The position numbers were made by a program, and so were the translations under genes. The notes below the pieces were generated by a model. That model was not told the DNA's origin. It worked only from the letters and a program-made list of their open reading frames with translations, and made no database searches. DNA of 42,283 bases from a bacterium. Its GTDB lineage: Bacteria; Myxococcota_A; UBA9160; UBA6930. How positions within the stretch are numbered: position 1 is the first letter of the stretch; each line of letters begins with the position of its first letter. Where the stretch lies: NCBI GenBank assembly GCA_024226235.1, contig JAAELW010000164.1:1-42283 (forward strand). Direction: 5' to 3'. This document shows positions 1 through 42,283 of this stretch, one piece after another.

Positions 1-51
1 CGTACTTGACGAAATCTGAATGGTCGAGGTCGCTGCTGCTTTCGTGGACAT
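1..51 (-). CDS. Possible 5' end of a second cassette ORF (partial)
   Basis: Reading the minus strand, an ATG at 51 is preceded by GGAGGG with a 4-base gap and opens a frame of 17 codons (MSTKAAATSTIQISSST) that runs off the window. It lies in the cassette beginning at the core site near 140. The product cannot be identified from so few residues. A competing reading is that this stretch belongs to a second attC site, because CTCTAAC at 77-71 (minus) is exactly the R'' sequence expected for that cassette. Confidence 0.3.
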   Translation of the reverse strand, partial: MSTKAAATSTIQISSST

Positions 52-133
52 GGTGTCCCTCCGTCGTGTTGTTAGAGTCACGTGGAGGTTAACAGCAGCG
101 GCCTTCTGCGTTCTGGAGCCCATTTCGCATAGG

Positions 134-268
134 CTCTAACGGATCGGCGTTAACCGGCTGGCAACAGCGCTGACCGGCCCCGACCCTGCCGAGATAGTAT
201 GCCGCCAGATGGCACTCAAGGTCAATTGAACCGAGCTGTTGACAGTCCGGTTCAACGCCTTGTTATCC
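134..268 (-). other. attC recombination site of integron cassette 1
   Basis: The arms 146-157 (GGCGTTAACCGG) and 247-259 (CCGGTTCAACGCC) pair over 12 bp with C253 extruded. The stem continues as 158-168 with 235-245 (10 of 11 pairs) after an extruded T246. Outside are the simple sites CTCTAAC (134-140) and GTTATCC (262-268), whose AAC/GTT triplets are conserved. Extrahelical bases all on one arm, two spacer bases on one side and five on the other, and a 66-base internal region match attC architecture. Both extruded bases lie in the arm next to 262-268, so that end is R'' and the cassette reads on the minus strand. The stop codon of the cassette gene (252-254) falls inside the site, as is common. 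Confidence 0.85.
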
Positions 269-590
269 GGCGGATCCACCCTGTTCGTCGGGGCGTTTCA
301 GGAAGGTGACAGGAGAAGCCACAGTCTCGGCATGTCTCTGGCGTCGAGAGGGAGAACGGGTGCTCGCCGTATCGAATTGGCGAACCACCACAGCTGGGGC
401 ATTGAATCCGATTCGTGGCCATTGGAACAGCCACGAAGACACCAACGAAGAGGACCAAGAACCAACGCGAGACAAGGAACGAAAGGATCGCGATCGGGAA
501 AAACGCCACGTATGGAATGGCAAGGACTCGATTGAACTGATCATGCACGCTCGGCATCGTGGTGTTGCTCACGCTACGCCCGCCGGATAA
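140..590 (-). mobile_element. Integron gene cassette 1
   Basis: On the minus strand the cassette starts after the G of a GTTATCC core (591-585) and ends at the G of GTTAGAG (140). The decisive sign is that its attC R'' (GGATAAC, 268-262) is the exact complement of G plus the first six cassette bases (TTATCC). This is what a circularised cassette requires, since R' is restored only on excision. It is 451 bp long and contains one gene (252-572) in the same orientation, as in typical cassettes. Its start is promoterless except for whatever lies in the attI region or intI transcript. Confidence 0.75.
252..572 (-). CDS. Cassette-encoded small membrane protein with zinc ribbon
   Basis: 106 residues from a GTG start at 572; an in-frame ATG at 557 is an alternative. 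I do not recognise a named family. Residues about 16-52 form two closely spaced hydrophobic segments split by an SRW turn, consistent with a membrane hairpin. They are followed by a Cys pair C58-x2-C61, a second pair C81-x2-C84 and C88, a likely treble-clef or zinc-ribbon site, and a basic C-terminal tail. The gene fills the cassette and its stop lies inside attC. Many cassette proteins are of unknown function and small membrane proteins are frequent among them, but no function is assigned here. Confidence 0.7.
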   Translation of the reverse strand: MSNTTMPSVHDQFNRVLAIPYVAFFPIAILSFLVSRWFLVLFVGVFVAVPMATNRIQCPSCGGSPIRYGEHPFSLSTPETCRDCGFSCHLPETPRRTGWIRRITRR

Positions 591-700
591 CTAGTATTCG
601 ACGGCCGGGCCCAATGCCCGACCAAGCCGACTATACACGAATGTGACCCCAGGGGACTTGGAAAAGCGGCGGCGATTCGGCTACTTGGCAGTTTCGACGT
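585..700 (-). other. Putative attI region / insertion point of cassette 1
   Basis: Between the end of intI and the first cassette core GTTATCC (591-585, minus) lie about 180 bases with no credible gene. The core at the right boundary of cassette 1 has no R''/L'' partner upstream, so it is the integron's primary attachment site or a fusion with it. The minus strand contains TATAGT near 632-637, a possible -10 for cassette expression, but no good -35 was found. attI sites are not conserved in sequence, so this is assigned by position. Confidence 0.45.
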
Positions 701-751
701 CTTATCCGGCTGCATGATATTCGGCCGCTGGATATCATGCGGCCGGATAAG
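701..751. repeat. Strong 20-bp hairpin between intI and the cassettes
   Basis: Bases 701-720 and 732-751 are complementary at 19 of 20 positions around an 11-base loop. Both arms end in CTTATCCGGC, which nearly repeats the cassette boundary sequence GTTATCCGGC found at 262 and 591. It lies 21 bases past the intI stop. There is no T-run on either strand, so it is not a textbook terminator. It could be part of attI, a fossil attC lacking normal simple sites, or a processing or termination structure for the intI mRNA. Confidence 0.7.
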
Positions 752-772
752 ATGCGGTTTCGATGTGATGCA

Positions 773-1753
773 TCAGAGCCTGTCGATTGGGCTCTTGACG
801 GCGAGAGGGCCGCGGTCGAGGACGTGGGTGTAGATCATCGTCGTGCGAACGTCCTTGTGGCCGAGGAGGGTCTGGACGGTCCGGATGTCGGAGCCATCCT
901 CGAGCAGATGGGTTGCGAAGGAGTGCCGAAAGGTGTGCGGGGAGATGCGCTTGTTCAGGTGCGCCTTGGCGGCTGCTCGGCGAACGGCGCGTTGGGGGCC
1001 CGACTCTGTGATGTGATGCCGGCGGACGATCCGTGAACGTGGATCCCGGGAGAGCTGTGCGGCCGGGAAGATCCAATGCCAGCTCCACTCAGCCCCGGCG
1101 TTCGGGTACTTGCGTTCGAGCGCGTGGGGAAGGGCGACTCCGGGCACCTCGTTTTCGCGGTCACGCTCGAACAGTTCTCGCACTCGTGCCAGGTGCTGTT
1201 CGAGGGGGTCTTCGAGCGAGATTGGCAGCAGGGTTGCGCGATCCCGATTCCCCTTTCCCTCTCTCACGGTGAGCTGGCGGCGCCCGGTGTCGACATCCTT
1301 GATCCGCAGCCTCAGGCATTCGAGTAGCCGCAGGCCGGAACCGTAGAGGAGGCCGCCGATCAGGGCGTGCTCACCGCTCAGCTGCGAAAGGACGGCGCGC
1401 ACTTCTTCTCGGGTCATGACCACCGGTAGTCGCCTCGGTGCTCGTGCTCGGACGGCATTGCCGAGGCCCTCCAGCTCCCGTCCGAGGACTTCCCGGTACA
1501 GGAAGAGCAAGGCCGCGAGTGCCTGGTTCTGCGTCGATGCGGCGACATGACGATCGACGGCGAGATGCGAGAGGAACTCCACCACCTCTGCGGCACCCAT
1601 CTCATCGGGGTGTCGAATATGGTGGTAGAGGATGTAGCGCCGAATCCAGCCGATGTAGGCCTGCTCGGTCCGCAGCGCATAGTGGCGTACACGAAGCGCA
1701 ACCCGAACTCGGTCGAGCAGTCTGGGGGGCGTTCCGGATCGGGTCTGGCCCAC
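773..1753 (-). CDS. intI: Integron integrase IntI (tyrosine recombinase)
   Basis: 326 residues from GTG at 1753, chosen because GGGGAGA precedes it by about 5 bases and the length and N-terminus then match IntI proteins. An in-frame ATG at 1918 would add 55 residues that merely mirror the opposite-strand intI remnant. The N-terminal SAM-like DNA-binding part contains [15 protein letters not shown]. The catalytic domain has R142 (GSGLR), K167, H273-x2-R276 (HTFRH), H299 (LLGH) and nucleophile Y308 (MIYTH), so the enzyme appears intact. The extra segment [20 protein letters not shown] (about 211-230) is the insertion that separates IntI from XerC/D. It catalyses attI x attC and attC x attC recombination with folded single-stranded attC. 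Confidence 0.93.
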
Positions 1754-1825
1754 AATGTCTCCCCGGGACCCGGGGGTACTGGGAGCGTAGCTCTCTCGGC
1801 GAAGCCCGCGCCGGGTGGAGAGGAA

Positions 1826-1966
1826 CGGCGGCATTTTCTCGAGCGCGGCCCGGATATCCGCTCGGTGCTGGAGCTGCTCGGGCACCGCAGTGTGAACACG
1901 ACGGTGATCTACACCCACGTGCTGAATCGTGGAGGCCCGGGAGTGCGCAACCCTCTGGATCTACAT
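1826..1966 (+). pseudogene. C-terminal remnant of a second integron integrase
   Basis: On the plus strand, the frame around 1832-1966 reads [18 protein letters not shown], then [13 protein letters not shown] and GVRNPLDL. This is the last 45 or so residues of an IntI, including the box II histidine and the catalytic tyrosine. The same frame continues to a stop at 2035 without recognisable homology. Nothing upstream encodes the remaining domains: the bases before 1753 are the 5' end of the intact, oppositely oriented intI. It therefore looks like a truncated second integrase left by an inversion or by insertion of the present integron next to or into an older one. Confidence 0.85.
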
Positions 1967-2146
1967 ACACCGCCGATGGGGCCTCAGGGATCGGGAAGAA
2001 GTCGGGGTTCGGGGGGAGACCCGGGCTCGCGGTGAACCGGGCAAACCGGATGGAAGGATCCGGGGCACGCCCGGCGGCGCTGTCGTATCCTCGGGGGTTC
2101 GTCACGTTCACCTCTGATCTAGACGGGGCTCACCCGCCACAGACCC

Positions 2147-3115
2147 TTGACTTCGGATCTCCTCACAACTCTCTTCGGCCTGGCCCTGCTTCTGGGTGGC
2201 GGCGACCTGATGGTCCGCGGCGCCTCGGCACTGGCCCACCGGCTCGGGGTCTCGCCGTTGGCGATCGGGCTCACGGTCGTGGCCTTCGGCACGAGCGCGC
2301 CGGAGTTGGCGGTCAACATCACGGCGGCGGTGCGCGGCAGTGGCGGGATGTCCTTTGGCAACATCATGGGCTCGAACATGGCGAATATCGGATTGATCGT
2401 GGCGGCCACGGCTCTCTACAAGCCGCTCCACGTACAGTCGCCGGTGATCGTCCGCGAGCTTCCGATGATGCTTCTGGCGACCGCGTTTGCGGCAGTTCTG
2501 GGCCTGGATGCTTGGATGCGCGGCGGTGAGAGCATCTATGACCGCTCGGATGGTCTGATCCTGCTGCTCCTGTTCACGGTCTTCATCTACTACACGGTCA
2601 ATGACGTGATCGCCCAGCGGCGGGCCCGGGCACCCGAGGCCTCGGAGCCGGAGATCACACCGCGGATGGGCATGGGCACCGCACTCGCTCTCACGCTGAT
2701 CGGGCTGGCGGGCCTGATCTACGGCGCCGATGTCACCGTGGATGGCGCGGTGGGCCTGGCCCGGGGCCTCGGAGTATCGGAAGCCGTGATTGGCCTGACG
2801 TTGGTCGCGATCGGGACGAGCCTTCCCGAGCTCTCGACCTCGCTGCTCGCCACGGCCAAGGGCTTTCCGGATCTGGCGATCGGCAACGTGGTGGGCTCGA
2901 ACATCTTCAACCTGCTGCTCGTGCTCGGTGCCAGCTCCACCCTGCGGGCGGTGCCGGTCCCCGTGGGCGGCGCGTTCGATCTGGCAGTCGTGGGCTTCCT
3001 CTCGCTCCTGCTGTTGGTCACGTCCTACACCCGGGGCCAACACATCATCCGCGCCGAAGCCGTGTTGTTAGGTATCTGCTATCTGGGATACATGGCGTAC
3101 CGCGTGCATTCCTAG
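2147..3115 (+). CDS. Calcium/sodium antiporter, CaCA (YrbG-like) family
   Basis: 322 residues, inner membrane. Two homologous halves carry the alpha repeats of cation/Ca2+ exchangers: AFGTSAPELAVN with GNIMGSNMANI in the first, and AIGTSLPELSTS with GNVVGSNIFN in the second. The acidic residues of the GTS(A/L)PEL motifs bind the cations. About ten hydrophobic segments are present with a short hydrophilic loop in the middle (about 163-177). The start is a TTG at 2147, the only start-like codon after the in-frame TAG at 2120 that precedes the conserved N-terminus; no clear ribosome binding site is visible, so the start is uncertain. It exports Ca2+ in exchange for Na+ or H+. The gene is convergent with nth, 13 bases away. 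Confidence 0.9.
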   Translation: MTSDLLTTLFGLALLLGGGDLMVRGASALAHRLGVSPLAIGLTVVAFGTSAPELAVNITAAVRGSGGMSFGNIMGSNMANIGLIVAATALYKPLHVQSPVIVRELPMMLLATAFAAVLGLDAWMRGGESIYDRSDGLILLLLFTVFIYYTVNDVIAQRRARAPEASEPEITPRMGMGTALALTLIGLAGLIYGADVTVDGAVGLARGLGVSEAVIGLTLVAIGTSLPELSTSLLATAKGFPDLAIGNVVGSNIFNLLLVLGASSTLRAVPVPVGGAFDLAVVGFLSLLLLVTSYTRGQHIIRAEAVLLGICYLGYMAYRVHS

Positions 3116-3128
3116 GCCCAGCGTATTG

Positions 3129-3782
3129 CTAGTTGCGGCGCGCTTCCTCTGAAATCCGACGCCTCGTCGCTGCCCAGCCACAGATCGCGCAACCCGCCAG
3201 GTCGTGGCCGCGCGCCGGGCAATGCTCACGGCCGAAGAAGATCATCTGGAGATGCAGCCTGTTCCACGCCTCGCGTGGGAAGACGCGCTTCAGATCGCGT
3301 TCGGTCTGCTGGACGTTGTGCCCGTTCGAAAGCCCCCAACGCGCGGCCAGCCGATGGATGTGGGTATCCACCGCAAATGCAGGCACGCCGAACACCTGCG
3401 CCATGACCACACTCGCAGTCTTGTGCCCGACGCCGGGCAGCGCCTCGAGGGCCTCGAAGCTCTTCGGAACCTCGCCGGCGTGCTCGCTGAGCAGCAGCTT
3501 CGAAAGTGCCTTGATGTTCTTCGCCTTCTGCGGGGCCAGCCCGCAAGAGCGGATCTTTGCGCGGATCCGCACAACCGGGAGCCGCGCCATCGTCAGCGGA
3601 TCGGGGCCGATCGCGAACAAGCCGGGCGTCACCTGGTTCACCCGCTCGTCCGTACACTGGGCGGAGAGCAGTACCGCCACCAGGAGCGAGAAGGGATCCG
3701 TGTGGTGAAGAGGTACCGGGGGCTCCGGATAGAGCCTGTCGAGCAACTTGTGGATGCGCCGGACTTTCTCGGCCCGCTTCAC
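3129..3782 (-). CDS. nth: Endonuclease III (DNA glycosylase/AP lyase)
   Basis: 217 residues from a GTG that overlaps the gor stop codon (GTGA, 3782-3779), indicating translational coupling. It removes oxidised pyrimidines and cleaves the abasic site in base excision repair. The helix-hairpin-helix LPGVGHKTA contains the Schiff-base lysine K121, and D139 is in the VDTHIHR motif. The C-terminal iron-sulfur loop is atypical: only C188-x9-C198-x2-C201 are seen, against the usual C-x6-C-x2-C-x5-C, with no fourth cysteine in the tail. Cluster assembly is therefore doubtful, although the catalytic residues are intact. Confidence 0.93.
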   Translation of the reverse strand: MKRAEKVRRIHKLLDRLYPEPPVPLHHTDPFSLLVAVLLSAQCTDERVNQVTPGLFAIGPDPLTMARLPVVRIRAKIRSCGLAPQKAKNIKALSKLLLSEHAGEVPKSFEALEALPGVGHKTASVVMAQVFGVPAFAVDTHIHRLAARWGLSNGHNVQQTERDLKRVFPREAWNRLHLQMIFFGREHCPARGHDLAGCAICGWAATRRRISEEARRN

Positions 3783-5134
3783 TCTTCCTGCACCTTCTCG
3801 CGCATCGTGACGAACTCCTCGGCCGCGGTCGGGTGGATGCCGATCGTCGCGTCGAACTGCGCCTTGGTCGCTCCCAGCTTCACCGCGATCCCGATCCCTT
3901 GCAGGATTTCCGGTGCATCTGCACCGATCATATGGGCGCCGACCACGCGATCGCTCTTCGGATCGACGAGCAGCTTCATCGCCGTCATCTCGTCGCGGCC
4001 GGTCAGCGTGTGCTTGATCGGCCGGAAGCTCGAACGGTAGACGTCGATCTCACCGAGCTGTGCTCGTGCCTCGGTCTCGGTCAACCCGACAGTCCCGATC
4101 GGCGGCTGACTGAATACGGCGGTCGCCACGTTGGTGTGGTCGGGCCGGGTGGGCTCGCCGCCGAACACGGTGCGCACGAAGGCCACAGCCTCGGCAAGCG
4201 CCACCGGTGTGAGGTTCATGCGATCGGTCACGTCTCCCAGCGCCCAGATGCTCGGCACGTTGGTCTGCGAGTAGGGGTCGACGAGGATTTCGCCGATCTT
4301 TCCCAGCGCGACGCCTGCCCTTTCGAGGCCCAGATCCTTCGTCTTCGGGATGCGGCCCGTGGCATACAGGACCTCGTCCACGACCAGATGGCTTCCATCG
4401 TTGAGAGCGAGGTGCAGGCCGTCGTCCTCCCGGCGGATCTCCGTGACGTCGGTCTCGAAGCGAAGGCTGACTCCCTTCTTCGGCATCTCCTCGGCGAGGG
4501 TCTTGCGCAGGTCGTCATCGAAGCCGCGCAGGAAGAGCGGGCCGCGATAGATCTGGTGGGTCTCGACACCCAGCCCGTTGAAGATGCCGGCGAACTCCAC
4601 ACCGATGTAGCCACCCCCGACGATCGCCGCGCGCTTCGGCAGTTGCTCGAGTGCGAAGGCCTCGTTCGACGAGATGGTGTGCTCGATCCCCGGAATGGCC
4701 GGAAGGTGCGGCCAGGAGCCCACCGCAACGAGCAGATGCTCCGCCGTGTAGTGACGTTCGCCCACTTCCACCGTGTGGGCATCCACGATCCTGGCCCGAC
4801 CGGAAATGCGCGTGACGCCAGCACCGTCGAGCAGCCGCTGATAGACACCGTTCAGCCGCGCGATTTCCTCGTCCTTGTGGGCGATCAGCGTCGGCCAGTC
4901 GAAGCTACTCGGCCCGACGCTCCAGCCATAGCCCGACGCGTCCTCGAAATCCTCCGAATAGTGCGACGCCAGCACGAAGAGCTTCTTCGGAATGCAGCCC
5001 AGATTGACGCAGGTGCCGCCGAGGCGGTCGTCCTCGGCCACCGCAACCCGCACACCCTGGCCAGCTGCCAGCCGACTCGCGCGCACCCCGCCCGAACCCG
5101 CACCCAGCACGAAGAGATCGAAATCGCGTCCCAT
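3779..5134 (-). CDS. gor: Glutathione-disulfide reductase
   Basis: 451 residues, a cytoplasmic FAD flavoprotein that reduces GSSG to GSH with NADPH. The FAD site GAGSGG is at about 12-17 and the redox-active disulfide is CVNLGC (42-47). The NAD(P) Rossmann motif GGGYIGVEFAG is followed by YRG, whose arginine fits NADPH 2'-phosphate recognition. A second FAD motif (ALGDVTD) and the catalytic dyad IGIHPTAAEE near the C-terminus are present. Length and motif spacing match bacterial glutathione reductases rather than lipoamide or mercuric reductases. It is the first gene of a gor-nth pair. A tandem 34-bp repeat lies just upstream. Confidence 0.93.
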   Translation of the reverse strand: MGRDFDLFVLGAGSGGVRASRLAAGQGVRVAVAEDDRLGGTCVNLGCIPKKLFVLASHYSEDFEDASGYGWSVGPSSFDWPTLIAHKDEEIARLNGVYQRLLDGAGVTRISGRARIVDAHTVEVGERHYTAEHLLVAVGSWPHLPAIPGIEHTISSNEAFALEQLPKRAAIVGGGYIGVEFAGIFNGLGVETHQIYRGPLFLRGFDDDLRKTLAEEMPKKGVSLRFETDVTEIRREDDGLHLALNDGSHLVVDEVLYATGRIPKTKDLGLERAGVALGKIGEILVDPYSQTNVPSIWALGDVTDRMNLTPVALAEAVAFVRTVFGGEPTRPDHTNVATAVFSQPPIGTVGLTETEARAQLGEIDVYRSSFRPIKHTLTGRDEMTAMKLLVDPKSDRVVGAHMIGADAPEILQGIGIAVKLGATKAQFDATIGIHPTAAEEFVTMREKVQEE

Positions 5135-5137
5135 TCA

Positions 5138-5205
5138 GACAAGATAGCGGGGACCGTCCGCCCGCTTCTACGACAAGATACCGGGGACCGTCTGCCCGCT
5201 TCTAG
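5138..5205. repeat. Tandem 34-bp direct repeat between gor and the transglycosylase
   Basis: Two adjoining 34-base copies (5138-5171 and 5172-5205) differ at three positions; both contain GACAAGATA, GGGGACCGTC and CCCGCTTCTA. The second copy supplies the TAG stop codon of the minus-strand lytic transglycosylase (5202-5204), and the first begins three bases upstream of the gor start. No coding function is apparent. Its core (GGGGACCGTCyG) resembles the short repeats at 7465-7500 and 22020-22044, which also sit on stop codons. Confidence 0.9.
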
Positions 5206-5900
5206 CCTCCGAAGGCGGTGGGCAGTTCGCCGGTGGCGCGGCGCAGAGCGTGGTAGCCGCTCATCACCGTGCGCACGTAGGGGCCGTGGGGGCGCCAGCC
5301 GCGCTTCAAGCGGGCGCGCACGCGGGTGGGACCGATGTGGTAGGCGGCCAGGGCCAGCTCCAGGTCGTCGAACTCGTGGTACAGCTCCGCCAGGTAGCGG
5401 ATCCCTATGGCCACGTTGAGTTCCGGCTGGAGGAGATCTGGCGTGCGGTGGAATGGCAGATGGTAGCGGTGGGCTACATCCGCACCGACGAAGGGACGGA
5501 TCTGCATCAGACCGAGGGCACCCCGGGGGCTCTTGGCGGACGGATTGAAGCGGCTCTCGTGGTCGATCAGCGCGAGAAGCAGAAGGGCTGGAAGGTCGTG
5601 CTCGCGCTCGGCCTGCACGATCTCGGCCGTCGTGGCCGCGAGTTCGGCGCTGGAGAGGCCCGGGGCGCGTTCGGTCAATACGGCCTCCACCGTCGCGAAG
5701 AGCGGATCCACAGGTTCGAGGGCTATGGGATCCGGGGGGGTGGGAACGGCGGGAGAAAGAGCCGCTTCGGGCACCTGGGACGGGTTCGGGGACGAAACCT
5801 GCGGCCGCTCGACGATGCTGGGAGGCTCTGCCGGAGGCGGGCTCGCACACGCGGCTGCGAAGAATGCGCACATCAGCAGTATGGGTAGGGAGCGGAACAC
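5202..5900 (-). CDS. Soluble lytic transglycosylase domain lipoprotein
   Basis: 232 residues from GTG at 5900, chosen because it gives a compact lipoprotein signal (FRSLPILLMCAFFAAAC, Cys18 as lipidation site). Longer in-frame starts would run through the divergent yhbY gene. A Pro/Ser-rich linker (about 19-60) leads to a lysozyme-like SLT domain with the catalytic glutamate in IDHESRFNP, then GALGLMQI, NVAIGIRYLAELY and ALAAYHIGP, a variant of the usual AYNAGP. Such enzymes cleave the MurNAc-GlcNAc bond of peptidoglycan with formation of 1,6-anhydroMurNAc. Anchoring in the outer membrane facing the periplasm is inferred. Confidence 0.85.
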   Translation of the reverse strand: MFRSLPILLMCAFFAAACASPPPAEPPSIVERPQVSSPNPSQVPEAALSPAVPTPPDPIALEPVDPLFATVEAVLTERAPGLSSAELAATTAEIVQAEREHDLPALLLLALIDHESRFNPSAKSPRGALGLMQIRPFVGADVAHRYHLPFHRTPDLLQPELNVAIGIRYLAELYHEFDDLELALAAYHIGPTRVRARLKRGWRPHGPYVRTVMSGYHALRRATGELPTAFGG

Positions 5901-5933
5901 AGCGGACTCGCATGCTAGCCTGCTTCGCTGCTC

Positions 5934-6251
5934 GTGGCCCTTTCCAACCCCCGCTCTCCCGCACCTCTCAGCGGTGCCCAGCGCAGATGGCTGCGTGGTC
6001 AGGCTCATGCTCTGCGCCCGGTCATCCAGGTGGGTGGGGGCGGGCTCAGCCAGGCCGTGCTCGGTGCGGTCGACCAGGCGCTTCTCGCCCATGAGTTGAT
6101 CAAGGTTCGGCTGATCCAGCCGGAAGACAAGAAGGCCGCCGCCCGGGAGCTGGCGGAGCGCTCCGGAGCCGAGCTTTGTGGTCTGGTCGGACATACGGTC
6201 ATCCTCTACCGGCCCCATCCTGAGGAACCGAAGCTCGAGCTGCCTCGTTAG
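5934..6251 (+). CDS. CRS1/YhbY-type RNA-binding protein
   Basis: 105 residues from GTG at 5934. A single CRM domain: LSGAQRRWLRGQAHALRPVIQVG at the N-terminus, the GGGGLS loop in the place of the usual GKGGLT, then AVDQALLAHELIKVRL and a C-terminal GHTVILYRP strand. E. coli YhbY, the closest model, associates with pre-50S ribosomal particles. The gene diverges from the transglycosylase (33 bases between starts) and is followed 33 bases later by the racemase on the same strand. Loop lysine replaced by glycine is a small deviation from the family pattern. Confidence 0.88.
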   Translation: MALSNPRSPAPLSGAQRRWLRGQAHALRPVIQVGGGGLSQAVLGAVDQALLAHELIKVRLIQPEDKKAAARELAERSGAELCGLVGHTVILYRPHPEEPKLELPR

Positions 6252-6287
6252 CAGTATCATCGTCTGTCCCATTCAAGGAGTTCTGTG

Positions 6288-7433
6288 ATGTCTGGCCCTC
6301 TAAGCGGAATCAAGGTGATCGAAATCGCGGGAATCGGCCCGGGGCCGTTCTGCGCGATGATGCTCGCCGACATGGGCGCGGATGTGCTGCGCATCGATCG
6401 TGCTGCAGCGGTCAGGGAAGATCGGCCAGAGCGGCCCCCCGCTGATTTGCTGAATCGCGGACGCCGCAGCGTGGGCGTCGATCTCAAACATCCCGAAGGC
6501 ATCACCACCATCCTGCAACTCGTCGGCCAGGCGGACGTACTAATGGAGGGTTTTCGACCTGGCGTGATGGAGCGGCTGGGGCTTGGACCGGATGTCTGCT
6601 TGGAGCGAAACCCTGGCCTCGTCTACGGTCGAATGACCGGCTTCGGCCAAGAAGGCCCAATGTCGCAGGCGGCCGGCCACGACATCAATTACATCGCGCT
6701 CGCCGGCGCGCTCGGCCACATCGGGCGCAGAGGCGAGAAGCCGCTTCCCCCGCTCAACCTGGTGGGCGATTTCGGAGGTGGTGGAATGTTCCTTGCGTTT
6801 GGGATCGCCGCCGCGTTGGTGGAGCGTGCGAGCTCGGGCAAGGGCCAGGTCGTGGATGCTGCGATGGTCGATGGCGCCGCGGTGCTGATGACGATGATGC
6901 ATGGCTTCCGCGAAGGGGGTTTCTGGAGCGACGAACGCGGTTCGAACCTGCTCGATACCGGGGCCCACTTCTACGACACCTACGAGACAAAGGATCGTGA
7001 GTACGTGTCGATCGGCTCGATCGAGCCGCAATTCTACGCCGAGCTGCTGCGCCTCACCGGCCTCGAAGGAGAGGAACTCCCCTCGCAGATGGACAGGACG
7101 CAGTGGGAGCCCATGAAGGAGCGCCTCACCGCGATCTTCAAGCAGAAGACCCGCGATGAGTGGAACGCCATCATGGAGGGCACGGATGTCTGCTACGCCC
7201 CCGTTCTCAACATCGGCGAGGCCTACGAACACCCGCACAACGAGCAACGCGGAACCTTCACCAAATCACACGGCATCAACCAACCCGCACCGGCGCCCCG
7301 CTTCAGCCGCACCCCAGGCAGCATCGACCGCCCCGTGCCCCACGTAGGCCAACACACAGACGAAGCCCTCACCTCCTGGGGCCTCACCACCGAAGCCCTC
7401 CAAAAACTCCGAAGCAGCGGAGCCATCAAATGA
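6288..7433 (+). CDS. Alpha-methylacyl-CoA racemase (CaiB/BaiF family)
   Basis: 381 residues. ATG at 6288 is preferred over GTG at 6285 because AAGGAG lies 7 bases upstream. The N-terminal PLSGIKVIEIAGIGPGPFCAM and GFRPGVMERLGLGP are family hallmarks. The catalytic set of the M. tuberculosis racemase (H126, D156, E241) aligns to H131 (GHDINY), D161 (GDFGGGG) and E246 (SIEPQFY), so this is more likely a racemase than a CoA-transferase. It interconverts (R)- and (S)-2-methylacyl-CoA for beta-oxidation of branched or sterol-derived chains. The last 75 or so codons are strikingly C/A-rich and G-poor compared with the rest of the gene. Confidence 0.9.
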   Translation: MSGPLSGIKVIEIAGIGPGPFCAMMLADMGADVLRIDRAAAVREDRPERPPADLLNRGRRSVGVDLKHPEGITTILQLVGQADVLMEGFRPGVMERLGLGPDVCLERNPGLVYGRMTGFGQEGPMSQAAGHDINYIALAGALGHIGRRGEKPLPPLNLVGDFGGGGMFLAFGIAAALVERASSGKGQVVDAAMVDGAAVLMTMMHGFREGGFWSDERGSNLLDTGAHFYDTYETKDREYVSIGSIEPQFYAELLRLTGLEGEELPSQMDRTQWEPMKERLTAIFKQKTRDEWNAIMEGTDVCYAPVLNIGEAYEHPHNEQRGTFTKSHGINQPAPAPRFSRTPGSIDRPVPHVGQHTDEALTSWGLTTEALQKLRSSGAIK

Positions 7434-7464
7434 ATCGCCCCAACCAAGAAACTACCAAACCGGG

Positions 7465-7500
7465 TTGTTAAGTTAGGGGCCGGTTCCGTTTGTTAAGTTA
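7465..7500. repeat. Duplicated 11-mer flanking a GGGGCCGGTTCCG core
   Basis: TTGTTAAGTTA occurs at 7465-7475 and again at 7490-7500, separated by GGGGCCGGTTCCGT. It occupies the gap between the convergent racemase and phosphatase genes, and the second copy supplies the TAA stop of the phosphatase. It is AT-rich at the edges in an otherwise GC-rich region. It resembles the element at 22020-22044 in composition and location. Confidence 0.8.
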
Positions 7501-8097
7501 CGCGGGGCCCTTGAGTTCGGCGTCTTCGAGGTGGCGGGCGCAGTTCAGCAGATGCACCTTGAAGGGCGGCTCCTGGTCGAGGATCGTCACCGAGGTGTTG
7601 AACCAGCCATAGCCCGAGGTGGGTGCCTGGCCCGCTTCTGCGAGGCGCAGGACGACCGATCGGCAGACGAGGCCGTGGGTGACGACGGCCAGGTTTCCGT
7701 CCGTCCGGGCAGCCAGCCCGACCACTTGCTCCCAGGCGCGATCCACTCGCTCGTGGAAGGCTTCCCAGGTTTCACCGTTCGGCGGCGCATAGCCTTCGGC
7801 GAACGGATCGAAATCGAGCTCCGCATACGCACGCCCGCGAAGGTCCCCGAGGTTCCGCTCGCGCAGCAGCGGCTCGGAGTCGAGCGCCACTCCGGTGGCG
7901 CGCTGCACTGCGTCGGCAGTCATCGCCGCGCGCGCGTAGTCGCTGGCCAGGATGTGCGCGATGTCTTCGGCCAGCAGCCGCGCGCCCAGACGCTCGGCCT
8001 GGGCCAGGCCGTTTTCCGACAGCGGTGTCTCGGGCGACTGCATCACCCCGCTCGCGTTCAGCGCCGTCTCACCGTGACGGATCAGATAGATCGCCAT
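7498..8097 (-). CDS. Histidine phosphatase family protein (phosphoglycerate mutase-like)
   Basis: 199 residues. The phosphorylated histidine is H8 in LIRHGET, with the supporting arginine in SDYARAAMTA, the acid/base segment LRERNLGDLRGR and the second histidine in VVTHG (about 137-141). The fold is that of the branch 1 histidine phosphatases, which includes phosphoglycerate mutases, CobC-type alpha-ribazole phosphatases and broad-specificity sugar phosphatases. The sequence does not decide between these. No cobalamin or glycolysis genes are nearby. The stop codon is contributed by the 11-mer repeat. Confidence 0.88.
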   Translation of the reverse strand: MAIYLIRHGETALNASGVMQSPETPLSENGLAQAERLGARLLAEDIAHILASDYARAAMTADAVQRATGVALDSEPLLRERNLGDLRGRAYAELDFDPFAEGYAPPNGETWEAFHERVDRAWEQVVGLAARTDGNLAVVTHGLVCRSVVLRLAEAGQAPTSGYGWFNTSVTILDQEPPFKVHLLNCARHLEDAELKGPA

Positions 8098-8135
8098 AAG
8101 GGCCGCAGCGTAGCGAAGGGATGGACGTTCCCGCG

Positions 8136-8399
8136 CTATCTCTCGAGCACCGGGTCGTCGAGAACCCCGGCCAGTGCGAGGTGCTCGGGGACGGGCTGGG
8201 GTACCTCATCAGATGCGATCGCACCGCGACGGCCGTTGAAGCAGAGTGGGCAGAGGCCGGATTCGTAGCGGACGAACATCGTGTCGCCGCAGTTCTCGCA
8301 CTCGTAGCGAGGGCCATGGTGAGCCAGCGCCTTGATCAAGTAGGAGCTGGGAAGCAGACTGCGGGGACCCCTGCGGAGGACTCGGGTTTTCTTGGCCAT
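8136..8399 (-). CDS. Small zinc-ribbon protein of unknown function
   Basis: 87 residues from ATG at 8399. A basic N-terminus (KKTRVLRRGPRSLLPSS) is followed by a four-cysteine ribbon C34-x2-C37-x12-C50-x2-C53 and an acidic, proline-containing tail. I do not recognise a family. The basic arm plus zinc ribbon suggests nucleic acid or ribosome binding, but this is inference. It is separated by 38 bases from the downstream phosphatase and is probably co-transcribed with it. Confidence 0.7.
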   Translation of the reverse strand: MAKKTRVLRRGPRSLLPSSYLIKALAHHGPRYECENCGDTMFVRYESGLCPLCFNGRRGAIASDEVPQPVPEHLALAGVLDDPVLER

Positions 8400-8493
8400 G
8401 CCTAGGAGTGGCCCGATCTCGGTCCCGGGTGTCAGGATACGTGTGCAGGAACAGGCAGGCCCCGCCCCAACCCATTGATTCCGGGTATGAAAG

Positions 8494-8895
8494 TCAGATC
8501 ACGACGCGGACGACCAATGCCTCGCCATCGGCTGCCAGAACGAACAGCTTTGGAGAGGCGTCGTCCGCCCGGAACTGCATCAGGCAGCCGCCGCCTTCCT
8601 GGGGGGCCACCTTCGTGAGAGGGCTCCCGAGCACGGCCCACCAGGGCTCGTCTTCGTCGGCATTGGCCAGCACGGCTTCTGCCTCGGCTGTGCTCGTAGA
8701 CACACCCCCCGCTTCGGCACGGAGCTGGATCGCACCCGTATCGAAGCTGAGCCGCAGATGCAGCGAGCGCTGCTCTCCACCCGGGCCAGGCACTGGCTCC
8801 CGCTCCACACGCAGCAGCTTTCCGCCGGCTGTCGCGATGTGCCCCAGCGCGTCCCGGGTCCGCGCGTCGATTTCGTTCTCCAACCCGTTGCCCAT
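8494..8895 (-). CDS. Hypothetical protein, divergent from glnE
   Basis: 133 residues from ATG at 8895, no signal peptide or membrane segment. The sequence alternates short beta-type stretches (GKLLRVERE, LHLRLSFDTGAIQLRAE, KLFVLAADGEALVVRVVI) and contains DEDEPWWAVLGSPL. The pattern resembles small all-beta/alpha cytoplasmic domains but I recognise no family. It is the first of three minus-strand genes (this one, the zinc-ribbon protein, the phosphatase) and starts 27 bases from the glnE start on the other strand, so the two promoters must overlap the coding regions. Confidence 0.6.
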   Translation of the reverse strand: MGNGLENEIDARTRDALGHIATAGGKLLRVEREPVPGPGGEQRSLHLRLSFDTGAIQLRAEAGGVSTSTAEAEAVLANADEDEPWWAVLGSPLTKVAPQEGGGCLMQFRADDASPKLFVLAADGEALVVRVVI

Positions 8896-8922
8896 AGCCT
8901 GCCATCCTTACATATTTCCGAG

Positions 8923-11880
8923 GTGACGCACCCGACGGAAGACCTTGCCCACGTGCTGGAGGCACTCGACCTCGAGGCCACCCTGGCCGAAGGCCCCGAG
9001 CCCGAGCAAACCCTACAGCGCGCCCGCGACGTGCTGGAAGCGACGGTCGCTGCCGATCCCGAGGCACTGACCCGAACCGTGGCAACGCACCCAGAAACCC
9101 TGCGCCGGGTTCTCGCCGCATGCTGTGGCACGGCTCCGTTCCTGGCGACGCGCCTCCGCGCTCGCCCCCAGCTACTGCTGGCCCTGGCCGACGACGATCT
9201 CCCCCGCGCTCGAACCGCCGCCGAGCTTTCCGAGCGGCTCGCGGCCAGGCTTGCTGCTGCCTCCGCAGACGAGGTGCCCGCTGAAATCCGTCGCTTCAAG
9301 TACGACGAACTGCTGCGCATCAGCACCCGCGAAGCCGATCACGAGCTCGTCCCGCTCGAACGCGTCGGTGAGGCACTTGGCGAGCTCTCCGACCTGGCCG
9401 AAATCGTGCTCGCCGCGGCACTGGCCCACGTCGCCGCCGAGCTCGAAGCCAGCACTGGGCCACCCGTCTGGTGTGGGGCCAACGACGAAGCGGTTCGGCT
9501 GCGCTTCACCGTCCTCGGCCTCGGCAAGCTGGGCGGCAAAGAACTCAACTACTCGAGCGACGTCGACCTCATCTACGTGCACGATAGTCCGCCGCCCGAA
9601 AGCGAGCCCCTGCGAGATGGCCCCGGCGATCTCTCTCCCGCCGAGTACTTCTCGCGCCTGGCCGTGGGCTTCGGCAAGCTCGTCGAGGCCAACACGGAAG
9701 ACGGTTTCCTCGAACGCGTCGATCTCGATTTGCGCCCGGAAGGCAGCCAGGGCGCCATCGTCTCCTCCTCTCGCGCGCTGGCCGACTACTACGACGGTTG
9801 GGCCGCGACCTGGGAGAAGGCGGCGTTCATGAAGGCGCGGCCGGTGGCCGGTGATCTGGCCTTCGGCTGGGAAGTCGCCCGGACGATCGACCCGATGATC
9901 TACCAATCGTCGGTCGACCTGGCGACGGTCGACGCGATCCGTGAGATGAAGAACAAGATCGAAGCGGCCCACACGGGCGACCCGGAGCGCTTCAACGTAA
10001 AGCTCGGCGCGGGTGGGATCCGGGATGTGGAGTTCGTGGCACAAGCGTTTCAGCTCCTGCACGGAGGCCGCATTCCGCAGGTACGCGGCCGCTCGGCCCC
10101 GGGCGCACTCGATGCGCTGGCCGAGGTCGGCGCGCTGCCGCCCAAGGCTCGTGACGAGCTACTCGCCGCCTACCGCTTCCTGCGACGGGTCGAGAACCGT
10201 CTGCAGATGGAGGCCGAGCGGCAGACCCATACCCTCCCGCCCCCCGGGCCCGCACGCGAACGGCTCGCCCGCACGATCTTCCCCGGCACGAGTGCCAGCG
10301 CCCAGCTCGATGAGAAAATTCAGCTGCATACCGGCAAGGTGCGCAAACACTTCGAGGCGTTGTTCCGTGAGAGTGGTTCCGGTCGCGTACTGGATCTGTT
10401 TGCGCGCGCCGCACCGCGGATCACCGCCGTCGCGGAGAACCGCCAGCTGATCGAGGCGCTGGCGCAGCGCTTTGCCAACGAAATCGAGCATTCAGTCGAC
10501 CCGGAGCGTGCGATGAGCAACCTGGAGCGCTTCGTCGAAGGGGTCGGCCCGCGCACGTTCTACTACGGTCTGCTGGCGGATCGTCAGGAGCTGATTCCAC
10601 GCCTCGTCGCTCTCTTTGCGGCCTCGCGAACGCTCTCGGGAATCGTCGCCAGCCTGCCCCAACTGATGGAGCCGCTGTTCGAGGATCCTACCCGGCTGCT
10701 GTTAGGCCAGTACGAGCTGCGGGAAGAACTCGCGCTGCTTCGCGCAGAAGAGGCCAAACGACAAGGCCAGGCCGATACCGAGACCGATCTCGCCGCGCTG
10801 CGGCTCTTCCAGCAACGGGAGCTCGTGAATATCGGCCTGCTCGATCTCTCCGATGTGGTCGATGCCAGGCAAGTCGAGAATGCGCTCAGTGACCTCGCGG
10901 AAGTCTGCCTGGAAGAAGCCCTGCGCATCGCTCGCGACCAGCTCGCCCGAACGCCCAAGGCAGCGGCCTGGGTGGACAAGGGCGAATTCCTGGTCGTCGG
11001 GATGGGCAAGCTCGGCAGCCGTGAGCTCGGCTACGGCAGCGACCTGGACGTGATCTTCCTCTACGACCTGCCGGGCGCAGACCCGGTACACCTGATGGAG
11101 GCCCAGGAGGCTTACGTGCGGCTGGCCCAGAAGCTCGGCTGGGCCTTGCAGACCCGCACCGCCCAGGGTGTCTGCTACGAGGTGGATGCGCGGCTCCGGC
11201 CCTCCGGCAACCAAGGCATGCTCGTCACTTCGCTGCCAGCCTTCGAGCGCTACCACCGGGGCGAGACAGGCAGCGACGTCGCGGCCATCTGGGAGCGGCA
11301 GGCCCTGTTGCGCGCGCGACCGATCGTCGGCAGCGAGAGCCTGGCCGGGCGCTTCGAGGCGCTGCGGCAAACCATCTTGAGTGCGCCGCTTCCCGAAGAA
11401 GCCGGTACCGAGATCCACCGCATTCGCAGCCGAATGCAGGAAGAACTGGCCAGGGAGACCGATGGGCGCCGCAACCTGAAGACTGGCCGCGGCGGGCTGC
11501 TCGATGTCGAGAGCATCTGCCAGTGGCTACAGCTCCGCCACGGGGCCCAGCACCCGGAGCTGCTGGTGCCGCGCCGTGTCGAAGCCACGCTGGCCAAACT
11601 CACCGGGCTCGGGCTGCTGCCGGGCGAGCATGCTGCCATCCTTTCCGAGGGCTGGGCATTCCTGCAACGCCTCTCCAGCAGGCTGCGCGTGGTCGAAAAC
11701 CGCTCGATTGCCGATCTGGAACACGACCGCACGGATCTCGACTCGGTCGCACGTTCCCTCGGCTACGCCGTCTCCGAGCGCAGCGGCACCGCCCGCCTAC
11801 CGTTGCTGGACGACTACACCCGCCACACAGAGGCCATCCGGGCCGTCTACGACCGCGTCGTCCGCCCGGAAAACGGCTAG
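8923..11880 (+). CDS. glnE: Bifunctional glutamine synthetase adenylyltransferase/adenylyl-removing enzyme
   Basis: 985 residues from GTG at 8923; an open frame continues further upstream but overlaps the divergent gene. Two homologous nucleotidyltransferase halves are visible: LGLGKLGGKELNYSSDVDLI (residues about 199-218) for the adenylyl-removing domain, and VGMGKLGSRELGYGSDLDVI (about 690-710) for the adenylylating domain. Each has a GS/SSDxD metal site and is followed by its helical GlnD-PII-type domain (GAGGIRDVEF and GRGGLLDVES). The enzyme attaches AMP to glutamine synthetase or removes it according to nitrogen status signalled by PII and glutamine. Length agrees with the 946-residue E. 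coli protein. serC follows 14 bases later. Confidence 0.95.
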   Translation: MTHPTEDLAHVLEALDLEATLAEGPEPEQTLQRARDVLEATVAADPEALTRTVATHPETLRRVLAACCGTAPFLATRLRARPQLLLALADDDLPRARTAAELSERLAARLAAASADEVPAEIRRFKYDELLRISTREADHELVPLERVGEALGELSDLAEIVLAAALAHVAAELEASTGPPVWCGANDEAVRLRFTVLGLGKLGGKELNYSSDVDLIYVHDSPPPESEPLRDGPGDLSPAEYFSRLAVGFGKLVEANTEDGFLERVDLDLRPEGSQGAIVSSSRALADYYDGWAATWEKAAFMKARPVAGDLAFGWEVARTIDPMIYQSSVDLATVDAIREMKNKIEAAHTGDPERFNVKLGAGGIRDVEFVAQAFQLLHGGRIPQVRGRSAPGALDALAEVGALPPKARDELLAAYRFLRRVENRLQMEAERQTHTLPPPGPARERLARTIFPGTSASAQLDEKIQLHTGKVRKHFEALFRESGSGRVLDLFARAAPRITAVAENRQLIEALAQRFANEIEHSVDPERAMSNLERFVEGVGPRTFYYGLLADRQELIPRLVALFAASRTLSGIVASLPQLMEPLFEDPTRLLLGQYELREELALLRAEEAKRQGQADTETDLAALRLFQQRELVNIGLLDLSDVVDARQVENALSDLAEVCLEEALRIARDQLARTPKAAAWVDKGEFLVVGMGKLGSRELGYGSDLDVIFLYDLPGADPVHLMEAQEAYVRLAQKLGWALQTRTAQGVCYEVDARLRPSGNQGMLVTSLPAFERYHRGETGSDVAAIWERQALLRARPIVGSESLAGRFEALRQTILSAPLPEEAGTEIHRIRSRMQEELARETDGRRNLKTGRGGLLDVESICQWLQLRHGAQHPELLVPRRVEATLAKLTGLGLLPGEHAAILSEGWAFLQRLSSRLRVVENRSIADLEHDRTDLDSVARSLGYAVSERSGTARLPLLDDYTRHTEAIRAVYDRVVRPENG

Positions 11881-11894
11881 AATTCGCGCCAGCA

Positions 11895-12983
11895 ATGAGT
11901 GACCGCATCTTCAACTTTTCCGCCGGCCCCGCCACACTTCCCGAAGAGGTGCTGCGCGACGCGCAGGAAGCGCTCTGGAATCTCCACGGCACCGGCATCG
12001 GCGTGATGGAGCACAGCCACCGGGGCGGCCCGTTCAAGGCCGTCGCGGAGCAAACCGAGGCAGCTTGCCGGGAGCTCGCGGGAATCCCGGACGACTACGC
12101 GCTGCTCTTCCTTCAGGGCGGCGCCTCCACCCAGTTCTTCCAGCTGCCGGCCCACTGGCTCGCCGACGATGCGACGGCCGACTACCTGATCACCGGCAGT
12201 TGGTCGGTGAAGGCGGCAAAGGAAGCCCGCCTCTACGGCACCGTCCATGAGGCGGCATCCAGCAAGGATCGGGATTTCTCGGTCATTCCGCGGACGGACG
12301 AAATCCACTACTCGGACGCGCCGACCTACGTCCACTTCACTTCGAACAACACGATCTTCGGCACTCAGTGGCAAGAAGAGCCGAATACACCGGGTGAGGC
12401 CTGGTTGGCCTGCGATGCGTCGAGCGACATCTTCTCGCGACCCGTGGATATCACACGTTATGGCGTGCTCTACGCCGGGGCCCAGAAGAACATTGGCCCC
12501 TCGGGCGTCACGCTGGTCATCGTCCGGCGCGATCTGCTGGAGACGCGGGTTCGCGATCTCCCGACCATGCTGCGCTACGCCACCCACGCGGAACAGGGCT
12601 CGCTCTACAACACGCCACCTACGTTCGGCATCTACATGATGGGTCGGGTGTTTGCTTGGATCGCCGGGCGTGGAGGGCTCGCCGGAATGGAGCGGCTCAA
12701 CCGGGAGAAGGGGCAGATTCTCTACAACGCATTGGAAACCCAGGGTTTCTACACGTGTACGGCGGGCGAGGGCAGCCGCTCGCTGATGAACGTCACCTTC
12801 CGCACGCCGAGTCCCGAGCTCGATGCTGCGTTCGTGAAGCAGGCCGAGGCCGCCGGGCTCTCGGGCCTGAAGGGCCACCGCTCGGTGGGCGGCATGCGCG
12901 CAAGCATCTACAACGCGTTCCCGAAGCAGGGCTGCGAGGCGCTCGCGAGCTTCTTGCGGGATTTCGCTGCGAAGCAGGGGTGA
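11895..12983 (+). CDS. serC: Phosphoserine aminotransferase
   Basis: 362 residues from ATG at 11895 (MSDRIFNFSAGPATLP). A PLP enzyme of the phosphoserine aminotransferase family, converting 3-phosphohydroxypyruvate plus glutamate to phosphoserine; it also acts in pyridoxine synthesis in bacteria that use the DXP-independent precursor route. GVMEHSHRG, FLQGGASTQF and the Schiff-base lysine in GAQKNIGPSG (about residue 198) are present, as are the C-terminal VGGMRASIYNAF residues that bind substrate phosphate. Its TGA stop overlaps the GTG of the helicase gene, so those two are probably co-translated. Confidence 0.95.
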   Translation: MSDRIFNFSAGPATLPEEVLRDAQEALWNLHGTGIGVMEHSHRGGPFKAVAEQTEAACRELAGIPDDYALLFLQGGASTQFFQLPAHWLADDATADYLITGSWSVKAAKEARLYGTVHEAASSKDRDFSVIPRTDEIHYSDAPTYVHFTSNNTIFGTQWQEEPNTPGEAWLACDASSDIFSRPVDITRYGVLYAGAQKNIGPSGVTLVIVRRDLLETRVRDLPTMLRYATHAEQGSLYNTPPTFGIYMMGRVFAWIAGRGGLAGMERLNREKGQILYNALETQGFYTCTAGEGSRSLMNVTFRTPSPELDAAFVKQAEAAGLSGLKGHRSVGGMRASIYNAFPKQGCEALASFLRDFAAKQG

Positions 12984-15535
12984 GCGACGAACCCGTCGAC
13001 CCCGCTGAACTGCCGCGGCTGATCGACCGCGTCCCGCTCGGTGACGCAGCGCTGCTGGATTCGGGATCCGTCCTCGACACCTTTCTCGGTTGGGTGCGCG
13101 ATACGGGTATCGAGCCCTACAACCACCAAGAAGAAGCCTTGCTCGAAGTCGCAGCGGGTCGCCACGTGGTGCTCTCGACACCCACCGGCTCCGGGAAATC
13201 GCTGATCGCCCAGGGCCTGCACTTCAAGGCGATGTGCGAGGGGAAACGCTCCTTCTACACGGCGCCGATCAAGGCCCTCGTCTCCGAAAAGTTCTTCGAT
13301 CTCTGCAATGTGTTCGGCGCCGAGAACGTCGGCATGTTGACTGGCGATGCGAGCATCAACTGGGCTGCACCAATCCTCTGCTGCACCCAGGAAATCCTTA
13401 CGAACATGGCTCTGCGTCAGGGCGAAGCGACCGACGCTCCCTATGTGGTGATGGACGAGTTCCACTACTACGCGGATCGCGATCGGGGTCATGCGTGGCA
13501 GGTTCCGCTGCTGACGCTTCCACACACGACATTCCTTCTGATGTCCGCGACGCTCGGCAACGTCGCGGCCATCGCCGAACGGCTCTCTGCCGACACCGGG
13601 CGCGAGGTGGCGGAGGTCTATTCCGAGGTGCGGCCCGTGCCGCTCTCCTTCGAGTATCGCGAGATGCCGCTGCAGGAGACCGTCGAGAAGCTACTCGAAA
13701 CGGATCGGGCACCGATCTACGTCGTGAGCTTCACGCAGCGCGAGGCTGCCGAGGTGGCGGGTGCGCTGACCAGCGCCCGGGTCACGAGCAAGGAGGGGCG
13801 CAAGGCAATTTCGCTGGCCGTTCAGGATTTCCGTTTCGATACGCCCTACGGGCGGGACATGAAGCGGATCATCTCCCACGGAATTGGAGTGCACCATGCG
13901 GGGCTGCTTCCAAAGTATCGGCTGCTGGTCGAGCAGCTGGCACAGCAGGGCCTGCTTCGGGTGATCTCGGGTACGGATACGTTGGGTGTGGGCGTGAACA
14001 TTCCGATCCGTACCGTGCTCTTCACCAAGCTCAGCAAGTTCGACGGCGAGCGGGTGCGCATTCTCTCGGTCCGGGATTTCAAACAGATCTCGGGTCGGGC
14101 CGGGCGCAAGGGCTTCGACGATGCGGGCTGGGTCGAGTGTCAAGCCCCGGAGCATGTGATCGAAAACAAACAGGCCGCGGCAAAGGGCAAGGGGCGTTCG
14201 CGAAAGCCCGCGCGAAAGAAGTCGCCGCCGCGGGGCTTCATCGCGTGGAATCGGGAGACGTTTCGACAGCTGGTAGACAAACCGCCGGAGACACTCGAAT
14301 CCCGTTTCCGTGTTTCTCACGGAATGCTGGTGAATCTACTGCAGCGGACGCCGGAGCAGGCCGGACCGAGGGGCGGCTACGGGGCATTGGCAAAGCTGGT
14401 GACGCGCTCCCACGAGCGGCCACGCCGGAAGCACAGGTTGATGCGTGAGGCCGCAGGGCTGTTCCGCTCGCTTCGCAAGGCGGGGATCCTGCGGGTGGAG
14501 GATCACCGGGTCATCGTCGACGAGGAGCTTCAGCGCGGTTTCTCCCTCCACCAGACACTCTCGATCTACCTGGTGGAGGCGCTCGACGCGCTCGATCCGG
14601 AGCAGCCGGGCTACGCACTGGACGTGGTCTCGGTGGTCGAGGCCGTGCTCGAAGATCCTGTGCCGATCTTGCGCGCCCAGGCGCGCAAGGCACGGGACGA
14701 GTTGTACGCGCGTTTGAAGTCGCAACGCGTGCCCTACGAAGAACGTCAGGCCAAGCTCGAACGTGTGACCTATCCGCGGCCGCTCGAGGAATTCCTGGAA
14801 GAGACATTTGGGATCTTCGCCGAGCACCACCCCTGGGCGAGTCACGAATCGATCAAGCCGAAGTCCGTGGCCCGGGAGATGATCGAGCATTACGCCGCAT
14901 TCGATGACACGGTGAAACGCTATGGCCTGCAGCGGGTGGAGGGTCTGTTGCTGCGTCATCTGGGCCAGGTTCTCTCGACCCTGAACCAGACCGTGCCAGA
15001 TGCGGCCAAGACAGAAGACGTGCACGATGTGCTCGCCTACCTGCGGGCACTGATTCGTGGGGTGGATTCGAGCCTGCTCCAGGAGTGGGAGCGGATGGTT
15101 CGGCCCGGCGCCGTGGCGGATCCGAACGTGCCTGTTGCGGACACCCCGCACCCACAGAACTTGACGCCCAAGGCATTCCGGGCCCGGGTTCGGGCGGAGC
15201 TCCATGCGCTGCTTCGAGCGCTGTCGCTAGGCAACCTGGAGGAGGCCGTGCGCTGGCTGGCCCCGGAGCCGGACGATCCCTGGAGCCCGGAACGGCTGGC
15301 AGAGCTGCTGGCGCCCTTCCTCCAGGAGCACCGGAGCGTCCGCTTCGACGAGGAAGCCCGGCGGGCCTATCACACGACCCTTCACGATGCGGGGCCCCGG
15401 CGTTGGACGGTCCATCAGACCCTGCTCGACCCGGAGGGCGAAGGAGATTGGGCCCTGGTGGGGGAGATCGAACTCCCTGCGGGGAACCCGGACGAACGCC
15501 CGCTGTTCAGGTTGCGAGCGCTCCAGGAGGCCTAA
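12980..15535 (+). CDS. DEAD/DEAH-box (Ski2-like) helicase with DUF3516 C-terminal region
   Basis: 851 residues from GTG at 12980, which overlaps the serC stop (GTGA). Walker A TPTGSGKS (about 64-71), motif Ia TAPIKALVSEKF, Walker B/motif II VMDEFHYY (a DEFH box), motif III SAT, and motif VI QISGRAGRKG define two RecA lobes. The lobes are followed by a basic KGKGRSRKPARKK insert and a long C-terminal domain of the DUF3516 type found in actinobacterial and myxobacterial homologues. It is expected to unwind RNA or DNA with ATP; the substrate is not known. No zinc or HRDC domain was seen. Confidence 0.88.
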   Translation: MSDEPVDPAELPRLIDRVPLGDAALLDSGSVLDTFLGWVRDTGIEPYNHQEEALLEVAAGRHVVLSTPTGSGKSLIAQGLHFKAMCEGKRSFYTAPIKALVSEKFFDLCNVFGAENVGMLTGDASINWAAPILCCTQEILTNMALRQGEATDAPYVVMDEFHYYADRDRGHAWQVPLLTLPHTTFLLMSATLGNVAAIAERLSADTGREVAEVYSEVRPVPLSFEYREMPLQETVEKLLETDRAPIYVVSFTQREAAEVAGALTSARVTSKEGRKAISLAVQDFRFDTPYGRDMKRIISHGIGVHHAGLLPKYRLLVEQLAQQGLLRVISGTDTLGVGVNIPIRTVLFTKLSKFDGERVRILSVRDFKQISGRAGRKGFDDAGWVECQAPEHVIENKQAAAKGKGRSRKPARKKSPPRGFIAWNRETFRQLVDKPPETLESRFRVSHGMLVNLLQRTPEQAGPRGGYGALAKLVTRSHERPRRKHRLMREAAGLFRSLRKAGILRVEDHRVIVDEELQRGFSLHQTLSIYLVEALDALDPEQPGYALDVVSVVEAVLEDPVPILRAQARKARDELYARLKSQRVPYEERQAKLERVTYPRPLEEFLEETFGIFAEHHPWASHESIKPKSVAREMIEHYAAFDDTVKRYGLQRVEGLLLRHLGQVLSTLNQTVPDAAKTEDVHDVLAYLRALIRGVDSSLLQEWERMVRPGAVADPNVPVADTPHPQNLTPKAFRARVRAELHALLRALSLGNLEEAVRWLAPEPDDPWSPERLAELLAPFLQEHRSVRFDEEARRAYHTTLHDAGPRRWTVHQTLLDPEGEGDWALVGEIELPAGNPDERPLFRLRALQEA

Positions 15536-15578
15536 AGGGATCAACCCAGGCGCATCGCGGGCCGATGAGCGTCTCAGG

Positions 15579-16301
15579 ATGGCAGTTCGCGGGCAGGCAC
15601 TGGTGATCGGCTTCGGCCATGAAGAAGAGAAGGTCGCATTATGCGACCGCCTCTGGTCGGTCGGTTTTCGGGCGCTACCGGCCCGGGACACGGTGCACGC
15701 CGGGCTCCTGCTCTCGCGTGAAGAGCACCTGCAAGTGGCACTGGTCAGCAGCGATGCACCCGACCCGGCCAGCCTGGTCGGGACCCTGCGCGAGACCCGA
15801 GGAGAGGCCACCCTGCGCATCGTCCTGACTGGGATGCGCCCCGATGTCACGATCATCGACGCAGCCCGCGCAGCCGGTGCCAACTTCGGCGTCTGGGAGC
15901 CGTACCACGACAGCGAGCTGCGCTTCGTGATCAATCGGGCGGCCTTCGACAAGACCCGTGGCGACGTGCGCGACGAGCTACGCGTCCCGACCCAACTGGC
16001 TGCCCTCATCTACTCCGGCGCCGGCCGCAAACCGACCGGTGTGTACAACCTCTCACTCCGCGGAGCCTACCTGGAGACTCCACGCCCCACCGGCAGCGGT
16101 GCCTGCATCCAGGCCGAGTTCCTGCTTGAAGACGGCCCCGTCGTCGTGGAGGCCGAGGTCGTCAGTACCAACGTTCCGGGCAACCTGCGCAAATCCAACC
16201 GCCCCATCGGAATGGGCGTCCGCTTCACCCGAGTGGACGCCGTCCAGGAAGAAGCGCTGGAAAAGTACATCGCCACCCGCTCCGGCATCTACGATCTCTG
16301 A
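15579..16301 (+). CDS. Receiver-like domain fused to a PilZ domain
   Basis: 240 residues from ATG at 15579. Residues about 5-120 have a response-regulator-like alternation (ALVIGFGHEEEKVALCDRL, then VALVSSDAPDPASLVGTLRE and RIVLTGMRPD) but lack a clear phosphoacceptor aspartate in the expected strand-end context. Residues about 133-240 form a PilZ domain: RDELRVP at the arginine motif and NLSLRGAYLE in the position of (D/N)xSxxG, then GMGVRFTRV. PilZ domains bind cyclic di-GMP. The combination suggests an effector that reads c-di-GMP while its receiver part serves as a partner-binding module; that is inference. Confidence 0.8.
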   Translation: MAVRGQALVIGFGHEEEKVALCDRLWSVGFRALPARDTVHAGLLLSREEHLQVALVSSDAPDPASLVGTLRETRGEATLRIVLTGMRPDVTIIDAARAAGANFGVWEPYHDSELRFVINRAAFDKTRGDVRDELRVPTQLAALIYSGAGRKPTGVYNLSLRGAYLETPRPTGSGACIQAEFLLEDGPVVVEAEVVSTNVPGNLRKSNRPIGMGVRFTRVDAVQEEALEKYIATRSGIYDL

Positions 16302-16307
16302 ACACAA

Positions 16308-16326
16308 CAGAGGGAGCGCTCCTCTG
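16308..16326. terminator. Possible bidirectional terminator between pilZ gene and selenoprotein gene
   Basis: CAGAGGGAGCGCTCCTCTG is an almost perfect palindrome with one extra G on the left. It sits in the 31-base gap between two convergent genes. It could stop transcription from both sides, although neither side has a proper T-run. Confidence 0.45.
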
Positions 16327-16332
16327 CGGCGT

Positions 16333-16557
16333 TCAGATCCGTTGCTTCAGCGCGTCCAGGATCTCGTGATCTTCGGGATATCGACCTGACTCGTGCTTGG
16401 AGAAGATCCGCTCGCCGTCGGCGGTCACGTCGTAGATCCCGCCGGCTCCCTCGTGGAGCTCCGCTTCGATTCCAAGGTCGTCGCGTAGTACGGCCGCCAA
16501 ACTGGTGGCCCGGGGCAAGTAGTTTCAAGCTCCGCAGTAGGTGATTTCGACCTTCAT
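16333..16557 (-). CDS. SelW/Rdx-family selenoprotein with in-frame UGA (CxxU)
   Basis: 74 residues from ATG at 16557, with GGAGG five bases upstream. Codon 11 is TGA (16527-16525). Reading it as selenocysteine gives MKVEITYCGAUNYLPRATSL, i.e. the family's YCxxCNYxPRA redox motif with Sec in place of the second Cys. The rest is unmistakably Rdx: GGIYDVTADGERIFSKHESG then RYPEDHEI and a C-terminal LKQRI helix. Without readthrough only ten residues would be made. A SECIS-like hairpin follows the UGA. Rdx proteins have a thioredoxin-like fold and are thought to work with glutathione. The gene lies 19 bases downstream of a GST gene and probably shares its transcript. SelA/B/C/D genes are not in the window. 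Confidence 0.92.
16492..16510 (-). promoter_or_regulatory. Bacterial SECIS-like hairpin for selenocysteine insertion
   Basis: Minus strand GGCCaCCA-GTT-TGGcGGCC: four plus three base pairs around one mismatch, with an apical GTT triloop. The loop G is 23 bases after the UGA codon. This fits the general bacterial SECIS description: a small hairpin inside the coding region just after UGA, with G at the start of the apical loop. The fit is by eye; energy was not computed. Confidence 0.7.
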
Positions 16558-16576
16558 TGCGTCCTCCAGTTGACGT

Positions 16577-17170
16577 TCATCCGTTGGCCAGCGCAGAAAC
16601 CCTGGCCGAGTGCTCGATCAGCGCGACACGGGTTTCCATCACGTCGGCGACCTCGGGCCCCACGGCCTGCCGCAGCCCGGAGAGATAGGACCAGACCGCG
16701 AGGTCTGCGCGACCGGGGAGATCTGCATAGAAGAAGGGCCGCGCGCCGAGGAAATTCACCAGGTCGTCCAGCCGCTGGGCGAACTCGCCGGCCAAGCCCG
16801 GATGTGACGGCGGCCCGCCCTCATCCGCATTCACCAACCCGCGCAGATAGTGGATCCAGTAGAACGTGAACGCAGCCTCGGCCCACTGCTCGAGGCGCCG
16901 CTGGCTCTGAGCCACCTTCGGATCCGATGCCACCAGAGGCGGGTCGGGGAAACGGGCGTCCAGAAGATCCAGGATGTGGGCCGAATCGTGCACTCGGTCG
17001 CCATCGACATCGATCAACGGCAGTAGCCCGGTCTCCGGATTCCATCTCCGGTAGTCCTCGGGACTCTGGGGCTCGATGAACTCATACGGAAGTTTCTTGA
17101 GCGCAAGTGCGCCCTGCACCTTCCGGGTAAATGGCGCCGCGATGGGCCCGTAGAGGACGATCTTGCTCAT
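16577..17170 (-). CDS. Glutathione S-transferase
   Basis: 197 residues. N-terminal thioredoxin-like domain: YGPIAAPFTRKVQGAL with the active-site region at APFTR, the cis-proline region GLLPLID, and the glutathione gamma-glutamyl binding motif DSAHILDLL (about 62-70). The C-terminal part is the all-helical GST domain, ending with the helix containing GRADLAVWSYL. It would conjugate or reduce substrates with GSH in the cytoplasm; substrate unknown. It is the first gene of a pair with the SelW-like selenoprotein and diverges from the SurA-like gene with 144 bases between them. Confidence 0.88.
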   Translation of the reverse strand: MSKIVLYGPIAAPFTRKVQGALALKKLPYEFIEPQSPEDYRRWNPETGLLPLIDVDGDRVHDSAHILDLLDARFPDPPLVASDPKVAQSQRRLEQWAEAAFTFYWIHYLRGLVNADEGGPPSHPGLAGEFAQRLDDLVNFLGARPFFYADLPGRADLAVWSYLSGLRQAVGPEVADVMETRVALIEHSARVSALANG

Positions 17171-17314
17171 GCCCGCTGAAGATTAGCAGGTAAGAAGTGG
17201 GCCCCTCTGCTGAGGTGGGCCCTATGGACGTTTCGAGGGTTCCATTTCATCTGAGAGGCTGTCTGGCGCTCGTTCGCCCCTCTCCCACGCGTTACCATCC
17301 GCTGGATCTTCCAG

Positions 17315-18331
17315 ATGGGGCCCCCGATGCGACCGATGACCGTTCTTCTGTTCGTCACACTCGCAATAGCTGGGCCCACCGGCGCAAGCGCCGAGATGGT
17401 CGACGGCATCGCGGCCCAGGTGGGCGCCGAGATCGTACTGGTCTCAGATGTGCTCCAGGCCGCCGGCGCGGCCGAGAGCCGCCTACGGGAGGAGGGCGGC
17501 GGAGACAAGGAAGTTGCGATGCTTCGCGTGGAGATCCTCGAGCACATGATCGAGCGCGCGCTGGTCCGCCAGGTGATCAAGCGGGCGGAGCTTTCTGCCA
17601 ACGATGCCGAGGTAGACGCATCGATCGGCGACATCGCCCGGGAGAACCAGCTCACGATCGAAGAGTTGCGAGCCAGCGTCGATGCCCAGGGCATGCCGTT
17701 CGAGGTCTACCGGGAAAGGATCCGCAGCGAGATCGAGCACCAGAAGGTGATGAGCGGAATGGTCGCCTCCAAGGTGCGGCTCGGCGAGGACGAAGTCCGC
17801 GAAGTCTATGACCGGGAGTTCACCAACCAGCCAACGGGCGGCGAGGAGTTCTACCTGCGTCAGCTCATGGTGGCCTTCCCGAACGATCAGAAGAATGGAC
17901 GAACCACGGCCTGCATGCGGGTCGGGGCCGCCCGCGCACGCATCCGCAGCGGCGAGAGCTTCCGGGATGTCGCCAGTGAGGTTTCCGAAGTCAACCCGGA
18001 GGTCGGCGGGACGATCGGCTGGCTGCACGAAAACGAAGTTGCGGAGTGGATGCGGGAGGCGATCGGAAGCCTGGAGCCCGGTGATATCAGCGACGTCGTC
18101 GAGGGGCCCTTCGGTTGCAACCTGATCGAGATTGTCGAGCGAAGAACCTACGAGCGGATCACCTGGGAAAAGGCCAAAAGACCTCTCGAGAGCCAGCTCT
18201 TCGAACAGCGCATGGCCGAGGAGTACCGGAAGTTCATCGATCGCATCCGCGAGCAGACCTACATCGAGCGCAGAGGCATGTTCGCGGATGCCGCAGATCT
18301 CGAATTCGACCCGAATGACGGATCGTTTTGA
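17315..18331 (+). CDS. SurA-like periplasmic chaperone / PpiC-type peptidyl-prolyl isomerase
   Basis: Up to 338 residues; ATGs at 17315, 17327 and 17336 are all possible. The signal peptide ([19 protein letters not shown]) is cleaved before [11 protein letters not shown], the typical SurA N-terminus 'VDxIxAxVgxeiIL'. A SurA_N helical domain occupies about 25-165, and one parvulin domain lies at about 175-275 ([46 protein letters not shown]). Only one parvulin domain is seen against two in E. coli SurA. It probably assists outer-membrane protein folding. Confidence 0.87.
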
Positions 18332-18343
18332 ACCGCTCCCGCA

Positions 18344-21184
18344 GTGCCATCCGCGGACCGTCTTGACAGGATTGTCTTGACATCACCCCTGATCGCCGTC
18401 CGCGGCGCGCGGGAACACAACCTCCGGGACGTGGATGTCGACATCCCCCGGGATCGTCTGGTCGTGATCACGGGGCTTTCGGGTTCGGGCAAGTCTTCTC
18501 TGGCCTTCGACACCTTGTACGCGGAAGGCCAGCGTCGCTATGTCGAGAGCCTGTCTGCCTACGCTCGCCAGTTCCTCGACCAGATGGCGAAGCCAGACGT
18601 CGATTCCATCGATGGGCTGTCGCCGGCCATCTCGATCGAGCAGCGCGGCATCACCCGCAGCCCACGCTCCACAGTCGGTACGATCACCGAACTCTCGGAC
18701 CACCTGCGGTTGCTCTACGCACGGGTGGGGCGCCCGCATTGCTGGAGCTGCGACAAGCCGATCGCCCAGCAGACCGTGCAGCAGATGGCCGAGCGCGTGC
18801 TCGAAAAGGGAGAGGGCGCGAAGGTCTCTCTGCTGGCGCCAGTCATCCGTGGGCGAAAGGGCTCCTACAAGAAGGAGCTGGCACGCTTTGCCGAGCAGGG
18901 TTTCGTGCGCGCACGGATCGACGGCGAAATGCGCGACCTCTCAGAACCCATCCAGCTCGCACGACAACAGAGCCACGACATCGATCTCGTGATCGACCGG
19001 GTGGTCGTCAAGGAATTGGCGCGAGCGCGTATTGCGGATTCGCTCGAAACCGCTTTGCGGATGGCCGACGGGCTGGCCAAGATCGAGAGCGGTGATACCT
19101 GTGAGCTGCTGAGCCAGGCCAATGCCTGTGTGGATTGCAGCGTTTCCTACCCGGAACTTGCACCGCGGCTCTTTTCGTTCAACAGCCCTGCCGGCGCCTG
19201 TCCGCGCTGCGGGGGGCTCGGTACGCGTGACGAGCTCGACCCGCAGAAGCTCGTGCCCGACCCGAGCAGGAGCCTGGCCGATGGCGCTATCGCGCCATGG
19301 GGCGGCCGACGCATGGGTCGGTACTACAAGCGCCTGATCGAGAGCGTGGCCACTCACTTGAAGATCGATCTGAAGACCGCTTGGGAGGATCTCCCGAAGC
19401 GAGCCCAGCGTGCGATCTTGCACGGAACGGGCAAGGCGGAAATCCAGTTCCGTGTTGGGCGCCGTCAGACGGTCCGGCGCCGTTTCGACGGTGTGATCGG
19501 TGAGCTCGAGCGACGCAAGCAAGACGGCGACACCAGCCATGACGATCTCGCGAAGTACACACGTCCGGGCCCGTGCCCCGAGTGTGAGGGTGCGCGGGTC
19601 GGTCAAGCTGCAAGACATGTGAGGCTCGGCGAGCCGGGCCTCGCCATCCACGAACTCCAGGCGCGCACGATCGGCGAAGTCGCCAGCTTTCTGGAAGAGC
19701 TCGAACTCGCCGCCACGCAGCGCGCAATCGCGGATCTAGTGCTCCGGGAAATCCGCGAGCGCCTGACCTTCCTGATCGATGTCGGCGTCTCGTACCTCAC
19801 CCTCGACCGGGCCAGCACCACGCTCTCGGGCGGAGAGAGCCAACGCATCCGGCTCGCGACCCAGGTGGGTTCACACTTGTTGGGTGTACTCTACATCTTG
19901 GACGAACCCTCGATCGGGCTGCATTCCCGGGACAACGAACGCCTGCTCGCGAGCCTCATGAAGTTGCGCGATACCGGAAACACGGTGCTGGTCGTCGAGC
20001 ACGACGAAGCGACGATCCGGCTCGCGGATTGGGTCATCGACATGGGGCCCGGAGCCGGCCTGCACGGGGGCGAGCTGATTGCGGAGGGCACGCCCGATGC
20101 GATCGAGGCCGATCCGGCGTCACTCACCGGGGCCTACCTCTCGGGCCGGCGGTGCATTCCCACGCGGGAGCCACGCAACCTCGAAGGAGCGCCCCGTCTG
20201 CGCGTACTCGGCTGCCGACAGCATAACCTCCGGAATCTCGATCTCGAGCTTCCGCTCGGTCACTTCACGGTCGTCTCCGGCGTGTCGGGCTCGGGGAAAT
20301 CCACGCTGGTGAGCGACACATTGCACCGGGCGCTGGCGCGCACGCTGCATCGCGCGGAAGCCACGCCGGGCACCTTCGATCGTATCGAAGGCGTGGACGC
20401 ACTCGACAAGGTGATCCAGATCGACCAGAGCCCGATCGGCAGAACGCCACGCAGCAACCCTGTCACCTACACCGGGGCCTTCGATGGAATCCGAAAGCTC
20501 TTCAGCCAGGTGCCGGAGGCGAGGGTTCGCGGATACGGGCCGGGGCGGTTCTCTTTCAACGTAAAGGGCGGTCGATGTGAATCATGCCAGGGAGACGGCC
20601 TGATCCGGGTCGAGATGCACTTCCTTCCAGATCTGTTCACCGAGTGTGAGGTCTGCCGTGGCCGGCGCTACAACCGTGAGACGCTGGAGATCACGTACAA
20701 GGGCAAGAGCATTGCCGATGTGCTCGAAATGAGTGTCGAAGAGGCCCTGTCGTTCATGGAGAACGTGCCGCGCGTGCTTCGGCCATTGCGCACGATGGCT
20801 GACGTCGGGCTCGGCTACGTCCACCTGGGCCAACCAGCCACCACACTTTCCGGCGGTGAGGCCCAACGCATCAAGCTATCTCGAGAGTTGGCCAAGCGGA
20901 GTACCGGGCGAACCCTGTATCTGCTCGACGAGCCCACTACCGGCCTCCACTTTGCCGACGTAGAGCGGCTACTCGCAGTCCTTCACGAGTTGGCCTCGCG
21001 CGGAAACACCGTGATCGTGGTCGAGCATCACCTCGACGTGATCAAGACGGCCGACTACGTGATCGATCTGGGGCCCGAAGGTGGAGAGGCGGGCGGCCAG
21101 ATCGTCGCCCAGGGTACTCCGGCGGAAGTCGCCGCCGTCGCGGAAAGCCATACCGGTCAAGCGTTGCGACGCGTGCTTCGGTGA
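18344..21184 (+). CDS. uvrA: UvrABC excinuclease subunit A
   Basis: 946 residues from GTG at 18344; TTG at 18377 is an alternative giving a start closer to the conserved [12 protein letters not shown]. It has two ABC ATPase modules: Walker A GLSGSGKS (44-51) and GVSGSGKS, signatures [13 protein letters not shown] and [13 protein letters not shown], Walker [11 protein letters not shown] and [11 protein letters not shown]. Zinc sites are seen at CVDC/CPRC and at the C-terminal CESC/CEVC module required for damage recognition. It loads UvrB at lesions in nucleotide excision repair. The stop overlaps the GTG of the CPBP gene (GTGA). Confidence 0.97.
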
Positions 21185-22023
21185 AACCTTCCGAGGATCT
21201 CTACGCCTTCCCGAGCCCAGGGATCGCGACCGCACTGACATTGGGCGCCTATGTGGTGATGATCTTCGTAGCGGCGCCTCTCGCCGCCGCCGGCCACGGG
21301 GTCGCCGGGCTTGCTGCTGGGATGGTGTTGGGCTTCGGAGGCGTGGGCAGCCTGGCCGCCCGGCGTGTTCCAGCCCCCGCAGAGCTGCGCCTTGGCTTGT
21401 GCGGCTTTCAGCCGAGGCTGCTGCTCCTCGTCCTGATGTTGGTGCCCCTCACATTCTGGCTCTCCGAACTGGAGAACATCGTGGCCATCTGGCTCGAACG
21501 CCCCGAGCCAGCATCCGCGGTCGATTCCAGCAGTGGGGGCGGGAGCGGGCTGCGAACCCTCGAGATCATGCTCTTCGCCGTCCTGCTGCGGCCCGTCATC
21601 GAAGAGTTCTTCTTCCGCGGTGTGATTCAGCAGGGTGCGGTGGCGCATCTGGGTGCACGCGGTGGCCTGGTATGGAGCACGGTCCTGTTCGCGCTCGCGC
21701 GTTCGCTCACCGGGCCGACCCACGAGTACGCAGCCATCGTCATCATTGCCCAGTCGCTGTTCGAAGGCGCCGCCCTCGGCGGCCTACGCCTGGCTACGGG
21801 TTCCCTGCTCCCCGGCATCCTGCTCCAGGGGCTGATGAACGGTGTGGGGCTGGTGGCGCTGTCTGTTGCCGACGACTTCCCGATCCAGGGCTTCACCACT
21901 TTCGATGGTCATACCAACCCAGCACTGCTCGCCGGATCCCTGCTCCTGATCGGCTGGGCCGCACTGAAGATGCGACGCCTGCATGCCGGCGCCCCGCCCC
22001 TTCCGCCTGCCCCCGAACCGTAA
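21181..22023 (+). CDS. CPBP-family intramembrane metalloprotease
   Basis: 280 residues from GTG at 21181, overlapping the uvrA stop. About eight hydrophobic segments are visible. The CPBP (Rce1/Abi) signature is RPVIEEFFFRGVIQ (motif EExxxR), followed by FALARSLTGPTHEY and LLQGLMNGVGLVALS, whose His and Asn occupy the positions of the other metal-site motifs. Related proteins cleave prenylated peptides, process bacteriocins or work in stress responses; the substrate here cannot be told. A Ser/Gly-rich loop (about 118-126) precedes the catalytic region. The gene ends in the 22020-22044 palindrome facing tmk. Confidence 0.85.
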   Translation: MKPSEDLYAFPSPGIATALTLGAYVVMIFVAAPLAAAGHGVAGLAAGMVLGFGGVGSLAARRVPAPAELRLGLCGFQPRLLLLVLMLVPLTFWLSELENIVAIWLERPEPASAVDSSSGGGSGLRTLEIMLFAVLLRPVIEEFFFRGVIQQGAVAHLGARGGLVWSTVLFALARSLTGPTHEYAAIVIIAQSLFEGAALGGLRLATGSLLPGILLQGLMNGVGLVALSVADDFPIQGFTTFDGHTNPALLAGSLLLIGWAALKMRRLHAGAPPLPPAPEP

Positions 22024-22044
22024 GAAGCGGCCCCGTTTCTTAAC
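22020..22044. repeat. Short palindromic element carrying two convergent stop codons
   Basis: TAAGAA (22021-22026) and TTCTTA (22037-22042) are inverted around GCGGCCCCGT. The left TAA is the stop of the CPBP gene and the right one (minus strand TAA) is the stop of tmk. The core GCGGCCCCGTTTCTTAA resembles GGGGCCGGTTCCGTTTGTTAA at 7476-7495. It may act as a bidirectional terminator or be a copy of a dispersed repeat. Confidence 0.65.
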
Positions 22045-22657
22045 TCCTTTTGCGCAGCGTCTGGGAAACGATCTGTTGCAGGTCGGTGGCTATGGCGGCT
22101 TCTTGGCCGCTTGCATCGACTCGCACCAGAAAGGGGAGGGCGAGGGTGCGGTAGATCGCTGCGACCGCCTGAAGACGTTTGGGCTGCTCGAATGCCGGCT
22201 CGGCTGGAGCCCCACGGACGGCCACGCGGGCCAGGCCGGCCTCCGGAGAGAGATCGAGCAGCAAGACCAGATCTGGCGCAGGAAAATTCGCCTCGCTTTC
22301 GGCCAGGATGCGCTCGGGATCCAAGCCTCGGGCTCCCTGGTAGGCAACCGAAGAGAGGTAGTACCGGTCGCAGACCACGATCTTTCCGGCCGCCAACGCG
22401 GGCTCGATCACATCGCGCACGTGCTCGCGGCGCTGCTCCTGGAACCAGGCCAGCTCCTGCTCGGCACTCACGCTCTCGCCACTTCGGGCCATCTCGCGGA
22501 TGCGACGCCCGGCCGCGCATTCGTGCGGCTCGCGAGTCGATACCACTGTGTGCCCGCCAGCTTCCAGCCACTGGACGAGCCTGGCCACCTGGGTCGACTT
22601 CCCGCTGCCGTCGACGCCTTCGAAGACGATGAACACGCCGCGCGCACCCGTGTTCAC
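22040..22657 (-). CDS. tmk: Thymidylate kinase
   Basis: 205 residues from GTG at 22657, preferred over GTG at 22672 because GGAG lies 7 bases before it. P-loop FEGVDGSGKST, the substrate segment STREPHECAAGRRIR, and the dTMP-binding DRYYLSSVAYQGARGLD are all present, as is the ASGQE C-terminal region. It phosphorylates dTMP to dTDP with ATP. The lid region shows PAEPAFEQPKR and has lost the arginine-rich pattern of E. coli-type enzymes, and the P-loop has VDGSGKST without an arginine. The phosphate-stabilising arginines must lie elsewhere (for example ARGLDPER). Confidence 0.92.
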   Translation of the reverse strand: MNTGARGVFIVFEGVDGSGKSTQVARLVQWLEAGGHTVVSTREPHECAAGRRIREMARSGESVSAEQELAWFQEQRREHVRDVIEPALAAGKIVVCDRYYLSSVAYQGARGLDPERILAESEANFPAPDLVLLLDLSPEAGLARVAVRGAPAEPAFEQPKRLQAVAAIYRTLALPFLVRVDASGQEAAIATDLQQIVSQTLRKRS

Positions 22658-22765
22658 GTCAGGTCTCCGCACGGGGGTTCACGGCGCTCGCCGCCCACAA
22701 AATCCATGGCCCTACAACTCCGCGTGGGTATTCGCGTTTCGAACCGGTCGGGCATCGGCAGAGAG

Positions 22766-22780
22766 TGGCACGTGGCTTGC
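22766..22780 (+). promoter_or_regulatory. Perfect sigma-54 (-24/-12) promoter match, rightward
   Basis: TGGCACGTGGCTTGC equals the sigma-54 consensus TGGCACG-N4-TTGC at all eleven specified bases, with GG and GC in the required 10-base spacing. Transcription would start near 22790 and run right into a region with no convincing gene, opposite to the atp genes. By simple counting, an exact match to eleven bases is expected about 0.02 times in both strands of a window this size. No upstream activator sites were identified. Confidence 0.55.
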
Positions 22781-22789
22781 GTTTGCGAA

Positions 22790-23021
22790 ATGGCATGACG
22801 CTTCACGGCGTCAGCCCGCAAGCATCCCTCGACGGGACCGGGGATCACGCGGGCAGAAGCCTCCGGGCGGAAGCTCGGTTGCGGCTCGGGGAATCAACAC
22901 GGGGTGAGACCCGCGTCGCTGCTTCTACCCGGAGGCTTCACTTCACTCTCGTCAGAGACAACCTCGGAGTCCCCCGCCCCTGGAGACGACGAAAGGCCCG
23001 GCAGCGCGAAGCCACCGGGCC
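22790..23021 (+). ncRNA. Candidate structured RNA downstream of the sigma-54 promoter
   Basis: The stretch has no credible protein gene. It contains GAAGCCTCCGGG (22856-22867) and its exact complement CCCGGAGGCTTC (22928-22939). After a 2x2 internal loop, GAAGC (22870-22874) pairs with GCTTC (22921-22925), making a long stem around about 46 bases that include GGGTGAGACCC. The region ends at the GC-rich hairpin 22995-23021. With the perfect sigma-54 promoter just before it, a regulatory RNA of roughly 230 bases is plausible. The structure could also be read from the minus strand as the distal trailer of the atp transcript. Confidence 0.35.
22990..23021 (-). terminator. Rho-independent-like terminator after atpE
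   Basis: Minus strand GGCCCGG, a 13-base loop, CCGGGCC, then TTTCGTC. The seven-pair GC stem lies 25 bases past the atpE stop. The T-run is only three long. On the plus strand the same stem could end the proposed structured RNA but is not followed by T residues. Confidence 0.6.
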
Positions 23022-23046
23022 ATTCATCAGGCGATTGGCCCCGGTG

Positions 23047-23364
23047 CTATTGGATCTTGCCCTGAAGCAGGAAACCGATCACGAGGCCATAGATCGCGAT
23101 CGACTCGATCAGCACCATGCCGAGGATGAAGTTGGTGAACATCGCCCCCGCGGCGCCCGGGTTGCGGGCGATTCCAGCGGTGGTGTTACCCGCGGTCAGG
23201 CCTTGACCGATGCCGCAGCCGAGACCGGCAAAGCCGATCGCGATGCCGGCGCCGAGCGCGTAGCCCCAGCTGGCGTCGCTTCCGCCACCGTCCTGGGCAA
23301 AAGCCGCGACGGGCACGAGGAAGACGACGAGCGTCCAGAAGAGAAGGTTGGCGAACTTACGCAT
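23047..23364 (-). CDS. atpE: ATP synthase Fo subunit c
   Basis: 105 residues; AAGGAG precedes the ATG. A cleavable signal-like leader (MRKFANLLFWTLVVFLVPVAAFAQ) precedes the two-helix hairpin, as in several deltaproteobacterial AtpE. The ion-binding carboxylate is E87 in helix 2 (VLIESIAIYGLV); Q54 in helix 1 (GIGQG), S88 and Y92 are also present. Q/E/S/Y at these places is the combination that binds Na+ in Ilyobacter-type c rings. The polar loop is ARNPGAAG. It is the last gene of atpZ-I-B-E; F1 genes are not here. Confidence 0.95.
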   Translation of the reverse strand: MRKFANLLFWTLVVFLVPVAAFAQDGGGSDASWGYALGAGIAIGFAGLGCGIGQGLTAGNTTAGIARNPGAAGAMFTNFILGMVLIESIAIYGLVIGFLLQGKIQ

Positions 23365-23388
23365 GGGAAAGGATCTCCTTGGTGAGAG

Positions 23389-24108
23389 CTAGTGGGCCTC
23401 TTCGAGGGCCAAGCCGATGTAGATCATCGAAAGCATCGCGAAGACATAAGCCTGGAGGAACGCGACGAGCACGCCCAAGCCCATGAATATGGCCGGTACG
23501 ACGACCGGAACGAGACCGAGCCAGACCGCCACCACGGTGTGGTCTGCAAACATGTTCGCAAGCAGCCGAACGGCCAGCGTGAAGACCCGGGAGAGGTGCG
23601 ACAGCAACTCGATGGGCGCGTAAAGCGGCGCCATCAGTCGCAGATGGTAGGTCTTCTCGCCGAGCTTCAGATCGTAGAGGCTGGGTCCGAGGAAGTGGTT
23701 CACGTAGGACCAGCCGTGCTCTTTGATCCCCACGTACTGGTGGATCACGAACGAGATGATCGCCCATGCCCAGGTCGTGCCCGCACTGCTGGTGGCGCCA
23801 TCGAGGGTCGGGATCAAGCCGAGCAGATTCGAGAACAGGATGAACAGGAAGAGCGTCCCGATGAAGGGGAAGTACTTCCGCCAGTTCGGCCCCATGTTGT
23901 CTTCGGCGAGGCCGGCGAGCATCTCGACCAGCAACTCGATGACGTTGCGAAGGGTGAAGCCCTCGTCGGGGATGATTCCGCCGTTGGCCGCGGCGAGCTT
24001 CGAGCGGATCATCACACCACTCAGCAGCAGCAGGCCTCCGGCGAACAGCGAGGACCAGATCACCCACGGAATATGGGTGGCGTGCTCGAGGCCGTGGAAG
24101 ACGTTCAC
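23389..24108 (-). CDS. atpB: ATP synthase Fo subunit a
   Basis: 239 residues, about five to six membrane helices. The essential stator arginine is R181 in TLAVRLLANMFADH, and the family sequences FSNLLGLIP (about 92-100) and the C-terminal FAMLSMIYIGLALEEAH are intact. Together with the c ring it forms the ion half-channels of the Fo motor in the inner membrane. It starts inside the stop codon of the upstream atpI-like gene (4-base overlap, 24105-24108) and ends 24 bases before the atpE start. Confidence 0.95.
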   Translation of the reverse strand: MNVFHGLEHATHIPWVIWSSLFAGGLLLLSGVMIRSKLAAANGGIIPDEGFTLRNVIELLVEMLAGLAEDNMGPNWRKYFPFIGTLFLFILFSNLLGLIPTLDGATSSAGTTWAWAIISFVIHQYVGIKEHGWSYVNHFLGPSLYDLKLGEKTYHLRLMAPLYAPIELLSHLSRVFTLAVRLLANMFADHTVVAVWLGLVPVVVPAIFMGLGVLVAFLQAYVFAMLSMIYIGLALEEAH

Positions 24109-24593
24109 GAGATGTCGTCCTCTTCATCATCGGTCGGCGCATTCTCATGGGCCAGCCAGGGGTTCCAGGTATCCCAGTCCGGATCGTCGTCCGGCTGTAC
24201 AGGCGCGTTCGGATCGATCGCCGGTCGGGCGCGCCAGGCAGCGACGACGACCGCCGGCATGATCAGCGAGAGGCCCACCACCAGGCCAACGGGGTGCAAG
24301 CCCTCGCGAATGGCAAAGAACAGCACTGCGGCCAGCAGCACGAAACGCAAGCCGAACGCACCCACTGCCGGCCCGGTACCGGAAACACCCTCGGCGCCCA
24401 ACCCGAAGATGCGATGGCAGGAGCGGTAGAGCGAGCGGAAGTTCACGACCTCGAGCGCAGCGCCCAACGCCAGCGCGAATGCGAAGCGCGGCGATACCCA
24501 TGCAAACGACGCGGCCGTGGCCCCCGCGGAGAACGCGAGGTTCCAGCCGAGCACGGAGCCCTGATGCATCGTTTCTGTCGGGTCAGTCGTCAT
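24105..24593 (-). CDS. atpI: ATP synthase subunit I-like protein
   Basis: 162 residues with four hydrophobic segments (about 16-33, 37-50, 82-95, 99-120) and a long acidic C-terminal tail (VQPDDDPDWDTW, DDEEDDIS). Position directly before atpB, overlap with both neighbours and the SGATAASFAWVSPRFAFALALGAALEVVNFRSL pattern fit the AtpI family, which helps c-ring assembly or Mg2+ handling. Sequence identity of AtpI proteins is low, so the symbol rests mostly on context. The acidic tail is unusual and echoes the DDDDDE tail of the neighbouring AtpZ-like protein. Confidence 0.75.
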   Translation of the reverse strand: MTTDPTETMHQGSVLGWNLAFSAGATAASFAWVSPRFAFALALGAALEVVNFRSLYRSCHRIFGLGAEGVSGTGPAVGAFGLRFVLLAAVLFFAIREGLHPVGLVVGLSLIMPAVVVAAWRARPAIDPNAPVQPDDDPDWDTWNPWLAHENAPTDDEEDDIS

Positions 24594-24945
24594 CGTTGCC
24601 TAGAGTCATCCACGTCGGTTCGTCGTCGTCATCGTCCGGCGCCATCCAAGCCGCTTGATCGTCTTCTTGCCGGGGTGCTGCGAGGGCCACTTCCTCGACC
24701 AGCTTTCGGAGCCGGAACAGGTTCCGGACGAATACTGTGAATCCCAAACCCAGACCGATCATCGCCAGCCAGGGATCCGTCCCGAACCAACGATCTGCCG
24801 CCCAGCCGATGAGCCCACCGATCGGGATGGCAAAGACGGCCTCGCTGGCGCGGGCCATCGCGCGGTTTCCCCCACCCGGGAGGCTCCCGTCGGACCCGTC
24901 GTCCCGACCGCCCTGGCCATGCTGGCCGAACTGATCCTGCTTCAC
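24583..24945 (-). CDS. atpZ: AtpZ/AtpI-family protein
   Basis: 120 residues. A Gly/Asp-rich N-terminus is followed by two membrane helices (AVFAIPIGGLIGWAADRWF and PWLAMIGLGLGFTVFVRNLFRL), the AtpZ pattern with the conserved GWxxDxxFGTxPW segment. The C-terminus is acidic. It is the first gene of the Fo cluster and overlaps the next gene by 11 bases. AtpZ and AtpI together have been implicated in cation uptake for the ATP synthase. Confidence 0.82.
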   Translation of the reverse strand: MKQDQFGQHGQGGRDDGSDGSLPGGGNRAMARASEAVFAIPIGGLIGWAADRWFGTDPWLAMIGLGLGFTVFVRNLFRLRKLVEEVALAAPRQEDDQAAWMAPDDDDDEPTWMTLGNDDD

Positions 24946-25028
24946 GATCTGTACCTTCTACCGGAGAACTGGCCGAGCCCACCCCGGTAGCGAAGCGGCG
25001 CGGATCCTAGCCCATGGCCCGGGGGCCC

Positions 25029-26339
25029 TCAACGCACCCGTGCGGCCTTTTCGAACGCGATTTCAGCGGCTTGGAGGGTCTGCTGGAGCTCGGCCGGCCG
25101 ATGGGCCAGTGAGACGAAAGCCGCCTCGAAAGGCGAAGGGGCCAGATAGACGCCTTGCTCCAGCAGGCTCTTGAAGAAGGCCTGGAAGCGGGCCTCGTGG
25201 GCCTTCTTGGAGTCCTCGAAGTTCCGCACCGGCCCCGGGTGGAAAAAGAACCCGAACATCCCCCCGACCGCTGTGGTGGTGAACTCCAGACCTGCTGCCT
25301 CGGCGCGCTTGGCCAGGCCCTCAGTCAGCAGCGCGGTCTTCTCGGCCAGCGCGTCGTAGACCCCTGGCTCAGCCAGCCGTCTGAGGGTTTCGAGCCCAGC
25401 AGCCATGGCCAGCGGGTTCCCGGACAGGGTCCCGGCCTGGTAGACCGGCCCGGCAGGAGCGATCTGCTGCATCAGCTCCTTCTTTCCCCCATAGGCCGCA
25501 GCGGGCAAGCCCCCACCGATCACCTTGCCAAAGGTCGTGAGATCCGGCTTCACCTTGTAGAGGCGTTGGGCACCGCCCCAGGCGACTCGGAAACCCGTCA
25601 TCACCTCGTCGAATACCAGCAGTGCGCCATGACGATCGCAGAGGTCCCGCAGGCCCTGAAGGAAGCCGGGCAACGGCGGTACGCAGCCCATGTTGCCGGC
25701 CACGGGCTCGACCAACACGCAGGCCAGCTCCTTGCCGTGGTGCTTGAACGCGGATGCCACAGACGACAGATCGTTGTACGCCGCCTGGATGGTGAGTTTC
25801 ACGAATTCCTCGGGTACGCCAGGAGAGCCCGGAATACCGAGGGTGGCGACACCGGAGCCTGCGCCGACCAGCAGTGCATCGGAATGGCCGTGGTAACAGC
25901 CCGCAAACTTCAGGATCTTCTTCCGACCCGTCGCGGCCCGCGCCAGCCGAATCGCGCTCATCGTCGCTTCGGTACCCGACGAGACGAATCGAACCTGCGC
26001 GACACTGGGCACGGCCTGGCAGACCTGCTCTGCGATTTCGATCTCGGCTTCGGTCGGCGCTCCGAAGCTGGTGCCCGCGGAGGCCGCCCGCTTGACCGCC
26101 CGAACCACGCGCGGGTCAGCGTGGCCAAGGATCAGCGGACCCCAGGAGCCGACGTAGTCGATGTAGCTGTTGCCATCTTCGTCAGTGACGTGGGGTCCCT
26201 TGCCAGACGCGATGAAGGGCGGGGTCCCTCCAACCGACCCGTAGGCGCGAACAGGGCTGTTCACGCCGCCGGGGATGAAGCGCTTGGCGCGGCGGAAGAG
26301 AGCTTTCGAGCGAGAGAGGTCCAGGCCATTGGGGGACAT
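25029..26339 (-). CDS. hemL: Glutamate-1-semialdehyde 2,1-aminomutase
   Basis: 436 residues. A PLP enzyme producing 5-aminolevulinate in the C5 tetrapyrrole pathway. [17 protein letters not shown] near the N-terminus, [16 protein letters not shown], the PLP aspartate in [10 protein letters not shown], the Schiff-base lysine K272 (TFGKVIGGG) and the gating loop [10 protein letters not shown] are intact. Length and motifs match GSAM rather than other class III aminotransferases. It is transcribed leftward, 94 bases after the end of the RND pump gene, and may have its own promoter. Confidence 0.96.
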
Positions 26340-26433
26340 GGGCGGGTTTTTAGCCGGCGTCGGGCAGGGATCAAGTCTTGGCCTCCCCCCGGGGGATTTG
26401 CTCGTGGTGCGGGGAGATCCCAGAGTCTGCCTA

Positions 26434-29400
26434 TCAGCTGTCCTGCTCTGGAGTCATTTCCGGCTCGGCAACCCCTGACTCGACGATCCGTGCGGTCCGC
26501 AAGCTACGCAGATCTTCCAGCACCAGATACAGGCTGGGGACGAGAACGAGGGTGACGGCGGCGGCGAAGAGCACGCCGTAGGCCAGTGAGATGGCCATCG
26601 GAACCAGCGGTCGGGCTTGGACGCTGGCTTCGAACATCAACGGGACGAGGCCGAGGAAGGTCGTGGCGGATGTCAGGAAGATCGGACGGAAGCGCTCGGT
26701 ACCGGCTTTCAACACGGCCTCACGAATGCCCAAGCCTTGCGCCCGCGCCCGGTTGACGAAGTGGACGAGCACCAGGCTGGCGTTCACTACCACTCCAGAG
26801 AGCGCAACGATGCCGAGGACCGAGAAGAAGACGACGTCCCAGCCCATGATGTAGTGGCCGAGCAGTGCACCCACGGTCCCGAATGGGATCACACTCATGA
26901 TGATCAACGGTTGGGAATAGGAGCTGAGCGGAATGGCGAGCAGCCCGTAGATCAAGAGCAACGCGAGCACGACGCCTTTCAGCAGCCCTCCAGCCGCCTT
27001 GGCTTGCTCGCGCTGCTCGCCCTCCAGCCGGTAACTCATGCCGGGGAAGGGTTCGAGGAGGCGCGGCAGTTGTTCTTGCACCCGGCCCAACACGGCTTCC
27101 GGGGTCGTGACAGTGCGGTCGATCTCGCCTGTCACGTTCACCACGCGCATGCGATCCGAGCGGCGGATCGACGCGAAACCGCGACCCAACTCGACTTCGG
27201 CCACCGCAGCGAAAGGCACTTCGATTCCGTCACGGGTTCGGATGCGCATCGTTTCCAATGCGGCCAGGCTCTTCCGTTCGTCCTCCGGGTAGCGCAGCAT
27301 CACGCGCACATCGTCGCGCCCGCGCTGCACACGCTGCACTTCTTCACCATAGAAGGCCTGACGAACCTGACGCCCCAGATCGTCGATCGCGATTCCGAGC
27401 GGCCGGGAACCCGGCTTGACGGAGAGCTTGACCTCTTGTTTTCCGGCTCGGTAGGAATCGGCGACGTCGAACACGCCGGCGTAGGTCGCCAGCTCCCGTT
27501 TCAAGCTACCCGCCGCTGCGATCAGCTCCTCGACGCTGCCACCTCGCAGCTGGATCTCGAGCGCCTCTCCCGCAGAAAACTGATTGGCGTTCAGCGCCAA
27601 CTCGACGGCATCTGGAATCGCACCGATCTCCTCCCTCCAGAGGTCGCGGATCTCGAAGGCCCCGATGTCGCGCTCCGCATCGGGGATCAGCTCGAGCGAC
27701 ATTTCCGCCAGATGGGAGCCCCCCACTGCAATGCGCATGTCGGGCGGTCCGTCACGGGCCTGTTGCTGTCCGATCGTCGTGAGCACCTGCCGGATCACAC
27801 TCGGTCCGTCGCGGTTGGCGTCGATCCTGGCTCGCAACCGCTCCGTAGCGGCTTCCATCTGCCGCACTCCGGCTTCGGTCACTTCGAGCGGAATGCCGCT
27901 CGGCATCGTGAGAGTGGCATAGACGATGTCGCCTTCGACGGCCGGAAAGAACTGGTAGCGGAGCCTTCCGCTGGCCAACAGCGACAGCGTGAGGATCAAC
28001 ACACCGACAGCGGTCGCGAGTGTCAGGTAGCGCCATTCGAGCGTGATGCGCAGGAACTGGCCATACGTATGTTGGGCGAAGCGTTCCAGGCCTGAGCTGA
28101 GTGTGCTCTGGAATGTCAACCAGGTCCCAACCAGGATGTTCGGCTCGCCCTTCTTGCTCTCCGTGCGTCGGTGGCCGAGGTGTGCCGGCAGGATCCACTG
28201 CGATTCGAGCAAGGAGAAGAACAGACACAGGATGGCAGTGGAGCCGATGTAGCCGAAGAACTCGCCCATGCGCCCTTCGAGCAGGACCAACGGCAGAAAA
28301 GCCGCGACCGTCGTCATCACGCCGAACAGAACCGGGATGTAGACATCCTGGGTGCCACGCACGGCGGCTTCGAGCTGCGGTATGCCGGTCTGCTCGTGGG
28401 CATACACGCTCTCCCCGATCACGATGGCATCGTCCACGACGATCCCGAGCACCAGGATGAAGGCCATGATCGAGAGCGTGCTGATCGTCAGATCGAAGGC
28501 CGGAAAGAACAGGAACGATCCGAGGAACGCGATCGGCACACCGGCCGAAACCCAGAGAGCGAGGCGGAAGCGCAGGAAGAGACCGAGCGTGAGGACGACC
28601 AGTACGAGACCACTTCGCGCATTGCCGAGCAACGAGTCGAGACGAATCATCAGACTGTTGGATTCATCGTTGAATGGGACCAGCTGCACACCGGCCGGGA
28701 GCCCGTCACGCTTCTCGTCCAGGTAGGCATAGACCGTTTCCGCGATTTCGAGAATGTCCTCTTCGCCCATGCGGAGCACGCTGACGATCACGGCGGGCCG
28801 ACCATCGAGACGCGCCTTCAGGTCTCCTTCCTGGAAACCATCGCGGATGTCTGCGATCTCGCCGAGAGTGAGAGTGGTACCGTCGTTGCGGGTAAGCACG
28901 ACGATGTCCTCGAAATCGCGCCCGGTATAGGCCTGGCCTTTGGTGCGCAGCAGGATCTCCCCGCCGGCGGATTTCACCGAACCTCCGGGCATGTCGAGGG
29001 ACCAACGCCGCACGGCCGTCGCAACCTGGTCGAAGCTGAGCTCGTGCCGGCGCAGCGTCGCTTCGGAGACCTCGATCGAGATTTCGTAGGGACGAACGAA
29101 GTCGAGATCGACCTGTGAGACACCTTCCAACGCGGCGATCTCGTCCCGAACCGTGTGGCCGAGCTTTGCCAGCGAGTATTCCTCCAGATCTCCGGTGATC
29201 GCGATACTCACTACCTGGCTGCGGACTATCAGCTTCGAAACGACCGGCTTCTCGGTTTCCTCGGGAAGGGTGTCGATCGCGTTGATGCGGCTCTCGACTT
29301 CATCGAGGTTGACGTCGGTATCGCTTCCCGGAAACAACTCGACGGTCACCACACAGGCACCCTCGACCGCAAGGCTCGACATCCGATCCATGTCCTGAAG

Positions 29401-29622
29401 GCCTTCGATCTCTTCCTCGATCCGGATGCAGACGCCTTCTTCCGTTTCGGTCGGCGCCGCCCCAGGGTACTCGACCGTGACCCGGATCATGTCCGTGTTG
29501 ATCGCCGGAAACTCTTCCTGCCGGATGCTCAGCAACGTCATCGCGCCGCCGGTGACGAGCAGCAGCATGAGTAGATTGGCGGCGACCGGATTCCGCGCCA
29601 TCCAGGCGATGGCGTGATTCAC
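26434..29622 (-). CDS. RND efflux transporter permease
   Basis: 1062 residues from GTG at 29622, which overlaps the stop of the adaptor gene (GTGA). The N-terminus [20 protein letters not shown] begins helix 1; two large periplasmic loops and two groups of six helices follow. Helix 4 contains the proton-relay pair in [13 protein letters not shown], the signature of AcrB-type pumps. The C-terminal half has [21 protein letters not shown], the family pattern for helix 10. It is most like the 'acriflavin resistance' group fed by HlyD-type adaptors. The substrate is unknown. No outer-membrane TolC gene is next to it. Confidence 0.92.
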
Positions 29623-30839
29623 CGGTGGGTTTCTTCCCCGGGCCCGTGCTCGTCCTGCGGCGGCGTCACTGGTTGCGGATCGACCTTCATGCCCGGAACG
29701 AACATCGCGACCTGCGAGACGCACACCCGACCACCCGGCGGGAGCGTGGCACGAACGAGTGCGTCGTCCCGCTCGAGCCGGAGCAGCTCCACTTCCAGCT
29801 TCTGCAATCGGTCATCGGCGCCCACGACGAGCAGGTAGTTGCGATCTCGCAGCGCACCGCGGGGCACCCGAAGCACGTTCTCTGCGATCGGCCCCTCGAT
29901 CTCGGCCTCGACAAAAAGCCCCACGGCAAGCGGCGCTCCGCCATCCGACACACCGGCAAGCGGCGCTCCGCCTTCCGACGTAGCGTATGGGTCTTCGACT
30001 CGGGCCACGGCATGTACCATGCGGCTCTTTGGATCGATCTCGCCCTCGGTGCGAACGATGCGCCCGCGCCAGGTGTGCGAGGATCCTGCGAAGTGCGCGC
30101 GAAGAGTGACCGTTGGACCCTCTGCCAGCGTGGCGCCTGCGAATAGCGGAAGATCCAGGTAGGCGAGTTCCGAATCCGGAATCGGCAGGCGGATTTCGAC
30201 GTAGTCGGTGGCGTAGAGCGTCGCGACGGATTGGCCGCGTGAGAGGAACTGGCCCACGTCGACGTGCTCGATCCGCACACGACCATCGAATGGAGCGCGT
30301 ATTTCGGTGCGATCGAGATCGCGACGGGCCTGACGCAGTGCAAGCTCGGCCTCGTCGAGCGCGGCTGCTGAAACCCGCCCTTGGCGACGGGCATCATCGA
30401 GCTGTGAAGAGCTCGCGACGCCCTGACGCGCCAACTCCTCCCGCCGTTCGAGAGTCGCCTTCGCGTGCTCCCATTCCCCTTTGGCTCGCTCGAGGCTTGC
30501 ACGGGCGCGCGCCAGGGCCGTTTCGTAGTCATCCCTGTCGAGCCGAAGAAGCGATTCACCCTCCCGGAAGAAACCGCCAGACACCAGCGCCGGCGAACTC
30601 CAGACGATCCGGCCGGAAACCTCGGGTACGAGCTCGGATTCTGTACGTGGTGCCACCGTCCCCTGGGAATGAACGATCAGCGGAAGCGCCTGCGCCTCGA
30701 CCTCGACCACCCGCACTGCGCGGACGAAGGCGGGGCGCTCGATCTGGTCCACCTCGGGCGCGGTCACCAACAATGCAACACCACCCAACGCGGCGACCCC
30801 GATCGCGATGATGGGCAGGATCAGCTTCCAACGGATCAA
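29619..30839 (-). CDS. RND efflux periplasmic adaptor (HlyD/AcrA family)
   Basis: 406 residues from TTG at 30839, with GAGGAG six bases upstream. One N-terminal membrane anchor (about 7-26), a barrel-sandwich part (SQGTVAPRTESELVPEVSGRI and IRAPFDGRVRIEHVDVGQF as the two lipoyl halves), a coiled-coil hairpin between them (about 105-170) and a beta-barrel domain. It bridges the pump to an outer-membrane channel. An exact-period 10-residue duplication (SEGGAPLAGV / SDGGAPLAVG) lies in the membrane-proximal region and derives from a 30-bp tandem DNA repeat. The stop overlaps the pump's start codon. Confidence 0.92.
   Translation of the reverse strand: MIRWKLILPIIAIGVAALGGVALLVTAPEVDQIERPAFVRAVRVVEVEAQALPLIVHSQGTVAPRTESELVPEVSGRIVWSSPALVSGGFFREGESLLRLDRDDYETALARARASLERAKGEWEHAKATLERREELARQGVASSSQLDDARRQGRVSAAALDEAELALRQARRDLDRTEIRAPFDGRVRIEHVDVGQFLSRGQSVATLYATDYVEIRLPIPDSELAYLDLPLFAGATLAEGPTVTLRAHFAGSSHTWRGRIVRTEGEIDPKSRMVHAVARVEDPYATSEGGAPLAGVSDGGAPLAVGLFVEAEIEGPIAENVLRVPRGALRDRNYLLVVGADDRLQKLEVELLRLERDDALVRATLPPGGRVCVSQVAMFVPGMKVDPQPVTPPQDEHGPGEETHR
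29924..29979. repeat. In-frame 30-bp tandem duplication in the adaptor gene
   Basis: CGGCAAGCGGCGCTCCGCC plus TCCGAC occurs at 29924-29949 and 29954-29979, 25 of 26 bases alike, period 30. It adds ten codons without disturbing the frame. Confidence 0.9.
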
Positions 30840-30853
30840 CGGATGCTCCTCGG

Positions 30854-33433
30854 CTAGGCGGATCCGGCGTCGTCGTCCGCCAGCCGGGCCATCGAAACCA
30901 ACCCCTCGCCGCTGGCCAGATCCATCATCCGCACACCCTGAGTCGCACGGCCCATCGTCGAGATGGTCTCCACCTTGCAGCGCAGGACCTTGCCGCCGTT
31001 GGTAATGAGCATGACCTCATCGTCGTCCACGACCTGCGCGATACCCACCACCTGACCGTTCCGGCTGCTGGTACGAATCGTGATGATGCCCTGACCGCCG
31101 CGGTTCTGGATCCGGTAGTCGTCCAGGGGCGTGCGTTTGCCGTAGCCATGCTCCGTCACCGTGAGCACCGTGGCGCCTGGGGAGAGGATCTCCATGCCGA
31201 CGAGCTCATCGTTGCCAGCCAGGTTCATGCCGCGCACGCCAGCCGCGGTGCGGCCCATTGCGCGTATCTGGTCTTCGGGGAAGCGGATCGCCTTGCCCAC
31301 CTTCGAGGCCAGAATCACCTCGTTGCTACCGCTCGTGCGGCGAGCACCGATCAACTCGTCGTCATCCGACAGGTTGATGGCGATGATTCCACCGCGGCGC
31401 GGGTTCGAGTAGGCATCGACCTTGGTTTTCTTCACGACGCCCCGACGCGTGCATAGCAGCACGAAATCATCGGTGGCCTCTGCGAAGTCACGCACCGAAA
31501 GGGTCGCCTGGACCCGTTCACCGTCTTGGAGTGCCAGCAGGTTCACGAGTGCCTTTCCCCGGGCCGCTCGACCCAGTTGCGGCAGCTCCCAGACCTTCTT
31601 CCAATGCACGCGCCCACGATTCGTGAAGAACAGGATCGTCGAGTGGGTCGAGGCGATGAACAGGTTCGAGACGAAATCCTCTTCCTTCGTCTGCATGCCC
31701 TTCAGACCCTTACCGCCGCGGCGCTGCGCGCGGTATTGGGTGATCGGGTTGCGCTTCACATAGCCGCGATGGGACACGGTGACCACCATGTCTTCCTCGA
31801 CGATCAGATCCTCCGTGGAAATGCCTTCGACGGCACCGGTGATCTCGGTTCGGCGCGGATCGGCATACTTCTCACGGATCTCGTCGAGTTCCTCGAGAAT
31901 CACCTCGAGAATCATCTCATCACTGGCGAGCAGTGACTTCAGCTCGGCGATCCGTGCGCGCAGCTCCTCGAGCTCCTCGAGCACGCGCTGGCGCTCCATC
32001 GCCGTGAGTGAGCGCAGGCGCATATCGAGGATCGCCTGGGCCTGGCGTTCAGAGAGCTCGAAGCGCTCCATCAGCTGCGTGCGAGCAGTCGGTGTATCCG
32101 CTGCGGCGCGGATGATCGCGATCACCTCGTCGAGGTGATCGAGTGCAATCGCGAAGCCTTCCAAGATATGGGCGCGGGCTTCGGCCTGCGCCAGATCATA
32201 GGCGGCCCGTCGGGCCACGACCTCGCGACGGAAATCCAGGAAGTGTTGGAGGCATTCGCGAAGCGAGAGCAGCTGGGGCCGACCACCAACCAACGCGAGC
32301 ATGTTCACGCCGAAGGTCGTCTGAAGCGGTGTGAGCTTGTAGATCTGGTTGAGGATCACTTCCTCAGGCGCACCCCTGCGCAGCTCGATCACCACCCGGA
32401 TGCCTCGGCGATCGCTCTCGTCCCGCAGGTCGGAGACGCCGTCGACCTTTCCTTCGCGCACCAGGTCTGCGATGCGCTCGACCATCGAGGCCTTGTTCAC
32501 CATGTACGGGATTTCAGTGACGACGATCCGGGTGCCGCGCTTGCTCTCCTCGAATGCGGCCCGACCGCGCACTGTGATCTGGCCACGACCCGTCAGATAG
32601 GCCGATCGGATGCCCTCGGTACCGCAGATCAATGCGCCGGTCGGGAAGTCGGGTCCCGGGAGCTTCTCCAGCAGATCGTCCACGGAGCAATCCGGATTGC
32701 CCGCCAGTACCTGGATGGCGTCGATCAACTCCCCCAGGTTGTGGGGCGGAATGTTCGTGGCCATGCCGACCGCGATGCCCTGGGAACCATTCGCCAACAG
32801 GTTTGGAACGCGGGTTGGCAGCACGACCGGCTCGACCTGGTTGCCATCGAAATTCGGAGAGAAGTCGACCGTTTCCCGATCGATGTCGCGCAGCAGCTCA
32901 GTGGCGATCGGCCGCAGGCGGGCCTCGGTGTAGCGATAGGCGGCCGGCGGATCTCCATCGATCGAACCAAAGTTGCCCTGGCCATGGACCAGCGGGTATC
33001 GCAGTGACCAGTCCTGGGCCATGCGTGCCATGGCTTCGTAGATCGAGGAATCGCCGTGGGGGTGGTAGTGCTTGATCACCTCACCCACGACTCCAGCGCT
33101 CTTCTGGAAGGGCCGGTTCGGCTGCAAGCCTTCGTCGTGCATCGCGTAGAGGATCCGCCGATGCACGGGCTTGAGGCCGTCTTCGACCTTGGGCAGTGCG
33201 CGGCTCACGATCACCGACATCGAGTAGTCGAGGAACGATCCACGCACCTCGTCCTCGATGTTCACAGGCAGTGCGTCGTTGGCACCCCCGTCTCCACCAC
33301 CGCCGGTCGGTGCGCCTCCATCGTTGTCGTTGCCGTCTCCATCGTTTCCGGTGGCTTGGGCGGCCGCCTGGGGATCAGGAGTGTCGGTCTGCGACACCGG
33401 GGCCTCGGGCGCTTCCGTCGTCTCTTCGGCCAT
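30854..33433 (-). CDS. gyrA: DNA gyrase subunit A
   Basis: 859 residues. Catalytic Tyr168 ([10 protein letters not shown]) and the helix-4 quinolone region [12 protein letters not shown] (S129 and E133 correspond to E. coli S83 and D87) are intact, and the GyrA box QRRGGKG is present, which separates it from ParC. The C-terminal beta-pinwheel (about 530-850) has repeated motifs such as GVVKKTK and GYGKRT. The first 55 residues are an extra low-complexity acidic stretch ([22 protein letters not shown]) ahead of the usual start [18 protein letters not shown]. It follows gyrB by two bases, so they form an operon. Confidence 0.97.
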
Positions 33434-33435
33434 CT

Positions 33436-36174
<2,739 letters not shown>

Positions 36175-37299
36175 TTAGATGCGCATCGGCATCACGATCG
36201 CAACGCTATCCGCATCATCGGTAGGCCGGATCTCGACCGCTGTATTGCCGTCCTGAAGACCCAGTTGCACCTCTTTCGTGCCCAGAGCCCCCAACGCGTC
36301 GAGCAGGTAACGGGCGTTGAAGCCGACCGAAACCGCTTCACCGGCGTAGTCGAAATCGAGCTCCTCGGAGGCCTCGCCCAGATCCGGACTGTTCGAGGAA
36401 ATCAACAAAGTGCCGTCACTCAAATCGAGCTTGACGGCACGACTGCGTTCGACCGAAAGCAACGCAACGCGACGTAGTGCACGTGTAAAGGGTTCGGCGG
36501 AGAGCGTGAACGGGCGCTTGATGTTGTTCGGGATCACGTCCCGATAGTTCGGGAATTCCCCTTCGATGAGTCGCATGACCAACGTCACACTGCCCTTGCG
36601 TACGAGACCGCTATTGCCTTCGAAACCGAGCTCGATCTCGTCGGCATCTTCCTCGTCAACCAGCCGCTTCAATTCGGCCAGGCCTTTGCGCGGAATGATC
36701 ACGCCGCTTTCAAGCCCAGCTGCATCGCTGCCAATACCGCGATCGACGAGCGCGAGCCGATGGCCATCCGTCGCAACCATGCGGATCTTCTCTTCATCCG
36801 GAAGAACCTCGAAATACACGCCATTCAGGTTGTATCGGGTTTCATCCACCGATGCGGCGTACATCGTACGCTCGATCATCTGGCTGAGAACAGCAGCCTG
36901 GAGCTTTGCAAGCTGTTCCGGCGCGAATTCGGGAAGGTTCGGATACTCCTCTGCGTCGGTACCCGCGAGTGAGAAGCGCGATCGCTGACAACGGATTTCG
37001 AGGTAGTTGTTGTCGGTCGCGTGAAGCTGGACCTTCTCGTCGGGAAGCTCGCGGACGATGTCGTAGAATCTACGAGCGGAAACCGTCACTGCACCGGGTG
37101 TAGAAACGTCCGCGATCTGGGATCCGCGAATGCCGACTTCGAGATCGGTTGCCGCAAGCTCGAGTTGGCCGTCTGCGCCATCTCCAGATGCAGTGAGCAG
37201 CACGTTGGCCAGGATCGGCATCGAGTTGCGCTTTTCGACGATAGCCTGGAGGCGACCGAGGCCTCGTTGCAGATCACCCTTTTCGATCAAGAGCTTCAT
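36175..37299 (-). CDS. dnaN: DNA polymerase III beta subunit (sliding clamp)
   Basis: 374 residues from ATG at 37299 (MKLLIEKGDLQRGLGRLQ); the frame is open 12 codons further upstream but those residues are not conserved and a GAGGCGGG ribosome binding site precedes 37299. Three clamp folds are present, with MRLIEGEFPNYRDVIP and the C-terminal protein-binding end VAIVMPMRI. It forms the dimeric ring that tethers the replicative polymerase. It heads the leftward block dnaN, gyrB, gyrA and is divergent from rpmH. No dnaA precedes it and no recF follows it. Confidence 0.97.
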   Translation of the reverse strand: MKLLIEKGDLQRGLGRLQAIVEKRNSMPILANVLLTASGDGADGQLELAATDLEVGIRGSQIADVSTPGAVTVSARRFYDIVRELPDEKVQLHATDNNYLEIRCQRSRFSLAGTDAEEYPNLPEFAPEQLAKLQAAVLSQMIERTMYAASVDETRYNLNGVYFEVLPDEEKIRMVATDGHRLALVDRGIGSDAAGLESGVIIPRKGLAELKRLVDEEDADEIELGFEGNSGLVRKGSVTLVMRLIEGEFPNYRDVIPNNIKRPFTLSAEPFTRALRRVALLSVERSRAVKLDLSDGTLLISSNSPDLGEASEELDFDYAGEAVSVGFNARYLLDALGALGTKEVQLGLQDGNTAVEIRPTDDADSVAIVMPMRI

Positions 37300-37621
37300 T
37301 GCATCCCGCCTCTTCTCTGGTTCTTCTTCATTCAAGAAATAAAATAATGATGGAGATAAGGGCCGACATTACGACAAAGCCGGTGTAACGAGGCGTGGCG
37401 ATAGACAATTCGCTTTGTCAGCCAGCCAGTCAGCCCCGGCATACGTGTCGACTCACCCCCATGGTTGATCGGCGGGGGAATCATACCACTCTGTAGAGGC
37501 TCTCGACCGATGGAAACCGGCGACAGACGAATCCTCGGTTCCATTTGCGCTTCGATGGTCCGAGGGGTAGGATTCCGCGCTCTCTGGGCCCCGCAGGGCC
37601 TGGCCAGGAATTGCCCAGACT
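37300..37621. other. dnaN-rpmH intergenic region, possible origin-proximal promoter region
   Basis: 322 bases between divergent genes, without a protein gene. It includes an AT-rich patch (about 37325-37350, CAAGAAATAAAATAATGATG) that stands out in this GC-rich window, and a minus-strand extended -10 at 37480-37488. No TTATCCACA-type DnaA box was found, only weak matches such as TTATCTCCA (7 of 9). The layout is like other bacterial rpmH-side regions where oriC sits next to dnaA, but dnaA is not here. I cannot call it an origin. Confidence 0.5.
37480..37488 (-). promoter_or_regulatory. Extended -10 promoter element for dnaN
   Basis: Minus strand TGGTATGAT matches TGnTATAAT at all but one base of the hexamer and has the TG extension, which can act without a good -35. 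Start would be about 37474, giving a leader of about 175 bases before dnaN. No good -35 was found. Confidence 0.4.
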
Positions 37622-37771
37622 ATGAAGCGAACCTATCAGCCGAGCCGAATTCGCCGTCTTCGTACCCATGGCTTTCGTGCTCGGATGAAGACCAAGAGTG
37701 GTCGGGCGGTGATCAAGCGACGCCGGACCAAGGGCCGAAAACGGCTAGCCGTCGGCGTTTCGTCCAAGTAG
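37622..37771 (+). CDS. rpmH: Ribosomal protein L34
   Basis: 49 residues from ATG at 37622: [20 protein letters not shown], then [29 protein letters not shown]. It is an almost canonical L34, basic and free of acidic residues. The family pattern MKRTxQPSxxxRxRxHGFRxRMxTxxGRxVxxxRRxKGRxxL is met throughout. It is the first gene of the rightward block and is followed by rnpA after 41 bases, as in most bacteria. Confidence 0.97.
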
Positions 37772-37812
37772 GCACGACCCACGGCCACGGTCTTTCCTCT
37801 CCGTGGACAGCG

Positions 37813-38172
37813 ATGCCCGAACACCTCTCCATTCAAAGAGAGGGCTCCCAGCGCCTTCGGCGGGATTCCCGCCTGCGCAACCCGAAGGATTTTCGGCGTG
37901 TCCAGCGAACTGGTAGACGCCGGGTGGGACGTCATTTCGTATTGGTTCGGGGCAAGAGTCTCGAGCCTTTCGAAACACGTCTCGGGCTGGCGGTGAGCCG
38001 GAAGGTGGGTAACGCGGTGGCTCGAAATCACATCAAGAGACGGGTGCGGGATTGGTTTCGGCGAAATCGGTCTGCGCTCCCCGAGGGTGACCTGGTGGTG
38101 ATTGCTCGGTTTGGATCTGCAGAGCGGAGCGCGGAAGAGATCGCCAGTGAGCTGACGGAGTTGGCTCGATGA
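37813..38172 (+). CDS. rnpA: Ribonuclease P protein component
   Basis: 119 residues from ATG at 37813. The frame is open upstream through rpmH but there it is only a shadow. LRNPKDFRRVQRTGRRRVGRHFVLVR and the RNR-type RNA-binding motif NAVARNHIKRRVRDWFR (His in place of the usual Arg in RNR) are clear. Its cold-shock-like fold helps RNase P RNA process tRNA 5' ends. The last four bases overlap yidD (ATGA). Confidence 0.95.
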   Translation: MPEHLSIQREGSQRLRRDSRLRNPKDFRRVQRTGRRRVGRHFVLVRGKSLEPFETRLGLAVSRKVGNAVARNHIKRRVRDWFRRNRSALPEGDLVVIARFGSAERSAEEIASELTELAR

Positions 38173-38417
38173 GTAGGCTGATCTCACAGCTGCTGGTGGT
38201 CGCGGTGCGTGTCTATCAGGTTGTTCTTTCTCCGCATTTCGGCGGAGCGTGCCGCTTTTCGCCCAGTTGCTCCGAGTATGCAATCGAGGCGCTTCGCCAG
38301 CACGGGCCGTGGCGCGGCGTCGTTCTGGCGGTGAGCCGGATAGGGCGCTGCCACCCTTTCCATCCCGGCGGCATCGATCCGGTTCCCGCGGCTGGAGGGA
38401 AACGCGATGGATCGTAA
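38169..38417 (+). CDS. yidD: Membrane protein insertion efficiency factor YidD
   Basis: 82 residues. YidD family signature: VYQVVLSPHFGGACRFSPSCSEYAIEAL with two cysteines, then GRCHPFHPGGIDPVP. The N-terminal segment is amphipathic. In other bacteria it is encoded between rnpA and yidC and assists insertion of proteins by YidC. It overlaps rnpA by 4 and yidC by 11 bases, so all three are likely translated together. Confidence 0.95.
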   Translation: MSRLISQLLVVAVRVYQVVLSPHFGGACRFSPSCSEYAIEALRQHGPWRGVVLAVSRIGRCHPFHPGGIDPVPAAGGKRDGS

Positions 38418-40101
38418 TTTCCTGCTCGCAATGACCCTCTCCCTCGTCGTGGTCGTGAGTTGGACGATGTACACCGGCGAGAAGCAGCAGCGATATCTCG
38501 AGGAGAACCCGAGCGAGGCTAAAACCACCCAATCAAGTGATGAGCCCGGGTTTCCGGCAGATCAGGGCTTCGAGCCGTCTTCTCCGGCAGAGGCTGACGT
38601 CGTCACCCCTTCCAAAGCGCCAGCAGCGGTACCGAAGCCGGCAGAGGTTGCGGAGGAGCGGACGACGATCAAGACCGCGTTGTACGAAGCGGAGCTCTCG
38701 ACCCGTGGGGGCGCGCTACTTCGGTGGGACCTCGAGAAATACGATGATCCATCGCAGGATGGAGCCCCGAAGGTCGAGCTGACGACTCTTGTCGATGATG
38801 AGCGTGCATTGACGACGCCTCTCGAAGGGCTCGGTTATGGCGATCTCAGTACTGCGTCGTATCGGATGGAAGAGTCCGATGCATTGACGCGGAGTTTCGT
38901 GCTCGAGCACGAAGGCGTCTCGGTTCGCAAGACATACACCTTCTCCGAAGACGACTATGCGGTGCGCTTGCGGATCGCAGTCGAGAATGGTTCGGATCGG
39001 CATCTGCGCCCTGAGTTCGCGATTCGCTGGCCGATGCGCGCACGTGACAGTGCCGATTTCGCGGACTACTCGGTTGCCGTTCGGAGTGAAACCGATGTCG
39101 AATTGCTTCCGATCACGACGACTCGATCGTTCCTGGGAATGGGTGGAGGCGGGATCGAGGGCCGGCATAACTACACCAATGTGGATTGGATCGCGGCCGA
39201 CACCACCTACTTCCTGGCTGCGGTGGCAACCGAAGTACCGGAGCGAGCTTCCGCATCGGTAGTCCCGATCTCGGAAGGCACCGTGCATACGGAGTTGTCG
39301 ATCGAACAGATGGACCTTCCGCCGGGCCAGCACTTCGACACCGAGTATCACATCTATCTTGGGCCGAAAGAGACAGCGCGGCTCGATGCATTTGGTGCCC
39401 ATCTCGATGAAGCCATCCAGAAGGGCTGGTTTCCGTCGCTGACTCGGTTCTTTGGCTGGCTACTCGACGCAGCGTATTCGGTGATTCCGAACTACGGGGT
39501 GTCCATCATCCTGATCACGATCATGGTGCGGTTGTTGATGGCGCCGCTGATGGCCCGACAGATGAAATCGATGAAGCGCATGAGCGACATCGCGCCGATG
39601 ATGAAAGAGATCCAGGAGAAGTACAAAGAAGATCGAGAGCGTCAGAGCCAGGAGATGATGGCGCTTTACAAGCGCGAGGGTGTCAGCCCCTTCTCGATGC
39701 TTTCGGGTTGCTTTCCGATGCTACTGCAGTTTCCGGTGTTCATCGGTTTCTACTTTGCGCTTCAGAGTGCGATTGCGCTGCGCCAACAGCCTTTCGTTGG
39801 CTGGATTACTGATCTTTCGCAACCGGAAGCGCTGTTCGTTCTGCCCGGTGTCGACATACCCGTGCGTGTGATTCCGATCCTGATGGGCGGCGCAATGTTC
39901 CTGCAGCAGAAGCTCACACCGTCGGGCTCGATGGATCCGGCGCAGCAACGAATGATGATGACCATCATGCCCGTGATGTTCACGGTGCTGTTCTATCAGT
40001 TTGCTTCGGGCCTGGTGTTGTACTGGTTCGTCAGCACATTGATCGGCATTGGTCAGCAAGTGGTGACGAATCGCGACAAGAAGCCTGTCGCTGAGAAATG
40101 A
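38407..40101 (+). CDS. yidC: Membrane protein insertase YidC
   Basis: 564 residues. Helix 1 at about 5-22, then a Pro/Ala/Glu-rich linker (about 40-85), the periplasmic beta-supersandwich P1 domain (about 85-320), and the conserved five-helix core from about 335. The core has VSIILITIMVRLLMAPLMARQMKSM with the groove arginine, a cytoplasmic coiled hairpin, and the C-terminal helices. It inserts and folds inner-membrane proteins, alone or with SecYEG, and matches the long Gram-negative type rather than short Gram-positive YidC. Confidence 0.96.
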   Translation: MDRNFLLAMTLSLVVVVSWTMYTGEKQQRYLEENPSEAKTTQSSDEPGFPADQGFEPSSPAEADVVTPSKAPAAVPKPAEVAEERTTIKTALYEAELSTRGGALLRWDLEKYDDPSQDGAPKVELTTLVDDERALTTPLEGLGYGDLSTASYRMEESDALTRSFVLEHEGVSVRKTYTFSEDDYAVRLRIAVENGSDRHLRPEFAIRWPMRARDSADFADYSVAVRSETDVELLPITTTRSFLGMGGGGIEGRHNYTNVDWIAADTTYFLAAVATEVPERASASVVPISEGTVHTELSIEQMDLPPGQHFDTEYHIYLGPKETARLDAFGAHLDEAIQKGWFPSLTRFFGWLLDAAYSVIPNYGVSIILITIMVRLLMAPLMARQMKSMKRMSDIAPMMKEIQEKYKEDRERQSQEMMALYKREGVSPFSMLSGCFPMLLQFPVFIGFYFALQSAIALRQQPFVGWITDLSQPEALFVLPGVDIPVRVIPILMGGAMFLQQKLTPSGSMDPAQQRMMMTIMPVMFTVLFYQFASGLVLYWFVSTLIGIGQQVVTNRDKKPVAEK

Positions 40102-40126
40102 ATCGACCTCGAAGGAGATATGAAAT

Positions 40127-41080
40127 ATGTACGACCCGAAATCCGAAGCCCACGAGTTCCTTGCAAACGATTCCGACGAAGCCATCGCAAAAGCTGCGAC
40201 CTACTTCGGAATGGACCGTGCGGATCTGACGATCGCCGAGTTCGGTGAGAGTGTTTCCGGACTCGCGGGCCGTGTGCTCGTCGTCGCCCAGCCAAGCTCG
40301 TCAGTAGGCACGATTGATGGCGGTGGATCACGCGATCGGGGCCCGCGAGAGTCTCGCGGGCGGAGTGATCGGAACGATCGGAACGACCGGGGCGATCGAG
40401 GCCGCGGGGGACGTGATCGGGATCGAGGGGATCGAGGAGGTCGAGGCCGCGGCGGCCGCGACCGGGATCGGGACCGTGGTCGAGACCGGGATGGCGATAG
40501 CGATCGTGAACGGGTTGCAGCGGAGCCCGAAGCACCGGCGGAGGATCTGGGCCCGTCCACGGGTGAGGCTCAGGGTGATATCGGCCCGATTGGTGAGTTC
40601 GTGCTCGGAGTGATCGAGCGGATGGGACTTGGCCCGTTCCAGATCGCCAAGGAAACCGAGGAAGAGAAGTTCATCGTCTATCAAGTGACAGGCACTGCGG
40701 CGAATGGGCTGACGGCTGGTGATGGGAGGACCCCGGATGCCATCCAGCTGCTCGCAAACCAGGCGGCTAGCCGAAACGACGAAGATCCGAAGCGCATCAT
40801 CATCGATGTCGAAGGCAACCGTGGGCGCCGCGACGACTTCGTCGAGCGTGTCGCCGAGCGAGCAGCTCGTCGAGCCCAGGATACGGGTCGAACCGTGGCG
40901 CTCGAGCCGATGAGCCCGCGCGATCGGCGGATCATCCACGTGGCACTACGAGAGAGCGATGGTGTGGCCACGATGAGCCGAGGCGAAGGTCGGTATCGTC
41001 AGGTTCTCGTCGTGCCGGAAGGTGCCGCGGAGTACGAAGAGGCTGAGAAGGCGTCTCAGGCCTCTGGCGACGACGAGTAA
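40127..41080 (+). CDS. jag: Jag/KhpB RNA-binding protein with RD/RG-rich linker
   Basis: 317 residues. Jag_N domain (about 3-55), a low-complexity linker (about 66-130) dominated by Arg, Asp and Gly (RDRDRGDRGGRGRGG), a KH domain (about 150-232) and an R3H domain (about 236-296) with R267-x3-H271. In the KH domain the GxxG loop (GRRG in typical Jag) reads A197-G-D-G200, losing the first Gly and both basic residues. Partner proteins KhpA/KhpB bind many RNAs and affect cell division in Gram-positives; function in this lineage is unknown. It lies 25 bases after yidC, preceded by GAAGGAGAT. The usual mnmE does not follow. Confidence 0.9.
   Translation: MYDPKSEAHEFLANDSDEAIAKAATYFGMDRADLTIAEFGESVSGLAGRVLVVAQPSSSVGTIDGGGSRDRGPRESRGRSDRNDRNDRGDRGRGGRDRDRGDRGGRGRGGRDRDRDRGRDRDGDSDRERVAAEPEAPAEDLGPSTGEAQGDIGPIGEFVLGVIERMGLGPFQIAKETEEEKFIVYQVTGTAANGLTAGDGRTPDAIQLLANQAASRNDEDPKRIIIDVEGNRGRRDDFVERVAERAARRAQDTGRTVALEPMSPRDRRIIHVALRESDGVATMSRGEGRYRQVLVVPEGAAEYEEAEKASQASGDDE
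40322..40516. repeat. Low-complexity GATCGGG/CGGGAC-rich tract inside jag
   Basis: The linker region of jag is made of near-repeated units of CGGGATCGGGA, CGCGGGGGACG and GATCGGAACG type. Codons for Arg-Asp and Arg-Gly alternate. It is open in other frames as well because of the repetition, which gives spurious ORFs there. Confidence 0.85.
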
Positions 41081-41094
41081 GACTGCAGGCTGCA

Positions 41095-41110
41095 TGTTCC
41101 ACGGGGAACA
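41095..41110. promoter_or_regulatory. parS-like ParB-binding site 1
   Basis: TGTTCCACGGGGAACA differs by one base (G for T at position 10) from the palindromic parS consensus TGTTCCACGTGGAACA. It lies between jag and rsmG, about 0.9 kb before parA. Confidence 0.75.
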
Positions 41111-41137
41111 CATGCGCCGGACGTGTCCGGCAGCGTG

Positions 41138-41153
41138 TGTTCCACCGGGAGCG
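41138..41153. promoter_or_regulatory. Weaker parS-like site 2, at the rsmG start
   Basis: TGTTCCACCGGGAGCG matches the parS consensus at 12 of 16 positions. It falls between two possible rsmG starts (GTG at 41123 and 41162), so if functional it argues for the later start. Confidence 0.4.
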
Positions 41154-41161
41154 CCCCGCCC

Positions 41162-41770
41162 GTGACAATCGACGTGCACAGCGCACTGGGCGCGCTGGCA
41201 TCGGGTGTCGCACTGACTGCCCCCCAGCTCGAATCGCTCGGCCGCTATTCCACGAGCCTCCACAGTTGGAATCAGCGGATTCGCCTGACTGGCGCCAGCT
41301 CCGTGGAGGCCATCCTGGGCGAGCACGTGGCCGACGCGCTGCCACTGCTCCGTCATCTTCCCGATGGCCCATTTCGGCTGCTCGACGTCGGCAGCGGCGC
41401 CGGTTTCCCGGCGATCGTGCTCGCCCTGCTCCGGCCGGATGCGCAGGTGACAATGGTCGAGCCGATTGGAAAGAAGCACGCGTTCCTGCGTGCGATGATC
41501 CGCGAGCTTCCGCTGCCGAATGCCGAGGCACTTCAAGCCCGAATCGAGCAATTGTCGGCCGATGACGACTTCGACGTGGCAGTTTCCCGCGCCACCTGGC
41601 CCATTGCTGACTGGTTGATCCGAGCCCGCCCAGGCCTCGTCCCCGGCCGCCGGATCCTCGGCCAGATTGGTGCAGACGTGAGCACCCTCCCGGGAGATGC
41701 AGAGGTCTACACCTACGAGCTCGCCGGGAGCTGCCGCCACGTGGTCAGGCTCGAGACTGCTCCGAACTAG
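41162..41770 (+). CDS. rsmG: 16S rRNA (guanine527-N7)-methyltransferase G
   Basis: 202 residues from GTG at 41162; GTG at 41123 would add 13 residues and overlap a parS-like site. The SAM-binding motif LDVGSGAGFPAIVLALLRPD, the preceding LTGASSVEAILGEHVADAL and the later VSRATWPIADWL are typical of RsmG (GidB). It methylates G527 of 16S rRNA. It is commonly found just before parA and parB, as here, and usually after mnmE/mnmG, neither of which is seen. Confidence 0.94.
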   Translation: MTIDVHSALGALASGVALTAPQLESLGRYSTSLHSWNQRIRLTGASSVEAILGEHVADALPLLRHLPDGPFRLLDVGSGAGFPAIVLALLRPDAQVTMVEPIGKKHAFLRAMIRELPLPNAEALQARIEQLSADDDFDVAVSRATWPIADWLIRARPGLVPGRRILGQIGADVSTLPGDAEVYTYELAGSCRHVVRLETAPN

Positions 41771-41796
41771 AAGCGAGTCTCGAAGTTTGAAAGCTG

Positions 41797-41812
41797 TGTT
41801 CCACGGGGAACA
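41797..41812. promoter_or_regulatory. parS-like site 3
   Basis: TGTTCCACGGGGAACA, identical to the site at 41095-41110, 27 bases after the rsmG stop in the gap before parA. Confidence 0.75.
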
Positions 41813-41947
41813 TTCCCGCCCTTCCCCCGAACCCCGGCCTACCGCAGAGCTCCGGAACCATCACCGCAGCTGAGGCCCTGAAGCTCCAAGCATCCAGCCA
41901 CGCCGACACTCGAGCAGGAGTAGCCACCAGGCTCCTAGACCCTCGAA

Positions 41948-41963
41948 CGTTCCCCGTGGAACA
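41948..41963. promoter_or_regulatory. parS-like site 4 (inverted)
   Basis: CGTTCCCCGTGGAACA is the reverse complement of TGTTCCACGGGGAACG, i.e. the same asymmetric variant in the other orientation, 20 bases before the parA start. Occupation by ParB could affect parA expression. Confidence 0.7.
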
Positions 41964-41983
41964 CTGGACTCCCCAAAGGACCG

Positions 41984-42283
41984 GTGATAGAACCCCTAGG
42001 CGGGCACCCTTGCCCAGACCGAGAGGCCGCCCCCATTCAGCCCCCTCCCGTCCAGACCAGCGCTCGAGTCATCGCAGTCGTCAACCAGAAGGGGGGCGTC
42101 GGCAAGACCACGACCGCGGTCAACCTGGCTGCCTCGATAGCCGCGGCCGAGCGGCCGGTCCTGCTCGTCGACCTGGACCCCCAGGCCAACGCCAGCAGTG
42201 CCTACGGCATCGCATCCCCTGAGCACCAGCTCTACGACGTGCTATCGGGCAAGAGCACACTTCCCGAGGTCGCGGTCCCGACC
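41984..42283 (+). CDS. parA: Chromosome partitioning ATPase ParA (5' part, runs off the window)
   Basis: The first 100 codons from GTG at 41984, with AAAGGA just before it. After a short proline-rich lead ([11 protein letters not shown]) comes [20 protein letters not shown], the deviant Walker A of ParA/Soj, then [17 protein letters not shown]. It would be followed by the rest of the ATPase and parB. It moves or positions ParB-parS complexes to segregate replicated origins. The alternative, a plasmid-type ParA, is made unlikely by the rsmG context and parS-like sites. Confidence 0.95.

Follow-up and report, generated by a model that had tools for sequence, protein, structure and literature searches.

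A predicted SelW/Rdx selenoprotein gene with an in-frame UGA and a covarying hairpin in an uncultured deltaproteobacterial/myxococcal lineage

The gene, its product and its neighbours

The gene described here occupies 16333..16557 of the minus strand of the window, the term we use for the whole 42,283-nucleotide stretch of DNA that was analysed. As read from the sequence, its frame (16557-16333) starts at an ATG, carries a TGA as codon 11 (16525..16527, minus strand) and closes at a terminal TGA stop (16335-16333). A ribosome-binding site, GGAGG, is found at 16563..16567 of the same strand, 5 bases ahead of the ATG, and same-genus relatives likewise have an AGGAG-like site ahead of the gene. 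With the in-frame TGA, which is kept in relatives, read as selenocysteine (U), the predicted product has 74 residues before the stop and bears the motif YC-GA-U: MKVEITYCGAUNYLPRATSLAAVLRDDLGIEAELHEGAGGIYDVTADGERIFSKHESGRYPEDHEILDALKQRI. The TGA is the codon for the second redox position of the motif YCGA-U-NYLPRA. The first in-frame TTG sits three codons past it and would give a 61-residue ORF, and the gene is a clear case of what standard annotation is expected to shorten or miss. A preliminary description of this DNA had noted the codon-11 TGA in a YCxxC motif, the open frame downstream, the GGAGG before the ATG and the length of the TTG-started ORF, all of which hold on the sequence.

Once the TGA is treated as a residue, the product scores well above the cut-off of the Pfam Rdx profile (E 9.6e-16, 58.2 bits, cut-off 22.6) and of NCBIfam TIGR02174 (CXXU_selWTH; 51 bits, cut-off 34.2), which bears out the comparison with Rdx proteins that had been proposed at the outset. 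Against the NCBIfam equivalog NF041051 (SelTWH_Campy) it reaches 76 bits, under the curated cut-off of 88. Cys8 and position 11 are invariant in the SelW alignments and follow the first strand of the thioredoxin-like fold. The AlphaFold model of the product has a pLDDT of 95, and its best PDB matches in Foldseek are bacterial SelW-related proteins (TM about 0.92), followed by MIEN1 and mouse SelW and then by thioredoxins. The bacterial SelW-related structures 2obk, 2fa8, 2p0g and 3dex share the fold (TM about 0.9) at a sequence identity of 24-33%, and we take their chains to be Cys forms, unlike the Sec form of the window. Mouse SelW (2npb) belongs to the same family and has the CxxU motif (E 3.2e-4, Foldseek 5e-4); in eukaryotes, in contrast to the arrangement here, the SECIS lies in the 3' UTR and does not adjoin the UGA. 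Its most likely function is that of a small thiol/selenol oxidoreductase.

Upstream lies a gene for a GST-like protein of 197 aa (16577..17170, minus strand; Pfam GST_N_3, 2.1e-9), whose ORF ends at 16577, 19 bases from the SelW start, and the two genes are probably co-transcribed. The window also encodes a glutathione reductase (3779-5134; 652 bits with TIGR01424, cut-off 606) about 11 kb from SelW. SelW has been reported to interact with glutathione (PMC1088965). By synteny, the GST gene adjoins SelW in each of the five genomes sampled from the genus, and it was undetected beside SelW at all loci outside the genus, some of which are too short to reveal neighbours. On its opposite flank SelW has an unrelated PilZ gene, which likewise is adjacent only within the genus, and the adjacency of GST is therefore weak evidence. 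Thus, of the glutathione link suggested in the preliminary description, the two genes are indeed present, but the genus-restricted GST neighbour lends the role itself little weight; a specific glutathione role is plausible.

The hairpin downstream of the UGA

A hairpin of the form GGCC-A-CCA-GUU-UGG-C-GGCC occupies 16492..16510 of the minus strand. It begins 14 bases past the UGA, and its apical GUU corresponds to 16502-16500, just where the preliminary description had placed a hairpin with an apical GTT. Folding energy computed on single sequences was no better than that of shuffles for five overlapping stretches (z about 0.5 to -1.1), and Rfam returned zero matches to the hairpin both at the gathering score and at E 10.

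Comparison of sequences decides the matter. We evaluated eight pairs, from 16510-16492 to 16503-16499, across 69 distinct, gap-free sequences. In this set 89.9% of hairpin cells are paired, as against at most 47% with slid partners, and the unpaired cells fall mostly at one position, a mid-stem A.C or U.C mismatch. Both sides have changed at five of the eight pairs, giving 24 doubly changed cells where shuffles give 4.7, and on each of five covariation measures none of 500 shuffles reached the observed value. Compensatory change is exemplified by GGCU...AGCC replacing GGCC...GGCC, by UCGAGUCUCGA in L070 and by GACAGUUUGUC in L089, and the same pattern recurs in a wider sequence set. The loop is GUY, with G at position 1 in all sequences and U at position 2 in 66 of 69. 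At the loop, 58 sequences encode Ser by AGT, a codon that makes up 8% of the Ser codons in the window.

The hairpin is missing in Cys homologues. It is perfect in 62 of the 69 Sec forms (98.1% of cells paired when the mid-stem position is excluded), while none of 17 Cys homologues forms it; their 42.9% of paired cells is similar to that of slid partners, and, given that these 17 are distant paralogues, the control is supportive rather than strict. Judged by comparison of sequences and not by energy, the hairpin is a predicted SECIS of the bacterial type, and the SECIS assignment made beforehand thus rests on compensatory changes across 69 sequences, with an unremarkable folding energy and no Rfam match. 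It is presumably similar to the upper hairpin of E. coli fdhF. Its geometry fits the bacterial SECIS description of a small apical loop with a guanosine (PMC1088965). Aligned with one another, the many covarying hairpins make a compact basis for a bacterial SECIS model specific to SelW; no Rfam family matches the hairpin.

Selenocysteine machinery and the UGA in relatives

The source genome is a draft of 5.07 Mb in 564 contigs, 90% complete and 4% contaminated. It contains a tRNA-Sec with a UCA anticodon (67.7 bits, above the Rfam cut-off; ARAGORN agrees), SelA (508.9 bits), SelB (289.8 bits) and SelD (254.7 bits), so that all of selA, selB, selC and selD, which the preliminary description had proposed to look for, are present. 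The four lie on four different contigs, and any single one may for this reason be a contaminant. SelA was also detected in each of the other four members of the genus, and 87 of the 98 genomes that were searched have it. The SelD ORF (L018 (G000:C32), 1375-3621, minus strand) reads as a Cys form (CGGC) fused behind an NADH-dehydrogenase-like part. It resembles in both respects, fused and Cys-bearing, the Ndh-SelD fusions described in the GOS survey, all of which have CxxC (PMC2398784).

A scan of relatives covered 98 genomes, namely the window's own and 97 others, and found SelW with a TGA at codon 11 in 70 of them. This Sec form occurs in 68 of 87 genomes bearing SelA and in 2 of 11 without it (Fisher p 1.6e-4, relatedness ignored). 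Two genomes run counter to this, with a TGA-form SelW and no detected SelA: G010 (85% complete) and G097 (94% complete). The missing SelA of G010 may reflect an incomplete assembly and that of G097 perhaps loss of the machinery. In a second scan, of named genomes that partly overlap the 98-genome set, each of the 80 nearest database relatives carried TGA at codon 11, and since one of its two patterns demanded Cys at codon 11 in DNA terms, the scan did not favour TGA. These 80 include MAGs labelled Deltaproteobacteria, Myxococcota, Planctomycetota, Acidobacteriota, Gammaproteobacteria, Verrucomicrobia, Eisenbacteria, Zixibacteria and others. The frames of TGA-bearing relatives remain open past the TGA, and base changes beyond it in the five genomes of the genus fall mostly at third codon positions, indicating that the downstream SelW frame is under selection at the protein level.

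It could be argued that an error in sequencing or assembly produced the TGA, or that we are dealing with a pseudogene derived from a Cys (CxxC) protein, and the fragmentation of the draft into 564 contigs would be compatible with this. However, the same codon is TGA in dozens of independent assemblies, change downstream of it is biased towards third positions, and compensatory changes keep the hairpin; we consider this explanation refuted by the relatives with the same TGA and give it a negligible probability. The preliminary description had stated that its reading would fall if the genome lacked selenocysteine machinery or if reads had TGC or TGT at 16525-16527; the machinery is present and the relatives have TGA. 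An equally negligible probability attaches to the UGA being a true stop followed by a separate 61-residue protein, even though an automatic gene caller might pick the TTG three codons on. This TTG is not conserved, its place being taken in relatives by CTG, CTC, CTT, CAC, AAA and others, while residues 1-10, to which the invariant Cys8 and the first strand belong, show the same conservation as the rest, and the ribosome-binding site precedes the ATG. The unconserved TTG and the conserved residues 1-10 strongly disfavour such a TTG-started protein.

Insertion of Trp or Cys at the UGA, whether through a suppressor or through an alternative code, is very improbable as well. We found no point in its support, and it is at odds with the complete selenocysteine machinery in the genome, with the way in which the SelW gene tracks SelA and with a candidate SECIS whose loop G is invariant. 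Moreover, both SelW and the upstream GST gene end at TGA, hence UGA is not generally reassigned. We are thus highly confident, on comparative sequence grounds, that the gene encodes a selenoprotein of the Rdx/SelW family, with its UGA predicted to be decoded as selenocysteine and with a SECIS hairpin 3' of the UGA. This is the reading put forward in the preliminary description, now supported by the machinery, the Rdx profile matches, the covarying hairpin and the TGA in relatives.

Proposed mechanism and relation to known SelW proteins

In the mechanism that we propose, SelA would make Sec-tRNA(Sec), with selenophosphate supplied by the NDH-SelD fusion. From established knowledge, SelB carrying Sec-tRNA(Sec) would bind the hairpin 14 bases past the UGA during translation, and selenocysteine would be inserted at residue 11. 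The result would be a 74-residue thioredoxin-like SelW with a Cys8-x-x-Sec11 redox pair, which, again by established knowledge, would cycle via a selenenylsulfide.

SelW-like proteins have long been known as an abundant family of bacterial selenoproteins, recorded in the Sargasso Sea and GOS surveys (PMC1088965, PMC2398784), the latter with 427 Sec against 56 Cys sequences (PMC2398784). SelW is known from deltaproteobacteria, e.g. Geobacter and Desulfotalea, and the scarcity of its Cys forms among Sec users was noted in 2006 (PMC1794560). The bacterial SelW-like selenoproteins are likewise small Rdx proteins with CxxU, a SECIS just past the UGA and a G in the apical loop (PMC1088965, PMC2398784). 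We found no anatomical difference between them and the SelW of the window; only the lineage differs, here an uncultured deltaproteobacterial/myxococcal group. Our literature search found no paper joining the words selenoprotein, selenocysteine and Myxococcota, and SelW by that name is absent from a recent selenoproteome review and from the deep-Sep paper. The SelW of the window thus adds a member in an uncultured lineage to a kind that is already well known and introduces no new principle. The significance lies in pointing to an uncultured bacterial group that relies on selenocysteine.

A more tentative proposal, which we consider rather doubtful, is that Sec is near-obligatory in this SelW subfamily, with orthologues across phyla nearly all having UGA, Cys confined to distant CxxC paralogues and a few members being UxxU. 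If so, the chemistry of this SelW would not be replaceable by Cys.

Two candidate UxxU SelW genes, with TGA at both redox positions, came from a Planctomycetota-centred search and are dissimilar to each other: YUGQUNYLP in L163 (JAQBVK010000056.1, 1267-1485, plus strand) and YUGVUNFKP in L201 (G123:C74:159150-159500, 66-281, minus strand). A SelW with UxxU is not known to us. For both, the closest relatives whose motif was read have CxxU, and each UxxU may stem from one wrong base (TGC to TGA) in its draft genome. A Prx-like family is known to have UxxU (PMC2398784). Among relatives of G123, many have a pair of SelW-like genes, in most cases with an in-frame TGA in each.

Follow-up and report, generated by a model that had tools for sequence, protein, structure and literature searches.

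Few protein-site pairs in bacteria are as strongly conserved as DnaA and its box, and origins of replication are commonly located through clusters of TTATCCACA and through a dnaA gene adjoining dnaN. Both cues fail in the order considered here, which raises the question of where replication starts in these organisms, which protein starts it, and what marks the site. The stretch of DNA analysed (the window) is a whole contig of 42,283 bp, C164, belonging to a 5.07-Mb genome in 564 contigs. It was examined alongside a relatives set of 79 genomes (its own and 78 others) and a draw of 57 genomes from the phylum, nearly all of them fragmented assemblies.

The original prediction, that dnaN faces rpmH at a distance of 322 bp with no dnaA between them, is correct. 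The dnaN gene (36175–37299, minus strand; TIGR00663, 328.6 bits) has its ATG at 37299, rpmH (37622–37771, plus strand; TIGR01030, 79.4 bits) begins at 37622, and the intergenic gap between them (37300–37621) has a GC content of 56%. As had also been noted, recF is missing between dnaN and gyrB: dnaN is followed on the minus strand by gyrB (33436–35880, start approximate; PRK14939.1, 1132 bits) and then gyrA (30854–33433; PRK05560.1, 1214 bits). The genes on the rpmH side are, in order, rnpA (37813–38172, plus strand; TIGR00188, 72 bits), yidC (38407–40101, plus strand; TIGR03592 and TIGR03593, both above cut-off), a Jag/EloR-like gene, rsmG (41123–41770, plus strand; TIGR00138, 109.6 bits) and a parA-like gene (41984–42283, plus strand). 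The last has lost its 3' end at the contig edge; its 100 remaining residues find their best match in NF041546, at 64.2 bits against a cut-off of 180. The divergent dnaN-rpmH pair is present in 60 of 61 stretches (the window and 60 from relatives), with a spacing of 279 to 904 bp. The single exception is a 3-kb contig of genome G070, on which a canonical dnaA adjoins a second dnaN; it has no dnaN-rpmH pair (locus L114) and is hence outside the set of 60 gaps discussed below.

The proposed search for dnaA and recF elsewhere in the genome located the former and gave no match above cut-off for the latter. The only Bac_DnaA (PF00308) match in the genome lies on contig C62, where the dnaA gene (L004, 5516–7129) is flanked by a LON-substrate-binding-domain gene and radical-SAM genes. 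DnaA_N, Bac_DnaA and Bac_DnaA_C are all above cut-off in its product, so that domains I, III (AAA+) and IV (helix-turn-helix) of the DnaA family are present; its relatives among named records are the “Deltaproteobacteria bacterium” MAGs Meg19_02_Bin_150 and ARS66. A DnaA_C match on contig C418 (L217, 1766–2551, minus strand; E 2.4e-4, below cut-off) was considered as a second DnaA and rejected; the ORF, of 261 amino acids, resembles in its translation a REP-associated transposase that ends in a DnaA_C-like helix-turn-helix. For recF, all candidates in the window's own genome were scored and none was above cut-off, and a match above cut-off was found in 0 of the 79 genomes of the relatives set, in most of which part of the candidates was scored. 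Within the phylum draw, 45 of the 57 genomes have recF, divided as 0 of 11 members of the order and 45 of 46 others, G079 being the exception. recF is missing order-wide.

Could a canonical dnaA be present and have been missed, its absence being an artefact of incomplete MAGs? The genome is an estimated 90% complete, the window's contig ends nearby, such that a dnaA could fall just past the edge, and the G070 contig does carry a canonical dnaA beside a second dnaN. We nevertheless regard this explanation as highly improbable, given that dnaN directly faces rpmH in 60 stretches, with nothing absent between them, and that a DnaA C-domain match (E 0.001) was found in 75 of the 79 genomes (above cut-off in 74; dnaN and rpmH matches were found in 71 and 70, respectively), with dnaA and dnaN side by side only in G070 when coordinates were compared by eye. 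The G070 contig (C185, loci L114 and L006) is probably contamination, this genome having an estimated contamination of 6%. Where the two genes share a contig they are about 57 to 122 kb apart (G016, G044, G048, G064, G069 and G077), and in G014, a single contig of 3.67 Mb, the distance is about 1.8 Mb.

With dnaA so far from dnaN, the position of the origin was sought in strand skew, measured as third-codon GC skew taken per gene strand and then averaged, which cancels gene direction. On contig C98 of G048, all 11 segments to the left of the gap are negative and all nine to the right positive; the sign changes somewhere from 280.0 to 286.0 kb, an interval that includes the gap (285.2–285.8 kb), and dnaA, at 197 kb, is surrounded by segments that are all negative. 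Contig C9 of G077, which carries the gap in reverse orientation, has consistent signs in 4/4 and 6/6 segments, dnaA lying 80 kb off in the positive part, and contig C4 of G064 has signs of 5/5 and 5/5 around the gap, although the values are small. These three clean cases represent one genus, g34, of family f4. On contig C24 of G013, from the window's own family, there is no clean G-C switch, and a faint signal is seen in third-codon T-A skew: to the left of 260 kb, 12 of 13 segments have negative values, and the six beyond that point are close to zero or positive. The switch is not seen in G014, where 20 sampled segments gave a weak skew with a cumulative minimum at about 1.9 Mb, the gap lying at 0.26 Mb and dnaA at 2.07 Mb; the minimum points away from the gap and nearer to dnaA, and counts against an origin at the gap. 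A look at GC skew around the region had been suggested at the outset, and a sign switch at 37.3–37.6 kb together with DnaA binding there had been named as the outcome that would tell against the original prediction. The skew half of this was found in the three g34 relatives; the window itself gave only a cumulative GC skew minimum at 36,880, which is inside dnaN and coincides with a change of gene direction.

The partition sites bear on the same question. The palindrome GTTCCMCGKGGAAC, which we take to be parS, occurs exactly three times in the window's genome, and all three copies are in the window, at distances of 3.5 to 4.3 kb from the gap: GTTCCACGGGGAAC at 41096–41109 and again at 41798–41811, and GTTCCCCGTGGAAC at 41949–41962. 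It is present in 72 of the 79 genomes. Locations were listed for 32 genomes; in 26 of these it shares a contig with dnaN or rpmH, in some cases 3 to 5 kb away from the gap. Six remain: three without a dnaN or rpmH match, and three with the palindrome on another contig. The only parS-like site of G014, at 259 kb, is beside the gap. In the window the cluster lies close to the proposed oriC and to the parA-like gene, as expected of a ParABS partition region, and ParB is predicted to bind there.

The original prediction had offered two explanations for what it saw: either dnaA and oriC had moved away together, or the origin in this lineage is marked differently. dnaA is indeed elsewhere. That oriC moved with it, to a new locus (here on contig C62) and leaving the dnaN-rpmH region as a relic, is unsupported because skew switches at the gap in three relatives and three parS-like sites lie beside it. 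The G014 minimum, nearer to dnaA than to dnaN, favors such a move, but it comes from a weak and sampled skew and is opposed by the parS-like site of the same genome. In G048, G064 and G077, moreover, dnaA sits within a stretch of uniform sign, 80–122 kb from the switch, and no near-canonical boxes are found in the 16 kb around the window's own dnaA. We give relocation of the origin a slim chance of being right.

If the origin is at the gap, ordinary DnaA boxes do not seem to mark it. The absence of clear boxes from the gap, as first reported, extends to the whole window: 9-mers within one mismatch of TTATCCACA occur neither in its 42,283 bases nor in the 16 kb around the genome's own dnaA, and they were found, on both strands, in 0 of 60 gaps over the 140 bases next to dnaN. 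The window's gap has one two-mismatch 9-mer, TTATCTCCA at 37351–37359 on the minus strand, within the trinucleotide run described below. 9-mers with up to two mismatches that read toward dnaN are about as common as expected, occurring in 13 of the 60 gaps (permutations, 10.2); weak canonical sites may yet be present in the gaps. A single window without a TTATCCACA-like box is weak evidence, telling only when many genomes are set against outgroups. Near-canonical boxes number 49 against 9.4 expected at 30 outgroup dnaA loci (the best-scoring of the phylum draw, a choice that leans toward canonical DnaAs), as compared with 42 against 58.2 expected at 60 dnaN-rpmH loci of the order and 5 against 13.6 expected at 41 dnaA loci of the order, three genomes being counted twice in the last.

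What the gaps do share emerged from a de novo motif search, undertaken because a strict single regular expression for a box plus trios matched only 14 of 60 gaps. (Dinucleotide-preserving shuffles were used for the regular-expression test, and simple permutations for the counts of motif, hexamer, NAN run, upstream box, near-canonical box, TACCA and TTGACA.) The motif GTTTTGTCGG was found in 56 of 60 gaps within the 140 bases next to dnaN, read toward dnaN and at a tightly constrained distance, the start codon lying a median 75 bp away. Its log-likelihood ratio is 226.5, against 33.5–35.7 in three permuted sets that were searched from fewer starting points. A model trained without the window's own family, f1, placed the window's site, CTTTGTCGT at 37371–37379 on the minus strand (proposed DnaA box 1), at the top of 287 candidates drawn from 63 kb of its own genome. 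On the long contigs of relatives, the gap site ranks 1 (G064), 2 (G077), 6 (G048), 8 (G014) and 21 (G013) by a combined box and trio score, in which the weight of the trio term was chosen by hand and one competing site enters twice because two G048 stretches overlap. Ranked by the box model only, it stands at 4, 61, 11, 191 and 14, respectively; the box is therefore insufficient on its own to pick out the gap across a genome.

Next to the box, on the dnaN side, lie the other elements of a putative unwinding module. A proposed tandem box 2, ATGTCGG (37363–37369, minus strand), a feature seen by eye in the gaps, adjoins a run of NAN trinucleotides on the plus strand (37334–37360), which reads AAG-AAA-TAA-AAT-AAT-GAT and, after one break, GAT-AAG. 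We propose that these are DnaA-trios; the six consecutive triplets end 11 bp before the box. NAN runs of at least six on the dnaN side of the box occur in 15 of 55 gaps, five of the 60 with a weak box being omitted, against 1.5 in permutations (maximum 5); the run is short in G002, G007, G010, G011, G013 and G018. The AT-rich patch of the original prediction was found as well, with 65% AT over the 60 bases from 37311 (37311–37370), and is the proposed unwinding region. Farther from dnaN is an inverted box-like element, CTTTGTCAG (37413–37421, plus strand), a proposed counterpart of the box. In 33 of 60 gaps its hexamer occurs in this orientation at 85–175 bases from dnaN (opposite orientation, 11; shuffles, 4.0, maximum 12).

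This arrangement has a close counterpart in Bacillus subtilis, where the basal unwinding system (BUS) of oriC consists of tandem boxes, a short spacer, 3'-NAN-5' trinucleotides and AT-rich DNA (PMC8287927, PMC10316083). To count as a BUS, a site should have a box with three or more consecutive NAN trinucleotides on one strand no more than 16 bp away (PMC8287927), the box being within two mismatches of TTATCCACA or a known species-specific one. Box, spacer, NAN trinucleotides and AT-rich DNA follow in the same order in the window, which has at least three NAN trinucleotides within 16 bp if the lineage's own proposed box is used. The two differ in that TTTTGTC[G/C]G is 5 or 6 mismatches from TTATCCACA (registers compared by hand), and in that the window has no adjoining dnaA and its proposed initiator is a distant paralog. 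A species-specific box in the window, and DnaA-dependent strand separation there, are put forward as proposals. Two other origins resemble the window in part. That of Thermotoga maritima is described as having a non-canonical box, ACCTACCAC, with TAG repeats (PMC10316083); the boxes of both are non-canonical, but the sequences differ, the lineage is distant, and the account consulted mentions no paralog swap. DnaA is reported to bind the oriC of Synechococcus elongatus, which is located close to dnaN where GC skew shifts (PMC7198777). Its location resembles that proposed for the oriC in the window; the account consulted describes for it neither initiator replacement nor a box sequence.

The same elements might be read otherwise. 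If the gap were merely a divergent promoter, the motif and trinucleotides would serve dnaN as its leader or as the site of a regulator, with the origin placed within some kilobases, for example near parAB. The gaps do contain promoter-like sequences: 33 of 60 gaps have a TTGACA directed toward rpmH (shuffles, 4.2), and TACCA, extended -10-like toward dnaN, is present in 40 of 60 (13 in the opposite orientation) against 15.2 in shuffles (maximum 25), represented in the window by TGGTATGAT (37480–37488, minus strand), a possible dnaN promoter. The constant distance of GTTTTGTCGG from dnaN is also what a regulator site might display, the skew switch in G048 is resolved to 6 kb only, and the regions upstream of dnaA show no such box. 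A scan of the gap region for sigma-70 consensus and terminators gave no match. Set against a promoter and nothing more are the agreement of motif, NAN run and AT patch with the published unwinding module in order and spacing, the occurrence, judged by eye, of a similar box-trio layout in the dnaA-dnaN spacer of two genomes from another order (below), and the absence of any Rfam family from the gap at E up to 1. On balance, this reading seems to us unlikely, though it retains a modest share of the probability. An RNA family at the gap was rejected as a candidate, the sole weak hit lying at 42118 and below the gathering score. Autoregulation of dnaA through the proposed box was likewise tried and rejected: the shuffle fraction was at least 0.1 in all 13 regions parsed upstream of the order's dnaA genes, from 15 loci, and because the box is not enriched there, the link between DnaA and the box rests on correlation.

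Changes in DnaA itself may explain why the box differs. Base-specific contacts are made in E. coli DnaA by residues 399, 423, 432–435 and 438–439 (PMC5043019). In the window's own DnaA the contact motif has changed from RDHTTV to RDLPSV; the protein reads RDLPSVKNA in place of the canonical [R/K]DH[T/S]TV of domain IV, which is found in all 30 of the outgroup DnaAs fetched. All 41 genomes of the order that were read have A or S at residue 436, where the 30 outgroup loci, the best-scoring of the draw, all have T; the same 41 genomes have P at 435 in 35 cases and N at 439 in 38, with L at 434 in the four genomes read from the window's own genus (RDLPSVKNA or RDLPAVKNA). The pattern was parsed in 44 of 46 loci of the order (41 genomes, five twice) and 14 of the 30 outgroup loci, the rest being read by eye, and L006 of G070 was excluded from the order's counts. 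The turn before the recognition helix is one residue shorter in the order, as it is in one DnaA copy of G079 (G079B) and in f12A and f12B of family f12. A comparable state is found in DnaA chain 2z4r, presumably that of T. maritima, in which RSHPVV aligns with RDLPSV; both have P at 435 and the shorter turn. The second explanation of the original prediction, an origin that is marked differently, fits because the conserved boxes are not TTATCCACA and the only DnaA found has changed base-contact residues.

How a distant dnaA could have come to serve an origin beside dnaN may be reflected in family f12, which belongs to another order of the same class. Both genomes drawn from it, G149 and G161, encode two DnaAs, one between rpmH and dnaN (in the order rpmH, dnaA, dnaN, with dnaA read toward dnaN) and the other elsewhere. 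Just upstream of dnaN both have a CTNCTNCT run and, by eye, a box-like TTTTCC in the dnaA-dnaN spacer, a layout that appears similar to that of the gap in the window's order. Genomes such as those of chlamydiae reportedly have “two copies of dnaA” (PMC2878342), and two DnaA paralogs per genome are what the f12 genomes have as well; judged from search listings, we found no report of a two-dnaA genome in which one copy replaced the other at a fixed origin.

In a tree of 56 chosen DnaA sequences (26 from the 46 loci of the order, 23 from the 30 outgroup loci and seven others), the DnaA of the order groups with the distant f12 copy with support of 100/99, and then with the distant copy of G079 (100/98). 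The dnaN-adjacent f12 copies fall outside this group on long branches, and forcing them together with the order is disfavored (AU p 0.026), with a certainty that the long branches lessen. The tree thus suggests that dnaA did not simply move and that a different paralog may be what was left. The simplest account of gene order and tree together would be loss of a dnaN-adjacent dnaA, with the origin left upstream of dnaN. An alternative is that another dnaA was inserted later beside dnaN in f12 and G079, the order having lost nothing. By the tree, either copy may be the older resident, because the next branch toward the clade of the order is L192 of G080, a dnaA beside dnaN.

The dnaN-adjacent DnaAs of f12 (L213, 10655–11971, plus strand; L211, 5245–6702, minus strand) are very divergent, sit on a long branch and have an HHTTALH helix. 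No DnaA_N is listed in either by a Pfam scan (E 0.001), and this, with their divergence, suggests a relaxed or changed function at the origin. With a fast-evolving copy beside dnaN and a distant copy carrying a half-changed RDHTSV, the two genomes look like an intermediate state in which both initiators are retained.

Returning to the window, we think it fairly probable that its gap is an oriC that works by box-plus-DnaA-trio, with a substituted initiator and changed boxes. The DnaA encoded on C62 would bind tandem boxes, TTTTGTC[G/C]G, about 75 bp upstream of dnaN, binding of the gap by the lineage's DnaA being expected to depend on TTTTGTCGG. It would then load onto the neighboring NAN trinucleotides of one strand and open the AT-rich stretch in the direction of dnaN, and replication in the window's own organism would begin there. 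The broader history, in which a paralogous DnaA replaced the ancestral one at an unmoved origin throughout the order, recognition helix and boxes changing together, we rate at about even. The ancestor would have had rpmH-dnaA-dnaN, an unwinding module directly upstream of dnaN and a second DnaA elsewhere; in the window's order the dnaN-adjacent dnaA would have been lost, leaving dnaN facing rpmH, after which the distant paralog would have become the sole initiator with an altered helix and altered boxes. Judged from search listings, no earlier report of such a replacement was found in the open-licence literature. If true, this would be a natural experiment in which an essential initiator was exchanged, and its binding code altered, at an origin that stayed put, with possible two-DnaA intermediates in another order of the class; it would also supply paired changes in helix and box that can be tested.

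Two further observations concern the wider phylum. Loss of recF may track the presence of a second DnaA: the gene is absent across the order, and it has no match above cut-off in G079, which has two DnaAs; in both f12 genomes gyrB follows dnaN directly, with no recF between. A wide separation of dnaA and dnaN also occurs in families f16 and f18 (for example, about 93 kb in G147 and about 110 kb in G088), and the DnaAs of these cases read KDHTTV.
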